Origin: Clostridia bacterium
GTDB lineage: Bacteria; Bacillota; Clostridia; Christensenellales; Pumilibacteraceae
Assembly: GCA_017623455.1 (NCBI GenBank)
Contig: JAGAPA010000084.1
Location: forward strand, 1 to 47,673
Direction of reading: 5' to 3'
Length of the DNA stretch: 47,673 nt
In this document: one piece after another, positions 1 to 47,673 of the stretch
Layout of the letters: the number at the start of each line of letters is the position of its first letter
How positions within the stretch are numbered: the stretch's first letter is position 1
Position numbers and translations under genes: made by a program
Notes under the pieces: generated by a model
Database searches by the model: none
Told to the model about the DNA's origin: nothing
The model's input: the letters and a program-made list of their open reading frames with translations, nothing else

Positions 1-1286
1 CAATCGTGCTTAAGATGAAGACGAGCGCAGGTAACGAGTATATGAACCTTTCCGCAGGCGACGGTTTCACCGTACAGCTTCTTGCAACTCAGCTCGCTTC
101 CGAAGAAGATAGCTTTGATAACAGCTACGACAACGGCGCAGAGTATGATCCACTCGAGGCGTATCCCATTGCAAAGGTAGAAAAGATACCTACTAAGGAC
201 GCAAGCGGAAACGACATTGTATACAGTGTAGCAAACGGAGATATAATCCATAGCGGTAATTGGAATGGTCTTATGTTAGAAGATAACATTTCTCTTGATA
301 CAGCATATAAGTTCACGGCAGTTGACGTTGACGACGATGTTAAGTACACCAAATACGGTAAGTGGGATGCAGACTTCGAGGTTTCTGTAGACAGACTTGT
401 TGAGATTGGAACTTTAGGTCTTGCAGGAAACTACGGTGGATACGGATGGATTGGATTCCTTTCTCCCGTTAACCTTGCTGCGAACGAGCCTATTCGTCTT
501 TTGGAATCTGCAGGATTTGATGTAACGTACGAAGACGTTGTAGAAACAGTAAAAGAGTTTTCTTGCGGAGCTTGGATCGAAGGTTCTGCTCTTGCAGGCT
601 CTACAATTACCGTAGCACTTAAGCTTTATGATCCCGAAAGCACGGATGTAATCGTTGCAGGCAAGTATTCTTATACTTTCCCCGCAATCGAGGATGCGCC
701 CGTTGCAGAACTTAAAACTTATACGGATGCAGAGGTTGCTGCTATACAGAACAGCTTAAGCACTGAGGGTATGTCTTTGTCCGGATTTAATGGTACTCCT
801 ACGTTTGCTACTGATGACGTAGAAATCGTAAGTTTGTATTCTTTCAGACCTGCTGAGACAGATGAAGAGGTAGAAAATAGCCCCTACAAGGATTGGAATG
901 CAGAGTTTGTCGTAGTGTTCAACAACGAAGTTCCCACCGGTTCTATTGGTTTGATGGGATCTTACGCTGATATTCCCTGGGTATATTTTGCTCTTCCCGA
1001 TGTAAGTGATTCTTGTGACGGTGTTGCAGCAAATGAGCCCGTTTTGCTTATGAGTACGGCTGCTCAGATTGCAGGATTTACAGGTTTTGGTTGGACATAC
1101 CAAGATATTTGTGCAGGAATGGATTCGTTTGAGTGCGGTGTGTTTGTAAATACGGACAGCACAAATACCTATGCTGATTTGCCTGCAGGCACAACCATTA
1201 CCGTAGAGCTTCGTCTTTACAATCCTGCAGTAGCGGACGGATCTGATTATATCACAATTCAGTCTGTTACTCAGAACCTTAACTAA
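1..1286 (+). CDS. SipW-tagged surface protein, 5' end missing, with duplicated C-terminal domain
   Basis: The reading frame is open at the left edge (codons in phase from base 3), so signal peptide and true start lie outside the window. The first ~50 residues match the end of a TasA/camelysin-type SipW-tag domain: a GNEYMNLSAGDGF segment and then LLATQ, as in the homologous part of the 1,859-residue protein downstream (IVATQ). The rest contains two related ~130-residue units, about residues 115-225 and 290-415. They share a KW-D-A-(D/E)-F opening, I-G-L-(A/M)-G-(N/S)-Y, AANEP, TY-(E/Q)-D, F-(S/E)-CG and a closing AG-(S/T)-TITV-(A/E)-L-(K/R)-LY-(D/N)-P. I have no established family name for this unit. 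By family, SipW-tagged proteins are exported and cleaved by a SipW signal peptidase, and one is encoded at 8180. Role inferred: cell-surface or matrix protein. Confidence 0.8.
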   Translation, partial: IVLKMKTSAGNEYMNLSAGDGFTVQLLATQLASEEDSFDNSYDNGAEYDPLEAYPIAKVEKIPTKDASGNDIVYSVANGDIIHSGNWNGLMLEDNISLDTAYKFTAVDVDDDVKYTKYGKWDADFEVSVDRLVEIGTLGLAGNYGGYGWIGFLSPVNLAANEPIRLLESAGFDVTYEDVVETVKEFSCGAWIEGSALAGSTITVALKLYDPESTDVIVAGKYSYTFPAIEDAPVAELKTYTDAEVAAIQNSLSTEGMSLSGFNGTPTFATDDVEIVSLYSFRPAETDEEVENSPYKDWNAEFVVVFNNEVPTGSIGLMGSYADIPWVYFALPDVSDSCDGVAANEPVLLMSTAAQIAGFTGFGWTYQDICAGMDSFECGVFVNTDSTNTYADLPAGTTITVELRLYNPAVADGSDYITIQSVTQNLN

Positions 1287-1318
1287 ACAAAAAACATTAT
1301 TGAATAACATTATTGATT

Positions 1319-1362
1319 ACCGTTACCTCTCTGTGCATTCTGCGCGGAGAGGTACGGTAATA
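1319..1362 (+). terminator. Hairpin after the first SipW-tagged gene
   Basis: ACCGTTACCTCTC (1319-1331) pairs with GAGAGGTACGGT (1347-1358) with one bulged base around a 15-nt loop. It lies 33 bases after the stop codon. There is no long U tract, so this could be a weak terminator or an mRNA-stabilising hairpin. Confidence 0.5.
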
Positions 1363-1428
1363 TATGTTTGCGTGCGCGCGCACGTGCGTATGTACGTATG
1401 CGTATACGACCGCAACCATATATTACCG
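1355..1428. repeat. 12-bp inverted repeat around a 40-bp alternating purine-pyrimidine tract
   Basis: CGGTAATATATG (1355-1366) and CATATATTACCG (1417-1428) are exact reverse complements. Between them, bases 1369-1408 alternate pyrimidine and purine without a break over 40 positions, rich in CG and CA/TG steps. The tract includes the perfect 14-bp palindrome at 1371-1384. Such sequence is the classical Z-DNA-forming type and can also extrude a cruciform. It sits about 90 bases before the start of the giant SipW-tagged gene. Confidence 0.75.
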
Positions 1429-1499
1429 AATAAGCAAACAATAGGCAACAAGCCTTAGTTTATATTAAACGCAGAAAATTCACAAAAAGGAGAACTAAA

Positions 1500-4400
1500 G
1501 TGAAAACAAAAAGCAGATGGCTACTTAGCATAATCACGTTATTGTTTTGCGTAGCAACGTTTGTTGGTACGACTTTTGCGTGGTTTACCGATTCAGTAAC
1601 CAGCTCCAATAACATTATCGCGTCGGGAACTCTCGATGTGGAAATGCATTGGGCAACGACCTTGGATTCTACCGATTGGAAAAACGTAGAAACCGACAAA
1701 ACCCCCATCTTCAACAACAAGAACTGGGAGCCGGGATATACCGAGGTTCGTTATATCAAAGTAAAAAATATGGGAACTCTTGCGTTCAAGTACTCTCTTG
1801 CCGTTATTCCCAACGGTAGAGTAGGCGCTTTGGCGGAGGTTATCGACGTTTATTACGTAGTTAATCCCACCGAAAACCTTACTTCCGCATCCGTGTCCGC
1901 GCTTCCCTCTGTAGGAACGTTGAAGGACGTTATCGGAACGCATAAGGGTGGTGGAGTATTGCTTCCCAAAACCGAAGTAAAGGCAGGCTTTTACAGTGGC
2001 GAAATAATCGTTGCCGTAGCTTTCCGCTTGCCCACGTCGGTAGGCAACTTCTATCAAGGCTCGTCCGTAGGCGACTCCTTTAGTATTCAGATAGTTGCTA
2101 CCCAGTACGGCTACGAAAGCGACTCCTTCGATCCCGACTACGATGCAGGCGCACAGTTCCCTGCTTTTGGCGACGAGAAGAGCGCGTCCGCTCCCGTAAC
2201 CCCCACCGCAGACAATAAAGTTCCTGCAGGTGGTGTTTCCCTTACAAATTCCGAGGATAAGATCTCCGCTACCGTTCCCGAAGGTGTTCTTTTAGAAAGT
2301 GGCGCAACCGCTCTTACCCTCACCGTTAACAAGCTCGACGAGAGTAACAGTAACGTAGTTTTGGACGAAACCGAAGTTCTTCTTCCTCTCGACGTTCATA
2401 TCGACGGTGTTTCCGCAAATAATACCGTTCCCATGACCGTACTTTTGGAAGAAGTAGCTCCCATCGGTCTTAATGTTGGTAATTTCAAGCTCTACCACGT
2501 AGAAAACGATGCTACAAGTGTTATGACGGCAAAGGATAGCATAGCTAACCTTACCGACCACAACGATTTCTTCTACGATCCTGCTACGGGTAATATTACC
2601 CTCTATATCGCATCCTTTAGTGAAGTTGCAGTAGTAGCAGATACGTTAAATCCTTGGACTGGCAACTTTGATTTTTCTTGGTATGCAAATCCTGTTACAG
2701 ACGAAAATGGAATAACAACATATTCTATCGCAAATGCCGACCAACTCGCAGCTTTTGGCGCAATCGTAGGCGGAATGGACGGTCAAACTAGAGATGCTTT
2801 TACAGGCGATATCGTAAAACTTATCTCCGATATCAACCTTGGCGATATTGAAAGCGCAAATAACCCTGATCTTATTTTCTATCCTATTGGATATTATAAT
2901 AATAAAGGTTATTATGAAAAGAAGAACGAATCAGAAGTTGAAAGCACCGTGTATTCTTTCGAAGGAACGTTTGACGGAAACGGACACACTATCGCAAACT
3001 TCTACCAAAACACATGGGAAATGTTTGGTGACTACAATAGTGGTTACGCGGCAAATTCTAATCATTATGACGACGCTATGGGCTTGTTCGGTTACGTTGT
3101 TAACGGAATGGTTAAGAACCTTACCGTAGATAATTTCTCTTCTGATGGCGAATTTACTCCCACAGGTGTTATTGCCGCTTATGCAGTAAATTCCACGTTT
3201 ACAAACATTGCTATCACAAACTGTAACCCCAGAGTTTACAATACCGGTAACGGTGGTATCGTAGGTATTGGCGGAAATAGTGACGATCCTGACACTTATA
3301 AGCTTACATTTACAAATATTACAATCGACAACAGCAATAAGATAACTGCGCTTTGGGGATCTTGGGACGTAGCGTGCGGTGGACTTGTTGGTATGTTCCG
3401 TGGCGCAGGTCACGTATATATGACAAACTGTCACGTTGCAGCTCAAATAGACGTATACAATGACGTTTGCGGAAACTATCAGTATTATTGGTATCGTTAT
3501 AGCGGTATGATGGTTGGTACTAATAAAAATATGACAACCGACGATAAAGGCTATACCGTTCCCGAAACTGATAAGTTCCATGCGGAAAATTGTACCGTTC
3601 ACTTTGGTAACTGGAACGATTATTACTACTGCGAACTTGTAGCAAACTCTCTTGCTTCATATACGCACGATCATCAGTTCAGCAGACTTACTCAAATTAC
3701 TTCTCTTAACGAGATATATGACGGTGAAAATTGGTTAAAGACCGGTAACTTCCTTCTTATTAGTGGCAATACAAAGACTTGTTATCATATCGTAAACAAA
3801 AATGGTACGCTTACTCAGCATCTTCATACTGATGCTGGAGAAGAAACAGTAAATGGAGAAACTGTTCTTAAAGAAGATAAGCAGATAGTATACCTTCCCT
3901 TTAATCAGCTCTTTACTGGTTACGGTTGGGGCGTAAAGCATATCCCTGTATATAACGGCGAAGATTATGCTTTTGACGGAATTACCATTCTCGATAGAGA
4001 AGTGGCTGATAGTGTTGTTAAGTTTGAAAAAGCAGATACAGCACAAGAGTCTTATGTTGCAGGAACAACTGTAACCATTGGCGAATTGTTTGAGGCTATT
4101 GGAAATTCTGAAATTGAAATAAATAACGGCGCTGTAATGGTTTCCGTAACTCCTTTAGATGATAGTAAAGCAAATGGAACATACGTTGCTGATAATGATG
4201 ATTGGGCAAACGGAACTCTTACATTTGCAGGAAAAGGCGTTGCAAACGTATCAATTACCGATTACTATTTCTGTAAAACAACCACAATTACAGTAACTAT
4301 TATCGGCGTTGATAAGTTTATTGCAAAATTGCCTGAAGCAAATTTCCTCTATCGTGTAGGTAATGCAAACACCGTATCTCTTGGTTCATTGTTTGAGGCG

Positions 4401-7079
4401 ATAGATGGACAATCAATAGATAGTGCAAGTGTTCAAGTAACTGTTAATGCATTAAACGATGCAATCGTTTCTGGAGAATTTAAGCCTAATACATCTGATT
4501 GGACAAAAGGAACAATTCAGTTTAGTGGTACAGGTGTTGTAATAGTTTCCATTGAAGACTCTATGTCTAATGTGTTTGAAATAACTCTCGAAGTAGTTGA
4601 TGCAGTAAACGTAACGTCTGCAACAAATGCAACGGCAAACAACGTAGTATTGCTTAATGATTGTGGATTTAGCAGTTTGGAAGTGTCAGGCGGTTATACG
4701 CTTTACGGTAACGGCTTTACAATGACTTGCGGTAGCGATTCAGTTGCATTGGATATGGGTTATTCGTTCGTAACTTTAAATAATGGAACTCTTGATAACG
4801 TACAGATTGTTTGCCCTAACTTCGATTACGCAGCACTTTATAAGAGTAATCTTACAAGTAGTGATAATCGTAGTGAAACAGACGCAAACGGAAATAGCCG
4901 TTATTATAACGCAAAGAGCGGTGTAATGGCAAGAGGAAACAGCCAAATCCTTAACTCTCGTATTTCGGGTGCTCGTGCAGCAGTTAACGTTTCAGGCGGT
5001 AATTTAGTTATTGATAATTCGCGTATCGAACTTGGTGCAGTAGCTTCTATTTTGGTTGGTGCTGCAAATAGTCTTACCTTGCGCGATGTAACGTTAGTTC
5101 AAAAGCCTACAGCTTCTACTTATGATAGTAATAAAAAGTTAATGGGCTTTAGCGTATTGTATATGTGCGATTCGGAAGGAAAAGCAACGCCCACAACCTT
5201 AGATGGAAGTTTTGTTCAAAATGCGTGGGTAAATGCGGATGATAAACAATATGTGCCTTCTGCTGGTCAAGATATTGTGGACGGAGTAATGAAAGAAACA
5301 GCATTTATTCACAATATAAACGGCAAAGATAGTCTTAATCTTGGCTTTGCTTATATGCCAGAAGATGCTCAAAAAACAGTAGCAGCGCCAGACAATATTA
5401 CAGATAACAGAACTGATAAAGCAACGATACCTTACGAAATGAAGGATGTGAAAATCCAAATTTCCATTTTGTCTACAACTGTTTACGTATACTCCTATAA
5501 AAACACTAATGGAACGGCAGATTCTTTCAAAACAGAATCTGAATATAAACCTAATAAATATGGAGATATAATCACCGTTTCTTATAGCGATACGGCAGAC
5601 GGACTTGAAAGTGTCAAGTCTTTTGGAACGAGCGGCTGGGTATACGAGCTTAACGTAGACTTAGATAAGTTAAGCGGTTATGCTCTCGACTTTAGTAAAA
5701 TTACTATGTCAGTAAACGGTAAAAATATTACTGATTATAAGGTAAACGGAAATGCTAAACCCACCTCTCCCGTAGCAGTAACAGCAGGTGGTACAACGTA
5801 CACTCTTACAGCTACCGTAAACGGAAATGAATATACCGCAACTTATAAAGTAACGGGTACAGAAACCAGTAAGGAATCCCCCTCGTTGGTGGCAAGCAAT
5901 TACGAAGCAGGCTTATGTGTAGCTTCTTCTTACGGTGGAACTTGGCACGGAGCTGCCCCTGCTTTGCAAGGTATTCAAATTAAGTATTGGTCAGTTGCCG
6001 AAAAACAGTATAAAACTATCAATCTTTCTGATTACACCCCTACAACCAAAGGTCAGTTAAACGGAACTAATACAACTTGGACGTATTCTCCAGCAAACGG
6101 CGACTTTACGCTTACTCTTACAGGTGGCCAGGTTCATTCTTCTAACAATGTTTATGCTATGCCTGTTGTGTGCGACGGAAAACTTTATTTTGTACCGGCA
6201 AAATCAACTGGCCTTGTAAATTCCGGCAACTCAGCAAGAACGATTCCTGTATCGTATTCGTTCAAAGATAACAACAATGGAGATGTTTTAACTTTCTCTC
6301 ATACCTGGTCGGTAGCTGAAAATAAAGACGCCCAGTATAACTATTCTGATTTCTGTAACGGCACATTAACGAAATTAGAAGCAAGCGGCGGTGACGGTTG
6401 CGTAACCCCCGATACCCTTATCACTCTTGCTGACGGAACGCAAAAGAGAGTAGACGAGCTTGACGGAAGCAAAGAATTGCTTGTTTGGAATTTGGAAACA
6501 GGTTCTTACGGTTCTGCGCCCATTATGTTTGTGGACAGCGATCCCGAAACAGAGTACGAAGTTGTAAAGCTTATATTTGCCGACGGAACGGAAGTAAAGA
6601 CTATTTATGAACACGGTTTCTGGGATTATGACCTTAACGAATACGTATACGTTCGCGCGGATAATTATAGCGATTATGTTGGACATTATTTTGCTAAGCA
6701 GAACGGCAACGAGCTTGAAAAAGTTCAGCTTGCTGACGTAGTTATCGAAACCGAGTTTACAATGGCTTACTCGCCTGTAACAAAAGGACATCTTTGTTAT
6801 TTCGTAAACGGTATGCTTTCAATGCCGGGCGGTGTAGCTGGCTTGTTCAATATCTTTGAGGTTGATAGCGAAACTATGACCTATGACTTTGAAGCAATGC
6901 AGGCAGATATCGAAACCTACGGATTGTTTACCTACGAAGAACTCAATTCTATTGTAGAACTTCCCGAAAGTATGTTCAACGAAGCAGGTGGCGCTTATCT
7001 TAAGATTTCCATTGCAAAAGGTCGTATGACTATGGACGAACTTATTACAATGATCGAACGTTATAAGAAGTTCTTCTAA
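1500..7079 (+). CDS. Giant SipW-tagged beta-helix surface protein with C-terminal Hint domain
   Basis: The 1,859-residue product starts at GTG 1500, with AAGGAG at 1487-1492 giving 7-nt spacing. Residues 1-35 are an export signal ending in the SipW tag (TTFAWFTDSVTSSN), and a TasA/camelysin-like domain runs to about 215. About 486-690 is a GLUG-like beta-helix region (GTFDGNGHTIANF, GLFGYVVNGMVKNL). About 850-1040 holds two ~95-residue Ig-like repeats with the shared LFEAI element, and about 1049-1215 is a second beta-helix-like segment. A Hint domain follows (Cys1634 to about 1775), then an 80-residue acidic tail. The neighbours are further SipW-tagged genes and a SipW-type peptidase. Role inferred: large surface adhesin or matrix protein, perhaps autoprocessed or anchored through the Hint thioester. 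No catalytic carbohydrate-active motif was recognised in the beta-helices. Confidence 0.85.
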   Translation: MKTKSRWLLSIITLLFCVATFVGTTFAWFTDSVTSSNNIIASGTLDVEMHWATTLDSTDWKNVETDKTPIFNNKNWEPGYTEVRYIKVKNMGTLAFKYSLAVIPNGRVGALAEVIDVYYVVNPTENLTSASVSALPSVGTLKDVIGTHKGGGVLLPKTEVKAGFYSGEIIVAVAFRLPTSVGNFYQGSSVGDSFSIQIVATQYGYESDSFDPDYDAGAQFPAFGDEKSASAPVTPTADNKVPAGGVSLTNSEDKISATVPEGVLLESGATALTLTVNKLDESNSNVVLDETEVLLPLDVHIDGVSANNTVPMTVLLEEVAPIGLNVGNFKLYHVENDATSVMTAKDSIANLTDHNDFFYDPATGNITLYIASFSEVAVVADTLNPWTGNFDFSWYANPVTDENGITTYSIANADQLAAFGAIVGGMDGQTRDAFTGDIVKLISDINLGDIESANNPDLIFYPIGYYNNKGYYEKKNESEVESTVYSFEGTFDGNGHTIANFYQNTWEMFGDYNSGYAANSNHYDDAMGLFGYVVNGMVKNLTVDNFSSDGEFTPTGVIAAYAVNSTFTNIAITNCNPRVYNTGNGGIVGIGGNSDDPDTYKLTFTNITIDNSNKITALWGSWDVACGGLVGMFRGAGHVYMTNCHVAAQIDVYNDVCGNYQYYWYRYSGMMVGTNKNMTTDDKGYTVPETDKFHAENCTVHFGNWNDYYYCELVANSLASYTHDHQFSRLTQITSLNEIYDGENWLKTGNFLLISGNTKTCYHIVNKNGTLTQHLHTDAGEETVNGETVLKEDKQIVYLPFNQLFTGYGWGVKHIPVYNGEDYAFDGITILDREVADSVVKFEKADTAQESYVAGTTVTIGELFEAIGNSEIEINNGAVMVSVTPLDDSKANGTYVADNDDWANGTLTFAGKGVANVSITDYYFCKTTTITVTIIGVDKFIAKLPEANFLYRVGNANTVSLGSLFEAIDGQSIDSASVQVTVNALNDAIVSGEFKPNTSDWTKGTIQFSGTGVVIVSIEDSMSNVFEITLEVVDAVNVTSATNATANNVVLLNDCGFSSLEVSGGYTLYGNGFTMTCGSDSVALDMGYSFVTLNNGTLDNVQIVCPNFDYAALYKSNLTSSDNRSETDANGNSRYYNAKSGVMARGNSQILNSRISGARAAVNVSGGNLVIDNSRIELGAVASILVGAANSLTLRDVTLVQKPTASTYDSNKKLMGFSVLYMCDSEGKATPTTLDGSFVQNAWVNADDKQYVPSAGQDIVDGVMKETAFIHNINGKDSLNLGFAYMPEDAQKTVAAPDNITDNRTDKATIPYEMKDVKIQISILSTTVYVYSYKNTNGTADSFKTESEYKPNKYGDIITVSYSDTADGLESVKSFGTSGWVYELNVDLDKLSGYALDFSKITMSVNGKNITDYKVNGNAKPTSPVAVTAGGTTYTLTATVNGNEYTATYKVTGTETSKESPSLVASNYEAGLCVASSYGGTWHGAAPALQGIQIKYWSVAEKQYKTINLSDYTPTTKGQLNGTNTTWTYSPANGDFTLTLTGGQVHSSNNVYAMPVVCDGKLYFVPAKSTGLVNSGNSARTIPVSYSFKDNNNGDVLTFSHTWSVAENKDAQYNYSDFCNGTLTKLEASGGDGCVTPDTLITLADGTQKRVDELDGSKELLVWNLETGSYGSAPIMFVDSDPETEYEVVKLIFADGTEVKTIYEHGFWDYDLNEYVYVRADNYSDYVGHYFAKQNGNELEKVQLADVVIETEFTMAYSPVTKGHLCYFVNGMLSMPGGVAGLFNIFEVDSETMTYDFEAMQADIETYGLFTYEELNSIVELPESMFNEAGGAYLKISIAKGRMTMDELITMIERYKKFF
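6399..6824 (+). other. Hint (intein/hedgehog-type autoprocessing) domain inside the giant protein
   Basis: The domain opens with Cys1634 in CVTPDTLITLADGTQKRVDEL-like order, the usual first block of Hint folds. His1705 in IYEHGFWDY occupies the block-B histidine position, but the Thr precedes it by four residues rather than the usual three. The close is HLCYFVNGML (His1764), matching the final beta strands of the fold. The terminal Asn followed by Cys/Ser/Thr needed for protein splicing is absent and about 80 more residues follow. An N-S acyl shift at Cys1634 is therefore possible but classical splicing is not. Confidence 0.8.
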
Positions 7080-7104
7080 TCCCCAAAAAAACCTAAAAAA
7101 ACCT

Positions 7105-7142
7105 AAAGAGAATGCGATAAAAATCGTGTTCTCTTTATTCTT
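7105..7142 (+). terminator. Terminator of the giant SipW-tagged gene
   Basis: AAAGAGAA (7105-7112) pairs with TTCTCTTT (7129-7136), with an inner GCGAT/ATCGT pairing and a following T-rich stretch, 26 bases after the stop codon. Confidence 0.8.
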
Positions 7143-7163
7143 TTAAATAATCCCAACCGCTTA

Positions 7164-7218
7164 AAGCCTCCACTTGTTTAGTCAAGGGGAGGGGGACCGC
7201 ATAGCGGTGGAAGGGATA
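7164..7218 (+). repeat. Two-hairpin dispersed element, copy 1 (stem ACCGC/GCGGT)
   Basis: Hairpin 1 is CCTCCACTTG with CAAGGGGAGG (one mismatch). Hairpin 2 follows directly as ACCGC-ata-GCGGT and then GGAAGGGAT. The same frame with other stem-2 sequences occurs at 10661, 12806, 12907, 13088 and 13477. Noncoding. Confidence 0.85.
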
Positions 7219-7275
7219 AATATTTAATCCGGCAAAGCCAAACAATCAACTACCGTAAGTTTTCTCATTTTGGCA

Positions 7276-7410
7276 GTGCGCCTTCGCACCAATCCCAACC
7301 ATTCAACAAGAGATTGCCACGGTCATTTCATTCCCTCGCAATGACAATGTGGTAGACAGGTCTGCCCAGTACGCAGGCGTACTCCCAATATCGTTCTTCC
7401 CATTTCAACC
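7276..7410 (+). repeat. Composite intergenic repeat, copy 1
   Basis: About 130 bases, nearly identical to copies at 7547, 7716, 7851 and 13239. In order it has a GTGCG-ccttc-GCAC hairpin, a CCAACCATTCAACAA linker, the segment from GAGATTGCCACGG to CTCGCAATGAC (7310-7345), and TACGCAGGCGTA followed by CTCCCAATATCG. The middle part is the reverse complement of the GTCATTGCGAG to GTGGCAATCTC element common in bacterial intergenic DNA. Apparent reading frames here are repeat-derived. Confidence 0.85.
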
Positions 7411-7434
7411 GTGGGTCTGCCCACCCAACCGCTT

Positions 7435-7491
7435 AAGACCTCCACTTGTTTAGTCAAGGGGAGGGGGACCGCATAGCGGTGGAAGGGATAA
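7435..7491 (+). repeat. Two-hairpin dispersed element, copy 2 (stem ACCGC/GCGGT)
   Basis: Essentially identical to copy 1 through both hairpins and the AAGGGATAAATAT flank. It is preceded by a GTGGG-tctg-CCCAC hairpin at 7421-7434. Confidence 0.85.
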
Positions 7492-7546
7492 ATATCTAAT
7501 CCGGCAAAGCAGACAATCAACTACTGTCAGTTTTCCCATTTCGACC

Positions 7547-7673
7547 GTGCGCCTTCGCACCAATCCCAACCATTCAACAAGAGATTGCCACGGTCATTTC
7601 ATTCCCTCGCAATGACAATGTGGTAGACAGGTCTGCCCAGTACGCAGGCGTACACCCAATATTGTTCTTTAAC
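7547..7673 (+). repeat. Composite intergenic repeat, copy 2
   Basis: Same order of modules as copy 1. The GAGATTGCC to GCAATGAC core is at 7581-7616, and the copy ends with TACGCAGGCGTACACCC and AATATTGTTCTTT. Confidence 0.85.
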
Positions 7674-7715
7674 AAAGCCAAACAATAAATCACCATCGGT
7701 TCTTTTATTTTGGGA

Positions 7716-7843
7716 GTGCGCCTTCGCACCAATCCCAACCATTCAACAAGAGATTGCCACGGTCATTTCATTCCCTCGCAATGACAATGTGGTAGACAGG
7801 TCTGCCCAGTACGCAGACGTACTCCCAATATCGTTCTTCCCAT
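7716..7843 (+). repeat. Composite intergenic repeat, copy 3
   Basis: Same modules, with the core at 7750-7785. One substitution (TACGCAGACGTA) breaks the symmetry of the terminal hairpin. Confidence 0.85.
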
Positions 7844-7850
7844 ATTGGCA

Positions 7851-7982
7851 GTGCGCCTTCGCACCAATCCCAACCATTCAACAAGAGATTGCCACGGTCA
7901 TTTCATTCCCTCGCAATGACAATGTGGTAGACAGGTCTGCCCAGTACGCAGGCGTACTCCCGATTATCGTTCTTCCCATTTC
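7851..7982 (+). repeat. Composite intergenic repeat, copy 4
   Basis: Starts eight bases after copy 3 in direct orientation, with the core at 7885-7920. It is followed by a further GTGCGCCTTCGCAC hairpin at 7987-8000. Bases 8001-8040 after it are AT-rich without recognisable features. Confidence 0.85.
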
Positions 7983-8059
7983 AACCGTGCGCCTTCGCAC
8001 CACCCAACCACTCTTTCTATTATATATAATATTATATTATACTAAATCGCTTAAAATAC

Positions 8060-8095
8060 TTGACAATATTGACAAAACGCGGTAAACTATATAAT
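8060..8095 (+). promoter_or_regulatory. Likely promoter of the SipW signal peptidase gene
   Basis: Two overlapping-phase TTGACA boxes (8060-8065 and 8069-8074) precede TATAAT (8090-8095). The closer box has a 15-nt spacer, shorter than the ideal 17. The promoter lies downstream of the repeat block and 85 bases before the start codon. Confidence 0.6.
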
Positions 8096-8179
8096 GAGTT
8101 ATAGTGTGTAGTTATAATATAATATACATTTTATTGAATTTTGCATTATTTGCACACAAGTAGCTTAAAGTGAGGTATA

Positions 8180-9112
8180 ATGGAGAACGAGCAATTACAA
8201 ATTAATCAAAGCTCAGCTCAAAACGACGAAGCTACTCAGCAAAATCAGCCTATAGATACTCAGGTAACGAGTGAGGAGCAAACCGCGCCGACCGATGGCG
8301 AAGCAAAAGAGGTTGAAGCGGAAGAGCAACCGCCCAAGCCTTCGCTTATAAGCAGAATCTTAAACGTAGTATCTTGGGTGTTCTTGGTACTCACCGCGCT
8401 TGTTATGGTGTTTACAATCGTTTCGTCGCTCACGTTCAACCGCACCGACAAAAAGATTTTTGGCGTAAGCATGATGATCGTACTTTCCGACTCGATGAAG
8501 AAAACGGACTTTGCGGCAGGCGATCTTATCTTTATTACGGACGTAGATCCCAAGACGTTGAAAGAGGGAGACATTATCTGCTTTACTTCTCAGAACAAAG
8601 AGAACTTTGGCGAAACGGTAACGCACAAGATTAAATCAAAAACAGTTGTTGAGGAAACTATAACCGACGAGAACGGACAGCAAAAAACCATTTACATACC
8701 TGCGTTCATTACGTACGGAACAACAACGGGCGAAGAAGACGCGTCACCCGTAACGTACGAGTGGATAAAGGGTAAGTACGTAGGACATCTTCCTGCGGTC
8801 GGACACGTGTTTAATTTCCTCAAAACCCCGGCAGGCTACGTATGCATTATTCTCATACCGTTCGTTCTTCTTATCGGCTATCAGATCTTTAACGCGATAA
8901 AAGCCTACAAGCTCTACAAAGGCGAGCAAAAGGACGAGATAAAGGAAGAGCGTAAGAACCTTGAGCAGGAAAGAGCCGAGAATCTCAAAATGCTCGAAGA
9001 AATGCGCGCGCTTAAAGCTCAGCTTGATGCAATGAAGAGTCAAGCAACCGCGCCCACCGCGCCCGTTCAGACGGAGCAGTCAAGCGCGTCCGAGCCCAAG
9101 CAAGCGGAATAA
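8180..9112 (+). CDS. sipW: SipW-type signal peptidase I with cytoplasmic coiled-coil extension
   Basis: The 310-residue membrane protease would remove signal peptides from SipW-tagged exoproteins. The N-terminal ~55 residues are acidic, Gln-rich and cytoplasmic. TM1 is about 57-84. The catalytic box is VLSDSM with Ser105, followed by GDLIF and EGDIICF. GETVTHKI supplies His149, so this is the Ser/His (ER/SipW) type rather than Ser/Lys. TM2 is about 212-235. Residues about 245-290 are a charged coiled coil (EERKNLEQERAENLKMLEE) not usual in Bacillus SipW, which has roughly 190 residues. A weak GTGAGG-like site precedes ATG 8180. The two SipW-tagged genes that follow are the obvious local substrates. 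The symbol is given by type, not by proven orthology. Confidence 0.9.
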   Translation: MENEQLQINQSSAQNDEATQQNQPIDTQVTSEEQTAPTDGEAKEVEAEEQPPKPSLISRILNVVSWVFLVLTALVMVFTIVSSLTFNRTDKKIFGVSMMIVLSDSMKKTDFAAGDLIFITDVDPKTLKEGDIICFTSQNKENFGETVTHKIKSKTVVEETITDENGQQKTIYIPAFITYGTTTGEEDASPVTYEWIKGKYVGHLPAVGHVFNFLKTPAGYVCIILIPFVLLIGYQIFNAIKAYKLYKGEQKDEIKEERKNLEQERAENLKMLEEMRALKAQLDAMKSQATAPTAPVQTEQSSASEPKQAE

Positions 9113-9186
9113 CTTATTCAAAACAGGCATATCTTAAACGTAAACAGTAAACAGGCAAACTCTTAATGTGTAGGAGGCGAATCCAA

Positions 9187-9783
9187 ATGCGATCTAAATC
9201 TAAATCTAAAATAATTTTCGCCATCATAACAATTATAGTGTGTACGATTTTGTTGGCATCAACGTCGCTCGCACTGTTTACCGATACAGCGGAGGAAACA
9301 ACCGTCCGCATTCAATCGGGAACAATGCAGGTAGACCTTCAGCAAGCCGACAGTAACGGACACTACGTTTCGCTTGAAAATAAACCGGGTAACATCTTCG
9401 GCAACGACGGATGGGAGCCAAATCAGACTCGTGTTTATTTCTTTAAGGTGGTTAACAACAGTAATATTATCGTTAAATTCACGTTCGTGCTTATCGCTGA
9501 TATGATGGATATGGCAGGTTCGCTCGAGTATTCGTCTTTCGAGGATCAGCAGTTTGAGGACGTAAAGGGAAGCCATTCTAAGTACTACAACGCGTCATAC
9601 GACAATCTTTACGAAAACCGCAACCCAATATCCGGCCCCACATACGTGCAGATGCAACCCGGTGAGGAAAAATATTATGCGGTAGCTGTCAGAATGAAGT
9701 GGCAGAGTGGTAACGAATACCAAGGTAAGTACTGCTCGATAGACGTTTTCCTCCACGCAATGCAGGGAAACGCAACCCCCTAA
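9187..9783 (+). CDS. Small SipW-tagged exoprotein (TasA/camelysin-like)
   Basis: The 198-residue product starts at ATG 9187, because the AGGAGG at 9172-9177 lies 9 nt upstream of it. The in-frame ATG at 9166 lies before this site. A basic start (RSKSKSK) and hydrophobic segment lead to the SipW-tag variant STSLALFTDTAEETT. The body follows the camelysin/TasA plan: SGTMQVDL, WEPNQTRVYFFKVVNNSN, MQPGEEKYYAVAVRMKW, then GNEYQGKYCSIDVFLHA. It lies 74 bases after the signal peptidase with no clear terminator between, so co-transcription is likely. Expected to be exported and cleaved by that peptidase, possibly as a fibre or matrix subunit. Confidence 0.85.
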   Translation: MRSKSKSKIIFAIITIIVCTILLASTSLALFTDTAEETTVRIQSGTMQVDLQQADSNGHYVSLENKPGNIFGNDGWEPNQTRVYFFKVVNNSNIIVKFTFVLIADMMDMAGSLEYSSFEDQQFEDVKGSHSKYYNASYDNLYENRNPISGPTYVQMQPGEEKYYAVAVRMKWQSGNEYQGKYCSIDVFLHAMQGNATP

Positions 9784-9936
9784 CCGTTTCAAAAAATTTT
9801 TCAGATATTGCAATAAAAAAGCTTGGATAATTATTTATATAACGTAGGAACATGATTTGATATCTTCTTACCGCGGATTCCTCCGCAAAAAACTATGCTA
9901 CAATATTAAGGCTTAAAACTTGGAAAGGAGGTAGCA

Positions 9937-10422
9937 ATGGAAAAAAACAAAAAACTGATAAAAGGCAGTGTAAGGCTTACCGTAATCGTTTGCGTTTTAT
10001 GTGCCGTTATGTGTTTTTGCCTGTTCAGCGCAACAACGTTTGCTTGGTTTACAGATTCCGTTACTGCAAGCAATTCCACGATGGTGAGCGCGGATTATAG
10101 CGTAATTTCCACTCTTTCCAAAGAAGGAACTACCGTTACTCCGGACGTGGCAACCGCTTCGGGAATTAAAGAATACAACCTTACCTCGGGCATCTACAAA
10201 ATTGAGTTTACAGCCCAAGGCTCTGCAACTACGGGCTTTGCGTTTATTACGGTAAAAACCACCGCAGGGACTAATACGTATTTCACTCAGCAGATGGCTC
10301 CCAATTCCAATTATACTGTAAGATTATTGCTTAACGAAAATGCACACGTAACTCTTAACTATCAATGGGGTAGTCACGGCAGAACGGAAAACATAATTGA
10401 AAACGGTTCTGATATCAACTAA
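9937..10422 (+). CDS. Small SipW-tagged exoprotein with divergent body
   Basis: The 161-residue product has an excellent AAAGGAGGT at 9924-9932 just before ATG 9937. Residues 1-45 are a signal segment ending in the SipW tag TTFAWFTDSVTASN, nearly the same tag as in the giant protein. The rest (about 50-161) does not follow the camelysin plan. It is a Thr/Ser-rich beta-type domain with FAFITVKTTAG, NYTVRLLLNENAHVTLNYQW and a polar end. No further family recognised. It is the last gene of the SipW cluster, followed by a strong terminator. Confidence 0.8.
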   Translation: MEKNKKLIKGSVRLTVIVCVLCAVMCFCLFSATTFAWFTDSVTASNSTMVSADYSVISTLSKEGTTVTPDVATASGIKEYNLTSGIYKIEFTAQGSATTGFAFITVKTTAGTNTYFTQQMAPNSNYTVRLLLNENAHVTLNYQWGSHGRTENIIENGSDIN

Positions 10423-10434
10423 AAACTAAGATAA

Positions 10435-10472
10435 AAAAAACGACAGGATAAATAAATATCTTGTCGTTTTTT
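10435..10472 (+). terminator. Strong terminator ending the SipW cluster
   Basis: AAAACGACAGGATA pairs with TATCTTGTCGTTTT (one G-U pair) around AATAAA and ends in a T run, 12 bases after the stop codon. Confidence 0.9.
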
Positions 10473-10504
10473 CTTGCAATCATTCCTTTGTGTGTGCTAT
10501 AATA

Positions 10505-10653
10505 AAAGCCTATCAAAGTGCTCAGGCGTACACCCGATTATTGTCCTTTAGTAATGTAAACAATCAACTATCGTTAGTTCCTTCATCTCGGCAGTGCGCC
10601 TTCGCACCAACCACCGTCGGTTCTTTTATTTTTGGCAGTGCGCCTTCGCACCA
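10505..10653 (+). repeat. Fragmentary intergenic repeat modules
   Basis: A degraded CAGGCGTACACCCGATTATTG module (about 10515-10535) is followed by two GTGCGCCTTCGCAC hairpins at 10594-10607 and 10639-10652, each with the same CCAACCA flank. No supportable gene lies between 10473 and 10862. Confidence 0.7.
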
Positions 10654-10660
10654 ACCACTT

Positions 10661-10717
10661 AAAGCCTCCACTTGTTTAGTCAAGGGGAGGGGGACCACTT
10701 TGGTGGTGGAAGGGATA
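10661..10717 (+). repeat. Two-hairpin dispersed element, copy 3 (stem ACCAC/GTGGT)
   Basis: Flanks and hairpin 1 are the same as in copy 1, but hairpin 2 reads ACCAC-ttt-GGTGGT. Both sides of the stem changed together. Confidence 0.85.
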
Positions 10718-10740
10718 AAAATACCCACCATTAACCTCTA

Positions 10741-10797
10741 AAAGCCTCCACTTGTTTAGTCAAGGGGAGGGGGACCGCATAGCGGTGGAAGGGATAA
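10741..10797 (+). repeat. Two-hairpin dispersed element, copy 4 (stem ACCGC/GCGGT)
   Basis: Lies 80 bases after copy 3 in the same orientation and carries the ACCGC-ata-GCGGT stem of copies 1 and 2, including the AAGGGATAAATATCTAATC flank. Confidence 0.85.
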
Positions 10798-10862
10798 ATA
10801 TCTAATCCCAACCACTTATTCCTTATCCCCGTCAAGCATCACCCCCAAAAGGAGTAAACATC

Positions 10863-11576
10863 ATGAAAATTATGACATTTAACACTCAGCATTGTGAAAA
10901 CTTTATTACAAAAAAAATAGATTTTCAGCTAATGGCGGACGTTATTAAAAAATTAAGTCCCGACGTGGTGGGGTTAAACGAGATGCGCGACAAGGGTGAG
11001 CGCGAAGATTATGAAGCTCAAACTGCAATGCTCTCATCGCTTACGGGTATGCCGTATTACTATTTCGCAAAAGCCATAGACGTCGGCGGAAGCAACCCTT
11101 ACGGAAACGCGATTCTAAGCAAGATCCCGTTTATATCCGTAGAAAATATTCCTATCCCCGACCCCGATGATAAAAGCGACGGAAAATACTACGAAACGCG
11201 CTGTGTCTTAAAAGCCGTTCTTGATAACGGAATTACCGTGTTTGTTACGCACTTCGGGCTTAATCCGTCCGAGCATGAAAATGCCGTAAAAACGGTGTTA
11301 AACAGCTTAAAAACCGAAAAATGCGTGCTAATGGGGGATTTTAACGTTAAGCCTGATAATCCCGTTCTTGCGCCGATTTTTGCTAAAATGAGGGATGCTT
11401 CGCAAGGCTTTTGCCATACTAAAAAATCTTTCCCGAGCAACGCGCCCAATATTAAAATAGATTATATATTCGTATCACCCGATATGCAGGTAACGTCTTC
11501 CGATATTCCCGATATTATCGCATCCGACCACTGTCCGCATATTGCCGAAATTAAGGACGAAACTGTCCGAGCATAA
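10863..11576 (+). CDS. Endonuclease/exonuclease/phosphatase (EEP) family hydrolase
   Basis: The 237-residue product is a metal-dependent phosphoesterase of the DNase I/Mg2+-phosphatase fold. Motifs appear in canonical order: TFNTQH at 5-10, LNEM with metal-binding Glu40, YGNAILSK, THFGL with His130, MGDFN with Asp159 and Asn161, IDYIF, and SDHCPH with the Asp222/His223 pair. No signal peptide, so it is cytoplasmic. AAGGAG at 10849-10854 gives 8-nt spacing to ATG 10863. Substrate unknown: the family covers nucleases, sphingomyelinases, inositol phosphatases and sugar-phosphate hydrolases. It stands 57 bases before a serine hydrolase in the same direction, so the two may be co-transcribed. Confidence 0.85.
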   Translation: MKIMTFNTQHCENFITKKIDFQLMADVIKKLSPDVVGLNEMRDKGEREDYEAQTAMLSSLTGMPYYYFAKAIDVGGSNPYGNAILSKIPFISVENIPIPDPDDKSDGKYYETRCVLKAVLDNGITVFVTHFGLNPSEHENAVKTVLNSLKTEKCVLMGDFNVKPDNPVLAPIFAKMRDASQGFCHTKKSFPSNAPNIKIDYIFVSPDMQVTSSDIPDIIASDHCPHIAEIKDETVRA

Positions 11577-11632
11577 CGCTTTTCTTTTTAATTCATTTTA
11601 TTTTTTTACAGCATATAAAAAGGAGAAATAAT

Positions 11633-12775
11633 ATGTCATATAATTTTGAACAGCTTAAAAACTATTTTGACACCAAGATTGTCGGTAAAATGGCACCGGG
11701 AATCGATATTGCCGTAATTTACAAAGGCGAAGAGGTTTTCCGTTACACCGCAGGCTATGCGGACGAGGAGAATAAAATTCCGCTTACGCCCGACCACCTT
11801 TTCGATATTTATTCGGCAACAAAAGTTATTACTTGCACGGCAGGTCTTATTGCTGTAGAGCAAGGCTTGTTTTTGCCAGGTGATCCCGTAAGTTGGTATA
11901 TTCCCGAAATTAACGACCTTACGTACTACAAGACCGAAACCGAGATTGCAAAAAACGACAAGGTAATGGTTATTCAGGACCTGTTTTGCATGAGCGCAGG
12001 CTTTGACTACGACGTGGGTTGTAAAGAAATTAGGGACGTAGTGGCAAAAAATCCTAATGCGACTACCGAAGAAGTTCTCAAAGCGTTCTTTACTCGCCCA
12101 CTTCGTTTCAGACCCAAAGAGCGTTATTGTTACAGTATGTGCCACGACGTGTTGGCGCTCGTTATCGAAAAGGCAAGCGGAATGCGTTTTGCAGACTTCG
12201 TTAAGAAGTATATTTTCGATCCGCTCGGAATGAAGGACGCGTACTTCCATATTCCCGAGAGCGAAAAGCATAGAAAATCAGCGAAGTATACGTATAACGA
12301 TCAACTTAAAAAGTACGAAAGAAGAAGCTCGGATAATGACTATTTTGTTCCTACAAGTAACTATGATAGCGGTGGAGCAGGAGTTGTTACTAACCTTAAC
12401 GAGTACAGCAAGATTGCATACGCACTCACTCACGGTGGCGTTGGAAAGAACGGAAATAAGATAATTTCCGCTCAGTCTATTGCTCATATGCGAACAAACC
12501 TTTTAGACGAACAGCGCCTAAAGATTTATCACAATAGTAGCCTTAATAATCCGGGTTACGGTTATGGCTACGGCGTGAGAGTAAAGATGGAAAAAGGCTT
12601 AACCTCTAACTTTGCCAGCGGTGAGTTTGGATGGGATGGCGCAGCAGGCTTTATGGCGTGTTTCGAGCCCGAGCTTGACCTTGCAATCATATATGCTCAA
12701 CACGTTCTCAATCCCCACAACTACGAAAATCACAACCGAATTAAGAACTTTGTGCACTTAGCATTGTTTGATTAA
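11633..12775 (+). CDS. Serine hydrolase of the class C beta-lactamase/esterase fold
   Basis: The 380-residue product has the S-x-x-K motif YSATK with nucleophile Ser61 and Lys64. The second motif is YCYSMCHDVL, where the usual Tyr-x-Asn reads Tyr-Ser-Met. That is common in EstB-like esterases and argues against a true beta-lactamase. A Gly-rich GYGYGYGVRV stretch and GEFGWDGAAG (third motif position) complete the fold. There is no signal peptide, so the substrate is probably an intracellular ester, amide or D-amino-acid compound rather than cell wall. AAGGAG at 11620-11625 gives 7-nt spacing. No terminator was seen, only repeat modules downstream. Confidence 0.85.
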   Translation: MSYNFEQLKNYFDTKIVGKMAPGIDIAVIYKGEEVFRYTAGYADEENKIPLTPDHLFDIYSATKVITCTAGLIAVEQGLFLPGDPVSWYIPEINDLTYYKTETEIAKNDKVMVIQDLFCMSAGFDYDVGCKEIRDVVAKNPNATTEEVLKAFFTRPLRFRPKERYCYSMCHDVLALVIEKASGMRFADFVKKYIFDPLGMKDAYFHIPESEKHRKSAKYTYNDQLKKYERRSSDNDYFVPTSNYDSGGAGVVTNLNEYSKIAYALTHGGVGKNGNKIISAQSIAHMRTNLLDEQRLKIYHNSSLNNPGYGYGYGVRVKMEKGLTSNFASGEFGWDGAAGFMACFEPELDLAIIYAQHVLNPHNYENHNRIKNFVHLALFD

Positions 12776-12805
12776 TAGCGACAACATAAAGCATATTTGG
12801 TTAAA

Positions 12806-12859
12806 AATCCTTCAGTCAAAACATAAAGTTTTGCCAGCTCCCTTTACAAAGGAGCCTTT
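12806..12859 (-). repeat. Two-hairpin dispersed element, copy 5, inverted (stem AAAAC/GTTTT)
   Basis: Read on the minus strand it has GGCTCCTTTG-taAAGGGAGC as hairpin 1, then AAAAC-tttat-GTTTT as hairpin 2, then CTGAAGGATT. It keeps the order and spacing of the plus-strand copies with an unrelated, still paired second stem. Confidence 0.75.
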
Positions 12860-12906
12860 GAGTGGTTGAAAATTAAAAAATAAAGGTAGAATATAATTTA
12901 ACCATA

Positions 12907-12960
12907 AAAAGCCGTCCTTGCAAAGGAAGGGGGACCGTCTTGACGGTGGAAGGATTGGCT
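12907..12960 (+). repeat. Two-hairpin dispersed element, copy 6 (stem ACCGTC/GACGGT)
   Basis: Hairpin 1 is TCCTTGCAAAGGA. Hairpin 2 is ACCGTC-tt-GACGGT, followed by GGAAGGATTGGCT. Confidence 0.8.
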
Positions 12961-13030
12961 AAACCAAGCGTAAAATTGCATTCATTTTTTATCTTTTAGT
13001 AAAGAGTGTAATTGATTTTGTCGGTTTTTT

Positions 13031-13054
13031 GTAGGGGCGATTCACGAATCGCCC
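13031..13054 (+). repeat. GTAGGGGCGATT hairpin repeat
   Basis: GGGCGATT-cacg-AATCGCCC hairpin, exactly repeated at 41683-41706 and in its stem at 45334-45353. A GTGGG-tctg-CCCAC hairpin follows at about 13065-13079. Confidence 0.75.
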
Positions 13055-13087
13055 TATATTGAGAGTGGGTCTGCCCACCAACCGCTC

Positions 13088-13144
13088 AAGACCTCCACTT
13101 GTTTAGCCAAGGGGAGGGGGACCACCTTGGTGGTGGAAGGGATA
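13088..13144 (+). repeat. Two-hairpin dispersed element, copy 7 (stem ACCACC/GGTGGT)
   Basis: The CCTCCACTTG-type hairpin 1 contains one loop-side change (TTTAGCC). Hairpin 2 reads ACCACC-tt-GGTGGT. Confidence 0.85.
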
Positions 13145-13238
13145 AATATCTAATCCGGCAAAGCAGACAGGTCTGCACCCAATATTGTTCTTTAACAAAG
13201 CCAAACAATCAACTACCATTGGTTCTTTTATTTTGGCA

Positions 13239-13352
13239 GTGCGCCTTCGCACCAATCCCAACCATTCAACAAGAGATTGCCACGGTCATTTCATTCCCTC
13301 GCAATGACAATGTGGTAGACAGGTCTACCCAGCAGACAGGTGTACACCCGAT
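13239..13352 (+). repeat. Composite intergenic repeat, copy 5
   Basis: Same module order as the copies at 7.3-8.0 kb, with the core at 13273-13308 identical in sequence. The terminal module is degraded (GACAGGTGTACACCCG). A further copy of that module lies at about 13378-13410. Confidence 0.8.
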
Positions 13353-13476
13353 TATTGTGCTTTAGCAAAGCAAGCACGCAGGCGTACCCCCCCGATTATT
13401 GTGCTTTAGCAAAGCCAAACAATCAACTACTGTCAGTTTTCCCATATTGGCAGTGCGCCTTCGCACCAACCCCTCA

Positions 13477-13528
13477 AAAGCCGTCCTTGCAAAGGAAGGT
13501 GGCGACGAAGTCGACGGAAGGATTGGCT
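13477..13528 (+). repeat. Two-hairpin dispersed element, copy 8 (stem CGAC/GTCG)
   Basis: Shares hairpin 1 and both flanks with copy 6 (GCCGTCCTTGCAAAGGAAGG, and GGAAGGATTGGCTAA after it). Hairpin 2 reads GGCGAC-gaa-GTCG. A GTGCGCCTTCGCAC hairpin precedes it at about 13453-13466. Confidence 0.8.
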
Positions 13529-13558
13529 AACAAATTTATCTACACACGATTTTCCACT

Positions 13559-13599
13559 TTCCGTCATTGCGAGTCTACGTAGTAGGCGTGGCAATCTCA
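13559..13599 (+). repeat. GTCATTGCGAG / GTGGCAATCTC element
   Basis: CCGTCATTGCGAG, then a CTACGTAG palindrome, then GCGTGGCAATCTC. This is the forward form of the core found inverted in the composite repeats. The element type is widespread in bacterial intergenic DNA. Confidence 0.7.
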
Positions 13600-13613
13600 A
13601 TTATTACGAACAA

Positions 13614-13646
13614 AAAAATCACGACAAGTAAAATGTCGTGATTTTT
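13614..13646 (-). terminator. Terminator of the GH5-like gene (bidirectional)
   Basis: AAAAATCACGACA (13614-13626) and TGTCGTGATTTTT (13634-13646) pair perfectly around a 7-nt loop, 25 bases beyond the minus-strand stop codon. A/T tracts on both sides allow use in either direction. Confidence 0.9.
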
Positions 13647-13670
13647 CATATACGTATGAGAGATTTTCGG

Positions 13671-15503
13671 TTATTTTATTGCAATTTCAAGGTAGGCAAA
13701 GCAAGAGTCAAACGTAAGTTTTCTATCTTTTATAGTTGCAAATTTTACGTCCTTTATCTCAAAATTACCCGTCAGTTCCACCTCTTTTTCTTCCCCAAGC
13801 GAAGTTATAAACACGCCCATAATTCCGTTATTAAGAGTGTGGAAGGTAACTGCGCAATACTTGCTGTTTATAGTAAGCGGAAGAGAAAGCGAAGCAAAGA
13901 AATGCTTGTATACAAGATACAAATCGCTATCGTGAGCGTTGATAATGTCCGAGTAGTAGTTTTCTATGTCAGCGTTAATAAAATACACTTCGCCTTTTTC
14001 GTACTTGTTTACCGTATAAACGTTATCCCCATCTTTTGCGAGAACTTTAGCAGTAGCGTATTCCGTTTCAAGATTTACTTGCGCTCTTATTGGGATTGTT
14101 TTTCCGTCAATGCTTATATTATAAGTCTTGTTTGCTTCTTCTCTGCCCTTTACTTTTAAGCCCGTCAGATTTTCAAAATCACCGATATAACCTCCGTGGT
14201 ATGAAATAAGGAGTTTAGCACCGCGTTTCACCTTTTCCTTAAGCGTGTTAAGCGTGATTTTGGGAAGCCCGGTATAGCTTTTAATAGACGGTACGATGTA
14301 GTAATCGTAGTCCTTTAGCGGTTGATCTTCGTACATAAAATCTACGGTATAACCGCATTGCGTCGCCATAACGAAACTAGCATAGGCAATTTTCCAATTA
14401 TCTTGATCGAATGATAGAATTACGCAACAGTGTTTGTCGGGCGTAGGTAAGTTTTCAAGCGGAGCAAGAAGCGAAGCCATCTTTTTCATTTCTTTCATAA
14501 CAGGCTTAGGTTCGCCGTTGCTGTAGCACAAGCCGAGGTTTTGCTCTAAAGCGTTAAGGTCGTATGGCGAAAAATCAAGATGATCTTGATCAAATGCGCA
14601 CCACCACAAATATCCGTTTGTGCCGTACTGGAATGAAGTTGCCATACTCTTTTCTAAAAATTCGGGCATAAAATCGTCGGAAAGAACCATAGGTCCAAGC
14701 GTGTTTACTTCTTCTACCATGCATTTTTGATTGGCAATCCCTGCATAGTAAACGCTTTCAGCCGCAGGATGAAGAATTGCGCGCATCTTTGTTACCTTTT
14801 CCTTAGAGCAGTACGGCGTAAACAGGGGATACGGATGCGTGGTTTGCACGTCCGTGTAGTACGAAACCATAGGAATACTCCATTTGCCCCTACAAGGTAA
14901 GCTGTGCATCCCCGAAATTATCGGGCGTGAATTGTCTTCGCTCCGTATCGCGTTCGTAACAGCAGAAAGCCATAATTCCGCCTGCTCTTCGTTTGCGCCA
15001 AATTCCAAGCAGTTGCACTCATTGCCCGGCTCCCATGCCACAATACATTTTCTGTCCCTAAAATATGAAACGAACTTTTTGACAAACTTGCACGTCCAGA
15101 TAACCGCCTTACGTGAGGAAATAAGACTGTCGTTTATAAGAAGTTGCGGAGCGAACAGCCTTCCGCTCATCCAACCCGCAATAATGGAAACAATAACTTT
15201 AAGATTATGTTTTTCGGCTAAATCCAGCATTATGGAAAAGTTTTCCATTTGTTGCATATTTACGCCTTCGGGGTTTTGCAAATAGTTCTCGTCGTGATCG
15301 CGCAGGTTGAAAGACGGAGTGTTCGTCTTTGTGTCGCGTATCTGCTGAAAAGCATCCCAGGTCGGAAAAACGCGAATAGTATCCACACCGTTAGAAGAAA
15401 GCATAAAAAAGTCCTTTTCAATTACTTTTTCGTCGAACTTTTCCCACGTTTTCATGCCCGCATTTGAAGCCCAATAATTACAACCGATTGCAAAATTTTT
15501 CAT
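13671..15503 (-). CDS. GH5-like (clan GH-A) glycoside hydrolase with GATase-like C-terminal domain
   Basis: The 610-residue product begins with a TIM barrel of the GH5/mannanase type: IGCNYWASNAGMKTW at the first strand, DTIRVFPTWDAFQ, then IVAWEPGNECN with acid/base Glu162. The nucleophile region is CMVEEVNTLG with Glu264 or Glu265. An aromatic YLWWCAFDQ strand follows. Residues about 355-480 resemble the flavodoxin/GATase-like domain of GH42-type enzymes (VILSFDQDNW, YYIVPSIKSY, LLISYHGGYIG), with a beta-rich end. No signal peptide, so it is an intracellular exo- or oligosaccharide-acting enzyme. A purine-rich GAGGGA precedes the ATG. Subfamily and substrate are not determinable by eye. Confidence 0.8.
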   Translation of the reverse strand: MKNFAIGCNYWASNAGMKTWEKFDEKVIEKDFFMLSSNGVDTIRVFPTWDAFQQIRDTKTNTPSFNLRDHDENYLQNPEGVNMQQMENFSIMLDLAEKHNLKVIVSIIAGWMSGRLFAPQLLINDSLISSRKAVIWTCKFVKKFVSYFRDRKCIVAWEPGNECNCLEFGANEEQAELWLSAVTNAIRSEDNSRPIISGMHSLPCRGKWSIPMVSYYTDVQTTHPYPLFTPYCSKEKVTKMRAILHPAAESVYYAGIANQKCMVEEVNTLGPMVLSDDFMPEFLEKSMATSFQYGTNGYLWWCAFDQDHLDFSPYDLNALEQNLGLCYSNGEPKPVMKEMKKMASLLAPLENLPTPDKHCCVILSFDQDNWKIAYASFVMATQCGYTVDFMYEDQPLKDYDYYIVPSIKSYTGLPKITLNTLKEKVKRGAKLLISYHGGYIGDFENLTGLKVKGREEANKTYNISIDGKTIPIRAQVNLETEYATAKVLAKDGDNVYTVNKYEKGEVYFINADIENYYSDIINAHDSDLYLVYKHFFASLSLPLTINSKYCAVTFHTLNNGIMGVFITSLGEEKEVELTGNFEIKDVKFATIKDRKLTFDSCFAYLEIAIK

Positions 15504-15543
15504 ATTCCCTCGCTTTGTAAAGTTTTAGTACTAAATTATTGTT

Positions 15544-15573
15544 ATTCTATCATTACTCGCGCCTTTTAGTCAA
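15544..15573 (-). promoter_or_regulatory. Promoter of the GH5-like gene
   Basis: On the minus strand, TTGACT (15573-15568) and TAGAAT (15549-15544) are spaced by 18 nt, about 40 bases before the start codon. Confidence 0.75.
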
Positions 15574-15689
15574 TATTAAAAACAAAATATCATAAGTTTT
15601 GAGAAAAAGAGGGTAAATTATAAGCATAGTTAGTATAAATATAACGGCTTAATTTCATTTTTTTCTCATCATTATTTTAACAAAACGTA

Positions 15690-15718
15690 TTGCAAGTTCC
15701 GACTAAATGTGTTATAAT
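15690..15718 (+). promoter_or_regulatory. Promoter upstream of the tandem-repeat leader
   Basis: TTGCAA (15690-15695), a 17-nt spacer, then TATAAT (15713-15718). If active, transcription would start near 15726 and run through all the ~93-bp repeats before reaching the gene at 16103. Confidence 0.7.
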
Positions 15719-15725
15719 AACAAAA

Positions 15726-16087
15726 GAATCGGCTGATTTTTCAAGTACATGCAATAGAAATGTTTTTCGTGTAGTTGAATAAACAATATTGAGTTGTGTC
15801 TGCGCACGATAACGCAAATTGTTTAATTTTGCAAAAGCACGTGTAACGGAAATGTTTTTCGTGCAGCTAAATAAACAATATTGGGGGTGCGCCTGCGCAT
15901 GATAACACAAGAATCGTTTAATTTTGCAAAAGCACGTGTAACGGAAATGTTTTTCGTGTAGTTGAATAAACAATATTGAGGGTGCGCCTGCGCATGATAA
16001 CACAAGAATCGGGTGATTTTTCAAGTACATGCAATAGAAATGTTTTTCGTGTAGTTGAATAACAATATTGGGGGTGCGCCTGCGCAC
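15726..16087 (+). repeat. Four ~93-bp tandem repeats in an apparent 5' leader
   Basis: The anchor GAAATGTTTTTCGTG begins at 15757, 15849, 15944 and 16037 (periods 92, 95 and 93). Each unit has AATCG, a TTTTGCAAAAGCACGTGTAAC or TTTTTCAAGTACATGCAAT arm, the anchor, AACAATATTG, and a (G)TGCGCctGCGCA(C)-type hairpin. Units 1 and 4 share one arm type, and units 2 and 3 share the other. The last unit abuts the ribosome binding site of the next gene. The minus-strand frames here merely translate the repeats. Confidence 0.85.
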
Positions 16088-16102
16088 AAGGAGAAAAAAA
16101 TA

Positions 16103-17005
16103 ATGCTAAATAAGAATTTTTTATCATTAGACGGAACTAAAGACGTAGTTTTGTTTAAGTACGTAGTACGTGAGCAGAACGAAGAACTGGACAAGAAGCA
16201 GGACGAGCTTCAGGAGCGAATGGGCGGTCAGAAACAAAAAGCGTCCATTCCCAAGATATTTAGCATCCTTCAGCTGATATTTTTGGCTATAGGCGCAATT
16301 CTTATCATTTCGCTGATAAGAGCTTGCGACCCCGACGTTGACTTCTTTGAGTTTTTCTTTAGAACCTGGTGGTTGTGGGCGTGCGCTCTGGTATCGTTGG
16401 CTATTGCGTTTATCATCGAAAGAATAGAGAAGAAAAAAGAAAACGAGGTTGTCGAAAGCTCCGAATTTAAAGAGATTACCGAAGAGATGGTCGAGGTTGA
16501 AAAGAAGTCTTACGACGCGCTTGCCATTCCCGAAAATGCAATCGATACCGACTTTTTCATAACGTATTTCAAGCTCAATAAATCGGGTAAAAGGGTAAGA
16601 CCAAGCGCGTTAATGATGTTCGAAAGCGCAAATACGGAGTTCAAACTCTTCGTTGAGGACGAAAAGCTTTGCTTGGCGGATATGTCTATGGTTGTAGGAA
16701 TTCCGCTGTCAAGCATAACCGGGATAGAAAAAATCAACAAGAGCATGACGTTTACGGGGTGGAATAAGTCCGAGGCGTTCAATTCCGAAAAATATAAGCC
16801 GTACAAATTAAAAACTAACAGCTATGGAGTGATATTCGTAAAGCCGTATTATTTGCTTAAGTTCAACTTGGAGGACAAAGAGTACGCGTTATACTTCCCC
16901 TCTTACGAGCTTAGCACAGTTCTTTCCCTTACCGGCTTAAAAGATCCTGACGAGCAAGAAGTGCAAGAAAATAAGGAAATCCACCCACGAGTTGAGCGCA
17001 ATTAA
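16103..17005 (+). CDS. Two-TM membrane protein with PH-like C-terminal domain, unknown function
   Basis: The 300-residue product starts at ATG 16103, with AAGGAG at 16088-16093 giving 9-nt spacing. An upstream in-frame ATG would lie inside the repeat. Residues about 25-45 are a charged helix, TM1 about 52-73 (IFSILQLIFLAIGAILIIS) and TM2 about 86-106, followed by a Lys/Glu-rich helix. Residues about 150-285 look like a cytoplasmic bacterial PH-type beta domain, with KLFVEDEKLCLADMSMVVGIPLSSITGIEKI and later YYLLKFNLEDKEYALYFPSYE. I do not recognise a named family. Only 23 bases separate it from the next gene, so an operon with 17029 and 17375 is likely. Confidence 0.75.
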   Translation: MLNKNFLSLDGTKDVVLFKYVVREQNEELDKKQDELQERMGGQKQKASIPKIFSILQLIFLAIGAILIISLIRACDPDVDFFEFFFRTWWLWACALVSLAIAFIIERIEKKKENEVVESSEFKEITEEMVEVEKKSYDALAIPENAIDTDFFITYFKLNKSGKRVRPSALMMFESANTEFKLFVEDEKLCLADMSMVVGIPLSSITGIEKINKSMTFTGWNKSEAFNSEKYKPYKLKTNSYGVIFVKPYYLLKFNLEDKEYALYFPSYELSTVLSLTGLKDPDEQEVQENKEIHPRVERN

Positions 17006-17028
17006 AGTATTGACGGGACTTGATATCA

Positions 17029-17343
17029 ATGAGTAAAAAAACAGTAAAAATAACGGCTGTAAAACAAGTCGTTCATACCGATCTTATAAACGTTTACGAA
17101 AACCCCATCGAGCATACGTGTGACATCAAAATCGGGGATACGTATCTGAGTTTTGATGGCAAAAAGCCCGAAAATTTGTGTGACAGCGCGTGGGAAAGTA
17201 TGGAAAAATTCGTGGTGGAGCTTGCAAATGGCGGAGGTAATTTTTACGACGGCTGGATGAAGAATCCCAAGTCCGCCATGATATCGTGCAACGACGGTTT
17301 TAGACCGGTCAGCTTTTACATTGAGGTTGTAGATTGCGAATAA
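17029..17343 (+). CDS. TIGR04076 family small protein
   Basis: The 104-residue product opens SKKTVKITAVKQVVHTDLI, has a conserved Cys in EHTCDIKIGD, then PENLCDSAW, and near the end the DGFRPVSFYIEVV signature. Together these match the TIGR04076 family, whose biochemical role is unknown. Conserved cysteines (about residues 32, 53 and 88) suggest metal or redox involvement, which is inference. ATG 17029 is preferred over an in-frame TTG at 17020. Neither has a strong ribosome binding site, so translation may be coupled to the gene before. Confidence 0.75.
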   Translation: MSKKTVKITAVKQVVHTDLINVYENPIEHTCDIKIGDTYLSFDGKKPENLCDSAWESMEKFVVELANGGGNFYDGWMKNPKSAMISCNDGFRPVSFYIEVVDCE

Positions 17344-17374
17344 ATATAAGGATAGCAGGCTATAAATATAGTAA

Positions 17375-18127
17375 ATGAAAAAACTCAGTGACGAAGCTAA
17401 GTCTTCAATAAAAAAGCTAATAATTTCAGCTGTGGCGATCGGCTTGTTTTTGGGTGCGGTCTATCTTGTGTTTTACCTGTTGGGCTGGACGAATATAAGC
17501 AAGGAACAGCTCAGAGATTACGTAAATTCCACGGGAGCGGTTGCACCTCTTGTGTTTATCCTTATCAGCTTTTTGCAGGTTACGTTTGTTCCCATTCCCG
17601 GCTCTGTGACCATACTTGCAGGCTCATACGTTTTTGGTATAGGCGAATCGTTTTGGTATTCATATATAGGAATGATGATCGGCACGGTTGTTGCGTACCT
17701 TTTAGGAAAGCTTATAGGAAAGCCGTTCGTAAACTGGATAACGGGCGGACAGGATAAGACCGACGAGTGGATTGCAAAGCTTAAGGGTAAAGAAAACGTA
17801 TTACTGTTCTTTATGTTCCTGTTTCCGTTTTTCCCCGACGATCTGCTTTGCTCGGTGGCGGCGGTGTTGCCCATAAAATGGTACGCGTTCATAATAATGC
17901 AGGTCATAACGCGCGCAACGTCTATTGGCGCAACTCTTCTTATTATGTCGGGCGAGATAATCCCCTTTCACGATTGGGGATTGTGGGTGCTTGGAGCAAT
18001 CGCGATAGTGGGGTTAATTGCATTTATACTGTCGTTTAAGTTTGCAGATAAAATAAATGCGTTCTTCGCCTCTCTCGCTCAAAAGATTACTGATAAGCTC
18101 AAAAAGAATAAAAAGGATAAAGAATAG
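17375..18127 (+). CDS. TVP38/TMEM64 (VTT domain) family membrane protein
   Basis: The 250-residue polytopic membrane protein has TM segments at about 14-36, 52-75, 85-110, 142-160, 172-192 and 206-225. The VTT/DedA signature region is present: VPIPGSVTILAGSYVFG with a re-entrant-loop proline pair, then MMIGTVVAYLLGKLIGK, and FLFPFFPDDLLCSVAAVLP in the second half. The C-terminus is Lys-rich and cytoplasmic. Family members act in membrane lipid scrambling or homeostasis, and the substrate is not fixed. Start ATG 17375 lacks a clear SD. It is the last gene before a terminator. Confidence 0.85.
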   Translation: MKKLSDEAKSSIKKLIISAVAIGLFLGAVYLVFYLLGWTNISKEQLRDYVNSTGAVAPLVFILISFLQVTFVPIPGSVTILAGSYVFGIGESFWYSYIGMMIGTVVAYLLGKLIGKPFVNWITGGQDKTDEWIAKLKGKENVLLFFMFLFPFFPDDLLCSVAAVLPIKWYAFIIMQVITRATSIGATLLIMSGEIIPFHDWGLWVLGAIAIVGLIAFILSFKFADKINAFFASLAQKITDKLKKNKKDKE

Positions 18128-18159
18128 CTCTGACCAAATAAAATCAGAGTTATTTTTTT
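18126..18159 (+). terminator. Terminator after the VTT gene
   Basis: CTCTGA (18128-18133) and TCAGAG (18144-18149) enclose a 10-nt loop and are followed by TTATTTTTTT. Confidence 0.8.
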
Positions 18160-18433
18160 GGCTCAGTCGCAACAGTAGGTTGATATTCAAGCGTAACGCT
18201 TGACCTAAAATAGTATGTTATACAAAGAAAAGTACAAACTTTAGTGGGTTATTGAATTTTGGTATGGTTTATACCTTTTTAGTGCCGCTACGAAATACAG
18301 CGTGTTTTGTTCGGTTACAGACTTTGCAGGTAATAACTTAAATTATTATATTTAGAGCAAAAGTGCTTACAAAATTTGTGTTATTGTTTTGCTAAATAAC
18401 AATATTGGGAGTACGCCTGCGTACCGCTCTTAC
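18160..18433 (+). repeat. 274-bp dispersed noncoding element, copy A
   Basis: Nearly identical to 47414-47673, differing by scattered substitutions, single-base indels and 14 bases (within 18327-18345) present only here. Internal structure: a CAAGCG-taa-CGCTTG hairpin near 18189, TATTGTT/AACAATA pairing at about 18382-18410, and a terminal GTACGC-ct-GCGTAC hairpin. It starts directly after the U tract of the previous terminator. No open frame or transposase is visible. Confidence 0.85.
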
Positions 18434-18518
18434 AAGAACACTTGTCTTTCTTGTGTTTTTCTCGTCAAAACATGATAATATTTATCAACCATTTGTTGTG
18501 ACATAGCCATTTTTTTTG

Positions 18519-18556
18519 TGTCAATTATTGACATTTTAACAAAATCGGTTTATACT
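18519..18556 (+). promoter_or_regulatory. Promoter with overlapping palindrome, first AraC gene
   Basis: TTGACA (18528-18533), a 17-nt spacer and TATACT (18551-18556). TGTCAAT-t-ATTGACA (18519-18533) is a perfect palindrome covering the -35 box, which suggests an operator. Bases 18434-18518 show nothing else recognisable. Confidence 0.8.
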
Positions 18557-18586
18557 TAGTAAAATAGATTTAATCGGAGAATGTGT

Positions 18587-19417
18587 ATGAGAGAAATTAA
18601 TTCCGAAACAATCAAAAACGTAAACCGTAAGCTGAAATCGGTTTCGCTTAACATGTTCAACTTTGACGATTACAAAATCAAAATATTCTGGCTAAGGCTC
18701 ATAAGAGAAAACGAAGCATACAACGTAAAGGAACATTCTCATTCGTTTTTTGAGATTCACTACGTAACAAGAGGAAGCTTTAAGATAGTTGTGGACGAAG
18801 ATGAGTGCGAGGCAGGGGAAGACGAGTACGTGCTTATTCCACCTTACGTAAAGCACAGAATAGTCGGTGTAAGCGAGGATTTTCACAAGCTCGTGTGGGG
18901 CTTTGAACTGGAAAAAGGCGAAGTGCCTACGCGGAGCTACGGTTATAAAAACGTGGCAACGCCCACGCAAAAACAGTGCATTGATACTCTTTTTTCCAAG
19001 GAATACGACAGCTTTGGCGACGTTTCGTCAAGACTATCGTTGGAGCTGTTTTTAAGTAGAGCTTTGGAGTTTAAGACAAAAAACGAAAAGACGTTTGAGG
19101 AAGGTAGCGAGATATTTGAAAAGGTAGAGCGTTTCGTGCTTGACAACCTTTGTACCTCGATGACGGCAGACGATATAGCAATGAACTTCGATATTTCCGC
19201 CCGTCACCTAAGCCGAATTTGCGAAAAGTTTACGGGTGTGACCTTTGGCAGGTACTTAAGAGAGCAAAAGATAAACAAAGCCTGTGTTCTTCTTTCGCGC
19301 TATACCGTAAAGGAAACTGCCGAAATGCTCGGCTATAGCGACGAATTCGCCTTTTCCAAAAGTTTTAGCACGGTTACGGGCAAAACCCCGTCTTTGTGGC
19401 GTAAAGAGAATAAATAA
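18587..19417 (+). CDS. AraC-family transcriptional regulator (cupin sensor)
   Basis: The 276-residue product starts at ATG 18587, six bases after GGAGA. An ATG at 18581 touches the GGAGA and is unlikely. The N-terminal cupin-type sensor carries HSHSFFEIHYVTRGSFKIVV, then the AGEDEYVLIPPYVKHRI turn. The C-terminal ~100 residues form the double helix-turn-helix of the family: LDNLCTSMTADDIAMNF, ISARHLSRICEKFTG, then ETAEMLGYSDEFAFSKSFSTVTGKTP. It probably senses a sugar or sugar acid and controls itself and the aldolase gene 101 bases downstream, both of whose upstream regions carry TTGACA-containing repeat elements. Confidence 0.9.
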   Translation: MREINSETIKNVNRKLKSVSLNMFNFDDYKIKIFWLRLIRENEAYNVKEHSHSFFEIHYVTRGSFKIVVDEDECEAGEDEYVLIPPYVKHRIVGVSEDFHKLVWGFELEKGEVPTRSYGYKNVATPTQKQCIDTLFSKEYDSFGDVSSRLSLELFLSRALEFKTKNEKTFEEGSEIFEKVERFVLDNLCTSMTADDIAMNFDISARHLSRICEKFTGVTFGRYLREQKINKACVLLSRYTVKETAEMLGYSDEFAFSKSFSTVTGKTPSLWRKENK

Positions 19418-19437
19418 TGTTAAAAAATGTCGCAAAT

Positions 19438-19493
19438 TTGACATAATCGTGTCCGATTTTGACATTGAAAAAAAGATAAAAGTGTGGTATAAT
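19438..19493 (+). promoter_or_regulatory. Promoter and direct-repeat operator candidate of the aldolase gene
   Basis: TTGAAA (19465-19470), a 17-nt spacer and TATAAT (19488-19493) form the promoter. Just upstream, two TTTGACAT boxes (TTGACA at 19438 and 19459) are exactly 21 bp apart. Two-turn direct repeats next to the -35 box are typical AraC-activator sites. Confidence 0.65.
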
Positions 19494-19518
19494 AGGATAA
19501 ACAACGGAGGTTAAGTAT

Positions 19519-20451
19519 ATGAATAAAGCAGTTTTCCCGGTTATGATATGTCCATACACCGATGATAATAAAGTAGATCTCAACGCGGTTGACGCGCTCG
19601 TTCAGTGGTATCACGATTGCGGATGTGACGGAATTTTCACCGCGTGTCTTTCCACCGAAATTCAGCATCTTACACTTGCCGAACGCGTAGCGGTTACCGA
19701 AAGAGTGGTAAAAAAAGCCAACGAAATAGCTGAAAACGGCGGTAGAAAAATGACGATTGTGGCGTCAGGTCACGTTGCCGACGGTTTTGACGAGCAGGTT
19801 AAGGAAATAACAAGTATTCACAACACGGGAGTTGAGGCGGTAATTTTAATAAGCAACCGACTTGACGTTGAGAACACGAGCGAAGAAAAGTGGATAGAAG
19901 ACCTTAAAAAGCTTATGAATGCAATACCTCGTGAAATCAAATTGGGAATGTACGAAAGCCCCTATCCTTACAAGAGATTGCTCACCCACAAAATGTTGGA
20001 GTTTATTGCAAGCACAAATCGCTTTGCCTTTATAAAAGACACTTGTTGCGACGCGGAAGAAATCGCTGAGCGTGTTAAAATTCTTAAGGGAAGCGGATGC
20101 GCTCTTTATAACGCAAATGCGCAAACCCTTTTGCAAACTCTTCGTGACGGAGCGGACGGCTATAGCGGAATTATGGCTAACTTCCACCCCGAGATTTACA
20201 ACTGGCTGTGTAAAAACATAGATGATCCCAACGCCGATCTCGTTCAATCCTTCTTCTGTATGAGTGCGTTCACCGAGTATCTTGCATACCCCTGCACGTC
20301 CAAAATTTACCTTAACAAAAATCTTGGACTTCCCATAAAGCCGTACAGCAGAACGAAGGATTATCACCTTGCGACCAAGTATCACACGGATTGTATCGAC
20401 CAGATGGAATACCTTGCAAATCATATAAAATCAATCATAGGAATCAAGTAA
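19519..20451 (+). CDS. DHDPS/N-acetylneuraminate lyase family aldolase
   Basis: The 310-residue class I aldolase of the DapA/NanA superfamily has Schiff-base Lys173 in RFAFIKDTCCD and the catalytic Tyr145 in LGMYESPYPYKR. The usual GTTGE motif is replaced by ACLSTE (41-46), so the carboxylate-binding Thr-Thr pair is altered. That makes genuine dihydrodipicolinate synthesis unlikely and points to a 2-keto-3-deoxy-acid or sialic-acid-like substrate. GGAGG lies 8 nt before ATG 19519. Placed after an AraC gene and before a carbohydrate block, it is probably the catabolic target of that regulator. Confidence 0.85.
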   Translation: MNKAVFPVMICPYTDDNKVDLNAVDALVQWYHDCGCDGIFTACLSTEIQHLTLAERVAVTERVVKKANEIAENGGRKMTIVASGHVADGFDEQVKEITSIHNTGVEAVILISNRLDVENTSEEKWIEDLKKLMNAIPREIKLGMYESPYPYKRLLTHKMLEFIASTNRFAFIKDTCCDAEEIAERVKILKGSGCALYNANAQTLLQTLRDGADGYSGIMANFHPEIYNWLCKNIDDPNADLVQSFFCMSAFTEYLAYPCTSKIYLNKNLGLPIKPYSRTKDYHLATKYHTDCIDQMEYLANHIKSIIGIK

Positions 20452-20485
20452 AAAACGAAAAAGTTAAGACGTAAAATACCTAAAA

Positions 20486-20522
20486 TATAACACCTCGAAT
20501 ATTCACTTCGGGGTGTTATAAT
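20486..20522 (+). terminator. Terminator after the aldolase gene
   Basis: ATAACACCTCGAA (20487-20499) pairs with TTCGGGGTGTTAT (20507-20519), with one G-U pair and a short loop. The U tract is poor, so its strength is uncertain. Confidence 0.7.
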
Positions 20523-20577
20523 TAATTGATTATTCATTGACTATTTCTTATAAAAAGTTAAAATTAAGATTTTACGG

Positions 20578-20607
20578 TTGACAAACGTTTGTAGCGCGTG
20601 GTAGAAT
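20578..20607 (+). promoter_or_regulatory. Promoter with palindromic operator candidate, second AraC gene
   Basis: TTGACA (20578-20583), an 18-nt spacer and TAGAAT (20602-20607). The perfect 12-bp palindrome ACAAACGTTTGT (20581-20592) overlaps the -35 box and spacer, a position suited to a repressor. Confidence 0.75.
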
Positions 20608-20634
20608 AAAAGAAAAACGGAGCAAAAGGTACAA

Positions 20635-21417
20635 ATGGATGCAGTTCGCGATATAATAATAAAAGATATTTTAGTTATTGTCTGCAAAAAAGAAACTTCC
20701 GACTTTTCCTACACTTGCAACGAAAGGGTGGGCGCAGGTTTTTTGATTATACTTTCGGGCGGTGGCACGTTTAGCTGTGGGGAGTATAAGCGAAACTTAA
20801 AAGTGGGCGACGTGCTTTTTGTGGACAAGACTGATAAGTACAAAGTGGACGCAGGGGAAAACGGAATGGAGTATATGACGTCCGCCTTTATCTTGGAAGC
20901 AAACCATTCGTTCAGACAATACGGCGTGCCGTATTGCATAAACGTGCCGTCTGCCGTAAATACCGCGTTAACGCTTAGCGGAGTGTGGGAAAAACGTAGC
21001 GAAAATTATCTGTTTGAAATCCGAAAAATTTTGTACGAAATACTGTTTGAGGGGCTACGTATCGAGCAAAACAGTAAAAAACGACGTAATTCATACCATA
21101 AAATTTATCCTGCCATAGAGTACATAAACAAAAACTACAAAGAAGAAATAAATTATGAAGAGCTTGCCTCGCTGTGCATGTTCAGTCCGTCGCACTTTAG
21201 GAAAATATTTGTAAAAGAAATGGGAGTTCCTCCTACAGTTTATAGAGAAAACATACGTTGCGAAGTGGCAAAGGGAATGCTTATAAGCGATATTTTCACC
21301 GTGACCGAGATATCCGAAGTGCTTGGGTATTGTGATATCTACCACTTTAGTAAAGAGTTTAAAAAGCGCACGGGACGTTCTCCGTCTGCATATAAAAAAT
21401 CGTATCTTGAAAGTTAG
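20635..21417 (+). CDS. AraC-family transcriptional regulator
   Basis: The 260-residue product has an N-terminal cupin-like sensor: GAGFLIILSGGGTFSCGEYKRNLKVGDVLFVDKTDKY, but without the usual histidine-rich opening. The C-terminal AraC DNA-binding unit (about 155-258) reads YPAIEYINKNYKEEINYEELASLCMFSPSHFRKIFVKEMG in pieces, followed by ISEVLGYCDIYHFSKEFKKRTGRSPSAYKK. AAAGG lies six bases before ATG 20635. It directly precedes the DUF5107/DUF6067 pair in the same direction and is the natural candidate to control it. Confidence 0.9.
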   Translation: MDAVRDIIIKDILVIVCKKETSDFSYTCNERVGAGFLIILSGGGTFSCGEYKRNLKVGDVLFVDKTDKYKVDAGENGMEYMTSAFILEANHSFRQYGVPYCINVPSAVNTALTLSGVWEKRSENYLFEIRKILYEILFEGLRIEQNSKKRRNSYHKIYPAIEYINKNYKEEINYEELASLCMFSPSHFRKIFVKEMGVPPTVYRENIRCEVAKGMLISDIFTVTEISEVLGYCDIYHFSKEFKKRTGRSPSAYKKSYLES

Positions 21418-21423
21418 AGCCGT

Positions 21424-21460
21424 AAAAATTACTGTTCCGTAGTGGGACGGTAATTTTTTA
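21424..21460 (+). terminator. Terminator after the second AraC gene
   Basis: AAAAATTACTGTTCC (21424-21438) pairs with GGGACGGTAATTTTT (21444-21458) through two G-U pairs and ends in a T run. Confidence 0.85.
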
Positions 21461-21470
21461 CAATGAGCGA

Positions 21471-21508
21471 TTTGTACAAATATTTAATCGTTTAGTATAT
21501 TTTATAAT
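21471..21508 (+). promoter_or_regulatory. Regulatory region of the DUF5107/DUF6067 pair
   Basis: TTTGTACAAA (21471-21480) is a perfect 10-bp palindrome. It is followed by TAGTAT (21493-21498) and TATAAT (21503-21508) as possible -10 boxes. TTGTAC as a -35 box would give 15- or 25-nt spacing, so the exact promoter is uncertain and activation may be needed. Confidence 0.5.
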
Positions 21509-21558
21509 TACAGTATAAGTGATAGAATTGAGGTAAGACAAAAAAAGGAGATATAATA

Positions 21559-23556
21559 ATGTCCGTAAAGTTTACAACGATCAAAATTCCGTCCGCGGAT
21601 TTAGGAGGGTTAAATCCCACCGTTGACATAAACAACGTTTCCTATATCCACGCCGGCTACAAAATGAGCGAGAGCGCTCAAAACAAAAAACCGCCGTTTA
21701 TGGGCGAGGGTATGGTTTCTACAATGCTTCCATATCTTCAACAAGACAACTACAACCGAAAGTTAGAAGATAAGGAACTCGACGCGGTAGTTTTAGAAAA
21801 CGAAAACCTAATCGCTACCATTCTTACAGGTCTTGGCGGAAGGCTGTATTCTCTTTTCGACAAAAAGCGCAATCGCGAACTTTTGTACGTAAACGAGATT
21901 TTCCAGCCTGCAAATTTATCCTTAAGAAACGCTTGGTTTTCGGGCGGAGTTGAGTGGAACGTAGCAATAAAAGGTCACAACCCGTTTACTTGCTCGCCAA
22001 TGTTTGCGTGCAAAACTAAGAGTAGCTTGGGTGAAGGCGTAAAACTTTACGAATACGAGCGTAAGCGTAATATAGTATACTCTATCGATTTTATCTTGCC
22101 CGAAAAGTCCGAGTTTTTATACGTTATCCCCACCATCGAAAACACCGAAAAGGCGGAAAAGTTTGCATACTGGTGGAGTAATATTGCAGTAAAGGAAACG
22201 CCAAGAACGAGAGTTATCGTTCCTGCAAGCCACAGTTATATGAGCAGTTACAACAAGAACGCCTACTTTGTGGATTACGTAGACAATCCGGACGTAGAGG
22301 GCAGAGATAGTTCTTATCCGCTAACAGGCCCACGTTCTAACGATTATTTTTACGATATTGACGAGGGCGAGGAAAAATGGATAACCGCGGTAGACGAACA
22401 AGGTCAAGGACTTTTGCAACTTTCTACTGATATGCTATACGGTAGAAAACTCTTTATTTGGGGACAAGGCAACGGAGGAAAGAACTGGCAGGACTTCCTC
22501 TCCGGAGGACGTGGTAGTTATATCGAAATTCAAGCAGGTCTTGCTCACACCCAACTTCAGCATATCAAGATGCCCGCATCCACCACGTGGCGTTGGTGCG
22601 AAGCTTACGGAGCTATTGATATAGACGCAAACAAGGCTCACGATAAAAATTTCAAAACGGCGGTAAATACCGTAAAGGATTATATAGCGGAGTATTTCCC
22701 AAACGGCGTAAATGCAACGCTCGAAAACGTGCTTAACTCTTACGACGAAACACCGCTTTCACTCGAAAGATTGGGTAGCGGTTGGGGCGCGTTGAAGAAT
22801 ATAGAAAATCAGATTTTAGGCTTAGATCCTATCAGTAAAACGCTTCAGTTCCCCACCTCTTCAATGAATGAAGAACAAGAAATTTTCAGCGAATTATTGG
22901 ATAGCGGAAAGGTTGCAAACAGTGACGAAAACGCATATCCGATAGGCTACGTAACAAGCGAATTTTTTGAGAAGAAATTTGAAGAAGCAATCGCAAACGG
23001 TAATGAAAACTGGAATACGTATTATCATTTAGGTGTCATTAAGTATGCATTGGGCAAGACGGAAGAAGCGCAAAAAGCTTGGGAAAAATCGGTGGAGTTA
23101 AAGCCGAACTGCTGGGCGTATCGTAACCTTGCAATGCTTGAGCGCAACGTGTATTTTAACCAAGATAAAGCCGTTGAGCTTATGCAAAAATCCGTATATC
23201 TAAATCCCGTTTTGCCCATAGAAAAGGATTATGGCGAAACGCTTGTAAAGGCTGGCTTATACGAAAAATGGATAGAGTACTTTGACGGAGATTGTGTGAA
23301 CAAGGATAGCGAACGACTTCAGTTTTATAAGGCTTTCGCGCTTACCAAGCTTAGAAAATACAAAGAGGCAAGCGAGATCGTAAACGAGAATTACACGCTC
23401 TCGGACATCAAGGAAGGCGAGCTTTCCGTATCCGAGCTTTGGTATGAAATTTACGGACCGATAATAACGGGACGCGACGATATGGACGAAAAAGAGCGCA
23501 ACGCAATTGTAGATAAAATGCGTCCGCTCGGCAAACTTGATTTCAGAATGCATTAA
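21559..23556 (+). CDS. DUF5107 domain protein with C-terminal TPR repeats
   Basis: The 665-residue product has residues about 35-380 of DUF5107 type, a mutarotase-like beta sandwich linked to carbohydrate metabolism. Landmarks are LIATILTGLGGRLYSLFDKK, WFSGGVEWNVAIKGHNPFTC, FAYWWSNIAV, KLFIWGQGNGGKNWQDFL and TTWRWCEAYG. Residues about 475-650 are TPR-like helices (NTYYHLGVIKYALGKTEEAQKAWEKSVELKP). No signal peptide. AGGAG lies 8 nt before ATG 21559. It precedes the DUF6067-like gene by 15 bases, so they form an operon. In known genomes DUF5107-TPR proteins accompany glycosidases, and the reaction is undefined. Confidence 0.85.
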   Translation: MSVKFTTIKIPSADLGGLNPTVDINNVSYIHAGYKMSESAQNKKPPFMGEGMVSTMLPYLQQDNYNRKLEDKELDAVVLENENLIATILTGLGGRLYSLFDKKRNRELLYVNEIFQPANLSLRNAWFSGGVEWNVAIKGHNPFTCSPMFACKTKSSLGEGVKLYEYERKRNIVYSIDFILPEKSEFLYVIPTIENTEKAEKFAYWWSNIAVKETPRTRVIVPASHSYMSSYNKNAYFVDYVDNPDVEGRDSSYPLTGPRSNDYFYDIDEGEEKWITAVDEQGQGLLQLSTDMLYGRKLFIWGQGNGGKNWQDFLSGGRGSYIEIQAGLAHTQLQHIKMPASTTWRWCEAYGAIDIDANKAHDKNFKTAVNTVKDYIAEYFPNGVNATLENVLNSYDETPLSLERLGSGWGALKNIENQILGLDPISKTLQFPTSSMNEEQEIFSELLDSGKVANSDENAYPIGYVTSEFFEKKFEEAIANGNENWNTYYHLGVIKYALGKTEEAQKAWEKSVELKPNCWAYRNLAMLERNVYFNQDKAVELMQKSVYLNPVLPIEKDYGETLVKAGLYEKWIEYFDGDCVNKDSERLQFYKAFALTKLRKYKEASEIVNENYTLSDIKEGELSVSELWYEIYGPIITGRDDMDEKERNAIVDKMRPLGKLDFRMH

Positions 23557-23571
23557 TAGGAGGAAAACGTA

Positions 23572-25665
23572 ATGTTTGAAGATTTTTTGAAAAAAAATGC
23601 GCCTACGCCTTGGGTTAACCTCATCGCGGACGAAAAAGACGACAAAGTAAAGATTAATATGTGGAACAGACAGTACACCGTTGGTAAAAACTGTTTGCTT
23701 TCCTCTGTTGTCAGCGGTGGCGAAGAAATGCTTGACGGTCCTATGACCATTCACGCAATCGAAAACGGTAATGAAGTGGTTTTTGCCGACGCGCACACGT
23801 TTATTATGGATCAGAGCGGAAGAGAGGTCGTAGTATGTTCGGCGGCTCGCTCCAACCGTTTCGTGATAAACACCGCACTTAAGGTAGAATACGACGGACT
23901 GTGCAAAATTGATCTTAAGATTATGCCCGTAGGTCTTACCGTTATGGAGGTTTTCGGTCTTGACAAGCACAACGCAAGACAGTTCGATCTCGACGCTTTG
24001 TGGGTAGAAGTTCCAATCAAGGAAAGCATCGCTCAGGACTATCATTACTGGCCGTCAATGTGGCCCTCCCTTCAGGCAAAATTTGATAAAGAAGAGGACA
24101 AGATTCCATACTCTACCGTTTGTATGAGTAGAAAGCTCAAAACGTCGCTGTCGCTTGACTTTAAGCCGGGCGTATACTTTGGTAACGGCGATAAGGGCTT
24201 GGGTTACTTTGCGGAAAGCGCTCAGAACTGGCAGTTTGCCGAAAAGGAAGCGCTCAGAATAGAAAAGAAAGAGGACGGAAAGGTTGTGTTCAAAATCAAT
24301 CTTCTCAATTCTCAGCCTAAAAAATGGGAATACGCGCCTGCGCCCAACAATCCCGTATATCAGTTTATGGCAATATCTTTCTCGTTCGGATTTCAGGCTA
24401 CCCCCGTTAAAAAGATGCCCGACAATCCCTACAAGGAAAAGGCCGTTCATATCGACTGCTTCAAAAAAATTCTTATCGAGTATTACGATTTCTTGCTTAA
24501 CACGTCTGATTACGAGGGATATGCGTGCAACCTCGATAAAATAGCGGCAGAGGGAGTAACCCTGCTTTATATCCACGAAAAGTGGAACAAGATTCAAAAC
24601 TATTGGGAGATAGCCGTATCCGACAGGGCGAGAATCCAAGAGATTATCAAGCAATGCCACTTAAGAGGAATTAAAGTAATACCTTATTTTGGCTACGAGC
24701 TGAGTTCTCTCAACCCCAACTATACGCAGTGGGAAAAGGAACACGATTCATTACAGGTAAAGGAAGGACCTACCGAGAATATGCACGGATGGTACCGTCA
24801 GCCCAATCAGCGTGATTACGTCGTTTGCTACGGTAGTAGCTTTACCGATAAAATGCTCGCAGGCTTGGAAAAAATGTTCGACGAGTATGCTTTTGACGGA
24901 ATTTATCTCGACAGTACCGTATACCCCAACTTCTGTTTGGAACATTCTTGCGGTTACGTGGACGCAAACGGCGTAAGACGTACCACGCACCCCGTATTGG
25001 GCGTAAGAAGATTTATGGAAGGACTTTACAACCTTCTTCATCCGCGCGGAAAGATCATCAGCGCGCATATCAGTAACTATATTGCGCCCTCGGCAATGTC
25101 GTTCTGCGACTACGTATGGGACGGAGAAGCAATCCAAATCTACCTTAAGGATAACGGTATCGACGTAATTCCGCAAGAGTATATGAAAGCAGAGTACGTG
25201 CCCAGAGCTATCGGTGTACCTTACGAGTATTTGGTGTATACCTTCCCCAATTGGAGCTATGAAGATGGCTTGTCGCTTTGCCTTATTTACGGAATGTTGC
25301 CCAAGCCCAACGATATCGGACTTCCGCTCGAGATAACCCACAAACTTTGGGATATTTACGATGCGTTCCCCATTGCAAATTCAACCTTTATCCCGTATTG
25401 GAAAAACGATAGAATTACGTATGAGAGCGAAGATATCAAGTGCAGTTTGTACGAGTATAAGGATAGTCACGGCGTGAGAAAGTGGCTCGTGATCATTGCG
25501 AACCCCACAAGCAAAACAGCTTCTGCAACGATGAAAATGTGTTCAACAATGCGTCTTAACGACGAGCGTGAAAGCAAATTATTATCGCCTGCTTGCGACA
25601 GCTTCGACGTAACCCTTGCGCCCTGTCAGACTCTTATTTATCTTGCGGACGAAATAGTAAAGTAA
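23572..25665 (+). CDS. DUF6067-like putative glycoside hydrolase (GH-A-like barrel)
   Basis: The 697-residue product has an N-terminal beta-sandwich (about 1-280) followed by a TIM-barrel-like region. Landmarks are TLLYIHEKWNKIQNYWE, HLRGIKVIPYFGYELSSL, RDYVVCYGSSFTDKMLAG, FDGIYLDSTVYPNFC with Asp442/Asp447, the KIISAHIS strand, and SFCDYVWDGEAIQ with Asp517/Glu519. The order matches the DUF6067/GH123-related group, and the acidic residues are likely catalytic. A C-terminal beta domain ends at CQTLIYLADE. No signal peptide. AGGAGG lies 8 nt before ATG. Function inferred: hydrolysis of an imported, DUF5107-linked oligosaccharide. Confidence 0.75.
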   Translation: MFEDFLKKNAPTPWVNLIADEKDDKVKINMWNRQYTVGKNCLLSSVVSGGEEMLDGPMTIHAIENGNEVVFADAHTFIMDQSGREVVVCSAARSNRFVINTALKVEYDGLCKIDLKIMPVGLTVMEVFGLDKHNARQFDLDALWVEVPIKESIAQDYHYWPSMWPSLQAKFDKEEDKIPYSTVCMSRKLKTSLSLDFKPGVYFGNGDKGLGYFAESAQNWQFAEKEALRIEKKEDGKVVFKINLLNSQPKKWEYAPAPNNPVYQFMAISFSFGFQATPVKKMPDNPYKEKAVHIDCFKKILIEYYDFLLNTSDYEGYACNLDKIAAEGVTLLYIHEKWNKIQNYWEIAVSDRARIQEIIKQCHLRGIKVIPYFGYELSSLNPNYTQWEKEHDSLQVKEGPTENMHGWYRQPNQRDYVVCYGSSFTDKMLAGLEKMFDEYAFDGIYLDSTVYPNFCLEHSCGYVDANGVRRTTHPVLGVRRFMEGLYNLLHPRGKIISAHISNYIAPSAMSFCDYVWDGEAIQIYLKDNGIDVIPQEYMKAEYVPRAIGVPYEYLVYTFPNWSYEDGLSLCLIYGMLPKPNDIGLPLEITHKLWDIYDAFPIANSTFIPYWKNDRITYESEDIKCSLYEYKDSHGVRKWLVIIANPTSKTASATMKMCSTMRLNDERESKLLSPACDSFDVTLAPCQTLIYLADEIVK

Positions 25666-25710
25666 AATTTTACTCCGCGGATTGATCCTAAAAAGCAATT
25701 TAATCGCATA

Positions 25711-25760
25711 AAAACAACGTAGCAATGCAAAGCAATAAGCCGAGCATTGCTATTGTTTTA
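25711..25760 (+). terminator. Terminator after the DUF6067-like gene
   Basis: AAAACAA-cg-TAGCAATGC (25711-25728) pairs with GCATTGCTA-TTGTTTT (25744-25759), leaving a two-base bulge and a 15-nt loop. Confidence 0.85.
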
Positions 25761-25792
25761 GGCTAAAATTTATATTTGCATAGTTATATCGG

Positions 25793-25821
25793 TTGCTTTT
25801 ATTTTCATTTTAGTGTAAAAT
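25793..25821 (+). promoter_or_regulatory. Promoter of sstT
   Basis: TTGCTT (25793-25798), a 17-nt spacer, TAAAAT (25816-25821), 37 bases before the start codon. Confidence 0.65.
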
Positions 25822-25858
25822 ATAATTATCGAATTTATACAAAAGGAATAAAAGGAAA

Positions 25859-27193
25859 ATGAACGTTTTTAAGAAAATCGTAAAGTTTTACGTTGATACG
25901 CCCCTTATTTTGCGTATTGCAATCGGATTGGTTATCGGTGTGTTGCTCGGCTTATTCGTAAAGCAAGCAACGTTTATCGGTGTTATCGGTTCTGTGTTTG
26001 TAGGCGCGCTTAAGGCAATCGCGCCCATACTCGTGTTCGTGCTCGTTATAGGCTCGCTTGCATCTGCAGGAAAGGGAGTTGGCGCAAGATTTGCCAAAGT
26101 CGTGGGGCTTTATTTGATAAGCACGTTTCTTGCCGCGGCTTTAGCTGTTGGAGTAAGCTTTATCTTTCAGGTAAAAATACCGCTTGGTATCGACGGAGCG
26201 GAAAACACTGCGCCTGCAGGTCTTGACGTTGTGTTCCAAACTCTTCTTACCAATATGATCCAAAACCCCGTCAGCGCAATAATCGAAGGTAATTACGTGG
26301 GTATACTTACTTGGGCAATCATTATCGGTCTTGCCGTTCGTTTAATCGCGTCGGAAAACACAAAGAAAGTGCTGAACGATATCGGAAACGCAGTTTCCAA
26401 GGTTGTGGGCTGGGTTATTCAGTTCGCGCCGTTCGGAATTATGGGCTTGGTGTTCAGCTCGGTTGGCGAATACGGACTTGCGATCTTTGCAGATTACGGA
26501 ATGCTTCTTCTCGTTCTCGTAGGATGCATGCTGTTCACTTTCCTTATCGTAAACCCCGCTATAGTAGCAATCTGTCTTAAGAAAAATCCCTATCCGCTCG
26601 TATTTAAGTGCTTCAAAGATTCTGGAATACCTGCGTTCTTCACCCGTAGCTCTGCGGCTAACATCCCCGTAAATATGTCGCTTTGCAAAAGATTGGGTCT
26701 TGACGAAGAGTATTATTCGGTAGCAATCCCCTTGGGCGCAACCATCAATATGGACGGAGCTGCCGTAACTATAACCGTAATGTCGCTTTGTGCCGCGTTC
26801 TCGTGCGGAATTGCCGTAAATCCCTTCCTTGCAATTTTGCTCAGCTTCGTTGCAACTCTCGGTGCGTGTGGAGCGTCGGGCGTAGCAGGCGGATCGTTGC
26901 TCCTTATTCCCATGGCATGTTCGCTTTTGGGCGTTCCCGGTGACGTAGGCATGCAGATGGTAGCCGTTGGCTTTATTATCGGCGTAGTGCAAGACTCTTT
27001 GGAAACCGCGCTCAACTCGTCGGGCGACGTAATCTTTGCCGCAACCGCAGAGTTTATGGATTGGAAAAAGAAGGGTAAGGAAGTAACCTTCAAGTACGTC
27101 GACGCGCAAGTAAAAAAAGAGGAAAACGCTCAATCAGTCGATTCTCAAATAGTTGAATCTGAAAAAACGGAAGAGGTTGCCCCTAAAGCTTAG
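25859..27193 (+). CDS. sstT: Serine/threonine:Na+ symporter (SstT-type, DAACS family)
   Basis: The 444-residue membrane transporter imports serine and threonine with sodium. It shows the dicarboxylate/amino-acid:cation symporter plan with eight TM helices and two hairpins. Motifs are FFTRSSAANIPVNM in HP1, IPLGATINMDGAAV in TM7, the ASGVAGGSLLLIPMAC HP2 segment and DSLETALNSSGDV in TM8. These are SstT-like rather than glutamate-type. The C-terminal ~30 residues are an added acidic tail absent from the 414-residue E. coli protein. AAGGA lies close to ATG 25859. It is monocistronic with its own promoter and terminator. Confidence 0.9.
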   Translation: MNVFKKIVKFYVDTPLILRIAIGLVIGVLLGLFVKQATFIGVIGSVFVGALKAIAPILVFVLVIGSLASAGKGVGARFAKVVGLYLISTFLAAALAVGVSFIFQVKIPLGIDGAENTAPAGLDVVFQTLLTNMIQNPVSAIIEGNYVGILTWAIIIGLAVRLIASENTKKVLNDIGNAVSKVVGWVIQFAPFGIMGLVFSSVGEYGLAIFADYGMLLLVLVGCMLFTFLIVNPAIVAICLKKNPYPLVFKCFKDSGIPAFFTRSSAANIPVNMSLCKRLGLDEEYYSVAIPLGATINMDGAAVTITVMSLCAAFSCGIAVNPFLAILLSFVATLGACGASGVAGGSLLLIPMACSLLGVPGDVGMQMVAVGFIIGVVQDSLETALNSSGDVIFAATAEFMDWKKKGKEVTFKYVDAQVKKEENAQSVDSQIVESEKTEEVAPKA

Positions 27194-27209
27194 AAAATTA
27201 AAAAAGTAC

Positions 27210-27239
27210 AAAAAACTGCGATACGTATCGCAGTTTTTT
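27210..27239 (+). terminator. Perfect-palindrome terminator after sstT
   Basis: A 30-bp perfect palindrome with arms ACTGCGATAC/GTATCGCAGT flanked by A6 and T6. The same core occurs at 35472-35499. It could act in both directions. Confidence 0.9.
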
Positions 27240-27378
27240 TGACAATTATACATATTTTACCTGCAATGACGGCATAATAAAAATTCAAATTTTCCTCGCA
27301 TTTAGAATTTTTAAGGTTAAGAAAAACGCGCCGAGTTTTACGGTTTTTAAGCACGGCGAGTATTCTCTCGTTATTTGC

Positions 27379-27407
27379 TTGTCAAAAATGCGAAAAAATG
27401 TTATAAT
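27379..27407 (+). promoter_or_regulatory. Promoter of the DUF1461 gene
   Basis: TTGTCA (27379-27384), a 17-nt spacer, TATAAT (27402-27407). Bases 27240-27378 contain nothing else I can name. Confidence 0.75.
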
Positions 27408-27440
27408 ATATAAAATCTATTTATTTTGGTAACAGGAAAC

Positions 27441-28232
27441 ATGAAAAAGACGATAATTTACAGAATTCTTACGGTATGCGCAACCATTGCCATTTTCATA
27501 GTAGTTGGGTTTATTGCAATAATGGTGCCTGCAAACAGTAAAGCTTTTTACAGGTGGCAGTTTGAAAAGCATAATACCTTAGAGTGGGTGCAGTCGCAGG
27601 CGGACGGAATGGGTGATTCCTATTCTTCTAAGTACAATCCCGAAGCCGAGAAATACGTTGCGAACATGACTGAAGTCCAGCTTGAAGAGCTTATGTTACA
27701 CGTAATGCGTTACTGTATGTGGATAGAGGATAGCTTGGATATAACCGTGGAAGGGGAGTCGTTGAGCGTGTTTAGAGCGGATGAAAAATCCCACCTTAGC
27801 GACGTCAGGAACTTGTTCGGCGCAGGAATGATCGTTACACTCATTTCCTTGCTTGCGTGCATAGTTTTTCTGTTCTTTTTGCTTAACCGCCCCAAAGAAT
27901 ACTACGAATCGAGCAGAAACGTACCATTCATAACTCTTGCCGTGCTCGTAGGACTTATTGCGTTTGTAGCAGTGTTTGCTTGTATCGATTTCACCGTTAC
28001 GTTCGAGATTTTCCACAAGATATTATTTACCGGCAACTACAGTTTTTCCAACGGTGTAATGATAAGTATGATATCCGAAATTTTCCCCGATTTGGCGCTT
28101 ATTATCGGAATAAGCTGGCTTATCACCTTGGCAATTCCTATCGTGGCTCTTATATTTTACAATCGCCACGTTGCTAAAAAAATATGCGCCGAAAACACAA
28201 AGCAGAGCGAAGAAACTACCGCAAACGCATAA
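27441..28232 (+). CDS. DUF1461/TIGR01906 family integral membrane protein
   Basis: The 263-residue product has four TM segments (about 7-30, 132-152, 168-190, 220-243). It has a soluble loop with the family landmarks: YVANMTEVQLEELMLHVMRY, FRADEKSHLSDVRNLF before TM2, and FTVTFEIFHKILFTGNYSF between TM3 and TM4. This matches the TIGR01906/DUF1461 group, of unknown function and common in Clostridia and Lactobacillales. ATG 27441 is chosen because AGGAA lies just before it. An in-frame TTG at 27426 has no site. It precedes degV by 164 bases with a promoter between, so it is a separate unit. Confidence 0.8.
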   Translation: MKKTIIYRILTVCATIAIFIVVGFIAIMVPANSKAFYRWQFEKHNTLEWVQSQADGMGDSYSSKYNPEAEKYVANMTEVQLEELMLHVMRYCMWIEDSLDITVEGESLSVFRADEKSHLSDVRNLFGAGMIVTLISLLACIVFLFFLLNRPKEYYESSRNVPFITLAVLVGLIAFVAVFACIDFTVTFEIFHKILFTGNYSFSNGVMISMISEIFPDLALIIGISWLITLAIPIVALIFYNRHVAKKICAENTKQSEETTANA

Positions 28233-28289
28233 TATTGTTTAATTTTTCAAAAAACCGACACAAAAAAATCAAAGATTGTGTTAAAACTA

Positions 28290-28318
28290 TTGCAAAAAAT
28301 TTAAATTAATATTATACT
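28290..28318 (+). promoter_or_regulatory. Promoter of the degV-tyrS operon
   Basis: TTGCAA (28290-28295), a 17-nt spacer, TATACT (28313-28318), about 80 bases before degV. An ACACAA/TTGTGT pairing at about 28258-28281 may be a weak terminator of the previous gene. Confidence 0.7.
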
Positions 28319-28396
28319 ATACGTATGCGCATTATGCGAGCACGCGAGAACGCACTTGCATTTATTGCTAACTCATACTCAAAACGGAGGTTACAA

Positions 28397-29254
28397 ATGA
28401 GTAAATTTTTCTGTGATACCAACAGTGAGGTTTGGTATACAAAAGCCGAAGCTCTCGGCATTAACGTGATTAAAATGCCGTATACTCTCGGCAATGATAT
28501 GTATTTTTACGATTTGGGCAAAGAAACAGACTGCAAGGCTTTTTTTGATGCGATGCGCAACGGCGAATCCGCTAAGACTCAGGCTCTTAATATGGACGAA
28601 TATCTTGAGTATTTCGAGCCCGTGTTTGCAAGCGGTGAGGATATTATTTACGTTTCCTTTTCTCACGCAATGAGCGGAACGTTTAATTCCATGCGTCTTG
28701 CAATCGACGCGCTTGCAGAAAAGTATCCCGAACGTAAAATAACCGTTATCGATACCGGGTCCATTTCGTGCGGAACGGGCAGAATGGTAGAAGAGGCGGC
28801 AAAGCTTCATAACAGCGGTGCAAGCGACGAAGAGGTCGTTAAGTTTGTTGAGGAATTCAAAAAGAAAGTAAAAATTTATTTTACCGTAAACGATCTTAAA
28901 TATCTTGTGCGCGGAGGAAGACTTTCCGCAGTTGCAGGCGCGCTCGGTACTCTTCTTAATCTTAAACCTATTCTCGGCGTTGACGAGAGCGGTAAGCTTG
29001 CGTCTTTAGCAAAGATTAACGGTAGAAAGAAGTCTATGCATACGCTTGTGGAAAAGCTTGCAACAGACGGATTAGATACCTCGTATCCCATTATTCTTAT
29101 GCAGGCGGATAGTGAAGCGGATGCAAAGCTTATAGAAAGTTCCATTATGCAAAAGTATCCCGACGCAAAGGTGGAGATTCAGATGATAGGACCGGTAGTT
29201 GGAGCGCATTGCGGTCCCGATACGCTTGGAATAATATTCGTGTGCAAAGAATAG
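28397..29254 (+). CDS. DegV family fatty-acid-binding protein
   Basis: The 285-residue product starts at ATG 28397 with GGAGG six bases upstream. The frame extends further back but without a ribosome site. DegV landmarks: KFFCDTNSEV at the N-terminus, IIYVSFSHAMSGTFNSM (the fatty-acid carboxylate-binding serine loop), VIDTGSISCGTG, FTVNDLKYLVRGGRLS, LLNLKPILGVDESGKL and PVVGAHCGPDTLGIIF at the end. Family members bind fatty acids, and some act as FakB subunits presenting them to FakA kinase. No FakA is encoded nearby. Its 3' end overlaps the next gene by 13 bases, so the two are translationally coupled. Confidence 0.9.
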   Translation: MSKFFCDTNSEVWYTKAEALGINVIKMPYTLGNDMYFYDLGKETDCKAFFDAMRNGESAKTQALNMDEYLEYFEPVFASGEDIIYVSFSHAMSGTFNSMRLAIDALAEKYPERKITVIDTGSISCGTGRMVEEAAKLHNSGASDEEVVKFVEEFKKKVKIYFTVNDLKYLVRGGRLSAVAGALGTLLNLKPILGVDESGKLASLAKINGRKKSMHTLVEKLATDGLDTSYPIILMQADSEADAKLIESSIMQKYPDAKVEIQMIGPVVGAHCGPDTLGIIFVCKE

Positions 29255-30333
29255 TCAGACAAATTACCGCGTTTGCGGTAGCGGTGCTTCTTCTTTTGTG
29301 CGTGTCCTGCGCTTCCGTTTCGTACACGGATAAGTACTATACGGTGTTTACTGATTTGTACATGACCGTATCGTATTACGGAGGAACGGATAACGGAGCT
29401 GAGGAGATTGCAAACACGCTTAACGAGCAGATAAATCCCGACGTTCCCACTTCTTACGTTGCGCGGTTTAACGCTATGGGCAAGGGTGAGATTGAGGTCA
29501 GTAAAAGCGTGTACGATATGGTACTTTCGTCAAAACGGCTCTACTCTTTAAGTGGTGGGGCTTTTGATATGACCTTGGGCGACTTGTCCAAGCTGTGGCA
29601 CGTAGACCATCAGTCTTTAGAGGAATACTATCCCTCTTCTTTTCCCGAGCTTCCCTCGTACGAGCAGATATGCGCAATCGAGAGTACTATGGACAAGATC
29701 GGCGCAAGGAGCGAGAACGGTAAGTACTATCTAACAAAGACCGCAGATAACGCAAAGATAGACTTGGGCGCAATCGCAAAGGGATATCTTACGGACTTGG
29801 TGAGGGATAAGCTTAAAGAAAACGGAGTAAGGTCAGCGCTTATAGATGTTAGCGGAAACCTAAGTATTGTGGGCAAACGCTATGCGGAAGACGGAACGAA
29901 AGGAGCTTGGAAGATAGGCGTAAACAACTGTTTTAGAGCGGATGGTTCGTACCTGTGCGGACTTAATATAGACGGCGACTTATCCGTTATAACCTCGGGA
30001 ACTTACGAGCGCGGTTATAAAAAGGACGGAGTAAACGTCAATCACATAATCGATCCTCACACAAAAATGCCCGTAGGCATAAAGTATGGAAACAGCGTGT
30101 ATTCAAATACTGCCGATCACGTAATATCCGCAACGGTTATCGGAGAGAGCGGAGCTATGTGCGACGCAGTTGCAACTGCCGTTTGCGTAATGGGTATAGA
30201 GGACGGAGCGGAGCTTATCGAAAGCTTAGGTTTGTCCGCGCTTATAGTTACGGCGGACGGAAGATATACATCGGTAGGAAATATCAACTTTATGCAAGGT
30301 AATTTTTATTTGAACGGATTGGAAAAAGTATAA
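29242..30333 (+). CDS. apbE: FAD:protein FMN transferase (ApbE), lipoprotein-type
   Basis: The 363-residue product is proposed from GTG 29242 inside the end of degV. A TTG at 29209 is a longer alternative. A signal peptide with a lipobox-like CVSC places it outside the membrane. ApbE landmarks: ARFNAMGKGEIEVS, GGAFDMTLGDLSKLW, KIDLGAIAKGYLTD, ALIDVSGNLSIVGK, ITSGTYERGY, NHIIDPHTKMP, and AMCDAVATAVCVMG with the Mg-binding region. ApbE covalently attaches FMN to Thr/Ser of extracytoplasmic redox proteins. The following NusG-II and Gx-transporter genes are its usual companions, but no FMN-binding target or Rnf/Nqr subunit is in the window. Confidence 0.9.
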   Translation: MQRIVRQITAFAVAVLLLLCVSCASVSYTDKYYTVFTDLYMTVSYYGGTDNGAEEIANTLNEQINPDVPTSYVARFNAMGKGEIEVSKSVYDMVLSSKRLYSLSGGAFDMTLGDLSKLWHVDHQSLEEYYPSSFPELPSYEQICAIESTMDKIGARSENGKYYLTKTADNAKIDLGAIAKGYLTDLVRDKLKENGVRSALIDVSGNLSIVGKRYAEDGTKGAWKIGVNNCFRADGSYLCGLNIDGDLSVITSGTYERGYKKDGVNVNHIIDPHTKMPVGIKYGNSVYSNTADHVISATVIGESGAMCDAVATAVCVMGIEDGAELIESLGLSALIVTADGRYTSVGNINFMQGNFYLNGLEKV

Positions 30334-30714
30334 ATGACACCTCAGGCAGAACAACTGAAAAAATCCAAGATATTTACGGTGTTTGACGGGATACTGATAA
30401 CAGTAGTGCTTATTTTGTGCCTTTTACCGCTGTTTTTTCAGCTGATAGTACCGACCAAAAAGGGCAAGAGCGTAAAAATAACGCACAACGGAACGAGCAC
30501 GATATACTCGCTTTCTCAAAACAGAATCGTTGAGATAGACGGAGCGGTAATAAAAATAGAGGACGGTAAGGTATTTTTCGAAAGCAACGACTGCCCGACC
30601 AAACAGTGCGTGCATACGGGAAAAATATACAATGCAGGCGACAGCGCAATTTGTATGCCAAAAGACATCCGCGTCGAAATAGTGGGCGACGGCTTTGACG
30701 GTTCGAGCAAGTAG
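30334..30714 (+). CDS. NusG domain II-containing membrane-anchored protein
   Basis: The 126-residue product has one TM helix (about 14-36), then an extracytoplasmic NusG-II-type beta domain. The landmarks are SVKITHNGTSTIYSL, EIDGAVIKIEDGKVFF, the paired-Cys segment SNDCPTKQCVHTGKIYNAGDS-like order, and ICMPKDIRVEIVG. The CPxxxC pair suggests redox chemistry or metal binding. The ATG follows the apbE stop codon with no gap. Proteins of this type occur beside ApbE and Gx transporters in Clostridia, and the exact role is not known. Confidence 0.85.
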   Translation: MTPQAEQLKKSKIFTVFDGILITVVLILCLLPLFFQLIVPTKKGKSVKITHNGTSTIYSLSQNRIVEIDGAVIKIEDGKVFFESNDCPTKQCVHTGKIYNAGDSAICMPKDIRVEIVGDGFDGSSK

Positions 30715-30726
30715 GAGGGATAGCGT

Positions 30727-31233
30727 ATGACTGCAAAAAAACTCACGCGACTTGCGCTTTTTACCTCGCTTGCGCTCATTCTGTCGCTCGTAGAATCCGC
30801 ATTACCACCTCTTTTCTGGTTTGCTCCGGGCGCAAAATTAGGGCTTGCAAACCTACTCTCGCTTATCGCTCTTTTTACCGACGGAGTAGTGGGCGGATAC
30901 GTAGTGCTCGCCATAAGAATACTTTTATCACAGGTATTTGCAGGAAACTTTTTCGCGCTTGTGTACGCGCTTCCTGCAGGAGTAATAAGCTATACCGTGC
31001 AGGTATTGCTAGTAAAACTTTTTATCAAAAAAATAGGCGTAGTTTCAATATCGATAGTAGGAGGAGTGTTGCACAACCTCACGCAAACGGTAATAGCCTC
31101 GCTTATAACGGGAGTGAATTTATACTCACTCGTAATATATACTCTGCCCATGGGATTTGCGGCAGGACTGTTCGTGGGAATATCGGCGTATTTTACGCTT
31201 AAGCACCTCCCCGAAAAATTCTATGAAAAATAA
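30727..31233 (+). CDS. Gx transporter family protein (ECF-S-like membrane protein)
   Basis: The 168-residue product has five to six TM segments. It has the family signature PGAKLGLANLLSLIAL, followed by GGYVVLAIRILLSQVFAGN and a second conserved block GGVLHNLTQTVIA. Related proteins were annotated as heptaprenyl diphosphate synthase component I, but the fold is that of small ECF-type substrate-binding membrane proteins. Linked to apbE, it may import a flavin or quinone precursor, which is inference. AGGAGG lies 8 nt before ATG 30727, 12 bases after the previous gene. Confidence 0.85.
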   Translation: MTAKKLTRLALFTSLALILSLVESALPPLFWFAPGAKLGLANLLSLIALFTDGVVGGYVVLAIRILLSQVFAGNFFALVYALPAGVISYTVQVLLVKLFIKKIGVVSISIVGGVLHNLTQTVIASLITGVNLYSLVIYTLPMGFAAGLFVGISAYFTLKHLPEKFYEK

Positions 31234-31259
31234 ACCAAAACAATGGAGATATAAACACA

Positions 31260-32471
31260 ATGAAAAACGCATTTGACATCTTACAAGAACGTGGCTTTAT
31301 AAAGCAGACTGTATACGAAGACGACCTTAAGCACTTGCTCGAGACCGAAAGCGTACCTTTTTACGTAGGATTCGATCCCACGGCAGACAGCTTACATATC
31401 GGACACTATATACCCATCATGGCAATGGCTTGGATGCAGAAGTGCGGACACAAGCCCATCGCTCTTATCGGTGGCGGTACCGCAATGATCGGCGATCCTT
31501 CGGGAAGAACGGATATGCGTCAGATGATGACGAGAGAAACGATTGCGCACAACTGCGAGTGCTTCAGAAAGCAAATGGGCAGATTTATTCGTTTTGAGGG
31601 CGAGAACGGCGCAACCATGGTAAACAACGGAGATTGGCTCTTAAAGCTCAACTACGTAGACTTTTTGCGTGATATCGGAACGTATTTTTCGGTAAACGAA
31701 ATGCTTACCGCAAAGTGCTTCAAGACCCGTCTTGAGCGCGGACTTTCGTTTTTGGAGTTTAACTATATGCTCATGCAGGCATACGATTTCCTCGTGCTTT
31801 TCCAACAGTACGGCTGTAAAATTCAGTTGGGTGGAAACGATCAGTGGAGCAATATTTTGGCAGGAGCGGATCTTATCAGAAGAAAGGAACGTAGCGATGC
31901 GTTCGCAATGACTTTCACGTTGCTTGAAACCAGCGACGGAAAGAAGATGGGCAAGACCGCAAAGGGTGCATTGTGGCTTGACGAAAACAAGACTACTCCT
32001 TACGAGTTCTATCAGTACTTCAGAAACGTAGAGGACGTAAAGGTTGAAGAGTGCTTCAGACTTCTTACCTTCCTCGAAATGGACGAGATTAAAGAGATAT
32101 GCAAGTATCAGGACGAGCGTATCAACGCGGCAAAGAAGCGTCTTGCATTCGAGGTAACAAAGCTCGTTCACGGCGAAGAAGAAGCTCTCAAGGCTCAAAA
32201 GCAAGCAGAGGGCGCGTTCAGCAACGATATCGACTCAATGCCTTCCGTTAACGTTTCGGGAGATATGAGTATGCCCGTTGTAGATATGATGGTGCTTGCA
32301 AAGGTGGCTTCCACCAAGAGCGAAGCAAGACGCCTTGTAGAAGGTGGCGGAGTTAAAATAAACGACACCAAGATAAGCGCGGTTACCACTCTTGTAAGCG
32401 AAGTAACCGACAAGAACGAGTTCGTTCTTCACAAGGGTAAAAAAGTCCACGTAAAAGTGGTTATCGCATAA
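31260..32471 (+). CDS. tyrS: Tyrosyl-tRNA synthetase
   Basis: The 403-residue cytoplasmic enzyme charges tRNA-Tyr. Class I signatures: PTADSLHIGHYIPIM with HIGH at 46-49, and KKMGKT (KMSKS position, 229-233 read as KMGKT). Other landmarks are the tyrosine-binding YMLMQAYDF and GGNDQWSNI. An S4 RNA-binding domain covers about 338-403 (KSEARRLVEGGGVKIND). Length and order fit bacterial TyrRS. A GGAGA site lies before ATG 31260, 26 bases after the Gx gene. I see no T-box leader, so expression appears to come from the operon promoter. Confidence 0.97.
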   Translation: MKNAFDILQERGFIKQTVYEDDLKHLLETESVPFYVGFDPTADSLHIGHYIPIMAMAWMQKCGHKPIALIGGGTAMIGDPSGRTDMRQMMTRETIAHNCECFRKQMGRFIRFEGENGATMVNNGDWLLKLNYVDFLRDIGTYFSVNEMLTAKCFKTRLERGLSFLEFNYMLMQAYDFLVLFQQYGCKIQLGGNDQWSNILAGADLIRRKERSDAFAMTFTLLETSDGKKMGKTAKGALWLDENKTTPYEFYQYFRNVEDVKVEECFRLLTFLEMDEIKEICKYQDERINAAKKRLAFEVTKLVHGEEEALKAQKQAEGAFSNDIDSMPSVNVSGDMSMPVVDMMVLAKVASTKSEARRLVEGGGVKINDTKISAVTTLVSEVTDKNEFVLHKGKKVHVKVVIA

Positions 32472-32472
32472 G

Positions 32473-33093
32473 TTGAAAGACTATACGACAATTAAAGATA
32501 CAGTGCAGGAAACCGTGATTAAAAGATCGCGGTTTATTGCGTATGCCTACACCTTAAAGGACGAGGAAGACGCGGAGGCAAAGATTGCCTTTTTGCGCAA
32601 AAAGCATTACGATGCAACCCACGTTTGCTATGCGTACATTAGCGACAGCGAGGGCAGAAGAGGCAGGTACAGCGACGACGGCGAGCCGTCGGGAACCGCA
32701 GGTCAGCCCATGTTCGATGCTCTTAAAAAGAGCGGAATAACGTGCTGTCTTGTGGCGGTTGTAAGGTACTTTGGCGGAATACTTCTTGGCACGGGCGGTC
32801 TTGTAAGAGCGTACTCGTCGGCGGTGAGCGAAGTGCTTAAGAGCGCCGAAAAGATAACGTACACAGCAAAGGATTTTTACACCGTTGCCTTTCCCTTTTC
32901 TCTTTACAAAAAGGTGCAAACGGGACTGGCGAGGCTGGGCACGGTAACGCAGATAGAATACGGAATGGACGTAACGGTGCGCATCGCGACCGAGATAGGG
33001 TTTGATTTTACAAAATCACTCAACGATCTGTGTGCAACGCAAATGGACGTGTTGTACGAGGGAGAAGATTATTACTTGGGAGGCAACAAATGA
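32473..33093 (+). CDS. YigZ/IMPACT family protein
   Basis: The 206-residue product starts at TTG 32473, one base after the tyrS stop, with no other suitable start. IMPACT family landmarks: IKRSRFIAYA, KKHYDATHVCYAY, YSDDGEPSGTAGQPMFD and AVVRYFGGILLGTGGLVRAYSSA, then the C-terminal ferredoxin-like domain. Family members (YigZ, YvyE) bind nucleic acid or ribosomes and the eukaryotic homologue regulates GCN2, but the bacterial role is open. It overlaps the next gene by ATGA, showing translational coupling. Confidence 0.9.
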   Translation: MKDYTTIKDTVQETVIKRSRFIAYAYTLKDEEDAEAKIAFLRKKHYDATHVCYAYISDSEGRRGRYSDDGEPSGTAGQPMFDALKKSGITCCLVAVVRYFGGILLGTGGLVRAYSSAVSEVLKSAEKITYTAKDFYTVAFPFSLYKKVQTGLARLGTVTQIEYGMDVTVRIATEIGFDFTKSLNDLCATQMDVLYEGEDYYLGGNK

Positions 33094-34118
33094 AAAGCAT
33101 ATACAAAGTCTTAAGGGAAATTAAAGAGATTGCCTCGATTGACGTATCGTTGTATTCAACCGACAGTCTTGTTGCGATAAATGCGGACGGAGAAGCGCCG
33201 AGCGCGGAGTTTATCGAAAGCATAGGCAGTGAGGTTGTGTACGAAAACGGCAATACGTATTTCGTTTTGCGCGGAAATTCCGTGCCATACCTCGTAAGAA
33301 TAAAGGGTGAGCAGTCTACTACGGTAACCGCGCTCGTTTCTCAGCTTATACGCAACGTAGAGGTGGAGGACTTCGATTCTTTGTCCAGCGAAAACAAGCT
33401 GAGAAAACTGCTTTTGGGCGAGCTTACCGAAATCCGCCGTCACGCGACAAAAAATATTTTCGGGCGCGTTGATTTTTTTACGATGGGGCTTATAACCGAA
33501 TCCCACTCAAAGCAAACGGAGCTCGAAAACTTTCTTGATACGGTAAGAGGCAAGGACGATCTTATCGTTAAGGTGGACGAAAGATTTATGATGTATTTCC
33601 GCAAAATTTCGGGCGAGTACAACAATGCCGAGGATTTTGCAAACATTCTCTACGAAAACGTCAAGGAAGAGCTAAGAATAGATCTTAAAATTGCGGTAGT
33701 GGGCGAAATAACCGATTTTGAAACGTTCTCCGCATCCTACGTAAGAGCTATGGAAACTTACGAGCTGGGCAAGCTTTTTGCGCCAAATTCCAACGTTTGG
33801 GTATACCGCAATTTTGCTTTGTCAAAACTATTGATAACGACGGATAAAAAAGTTCTTAAAAATACGCTTGACAGTATTGTTAAAAACGGTAGCGAAGGAG
33901 TATGGGAAGACGAAGAACTTATGACTACGGCTGACGCGTTCATAAACAATTCTCTCAATATTTCCGAAACAAGCCGTGTGCTTTATATCCACCGCAATAC
34001 GCTTATGTACAGACTGGATAAAATAGAGAGGGAAACGGGCTATAACTTAAGAACGTTTGCAGATGCGGTTGTTTTCAAGCTCGTTACGATAATCCGCACC
34101 GTGCTTGCAAGCGAATAA
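33090..34118 (+). CDS. PucR/CdaR-type transcriptional regulator
   Basis: The 342-residue product starts at ATG 33090, overlapping the previous stop, with GGGAGG six bases upstream. The C-terminal helix-turn-helix of the PucR family is clear: ADAFINNSLNISETSRVLYIHRNTLMYRLDKIERETG, then LRTFADAVVFKLV. A central GGDEF-like/CdaR-type region lies at about 150-270 (KIAVVGEITDFETFSASYVRAMETYELG). The N-terminal ~110 residues form a small sensor domain. PucR/CdaR regulators respond to purines, sugar acids or amino acids. Its target may be the MFS gene 12 bases downstream. Confidence 0.85.
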   Translation: MKSIYKVLREIKEIASIDVSLYSTDSLVAINADGEAPSAEFIESIGSEVVYENGNTYFVLRGNSVPYLVRIKGEQSTTVTALVSQLIRNVEVEDFDSLSSENKLRKLLLGELTEIRRHATKNIFGRVDFFTMGLITESHSKQTELENFLDTVRGKDDLIVKVDERFMMYFRKISGEYNNAEDFANILYENVKEELRIDLKIAVVGEITDFETFSASYVRAMETYELGKLFAPNSNVWVYRNFALSKLLITTDKKVLKNTLDSIVKNGSEGVWEDEELMTTADAFINNSLNISETSRVLYIHRNTLMYRLDKIERETGYNLRTFADAVVFKLVTIIRTVLASE

Positions 34119-34130
34119 TAAGGAGAAAAT

Positions 34131-35456
34131 ATGGATAAATTCGGTAAGAAAAACTGGTTCTCGCTACTGCTTTTCGGGCTTATCGGTCAGATAGCTTGGT
34201 CAGTCGAGAATATGTATTTTAACCTCTTTGTGTACGAGTCCGTCGCGCCAAACCTCGACGTAGTAACGCTTATGGTTCAGCTTTCGGGTATAGTGGCAAC
34301 GCTTACCACTCTCGTTGCGGGAACGCTTTCCGACAAGGTTGGAAACCGTAAAAAGTTCATTTGTTACGGTTATATTATCTGGGGTGTAACGGTTGCGATA
34401 TTCGGCGCGCTTTCGCCCGATAAGGTGGGCGTAATGTTCGGCATGAAGGCAAGCGAAGCAATCCCCCTATGTTTGGTGCTGGTTGTTGTTGGTGACTGTG
34501 TTATGACCGTGTTCGGCTCTACCGCAAACGACGCGTGCTTCAACGCATGGGTTACCGACAATACCGCGCAAAGCTTCAGAGGAAAGGTAGAAAGCGTGCT
34601 TTCCGTACTGCCTCTTATTGCAATGCTAATCGTTGCCGGCGGATTTGGAATACTCGTGGAAGGTATTGGATATTTCGGGCTCTTCTTAGGTCTTGGCGTA
34701 GTAATAAGTGCGTGCGGTGTAGTGGGACTGTTTGTTATTGCGGATAGTGAAACGCTTGAAACTAACGGCGAGCTTAAGGATATTATCTACGGCTTTAAGC
34801 CCTCGGTAATAAAGTCCAACGTTCCATTCTACCTGGTGCTTTGTATCTCGGGAATTTACAGCATTGCGTGCCAGATATTTATGCCCTATCTTATTATATA
34901 TATGAAAACGTATCTCGGTTTTTCGGTAATCGAGTACAGCGTAGTGTTCGGCTTGGCTATAGTGATTGGCGCAGTAATCAACGTAATTATGGGACCGATA
35001 AGCGATAAGCTCGACAAGACAAAGCTTATGTATATAGGCGCAGGAGTGTTGAGTGTCGGTTTGCTCGGAATGTACTTTGCAAAAGGCATGGATAAGACCG
35101 CGCTTCTCATTCTCTTCGGTATTGCAGGTTGCGTAATGATTACGGGTTATATCTTCTTTTCCGCGCTTTGCGGAGCGGTTACTCGTGACTACACTCCCAA
35201 GGAAAACGCAGGAAAGCTACAAGGCGTAAGAATGATCTTCAACGTGCTTATCCCCATGGTTGTAGGACCTATGATAGGTAACGTTATCAACAAGGCTATG
35301 GCTATCCCCCTTGTAGACGCAGGCGCGGACGCAATGACCACAAGCTTTGTTCCTGCCCCCGAAATTTTCTTGGCAGGCTCTATCTGCGCGCTCCTTACCT
35401 TTGCACTCATCCCTATTCTTGCTCGCATCAGCAAAAAGGAAGAGAAAACAAACTAA
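34131..35456 (+). CDS. MFS transporter
   Basis: The 441-residue product has about twelve TM helices. The loop 2-3 motif is AGTLSDKVGNRKKFICYGY and its second-half counterpart is MGPISDKLDKTKLMYIG, as in major facilitator/GPH-like sugar carriers. The N-terminal VENMYFNLFVYESV segment is typical of the clostridial sugar-transporter branch. The substrate cannot be read from sequence, and sugars or glycosides are inferred. AAGGAG lies just before ATG 34131. It is the last gene before the palindromic terminator and follows the PucR-type regulator by 12 bases. Confidence 0.85.
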   Translation: MDKFGKKNWFSLLLFGLIGQIAWSVENMYFNLFVYESVAPNLDVVTLMVQLSGIVATLTTLVAGTLSDKVGNRKKFICYGYIIWGVTVAIFGALSPDKVGVMFGMKASEAIPLCLVLVVVGDCVMTVFGSTANDACFNAWVTDNTAQSFRGKVESVLSVLPLIAMLIVAGGFGILVEGIGYFGLFLGLGVVISACGVVGLFVIADSETLETNGELKDIIYGFKPSVIKSNVPFYLVLCISGIYSIACQIFMPYLIIYMKTYLGFSVIEYSVVFGLAIVIGAVINVIMGPISDKLDKTKLMYIGAGVLSVGLLGMYFAKGMDKTALLILFGIAGCVMITGYIFFSALCGAVTRDYTPKENAGKLQGVRMIFNVLIPMVVGPMIGNVINKAMAIPLVDAGADAMTTSFVPAPEIFLAGSICALLTFALIPILARISKKEEKTN

Positions 35457-35471
35457 ACAGTAAAATAAACA

Positions 35472-35499
35472 AAAAACTGCGATACGTATCGCAGTTTTT
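35472..35499 (+). terminator. Perfect-palindrome terminator of the degV-MFS operon
   Basis: A 28-bp perfect palindrome (ACTGCGATAC/GTATCGCAGT flanked by A5 and T5), identical in core to the one at 27210-27239. Confidence 0.9.
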
Positions 35500-35585
35500 G
35501 TGTTATATTAGGAATGTGCGGAGTTTCTCTTTGCCTGAATTCAGATAATAGCAGTATAACGTTATTAAGAAAAATTAATATAATA

Positions 35586-35614
35586 TTGACAAAAAACAAA
35601 TTATAGTGTAAAAT
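35586..35614 (+). promoter_or_regulatory. Promoter of the TIR-DUF6273 gene
   Basis: TTGACA (35586-35591), a 17-nt spacer, TAAAAT (35609-35614). A TATAAT at 35615-35620 is also present at longer spacing. Confidence 0.75.
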
Positions 35615-35652
35615 TATAATAGTACGAAACACGTTTTGAAGGGGATAGGGAA

Positions 35653-38649
35653 ATGAATCTTTATTGTAAAAATTGCGGAAGTGAAATTGAGATTAACAGC
35701 AGACAGAAAATTGCGGTCTGCGATTTTTGCGGTATGGAGCAAACGGTTCCCAAAGCCGACGATCCCAAAAAGCTCGAGCTTTTTATAAAGGCAAACGACT
35801 TTCGTATGTCGAGCAGATTCGACCTTGCAAAAAGTATGTACGAAAATATAATTTCCGCATACCCCGACGACAACGAGGCGTACTGGTGCAAGATCCTTTG
35901 CGAGTACGGCATAGAATACGTGGACGATATTGCAACCGAGTCCAAGATTCCCACCTGTCACAGAACGGTAAGAGAAAGTATTTTCAATAACCGCGACTAT
36001 AAGTTTATCATAAAAAGAGCAACAAAAGAAGAGAAAGCAATATACGAAGCGGAAGCAAAAGAGATTGACCGCATACAAAAAGAGATTATCGAAAGCGCGG
36101 ACAGGGAAGCTCCGTACGATATCTTCATTTGCTACAAGGAGAGCGACGAAAACGGCAAACGAACGAGAGATTCGCAGATAGCCACAAGAATTTACACCAA
36201 TCTTACAAACAAGGGTTATAAGGTGTTTTTTGCGCGTGTAACGCTTAAAGAACTTGCAGGCAGTAAGTACGAGCCCGTCATCTATTCCGCGCTCACTTCA
36301 GCAAAAGTAATGCTCGTCGTTACCACGACCAAAGAGTTCGTAAACGCGCCGTGGGTAAGAAACGAATGGAGCAGATTTTTGGAGTTTATGCAAAACGACT
36401 ACTCTAAGGTTTTAGTGCCCTGTATCTGCATGATGGACGCATACGATCTGCCCGACGAGCTTTCCGAGTTTCAGGTTCTCGGCACTATGGATATGGATTT
36501 CACCGAAAATCTAACCCGACAGATAGACAGTAAGTTTGGCAGAACGTCGGTAGTTCAAAGTACACCCGATGACGTGGTTACAAGCATACGTAGTGCAGTA
36601 AATTATACACAACCTACTCCTCAACCCTCACCCTCCGACTCTTTGCAACCCCTTCTTAGGCGCATAGAGATATTCCTTTTAGACGAGGAATGGGGTAAGG
36701 CGGACGAGTATGCGGAAAAGGTGCTGGATATGAATCCCGAGTGCGCCGAGGCTTACCTTGGCAAGCTTTTGGCAGAGCTTAAGCTTACGAGCAAGGATAT
36801 GCTCAAAAAGTACACTTCGCCGTTTGACGGCAACAAGAATTTCAAAAAGGCGGTGCGCTTTGCAAACAGCGAGCTTAAGCGGTTTTTAGAGAGCGCGTCG
36901 AACAGTATAAACGAAAATATCGAGAATGAGAAAAAACAGAGCGCTTATGAAAAAGCATTGAAAGTTATGCAAAGAGCAAAGACCGAAAGCGAGTTTATGG
37001 AAGCTTGCGGTATGTTTGACTCTTTAGGCGGTTTCAGCGATTCCAAAGCCCTTGTAAAGCAGTGCAAAGCAAAGATCGACGAGCTTAAGAAAGACGCGAC
37101 GTATCGCGAGGCGGAAATACTTATTAATCAGGACGCGCTGGAGTATTACGAAAATGCGGAAAAGCTGTATTCTTCGCTTGGCAACTGGAAGGACAGCAAG
37201 GAAAAAGCAGAGCTTTGCAAAAGTATGATATCCGACATCAAATCTCAGCAAGAAGCCGAGCGCAACGACGGAATTTACGAAAAGGCGAAACTGTTATATA
37301 AGGAAAAAGATATTGCCTCATGCGAAAAAGCAATAGAGCTGTATGAGAGTATTTTAGGCTGGAAGGACAGTAAAACGCAGATTAGAAACTGTCGCAAGAA
37401 GATTGAGAAGTTAGAAGCCGATCGGATAGCTGCGGAGGCAAAAGCGGAAGAGGAGAGATTGGCGCGATTAAGAGAGGATGTGGAGCGAGCACGCATAGAG
37501 GAAATTTGCAAAAAACTGCTTGACGAGTATCTTGCCTCAAAAAGCGAAGCTGAGATCAGTACGATGAAAAGCAATTACAAGAGGGATATCGAAAAACAGA
37601 CCTTTAGACTTACCCAGCTTGCAAGAGCCATGGACGCAATCCCCGAGTATACCCAAAAGATTGCTGAGGCAGAAAAAAGGAGAGATGAATACCGATCTAA
37701 GATTCCCGTACTTCACGAAGAAAAATCCCATCTTTCTATCTTTGCGATAAAGCGCAAAAAAGAGATAGATGAGGAGATAAGAAAAACGGAAGACCACATG
37801 TACGTTCTTACGGGCATAAAAAGTGATTTCGAGCAAAAACTCAAAACCGAGTCTTTGGGTTGTAAGACCGTAGAGGACGTAAATAACGAGATATTACGTG
37901 TCAAACAGCAAATAAAACACATTCAGGAAAGAATGAACGATTGCGATCAGCTCCGCTCAAAGGAATTGATTTTGGCAGAGCTCAGAAGCTATCCGATTGG
38001 CAAAGAAATGTACAACAAACATCTCGAAAACGAAAAGTTCAACGAGTCCATAAAGGATATCGTAAACGCGAAAAAGGGTTCTACCGTAAAGTTCGGTAAA
38101 TATTTCAACAAGACCAAAACAACAAAAGAGGATATCGAGTGGCAGGTTCTTGCACGTGAGGGCGACAAGGTTTTGCTTATCAGCAAATATGCCCTCGACT
38201 GCGTACCGTACAACGAGATCTATACTGACGTAACCTGGGAGATATGCTCGTTGAGAGAATGGCTCAACACCGAGTTCCTGAATTCCGCGTTCAGCGAAAG
38301 AGAGATTGAGTGTATACCTACCGTTGACGTAGAAGCGCACAAGAATTATATGTACCCGTCGTACTTTCCGGGCAGGACAACGCAAGACAAGGTTTTCGTG
38401 CTCAGTATTCCCGAGATAAACAAGTATTTGGTAACCGCGGCAAGATCGGCTTGTAGTCCCACTCCGTATGCTAAAAGAAAGGGTGCGTTCACGGGCACGG
38501 GCGGCAGATGCTGTTGGTGGGTGCGCTCTCCCGGCTACGGAAAAACTCAGGCACCAAACGTAAACGATAAAGGCGAGATATATACCAGCGGATACAACGT
38601 AAATTCCGACGACAGCGCGGTTCGCCCTGCGTTGTGGATAAAAGCGTAA
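35653..38649 (+). CDS. Zinc-ribbon/TIR/coiled-coil/DUF6273 multidomain protein
   Basis: The 998-residue cytoplasmic protein opens with a zinc ribbon with Cys5, Cys8, Cys23 and Cys26. A TPR-like stretch (about 40-90) follows. The TIR domain covers about 153-290: APYDIFICYKESDE at strand A, GYKVFFARVTLKELAG, SAKVMLVVTTTKEFVNAPWVRNEW with Trp234 and candidate catalytic Glu238. A Pro-rich linker, TPR/SEL1-like helices with recurring GNWKDSK/GWKDSK units (about 330-580) and a long coiled coil (about 590-790) come next. The last part, a DUF6273 domain (about 812-998), has FGKY, WQVLARE, CSLREWLN, CCWWVRSPG and VRPALWIK. TIR domains signal or cleave NAD. Role inferred: sensing or immunity. It has its own promoter and no obvious partner gene. 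Confidence 0.85.
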   Translation: MNLYCKNCGSEIEINSRQKIAVCDFCGMEQTVPKADDPKKLELFIKANDFRMSSRFDLAKSMYENIISAYPDDNEAYWCKILCEYGIEYVDDIATESKIPTCHRTVRESIFNNRDYKFIIKRATKEEKAIYEAEAKEIDRIQKEIIESADREAPYDIFICYKESDENGKRTRDSQIATRIYTNLTNKGYKVFFARVTLKELAGSKYEPVIYSALTSAKVMLVVTTTKEFVNAPWVRNEWSRFLEFMQNDYSKVLVPCICMMDAYDLPDELSEFQVLGTMDMDFTENLTRQIDSKFGRTSVVQSTPDDVVTSIRSAVNYTQPTPQPSPSDSLQPLLRRIEIFLLDEEWGKADEYAEKVLDMNPECAEAYLGKLLAELKLTSKDMLKKYTSPFDGNKNFKKAVRFANSELKRFLESASNSINENIENEKKQSAYEKALKVMQRAKTESEFMEACGMFDSLGGFSDSKALVKQCKAKIDELKKDATYREAEILINQDALEYYENAEKLYSSLGNWKDSKEKAELCKSMISDIKSQQEAERNDGIYEKAKLLYKEKDIASCEKAIELYESILGWKDSKTQIRNCRKKIEKLEADRIAAEAKAEEERLARLREDVERARIEEICKKLLDEYLASKSEAEISTMKSNYKRDIEKQTFRLTQLARAMDAIPEYTQKIAEAEKRRDEYRSKIPVLHEEKSHLSIFAIKRKKEIDEEIRKTEDHMYVLTGIKSDFEQKLKTESLGCKTVEDVNNEILRVKQQIKHIQERMNDCDQLRSKELILAELRSYPIGKEMYNKHLENEKFNESIKDIVNAKKGSTVKFGKYFNKTKTTKEDIEWQVLAREGDKVLLISKYALDCVPYNEIYTDVTWEICSLREWLNTEFLNSAFSEREIECIPTVDVEAHKNYMYPSYFPGRTTQDKVFVLSIPEINKYLVTAARSACSPTPYAKRKGAFTGTGGRCCWWVRSPGYGKTQAPNVNDKGEIYTSGYNVNSDDSAVRPALWIKA

Positions 38650-38747
38650 CAAGGCAACCGTTTACCGTGGTGTAGTAAACCGAGTAATGTCCGATTCGGA
38701 ATATTTATGCGTAACAAGGCAACCGCTTACCGTGGTGTAGTAAACCG
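38644..38747 (+). repeat. 39-bp direct repeat at the 3' end of the TIR-DUF6273 gene
   Basis: GCGTAACAAGGCAACCG and what follows (38644-38682) recurs at 38709-38747 with one T/C difference. The first copy includes the last sense codon and the stop codon. Each copy has (T)TTAC and GTAAA pairing arms. Confidence 0.85.
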
Positions 38748-38789
38748 CAAAACTATCAATCGTCTACCGCAAGTCAAACAAAAAACTAA

Positions 38790-38842
38790 AAAAGAGCAGG
38801 AGTAAAAGGATATTATCCTCGTATTCCTGCTCTTATTTTTTT
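38790..38842 (+). terminator. Bidirectional terminator between convergent genes
   Basis: AAGAGCAGGAGTA (38792-38804) pairs with TATTCCTGCTCTT (38822-38834), with an inner AGGAT/ATCCT pairing. A tracts precede it and T tracts follow it. It serves the TIR gene on plus and the 38863 gene on minus. Confidence 0.9.
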
Positions 38843-38862
38843 ATATTATATCTTTGACAGTA

Positions 38863-39426
38863 TCAGCGTCTGTTTGCAAACTGATCTCTGTGCATATGAA
38901 TGGAAGCCATAAAAGCCTCCTCGTCCGCTCTTATTTTTTTGAGCTTAAAGCCTGCGTGCACGCCGATAGCTATCATAACTATCATAATTGCGTGAATAGC
39001 GTAGTCGCAAAATCTGAAGAAATCGAATGCGTCGGTATAAATAAAGAACATGCTGACAGTATCAATAAGTATAAGCGCGCCTGCAATGATAAGCGGAACG
39101 GTATACTTTTGGGAAAGAAACCACAAAAGCACGTATATACCGATAATTACCACAGCCGCAACAATCATCCATACCATAAACGAATTGTCCATAAACTCGA
39201 TATCGGGATAATTTTTCTCGTAAAACGCGTTATCCATTTTTCCGCACATTATTTTTCCAAGTCTTACCAAAAACATGGGAATGGCAGCGGCGGAAATATA
39301 TCCGCTCTCGTTTGTAAAAAGTGTTATTCCGATATTAATAACCGTAAGCGCGATAAGGAGCATAATATCCCACCTTGCGCTTTGATAACTTCTTTCATAA
39401 TCTGCCTTTTCAATCGGCTTTCTCAT
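38863..39426 (-). CDS. Small multi-TM membrane protein, unknown function
   Basis: The 187-residue product has four or five TM segments (about 18-37, 42-58, 83-105, 108-131, 138-160). Between the second and third lies a soluble stretch (CGKMDNAFYEKNYPDIEFMDNS). The N-terminus is charged (RKPIEKADYERSYQSARWD) and the C-terminus ends in a charged helix (KLKKIRADEEAFMASIHMHRDQFANRR in part). No family recognised. Start ATG (39426) has AGGAG a few bases upstream, and a good promoter lies 28-57 bases before it. It is transcribed alone, convergent with the TIR gene. Confidence 0.7.
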   Translation of the reverse strand: MRKPIEKADYERSYQSARWDIMLLIALTVINIGITLFTNESGYISAAAIPMFLVRLGKIMCGKMDNAFYEKNYPDIEFMDNSFMVWMIVAAVVIIGIYVLLWFLSQKYTVPLIIAGALILIDTVSMFFIYTDAFDFFRFCDYAIHAIMIVMIAIGVHAGFKLKKIRADEEAFMASIHMHRDQFANRR

Positions 39427-39454
39427 AATAAACTCCTATAAAGCTGTTTTTCTA

Positions 39455-39483
39455 ATTGTAGCAAAAATATCAGCGCTTGTCAA
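39455..39483 (-). promoter_or_regulatory. Promoter of the small membrane protein gene
   Basis: On the minus strand, TTGACA (39483-39478), a 17-nt spacer and TACAAT (39460-39455). Confidence 0.8.
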
Positions 39484-39486
39484 CCT

Positions 39487-40299
39487 TTAGATAAGGTAGT
39501 TGCCAAGTGTGCCCTTTCTGTATTCGGTAGGTGTCAAATCCGTGTTTTTCTTAAACAGATAGCAAAAGTAGGACTGTGAGGGAAAACCGCACTCGTAAGC
39601 AACGTCGACAAGCGATTTTTGGGGGTCGATAAGCAATCGTTTTGCGTGCGCTATACGCGTGTTGGTAAGGTACTTAAGCGGACTTGTTCCCACAATCTCC
39701 ACAAACTTTTTCTGGAAGTAAAATTGCGAATATCCCGAAGCTCTTGCAATATCTTCAAGAGTGATCTGCTCCGAAAAGTTAGCGTTAATATAGTCAATGG
39801 ACGGTAAAATAGAAGAATAAGCCTTGCTTTGAATTTGCATAGGCACGTTATGATTGCGATCTCTGTCCATAAAAAAGAACAACCGCAAAAGCTCCGCAAT
39901 AATCAGGTCGTTGATGTTTTCTATGCCGTACTGGGTAAAAAGCTTGAACAAATTTTCAAAAATTGCGTAGTATTCGTTGCGGTTTGCCGAGAAAAAGTAA
40001 TTGGGAAAAGCAAGGAGCTTTGTGTAGTACTCGCTCTTTTCGTCTATTAGCAAATAGAAGTAGTACGCCTTAAAATGAAGCTTACTATGGCTTACGCTCC
40101 CGGGTTTTCTAAAAAGCACCAAACCGGGACATATCTCGCACGAGTTGTTATCAATAAAGCTCGTGCCATCTCCGTCAATCATAATTTCAAACTCAAATTT
40201 AGTAACGTGTCTATCTTTCGTTATGGTTATATCGGGAAATCTAATATGCGTGTCGCATATTCCGTATTCTGTAACCTTACAAAAATCCATGGTCTTCAC
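39487..40299 (-). CDS. AraC-family transcriptional regulator
   Basis: The 270-residue product has a cupin-like sensor in the N-terminal half (FEFEIMIDGDGTSFIDNNSCEICPGLVLFRKPGSVSH in part). The AraC DNA-binding unit is at about 165-262: SIDYINANFSEQITLEDIARASGYSQFYFQKKFVEIVG, then DVAYECGFPSQSYFCYLFKKNTDLTPTEYRKG. AGGAG precedes the ATG. It is divergent from the dehydratase/glycosidase cluster across a 183-bp intergenic region, the standard arrangement for an activator of a catabolic cluster. Confidence 0.9.
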   Translation of the reverse strand: MKTMDFCKVTEYGICDTHIRFPDITITKDRHVTKFEFEIMIDGDGTSFIDNNSCEICPGLVLFRKPGSVSHSKLHFKAYYFYLLIDEKSEYYTKLLAFPNYFFSANRNEYYAIFENLFKLFTQYGIENINDLIIAELLRLFFFMDRDRNHNVPMQIQSKAYSSILPSIDYINANFSEQITLEDIARASGYSQFYFQKKFVEIVGTSPLKYLTNTRIAHAKRLLIDPQKSLVDVAYECGFPSQSYFCYLFKKNTDLTPTEYRKGTLGNYLI

Positions 40300-40319
40300 T
40301 CCTGCTTTTTATGTAATCT

Positions 40320-40348
40320 ATAATAACTTTATTTGTAGGGTTTGTCAA
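40320..40348 (-). promoter_or_regulatory. Promoter of the third AraC gene
   Basis: On the minus strand, TTGACA (40348-40343), a 17-nt spacer and TATTAT (40325-40320). The opposite direction has no clear -35/-10 pair. A palindrome GCGTTTTT-g-AAAAACGC lies at 40436-40452 upstream of the dehydratase gene and may be an operator. Confidence 0.65.
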
Positions 40349-40482
40349 TCAAAATCGCAAGATTTCGAAAAAACTCAGCAAAAATATAATATAATATTGC
40401 GCATAAAAATGTTACAATATATACGTAACGGATTGGCGTTTTTGAAAAACGCTGTCAAGACAAAACGAATAAAGGAGAAATT

Positions 40483-41643
40483 ATGAAGGTAACGGATATC
40501 AAAACTTTTGTGGTGGATTGTTTTAGAACGAACTGGGTTTTCGTAAAAGTATATACCGACGAGGGCATTACGGGCGTGGGTGAAGGCACGCTCGAATATA
40601 AGGAAAAGGCGCTTTGCGGAGCTATAGAGCATATCAAGAGCTATCTTGTAGGAAAAGACCCTCGCAATATCGAAAAGCACTATCACGATATCTATCGCGA
40701 CGCGTACTGGAGAGGCGGTGTTGTTCTTATGAGCGCGCTTTCAGCTGTGGAAATGGCACTTTGGGATATTTTGGGTAAATCGCTTAACGTGCCCGTATAT
40801 CAGCTTTTGGGCGGTAAGGTAAACGACGATTGCCGTATCTACGTAAACGGCTGGTTTGCCGGCGCAAAAACTCCCGAAGAGTTCGGCCAAAAGGCGAAAG
40901 AAGCGGTAAAAAAGGGCGTAACTGCTATGAAGTGGGATCCGTTTGGTAAAAACTATCTTCAGATCTCCAACAAGGATTTAGACACCGCGCTAAAGTGTAT
41001 CGGCGAAGTTCGCGACGCTGTGGGTAAGGACGTAGACCTTCTTATCGAAGCGCACGGAAGATTTGACGTGCCTACGGGTATTAAGATTGCGCAAGAAGTA
41101 GCGCAGTTTAGGCCCATGCTACTTGAAGAGCCCGTTCCGCCAAATAATTTAGAAGCACTCAAAGCAGTTCGTGACAAATCCCCCGTTGCAATCTCGGCAG
41201 GCGAAAGACTGTACACGAGATATGACTATAATCAGCTTTTCCAAATGCGAGCTTGTGACTATATTCAGCCCGACGTATCGCACGCAGGCGGTATTATGGA
41301 GCTTAAGAAAATCGCGTCGATTGCGGAAACTAATTATATTCCGTTTGCACCGCACAACCCAAGCGGACCTATTGCAAATGCCGCAACTCTTCAGCTTGCC
41401 GCGTGCTGTCCAAACTTCTGCATCTTAGAGATCATGTACTCGGACGTAGAGTACAGAAAGTACGTTACAAACGAGAATCTTGTCTACGAAAACGGCAGAA
41501 TCAAGATTGGCGATAAGCCCGGTCTTGGCATCGAGCTTAACGAGGAAGAGTGTCTTAAGCACCCCTACGTAGAGCATAATTTACGCCACTATACAGGCGC
41601 GCTTACCGATATTCGCCCACCCAAAACCGAATTCTACTTCTAA
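40483..41643 (+). CDS. Enolase-superfamily sugar-acid dehydratase (galactonate dehydratase-like)
   Basis: The 386-residue product is of the mandelate racemase/muconate lactonizing enzyme group, close in motif order to D-galactonate dehydratase. An N-terminal capping domain (about 1-115) precedes the barrel. Metal ligands and catalytic residues are visible in MKWDPFGK, LLIEAHGRFD, LLEEPVPP, SAGERLYTRYDY, QPDVSHAGGI and FAPHNPSGP (catalytic His). Expected product is a 2-keto-3-deoxy sugar acid, which the DHDPS-like aldolase at 19519 could in principle cleave. AAGGAG lies before ATG 40483. It is first in a cluster with GH39-like, GH16 and SDR genes. Confidence 0.85.
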   Translation: MKVTDIKTFVVDCFRTNWVFVKVYTDEGITGVGEGTLEYKEKALCGAIEHIKSYLVGKDPRNIEKHYHDIYRDAYWRGGVVLMSALSAVEMALWDILGKSLNVPVYQLLGGKVNDDCRIYVNGWFAGAKTPEEFGQKAKEAVKKGVTAMKWDPFGKNYLQISNKDLDTALKCIGEVRDAVGKDVDLLIEAHGRFDVPTGIKIAQEVAQFRPMLLEEPVPPNNLEALKAVRDKSPVAISAGERLYTRYDYNQLFQMRACDYIQPDVSHAGGIMELKKIASIAETNYIPFAPHNPSGPIANAATLQLAACCPNFCILEIMYSDVEYRKYVTNENLVYENGRIKIGDKPGLGIELNEEECLKHPYVEHNLRHYTGALTDIRPPKTEFYF

Positions 41644-41682
41644 TAGGCAGTGGGTAGACCCAATACTAACCCACACCCCACT

Positions 41683-41771
41683 GTAGGGGCGATTCACGAA
41701 TCGCCCGAATTATTACACGTCTGATATTATCACGATACTCATACTGTAGGGTGACGACTGCCGAATCGCCC
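41683..41771 (+). repeat. GTAGGGGCGATT hairpin repeat and a decayed copy
   Basis: 41683-41706 equals the element at 13031-13054 (GGGCGATT-cacg-AATCGCCC). At 41746-41771 a related sequence (GTAGGGTGACGACTGCC then GAATCGCCC) has lost part of the pairing. They lie between the dehydratase and GH39-like genes. Confidence 0.7.
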
Positions 41772-41816
41772 GAACAACAAAATTCAACGAATAACAAAAC
41801 TTAGGGAGAAAAAAAT

Positions 41817-43238
41817 ATGCATAGACTTATAAAAGTAGGAAAAATTAAACCGTTAGCATCTATTGACAGCAAAAACACCAAGTTTGGTATTGGACTTGAA
41901 AAACTTGACAGAAACGTGTTTGCCCCAAGCAAAACTTACGATAAACTTGGCGAGCTTGGCGCAAAGTACGTGCGTTTGCAATCAGGCTGGGCAAGAACCG
42001 AAAAACAAGAGAACGTATACGACTTTTTATGGCTTGACGAGATAGTAGACAACCTTATTGCACGTGGTATGGAGCCTTGGATTTGTATGTGTTACGGCAA
42101 CGGACTTTATACCGAAAAGGCAAACGAGATCTTTGGTTGCGTAGGCGTTCCACCAATTTTTAGCGAAAGAGAAAAGAATGCTTGGGCAAACTATTGCAAA
42201 GCTACTGCAAAACACTTTGAAGGCAGAGTTAAAATGTACGAGGTTTGGAACGAGCCTGACGGTAATTGGTGTTGGAAACACGGTGCAAGTGGAAAAGAAT
42301 ACGGCGAGTTTGTTATTGCAACGTCAAAAGCAATAAAGAGCGTTGTTCCGTCTGCAAAAATCTTGGCAGGCTCGATTGCAAACAGAAACAATATTGTATG
42401 GACAAAGGATATGTTCGAAACAGGTATTGCGCCATATATTGATGCAATAACATATCACGAATACACCAACGACGAAACGAGAGTATTAGAAACCGTAAGA
42501 TACTACAAAGCGTTTATCAAAAAGTATGGCGAGCATATCAAGCTTATTCAGGGCGAGAGTGGATGTCCGTCAGTTCCCGAAACAAACGGAGCATTAAGAA
42601 ACGGACATTGGAGCGAAGATAAACAAGCAAAGCTTCTTCTTCGCCGTCAGCTTATCGACCTTATTTCCGAAGTTGAATTTTCATCACACTTTACCACCGT
42701 TGATATGATAGAAGCGTTAAACGGCAAGGCAGGTGATCTAAAGAGCTATCTGGATTACGGTTATTTTGGAGTACTTCGAGTAGAATTTGACGAGAACGGG
42801 TTTGCCGTTGGCGAATATGCTAAAAAGCCTTCGTATTACGCATATCAAAACTTTATCGCATTATTTGGACAGGGCGCAAAAAAGCAGGATTTGCCTATTA
42901 TCCTAAAAGGCCCTGACTATACCGAAAAAGTGTTTGGAAACAGCGAAAAGTTACAACGTATGGTAACGCAGGGCTTTGTAAAAGAAAACGGTTCGTCCGC
43001 GTTTTTGTACTATAGACACGCCGATATTATGACGGAAAGCTATGACGGAGTAGTGTCGTTTGCGTGCGATGAAAAGTTGGAAAATATCCGCCTTATTGAC
43101 CTTATGAGCGGTAACGTATACAAGATTCCCGAGCGTATGGTAGAAGATTTAGGTAGTGGATTTATCCGTCTTAACTTCTTGCCCATAAAGGACTATCCTT
43201 TCGCTATCACGTTTGGCGATTTTTGCGAAGTTGAATAA
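41817..43238 (+). CDS. GH39-like clan GH-A glycoside hydrolase
   Basis: The 473-residue product has a TIM barrel with acid/base Glu146 in YEVWNEPDGNW and nucleophile Glu247 in IQGESGCPS. Further landmarks are YVRLQSGWARTE, the MEPWICMCYGNG strand, and DAITYHEY. The order matches GH39-type enzymes (xylosidase/iduronidase group). The C-terminal ~120 residues are a beta sandwich. No signal peptide, so it works inside the cell. AGGGAG lies before ATG 41817. It follows the dehydratase by 173 bases containing hairpin repeats and precedes GH16 by 17 bases. Confidence 0.8.
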   Translation: MHRLIKVGKIKPLASIDSKNTKFGIGLEKLDRNVFAPSKTYDKLGELGAKYVRLQSGWARTEKQENVYDFLWLDEIVDNLIARGMEPWICMCYGNGLYTEKANEIFGCVGVPPIFSEREKNAWANYCKATAKHFEGRVKMYEVWNEPDGNWCWKHGASGKEYGEFVIATSKAIKSVVPSAKILAGSIANRNNIVWTKDMFETGIAPYIDAITYHEYTNDETRVLETVRYYKAFIKKYGEHIKLIQGESGCPSVPETNGALRNGHWSEDKQAKLLLRRQLIDLISEVEFSSHFTTVDMIEALNGKAGDLKSYLDYGYFGVLRVEFDENGFAVGEYAKKPSYYAYQNFIALFGQGAKKQDLPIILKGPDYTEKVFGNSEKLQRMVTQGFVKENGSSAFLYYRHADIMTESYDGVVSFACDEKLENIRLIDLMSGNVYKIPERMVEDLGSGFIRLNFLPIKDYPFAITFGDFCEVE

Positions 43239-43255
43239 AAAGGAGTTAGAAAAAG

Positions 43256-44110
43256 ATGAAAAAGTACGAAGTAGAAAATCACGAATACAGCTTACTTCCC
43301 AAAGACAAAGAGTGGAAGCTCGTTTGGTCGGACGAGTTTGACGGCGATACTTTGGATGAGAGTAAGTGGAGCTTCAGACTTAATTATTGGGGAATGCCGT
43401 TTGACGGATTTACCGATAAAGGCGTATATCTTGACGGAAACAGTAACCTTGTTTTTAAGCCTACTATCGTGGACGGAAGGCTCTGCACGTCACAGCTTCA
43501 GACGGGCGAAAACAGCTTTGACTGTCTTGACTTTGAGGGAGCAATCAAAAACCGTATCGAGCGTAATCACGGAGATAATCCTTGGGGACACCAAGTGGAA
43601 ATCTGGCCTTTCAAGCCCTTAAAAAAAGCCAAGTTTGCACACCGTTACGGCTATTATGAGGCAAGAGTAAAGTTCCAGAAATGCCCGTTCTGGTGGAGTG
43701 CATTCTGGACGCAGACTCCCACGATAGGAGCGTCTGCAAACCCCGAGTATGCAGGCGTTGAGAGCGATATTATGGAGTATTTCGTGGACGGAACGCTCAC
43801 GTCTGGAAATATTTACAACGGTTACGGCAAACAGTTCAGCGAAACCGCAAGAATTCACTATCCGTACGCAGGTGATGACGAGTGGCACCGCTTTGGAATG
43901 TCGTGGGACGAAAACGGCTACGTATTCTACTTTGACGGCAAGGAAACGGCAAGAAGCAGCGAGCCAGTATCCAAGGTTGAGCAGTTTGTGCTCCTTACAA
44001 CCGAAATTCAAGGCTACAGATCGGACGAGCCCAAAACGAGCTGGACGGAAGAAGAGCTTAATGACAGATTTATTGTAGACTACGTAAGAGTATTTGACGA
44101 GGTAAAATAG
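43256..44110 (+). CDS. GH16-family glycoside hydrolase without signal peptide
   Basis: The 284-residue product has the beta-jelly-roll GH16 fold: WKLVWSDEFDGDTLDESKW at the start, WGHQVEIWPF, YGYYEARVKFQKCPFWWSAFW. The catalytic motif ESDIME has Glu169 (nucleophile), Asp171 and Glu174 (acid/base), the beta-bulge form. DEWHRFGMSWDENGYVFYFDGKE is the usual later strand. GH16 enzymes normally cut beta-glucans, porphyran, agar or carrageenan outside the cell. Here the N-terminus (KKYEVENHEYSLLPK) has no export signal. AAGGAG precedes ATG 43256. The stop codon is one base before the SDR gene. Confidence 0.85.
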   Translation: MKKYEVENHEYSLLPKDKEWKLVWSDEFDGDTLDESKWSFRLNYWGMPFDGFTDKGVYLDGNSNLVFKPTIVDGRLCTSQLQTGENSFDCLDFEGAIKNRIERNHGDNPWGHQVEIWPFKPLKKAKFAHRYGYYEARVKFQKCPFWWSAFWTQTPTIGASANPEYAGVESDIMEYFVDGTLTSGNIYNGYGKQFSETARIHYPYAGDDEWHRFGMSWDENGYVFYFDGKETARSSEPVSKVEQFVLLTTEIQGYRSDEPKTSWTEEELNDRFIVDYVRVFDEVK

Positions 44111-44111
44111 T

Positions 44112-44909
44112 ATGGAAAGAAAAACTGCACTAGTTACGGGTGCTTGTGTAAATACGGGCTACGCCATAGCCCAAAAATTCATTGCGGAAAACTGGAACGT
44201 GGTAATCACGGGCAGAGATCAGGCAAGAGTGGATGAGGCTGTAGCAAAGCTTTCTAAAGAAAAGAAGGACGGGTTCGTTATGGGCTATGCAATCTCGCCC
44301 ACCGACAAAAACGGTAACGTTGACGAGCAGTCCGCTGAGCAAATGTTTGTATATCTTGACGAAAAAAATATAAGCATCGATGCTCTCGTGCTTAACGCCG
44401 CACACCTTGGCGTTGGCATAAAAATCTTCGAAAGTCCGCTGTCTGATTTTGTAAACGTGCTTAACGTAAACACTGTATGGAATTACTGTTTGGTCGAAAA
44501 ATGTGCAATACGTATGCGAGAAAAACGTGACGGAAGCATAATTTTTATCAATTCAAACACTGCATACAGAGCCATTCCAGACCGCATCGCATATTCTGCA
44601 TCAAAGGGTGCTCAGCTTGGTATGATGCGCGCTTTAGCTCTGGATTTAGGCAAATATAATATCAGAGTAAACGCAGTTCTTCCCGGTATGATCTGGACAA
44701 CAAGATGGGATAACGACTACGAGTTTTACAGCAATATCCCCTCAGCCTACACACCCCTTCGCGACGTAGCAAGAGGTAGTGATATAGCGGACGGCGTGTG
44801 GTACTTTGCATCTTCTGCTCGCAACACCACGGGTGCAGAGCTTACCATAGACGGTGGCAACACCATTCAGCTCTATCCCCTCATCCCCGACAATAAAATT
44901 AAACCCTAA
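44112..44909 (+). CDS. SDR-family oxidoreductase
   Basis: The 265-residue product has a Rossmann fold with a variant cofactor motif TGACVNTGYAIA at 10-20, VLNAAH, FINSNT with Ser148, and the YSASK dyad Tyr161/Lys165, with GMIWTTRWD after it. The C-terminal GAELTIDGGN is typical of classical SDRs. The likely reaction is NAD(P)-dependent oxidation of a sugar or sugar acid in the pathway served by the neighbouring dehydratase, which is inferred. GAGGT at the end of the GH16 gene serves as its ribosome site. It is the last gene of the cluster, with a terminator directly downstream. Confidence 0.85.
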   Translation: MERKTALVTGACVNTGYAIAQKFIAENWNVVITGRDQARVDEAVAKLSKEKKDGFVMGYAISPTDKNGNVDEQSAEQMFVYLDEKNISIDALVLNAAHLGVGIKIFESPLSDFVNVLNVNTVWNYCLVEKCAIRMREKRDGSIIFINSNTAYRAIPDRIAYSASKGAQLGMMRALALDLGKYNIRVNAVLPGMIWTTRWDNDYEFYSNIPSAYTPLRDVARGSDIADGVWYFASSARNTTGAELTIDGGNTIQLYPLIPDNKIKP

Positions 44910-44917
44910 CTAACTAT

Positions 44918-44946
44918 AATCCCCGACCCTTTCGGGGATTTTTCTT
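44918..44946 (+). terminator. Terminator of the dehydratase/GH39/GH16/SDR cluster
   Basis: AATCCCCGA (44918-44926), loop CCCT, TTCGGGGATT (44931-44940), followed by TTTC. Confidence 0.9.
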
Positions 44947-44959
44947 ATCCTACCCGCCC

Positions 44960-45320
44960 CAAAAAAACAACCCACCGCTTGCCCCTACACAACCCCACTG
45001 TATAACACCAATTTTTCGCCCACCCCCACCGTTTGCCCTTACACACCCCACTGTATAACACCAATTTTTCGCCCACCCCCACCGTTTGCCCTTACACACC
45101 CCACTGTATAACACCAATTTTTCGCCCACCCCCACAGCTTGCTCCCACACAACCCTACTGTATAACTCCCATTTCTCGCCCCCACAGCTTTGCCCCACAC
45201 AACTCCACTGTGTAACCCCAATTTCTCGCCCACCCCACAGCTTTGCCCCACACAACCCCACTGTATAACCCCAATTTCTCGCCCCACAGCTTGTCACCAC
45301 AACCCACTGTATAAACACAC
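44960..45320 (+). repeat. C-rich ~53-bp tandem repeat array
   Basis: The anchor ACTGTATAA or its variant begins at 44997, 45050, 45103, 45157, 45207, 45260 and 45306 (periods 53, 53, 54, 50, 53 and 46). The second and third units are almost identical, and later units drift. The plus strand has almost no G outside GCCC and CTGT, so the minus strand is strongly G-rich with repeated GGGGGTGGG tracts. Apparent frames on both strands are low-complexity translations, not genes. Confidence 0.9.
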
Positions 45321-45333
45321 AATCCAAATGTAC

Positions 45334-45353
45334 GGGCGATTCACGAATCGCCC
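45334..45353 (+). repeat. GGGCGATT hairpin repeat
   Basis: Third exact stem copy (GGGCGATT-cacg-AATCGCCC), at the right edge of the C-rich array. Bases 45354-45476 show nothing further recognisable. Confidence 0.7.
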
Positions 45354-45476
45354 CCCCCAATCACAGCCAATCTTGTCCTGTTGTTTGGGGATATAAAGGG
45401 TAAGATTTTGATAGTTTAATGGATTGCATAACACAAAATCTCACATACGTATTATGGAAAACATGACAAAATAAAC

Positions 45477-45515
45477 AAACAGCTCCAACACTTTTTAAGC
45501 GTTGGAGCTGTTTTT
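45477..45515 (-). terminator. Terminator of the DHFR-like/flavin reductase operon
   Basis: AAACAGCTCCAAC (45477-45489) pairs perfectly with GTTGGAGCTGTTT (45501-45513) around an 11-nt loop. It can act in either direction. Confidence 0.9.
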
Positions 45516-45578
45516 ATAATGCAATATTACTTATTTTATTCTTGTTTTTATAATGCAATATTACTTATTTTATTCTTG
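45511..45578. repeat. 34-bp tandem duplication over the DHFR-like stop codon
   Basis: TTTTTATAATGCAATATTAC plus the rest of a 34-base unit (45511-45544) is repeated exactly at 45545-45578. The second copy contains the last codons and stop of the minus-strand gene. Confidence 0.9.
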
Positions 45579-46272
45579 TTTTTCTAAGGTGAATGGAGTG
45601 CATAACCTGCATATTGTAGGTTTTAATCTGCTTTAATGCAAACTTTTTGGGGTTGAACTTTGCGTTTACAAAAAGGTCGATACCGTCACTTACCTTAGGA
45701 CAAAGCACAAGGCTTATTTCGTCAATAAGGTCTGCGTTATAAAAGAGTGTGTTAGTCTTTCCGCCACCCTCAAGTAACAGCTTCTTTATTCCAAACAGCG
45801 AGTACAGCTTTTTCGCCATAAGCTTTGCGTCTATCTCTTCCTCTCCGCAAATAATATACGAAATATTCTTTTTGCGCAAAAATGCAAGATACTCGTCCTT
45901 AACCTGATTTGTAACTACTTCAATAACGTGCGCGTTGTCGTACCCGGGGTCTTCGTCTTTGATGATATCATTCTTCCAGCCAAGCACGCCGTGCGGATCG
46001 ATGGCAACAGCGTAGTAGCCGTGCTTTTTCGCAACGAAATCCTCTCTGATTGCAGGTAAGTCCTTGTACGCAGAAAGGCGAGGACGATAGCCCTTTGTAA
46101 AGCTCTCCTCCATAGTAATTCTTCCGCAAGCGTATGCGTCCGCTTTGTATTCGCGGTTGATTCTGTAATACTCATCGGTTGCAACCTTTCCTGCATCCGT
46201 GTTCAAAAATTCCCCGGTAATCTTGCTGTTAACAGAGGTTACCATGTGCATAATAATATAAGGTCTGTTCAT
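45565..46272 (-). CDS. RibD C-terminal/dihydrofolate reductase-like oxidoreductase
   Basis: The 235-residue product starts at the ATG whose complement is 46270-46272. AGAGGAA lies upstream, and a longer frame would overlap the neighbour. RibD-C/DHFR landmarks: RPYIIMHMVTSVNSKITG, EYYRINREYKADAYACGRITMEES, YAVAIDPHGVLGW, YIICGEEEIDAKLMAKKL, and GIKKLLLEGGGKTNTLF with the NADPH-binding Gly stretch, then LIDEISLVLCPKVSDG. It probably reduces a pteridine- or flavin-related or other carbonyl compound with NADPH. It is 13 bases downstream of the flavin reductase-like gene, in one operon. Confidence 0.85.
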   Translation of the reverse strand: MNRPYIIMHMVTSVNSKITGEFLNTDAGKVATDEYYRINREYKADAYACGRITMEESFTKGYRPRLSAYKDLPAIREDFVAKKHGYYAVAIDPHGVLGWKNDIIKDEDPGYDNAHVIEVVTNQVKDEYLAFLRKKNISYIICGEEEIDAKLMAKKLYSLFGIKKLLLEGGGKTNTLFYNADLIDEISLVLCPKVSDGIDLFVNAKFNPKKFALKQIKTYNMQVMHSIHLRKTRIK

Positions 46273-46285
46273 TTTTCTATTCCTC

Positions 46286-46846
46286 TTATCTAATAAGTTT
46301 TTTTCCGTCACTAAAAGCATTGCCCGCCTTGTCGCCAAGCGTGTAGTACGAATGAGATGTAGGATCGTAAACAATGGGATCAACCTTCTTAACGTCCACT
46401 TTATCTCCGTCCAAAACGTTCTCGTCAGCCGAAACGTTAACGATTTTGCCTATAAGAATTTCATTCTCTTCGTCATAGCTTATCATCTCACATTCTAAAG
46501 CGAGTGGAAGCGATGTGATAACGGGCGCGTTAACGAACTTACTTTTCTCGTATTTCCACTTGGTATTTTTAAGCTTGTCTGCGGTCTTGTTGCCCGAAAC
46601 GATGCCAACGTAGTCGGCTTGTACGGTATTTTCCGCGTTTGCCGTGCCCACGCAAAACGCCTTGGTTGCCAAAATATTTTTTGTCGTTTTGTGGCTTGCA
46701 GTAAGAACAATAAGAACCTTGTCCATATCGCAAATCGTACCCCATGCCGCGTTCATAGCGTTGCCATTTCCGTTCTCGTCATACGCCGATACGATAAGCA
46801 CGGGCATGGGAAGAACGTAGGGTTTTACTCCTAAATCTTTTCTCAT
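46286..46846 (-). CDS. Flavin reductase-like (DIM6/NTAB) FMN-binding protein
   Basis: The 186-residue product is of the FMN-binding split-barrel, flavin reductase-like group: PMPVLIVSAYDENGNGNAMNAAWGTICDMDKVLIVLTASHKTTKNILATKAFCVGTAN in segments, then YVGIVSGNKTADKL, LPLALECEMIS and ILIGKIVNVSADENVLD. Such proteins use NAD(P)H to reduce FMN or act as quinone/aromatic reductases. GAGGAAAG precedes the ATG. First gene of a two-gene operon with the DHFR-like enzyme and driven by a consensus promoter. Confidence 0.88.
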   Translation of the reverse strand: MRKDLGVKPYVLPMPVLIVSAYDENGNGNAMNAAWGTICDMDKVLIVLTASHKTTKNILATKAFCVGTANAENTVQADYVGIVSGNKTADKLKNTKWKYEKSKFVNAPVITSLPLALECEMISYDEENEILIGKIVNVSADENVLDGDKVDVKKVDPIVYDPTSHSYYTLGDKAGNAFSDGKKLIR

Positions 46847-46892
46847 ACTTTCCTCGTAAATGTTTTAGTTATTGAGTTAATCACTATTTTTT

Positions 46893-46921
46893 ATTATAAC
46901 ACTTTCAATCTATTTTGTCAA
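46893..46921 (-). promoter_or_regulatory. Consensus promoter of the flavin reductase operon
   Basis: On the minus strand, TTGACA (46921-46916), 17 nt, TATAAT (46898-46893): a full consensus match. Confidence 0.9.
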
Positions 46922-46978
46922 TACCGCAAAGATAAAAGAATAGAACAAACACTTGTTTAATTGCGTAATTTGGCATAA

Positions 46979-47012
46979 AAAAACGCTTAGCCTTGTTAGG
47001 TTAAGCATCTTT
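46979..47012 (-). terminator. Terminator of the TM2-like gene
   Basis: GCTTAGCC (46985-46992) pairs with GGTTAAGC (46999-47006) with one mismatch. A T run follows on the minus strand. Confidence 0.8.
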
Positions 47013-47026
47013 TTGTTTTTTTGTGA

Positions 47027-47290
47027 TTAGGGTTGAACCGCGTTGGGAATATTGGGAACTCCCATGGAAAGATTCATCTTCTTTTCAGCGTAGTCTTCGT
47101 CTTTCATGCAAAGAACTTTAACACCGAGAATAATTCCCATAATCTCGTTAATAAGTCCAATAATACCGAACGTTACAACGTTGAGAACAATTCTAATAAC
47201 GCCAGTCTTAACCTGACCTTGCATAAAGCAGGGTACGCCAATAGCGTTGAAGATGATGCACATTACACCAAACAAAATCTTGTTATCCAT
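47027..47290 (-). CDS. Small TM2-like membrane protein
   Basis: The 87-residue product starts at the ATG complementary to 47288-47290 with AGGAGG upstream. Earlier in-frame starts precede this site. Two TM segments (about 5-22 and 32-60) flank a short GVPCFMQGQVKTGVIR loop. This resembles the TM2-type pattern of an aromatic and Gly-Gln loop followed by RI/RL and a second helix ending in KVLCMKDEDYAEK. Family assignment is tentative and function unknown. Own promoter and terminator. Confidence 0.7.
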   Translation of the reverse strand: MDNKILFGVMCIIFNAIGVPCFMQGQVKTGVIRIVLNVVTFGIIGLINEIMGIILGVKVLCMKDEDYAEKKMNLSMGVPNIPNAVQP

Positions 47291-47320
47291 TTTCCTTTTC
47301 CTCCTTTTATATGTATCATT

Positions 47321-47349
47321 ATTATACACCATTGCAATGCGGTTGTCAA
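47321..47349 (-). promoter_or_regulatory. Consensus promoter of the TM2-like gene
   Basis: On the minus strand, TTGACA (47349-47344), 17 nt, TATAAT (47326-47321): a full consensus match. Confidence 0.9.
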
Positions 47350-47413
47350 CACCTATTTTATAATTTGTCAAAATAATATACAAATCGCGTCTATAACGTT
47401 AGTTTTATATTAA

Positions 47414-47673
47414 GGCTCAGTCGCAACAGTAGGTTGATATTTCAAGCGTAACGCTTGACCTAAATAGTATGCCGTACAAAGAAAAGTACAAACTTTAGTG
47501 GGTTTTTGAATTTTGATATGACTTATAGCTTTTTAGTACCGCTACGAAATACAGCGTGTTTTGTTCGGTTACAGAATTTAAATTATTATATTTAGAGCAA
47601 AAGTGCTTACAAAATCTGTGTTATTGTTTTGCTAAATAACAATATTGGGAGTACGCCTGCGTACCGCCATTAC
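47414..47673 (+). repeat. Dispersed noncoding element, copy B (reaches window edge)
   Basis: Aligns end to end with 18160-18433, from GGCTCAGTCGCAACAG to a GTACGCctGCGTAC hairpin and CCGCCATTAC. It lacks 14 bases present in copy A (after GGTTACAGA). It lies in an AT-rich intergenic region and is cut by the window end. Confidence 0.85.

Follow-up and report, generated by a model that had tools for sequence, protein, structure and literature searches.

A Hedgehog-like Hint domain with a conserved helical tail at the C-terminal end of exported proteins in gut Clostridia

Hint domains form a thioester through an N-S acyl shift, and the locus described here raises the question of what such a domain does at the end of a giant exported protein of a Clostridia bacterium, encoded beside a SipW-type signal peptidase. 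The window (the whole stretch of DNA analysed, 47,673 nucleotides) is a complete contig, G000:C20, of a genome of 96 contigs that is 77.6% complete. Its first 10.5 kb hold five genes, all on the plus strand, and the ORFs of the 10.4-kb cassette that an earlier note had described from the sequence are all present:

3..1286, plus strand: last 427 aa of an exported protein whose start is lost at the contig end, a probable SipW substrate (ORF; same-genus relative L200)
1500..7079, plus strand: 1,859-aa exported protein with a SipW-type signal, a camelysin/TasA-like start, a long passenger and a C-terminal Hint domain plus tail (ORF, profile matches)
1500..1640, plus strand: SipW-type signal peptide of the 1,859-aa protein, TTFAWFTDSV near residues 24-33 (TIGR04088 over cut-off)
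6399..6827, plus strand: Hint domain, Cys1634 to Pro1776, with Asp1679, Ile1702 (Thr replaced) and His1705 (AlphaFold model m9c1dff28762d, PDB comparisons, 85-row alignment)
6870..7076, plus strand: conserved five-helix tail, residues 1791-1859 (model mb04e13f3f2c6, pLDDT 92.8)
8180..9112, plus strand: SipW/ER-type signal peptidase, 310 aa, Ser105/His149, two hydrophobic segments (TIGR02228 over cut-off)
8921..9034, plus strand: C-terminal segment of the peptidase rich in charged residues, perhaps a coiled coil, residues ~248-285 (sequence inspection)
9166..9783, plus strand: 205-aa probable SipW substrate, LASTSLALFTD (TIGR04088 17.0 bits, cut-off 19)
9937..10422, plus strand: 161-aa SipW-tagged exported protein (TIGR04088 23.1 bits)

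The 1,859-aa ORF opens with a GTG start with GGAG upstream, and a search of the window against Rfam gave no match. The Hint domain and the tail behind it form the last ~226 residues of this protein, and we refer to the two together as the Hint+tail module.

The Hint beta fold is clear when the AlphaFold model, a confident one, is compared with PDB structures, as the earlier note had predicted; positions 6..150 of the model align to residues 258..402 of the fly Hedgehog Hog domain (HhC, 1AT0). By single-sequence Pfam search the domain is weak (PF01079, 17.5 bits against a cut-off of 29.7). A PDB sequence search with alignment A1 retrieved BIL2 at E 2e-5 and 1AT0 at E 0.017, and the larger alignment A2 gave weaker values (0.027 and 0.14). 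A search restricted to the first 89 positions (A5) was headed by an unrelated designed protein (1.9e-6), followed by BIL2 (3e-5) and 1AT0 (5e-4). The claim of a Hint fold rests on the model.

To describe the active site, we used an 85-row alignment consisting of the best 80 of 181 genome relatives, the four best viral matches (L120-L123) and the window. The genome scan used a single search pattern placed in the tail, so positions 174-182 are conserved by construction of the search, and the conservation of the Hint residues is independent of it. Cys1 (Cys1634) is found in 85/85 rows and His72 (His1705) in 84/85, at the places of the block A nucleophile and the block B histidine. Against the fly Hog domain, whose sequence was verified to be that of 1AT0, the profile alignment is gap-free from Cys1 to His72 and places C258, D303, T326 and H329 on Cys1634, Asp1679, Ile1702 and His1705. 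Asp at position 46, the place of Hedgehog D303, occurs in 76/85 rows. The TxxH motif is lacking, with Ile or Val at position 69 in 82/85 rows and Thr in none. At the end of the domain, position 142 is Met in 70/85 rows and position 143 is Pro in 78/85; the latter corresponds to Hog C400 (SCYA) by our own mapping from the equal end offsets of the model and 1AT0, and by that mapping the cysteine is missing. As this mostly Met-Pro pair lies where BIL2 has His-Asn, the C-terminal His-Asn of inteins, which a Cys, Ser or Thr follows, is absent, as is the C-terminal His-Asn junction by which BIL types A and B are defined. The residue before Cys1 is Ser in 40/85 rows and Gly in 11/85. A second cysteine, at position 133, is present in 72/85 rows, in 70 of them together with D46. 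In a diverse set of 15 rows, Cys1 and His72 are each kept in all 15, and D46 in 9.

The three residues listed for the Hint domain in the earlier note, Cys1634, His1705 and His1764, all stand where it put them, and the first two match catalytic residues. His1764 is kept in 76/85 rows, but we know of no catalytic position to which it corresponds, and Asp1679 had been passed over. Of the outcomes suggested in the note, cyclisation of the passenger is unlikely, as is splicing, since the module has no C-terminal His-Asn. N-terminal cleavage may still occur, as may attachment of the passenger to a nucleophile from outside, but the TxxH Thr is lacking. We also considered a class 3 intein, in which a block-F Cys is found with a Trp near the His, on account of Cys133 and Trp75. 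This was dropped since Cys1 is retained and, by our own reading, the positions differ.

The Hog domain is among the known systems closest to the module. Both have the Hint fold, with Cys1, D46 and His72 at equal spacing, an exported passenger, no C-terminal splice residues and an extra region after the Hint domain. In contrast to fly Hog, the module is bacterial and lacks the TxxH Thr and, by our own mapping, C400; because these two Hog features are missing, we do not file it as a Hog domain. According to a review (PMC9163320), D303 and C400 are Hedgehog residues absent from inteins, H329A Hedgehog is inactive, and T326A greatly reduces the activity of fly Hedgehog. D303A is there described as cleaving with DTT while failing in full cholesteroylation; the D46 residue of Hedgehog restrains premature cleavage and is required for transfer while being dispensable for simple DTT cleavage. 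Inteins, for their part, tolerate active-site variation, and some are without block-B or penultimate histidines, according to the sections of PMC7664689 that we used.

The clostridial and ciliate structures C. thermocellum 2LWY and Tetrahymena BIL2 6Y75 are alike to the module in Hint fold, Cys1 and block-B His. Unlike BIL and related domains, the module is without a C-terminal His-Asn or a TxxH Thr and has a conserved helical tail. BIL domains occur in some clostridial scaffoldins (PMC4582956, in part) and yield mainly cleavage products (PMC7664689, in the same sections). A BIL-like hydrolytic release, in which water resolves the thioester and the passenger is shed, would suit this behaviour, the fold common to 6Y75 and 2LWY, and the lack of splicing residues. 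The 76/85 rows with D46 speak against it, this residue being needed for Hedgehog transfer rather than for DTT cleavage. We hold hydrolytic release as a tentative possibility only; it is the plain form of the explanation that we prefer, given below, and overlaps it.

After the Hint domain, the C-terminal tail put at 80 residues in the earlier note is indeed present, at ~70-80 residues, and conserved. The 3' end is uncut at 77 loci; the protein stops no more than ~240 residues from the start of the Hint domain at 73 of these and runs to 270-281 at 4. Residues 1791-1859, modelled alone, form five helices (pLDDT 92.8). Comparison of this tail model with the PDB using Foldseek gave no match at E 0.001 or better, and one at E 9.3, which does not demonstrate a new fold. 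The tail of the window has no Pfam match at E 0.1, and a few of 68 tails have stray ones (EF-hand in 3, best 0.017). Where Hog has a sterol/adduct recognition region after its Hint domain, the module has this conserved helical tail. None of the Pfam, NCBIfam and PHROGs matches obtained points to a family dedicated to the two-part module, and no description of it was found in a wider open-access search or in the accessible parts of PMC2362128, PMC7906309, PMC7664689, PMC9163320, PMC5590126 and PMC4582956. PMC2362128 does describe unclassified bacterial Hint-like C-termini, some in proteins with signal peptides, from six species of Proteobacteria and myxobacteria; these resemble the module by description, in having a Hint-like C-terminus and in some cases a signal peptide, and belong to other phyla.

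The module is the C-terminal end of many unrelated exported proteins in gut Clostridia. The start is uncut at 65 of the 80 loci (the best 80 of 181). A hydropathy count, rather than a signal-peptide predictor, shows a hydrophobic stretch at the N-terminus in 55 of these hosts and none in the other 10. Passengers were compared in a set of 55 (the window, 52 genome loci and 2 viral loci), which besides the window was limited to passengers of 300-1500 aa whose start is uncut and excluded duplicates. Pfam matches in this set include InlB-type Flg_new repeats (26 passengers), LRR_5 (19), subtilase (10), alpha/beta hydrolase (3) and several peptidases, each found in a single passenger. A dedicated partner gene was also looked for and rejected: when 822 neighbouring ORFs of at least 90 aa from the 80 loci were clustered, no family occurred in more than 8 loci, many loci being cut by contig ends.

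This host range bears on the earlier note's interpretation, a possible matrix or adhesin system, taken here as one fibre-building unit of Hint domain and SipW peptidase. In the Bacillus TasA/SipW matrix system, a SipW-type peptidase lies beside TasA/camelysin-like substrates. The window is alike in that its peptidase adjoins TasA/camelysin-like substrates, and differs in its giant Hint-ending substrate and in a peptidase that falls below the cut-off of the Bacillus SipW equivalog NF046067 (75.6 bits against 190). The Ser/His signal peptidase is nevertheless confirmed as such, with Ser105 and His149 present and TIGR02228 passed (68.5 bits, cut-off 51.85). Its charged C-terminal segment, possibly a coiled coil, is also present, and similar segments are seen in its paralogue on contig C94 and in the peptidase of locus L050. 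As for the four SipW-tagged genes of the earlier note, the 1,859-aa protein (TIGR04088 20.3 bits in the protein scan and 25.1 in the genome search, cut-off 19) and the 161-aa protein exceed the cut-off. The 205-aa protein falls just under it in the genome search, and the protein scan returned no match for it at 0.01. The 427-aa protein lacks its start, and it is probably a SipW substrate judging by its same-genus relative L200, a 624-codon frame of 43% identity with the SipW-type signal AGTTFAWFTD.

The proposed conservation of the cassette holds in part. L050 encodes a peptidase (235 aa, 40% identical in a tblastn comparison), a single SipW-tagged TasA-like protein and a Hint host (39.6% identity across 1,456 aa). 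The 161-aa protein has no match at that locus. In a quick tree, the Hint domain of L050 is the nearest row by path to that of the window. Genome G001, of the same genus, has both large genes, with no peptidase in the 19 kb examined, where the contig ends ~1.1 kb past the host. These two loci and the camelysin/TasA-like start of the 1,859-aa host are what favour a matrix unit. Against this, L050 is the only one of the 65 uncut-start hosts with a SipW-like motif, by a simple pattern rather than an HMM, leaving 64 without, and the genome of the window has a single Hint+tail module against 16 SipW-tag matches over the cut-off. Given those 16 among 19 TIGR04088 matches in total, and four loci similar to the peptidase (two adjoining partial C94 matches counted once), SipW-type export appears to be general in this organism. 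A SipW-Hint matrix system is thus not borne out as a general one, and we think it improbable. What stands of that interpretation is the presence of a Hint fold, the conservation of Cys and His (85 and 84 of 85 rows) and the export of the passenger. A Hedgehog-like Hint domain with a helical tail, placed C-terminally on gut Clostridia exoproteins, describes the finding better, and the SipW link is secondary. In the open-access literature (PMC), we found nothing joining a Hint domain with SipW, or SipW with an intein.

The same-genus orthologue in G001 shows how the module changes. Compared over 27 segments, each of 60 residues, its passenger is 67-97% identical to that of the window in 22 and 44-63% in the other 5, while its Hint+tail is 29-53% identical (about 42%), has lost D46 and keeps Cys1 and His72. 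Given this contrast between passenger and module, we first considered module swapping. A tree test does not support replacement: the likelihood was better with the pair constrained to stay together than in the free quick tree (p-AU 0.84), and the orthologue has a very long branch. Fast change of the module fits better.

Such rapid change would be compatible with a catalytically dead Hint, whose folded module would serve for binding or anchoring (to the cell wall, for example, through the Hint surface or the tail) and in which Cys and His are structural or form a disulfide. The TxxH Thr missing throughout the alignment and the frequent Cys133, mostly together with D46, point the same way, as do the 23 Pfam families of the 55 passengers, among which by our own reading there is no cell-wall anchor, so that some anchor may be wanted. 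However, Cys1 and His72 are retained even in the fast-changing orthologue, and D46, reported as special to Hedgehog, recurs in most rows. We regard a dead domain as doubtful, though to be taken seriously.

The recurrence of this two-part ending on many unrelated exported proteins suggests, without proving it, that the module cuts them or attaches something to their ends. The explanation that we prefer, and to which we give about an even chance, is a single-turnover Hedgehog-like module forming a thioester at Gly1633-Cys1634 that is resolved by a nucleophile or by water, without splicing. After Sec export, here with removal of the SipW signal, the Hint domain would fold outside the cell, and Cys1634, aided by His1705, would attack the Gly1633 carbonyl. 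The resulting thioester would be resolved by water or by a nucleophile from outside, which the tail might hold and Asp1679 might deprotonate, and the passenger would leave the Hint-tail with an adduct or a free acid as its new C-terminus; neither splicing nor cyclisation would take part. The chief doubt about activity is the absent TxxH Thr. Pro at the mapped place of C400, the mostly Ser residue before Cys1, the uneven presence of D46 (in 9 of the 15 diverse rows and none of L120-L123) and an orthologue that kept its passenger while its module diverged and D46 was lost also count against this explanation. We would like to note that the roughly even chance is for a module that actively cleaves, whether by transfer or by hydrolysis, and that our confidences in the rival explanations overlap with it. 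A narrower form, in which the module esterifies the passenger C-terminus to a hydroxyl-bearing envelope or host molecule (a lipid, glycan or host sterol) with Asp1679 as general base and the five-helix tail as adduct-recognition region, seems to us unlikely.

If active, the module would be a genetically encoded, self-contained means of cutting or labelling the C-termini of surface proteins in gut Clostridia, would place Hedgehog-like catalytic residues in bacteria, and would offer protein chemists a new C-terminal thioester domain. Were the ester-transfer reading true, animal Hog-type chemistry would have a bacterial analogue in gut commensals.

A related possibility is that the module stands in for LPXTG anchoring where sortase is missing. 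Among near relatives it was found in 14/61 genomes, all in the family of the window (14/37 including its own genome; others 0/24), and sortase gave no match in 37/37 genomes of this family and a match in 11/24 others of the order. Across the order sample of 297 genomes, 53 have Hint+tail, 103 have sortase (194 giving no match) and 2 have both (Fisher p 7.7e-9). However, the pattern follows families, 11 having Hint+tail, 18 sortase and 2 both, and so may reflect one or few historical events. The class sample has the module in 14/391 genomes; 11 of these, from 7 families, lie outside the order, and there sortase is found in 5/11 Hint+tail genomes vs 158/291 of the class sample. Replacement of sortase is therefore not upheld, being family-bound within the order and without a signal outside it, and we consider it highly unlikely. 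In the phylum sample (398 genomes), the module was found solely in the window's own genome. One genome of the window's family, G020, whose record is named Pumilibacter intestinalis CLA-AA-M10, has one copy, in a frame of 478 codons that shows no hydrophobic start and may be truncated.

Viral Hint domains were compared using the best 80 of 109 found, of which 76 are other than L120-L123 and 56 of those are distinct over the region. Among these 56, TxxH is present in 40 and D46 in 5, vs 0 and 76 of 85 in the Hint+tail alignment. The viral Hint+tail loci L120-L123 (two distinct, L120-L122 being of equal length and identity) have D46 in none, so D46 accompanies the tail in most rows and not in all. 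Within this set, one or both of L124 (truncated at a contig end) and L125 may carry the tail themselves. A PHROGs search with 75 Hint+tail members retrieved no family at 0.001, and the deposited phage collection gave no match to the module. Among viral structures, the whole module is matched best by a protein from a Gaeavirus that bears the name Hedgehog/Intein domain-containing (227 columns, query TM 0.73, 20% identity), so the two-part unit may extend beyond bacteria.

The Hint domain and conserved five-helix tail that end the window's 1,859 aa exported protein also terminate proteins of 725-822 aa on the IMG/VR contigs giving the best viral matches (L120-L123), with 37-43% identity. No evident signal peptide was found in these L120-L123 proteins, and position 46 of their Hint domains, counted from Cys1, is Tyr or Phe. 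A Hint protein of the giant virus Gaeavirus (BFVD A0A3G5A239) yielded a near-complete alignment to the model of the Hint domain and tail (TM 0.73 by query).

In genome G019, a short ORF at loci L013 and L214 has unrelated-position sequence replaced at its front: the catalytic half of the Hint domain is missing, and other sequence runs straight into the second half and the tail. This ORF looks like a decayed copy. Genes that we read as LytTR/Agr-type regulators and AgrB-like proteins are found close to the Hint domain and tail at 4-5 of the 80 genome loci (the best 80 of 181 relatives), L084 and L081 among them.

The window's own genome encodes additional SipW-type peptidases on contigs C94 (L217, L219, and L220) and C61 (L218), with SipW-tagged proteins nearby. 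The C94 peptidase at 10073-10891 carries a long charged C-terminal segment, as does the window peptidase.

Dispersed repeats occur within three intergenic regions of the window:
7152-8005, dispersed repeats
10590-10808, dispersed repeats
13078-13502, dispersed repeats

An 87-base repeat unit has 18 matches across the genome, 5 of which lie on the window contig. Separately, window positions 35653-38649 encode a 998 aa protein that contains a TIR domain (PF13676) and has DUF6273 at its C-terminus.
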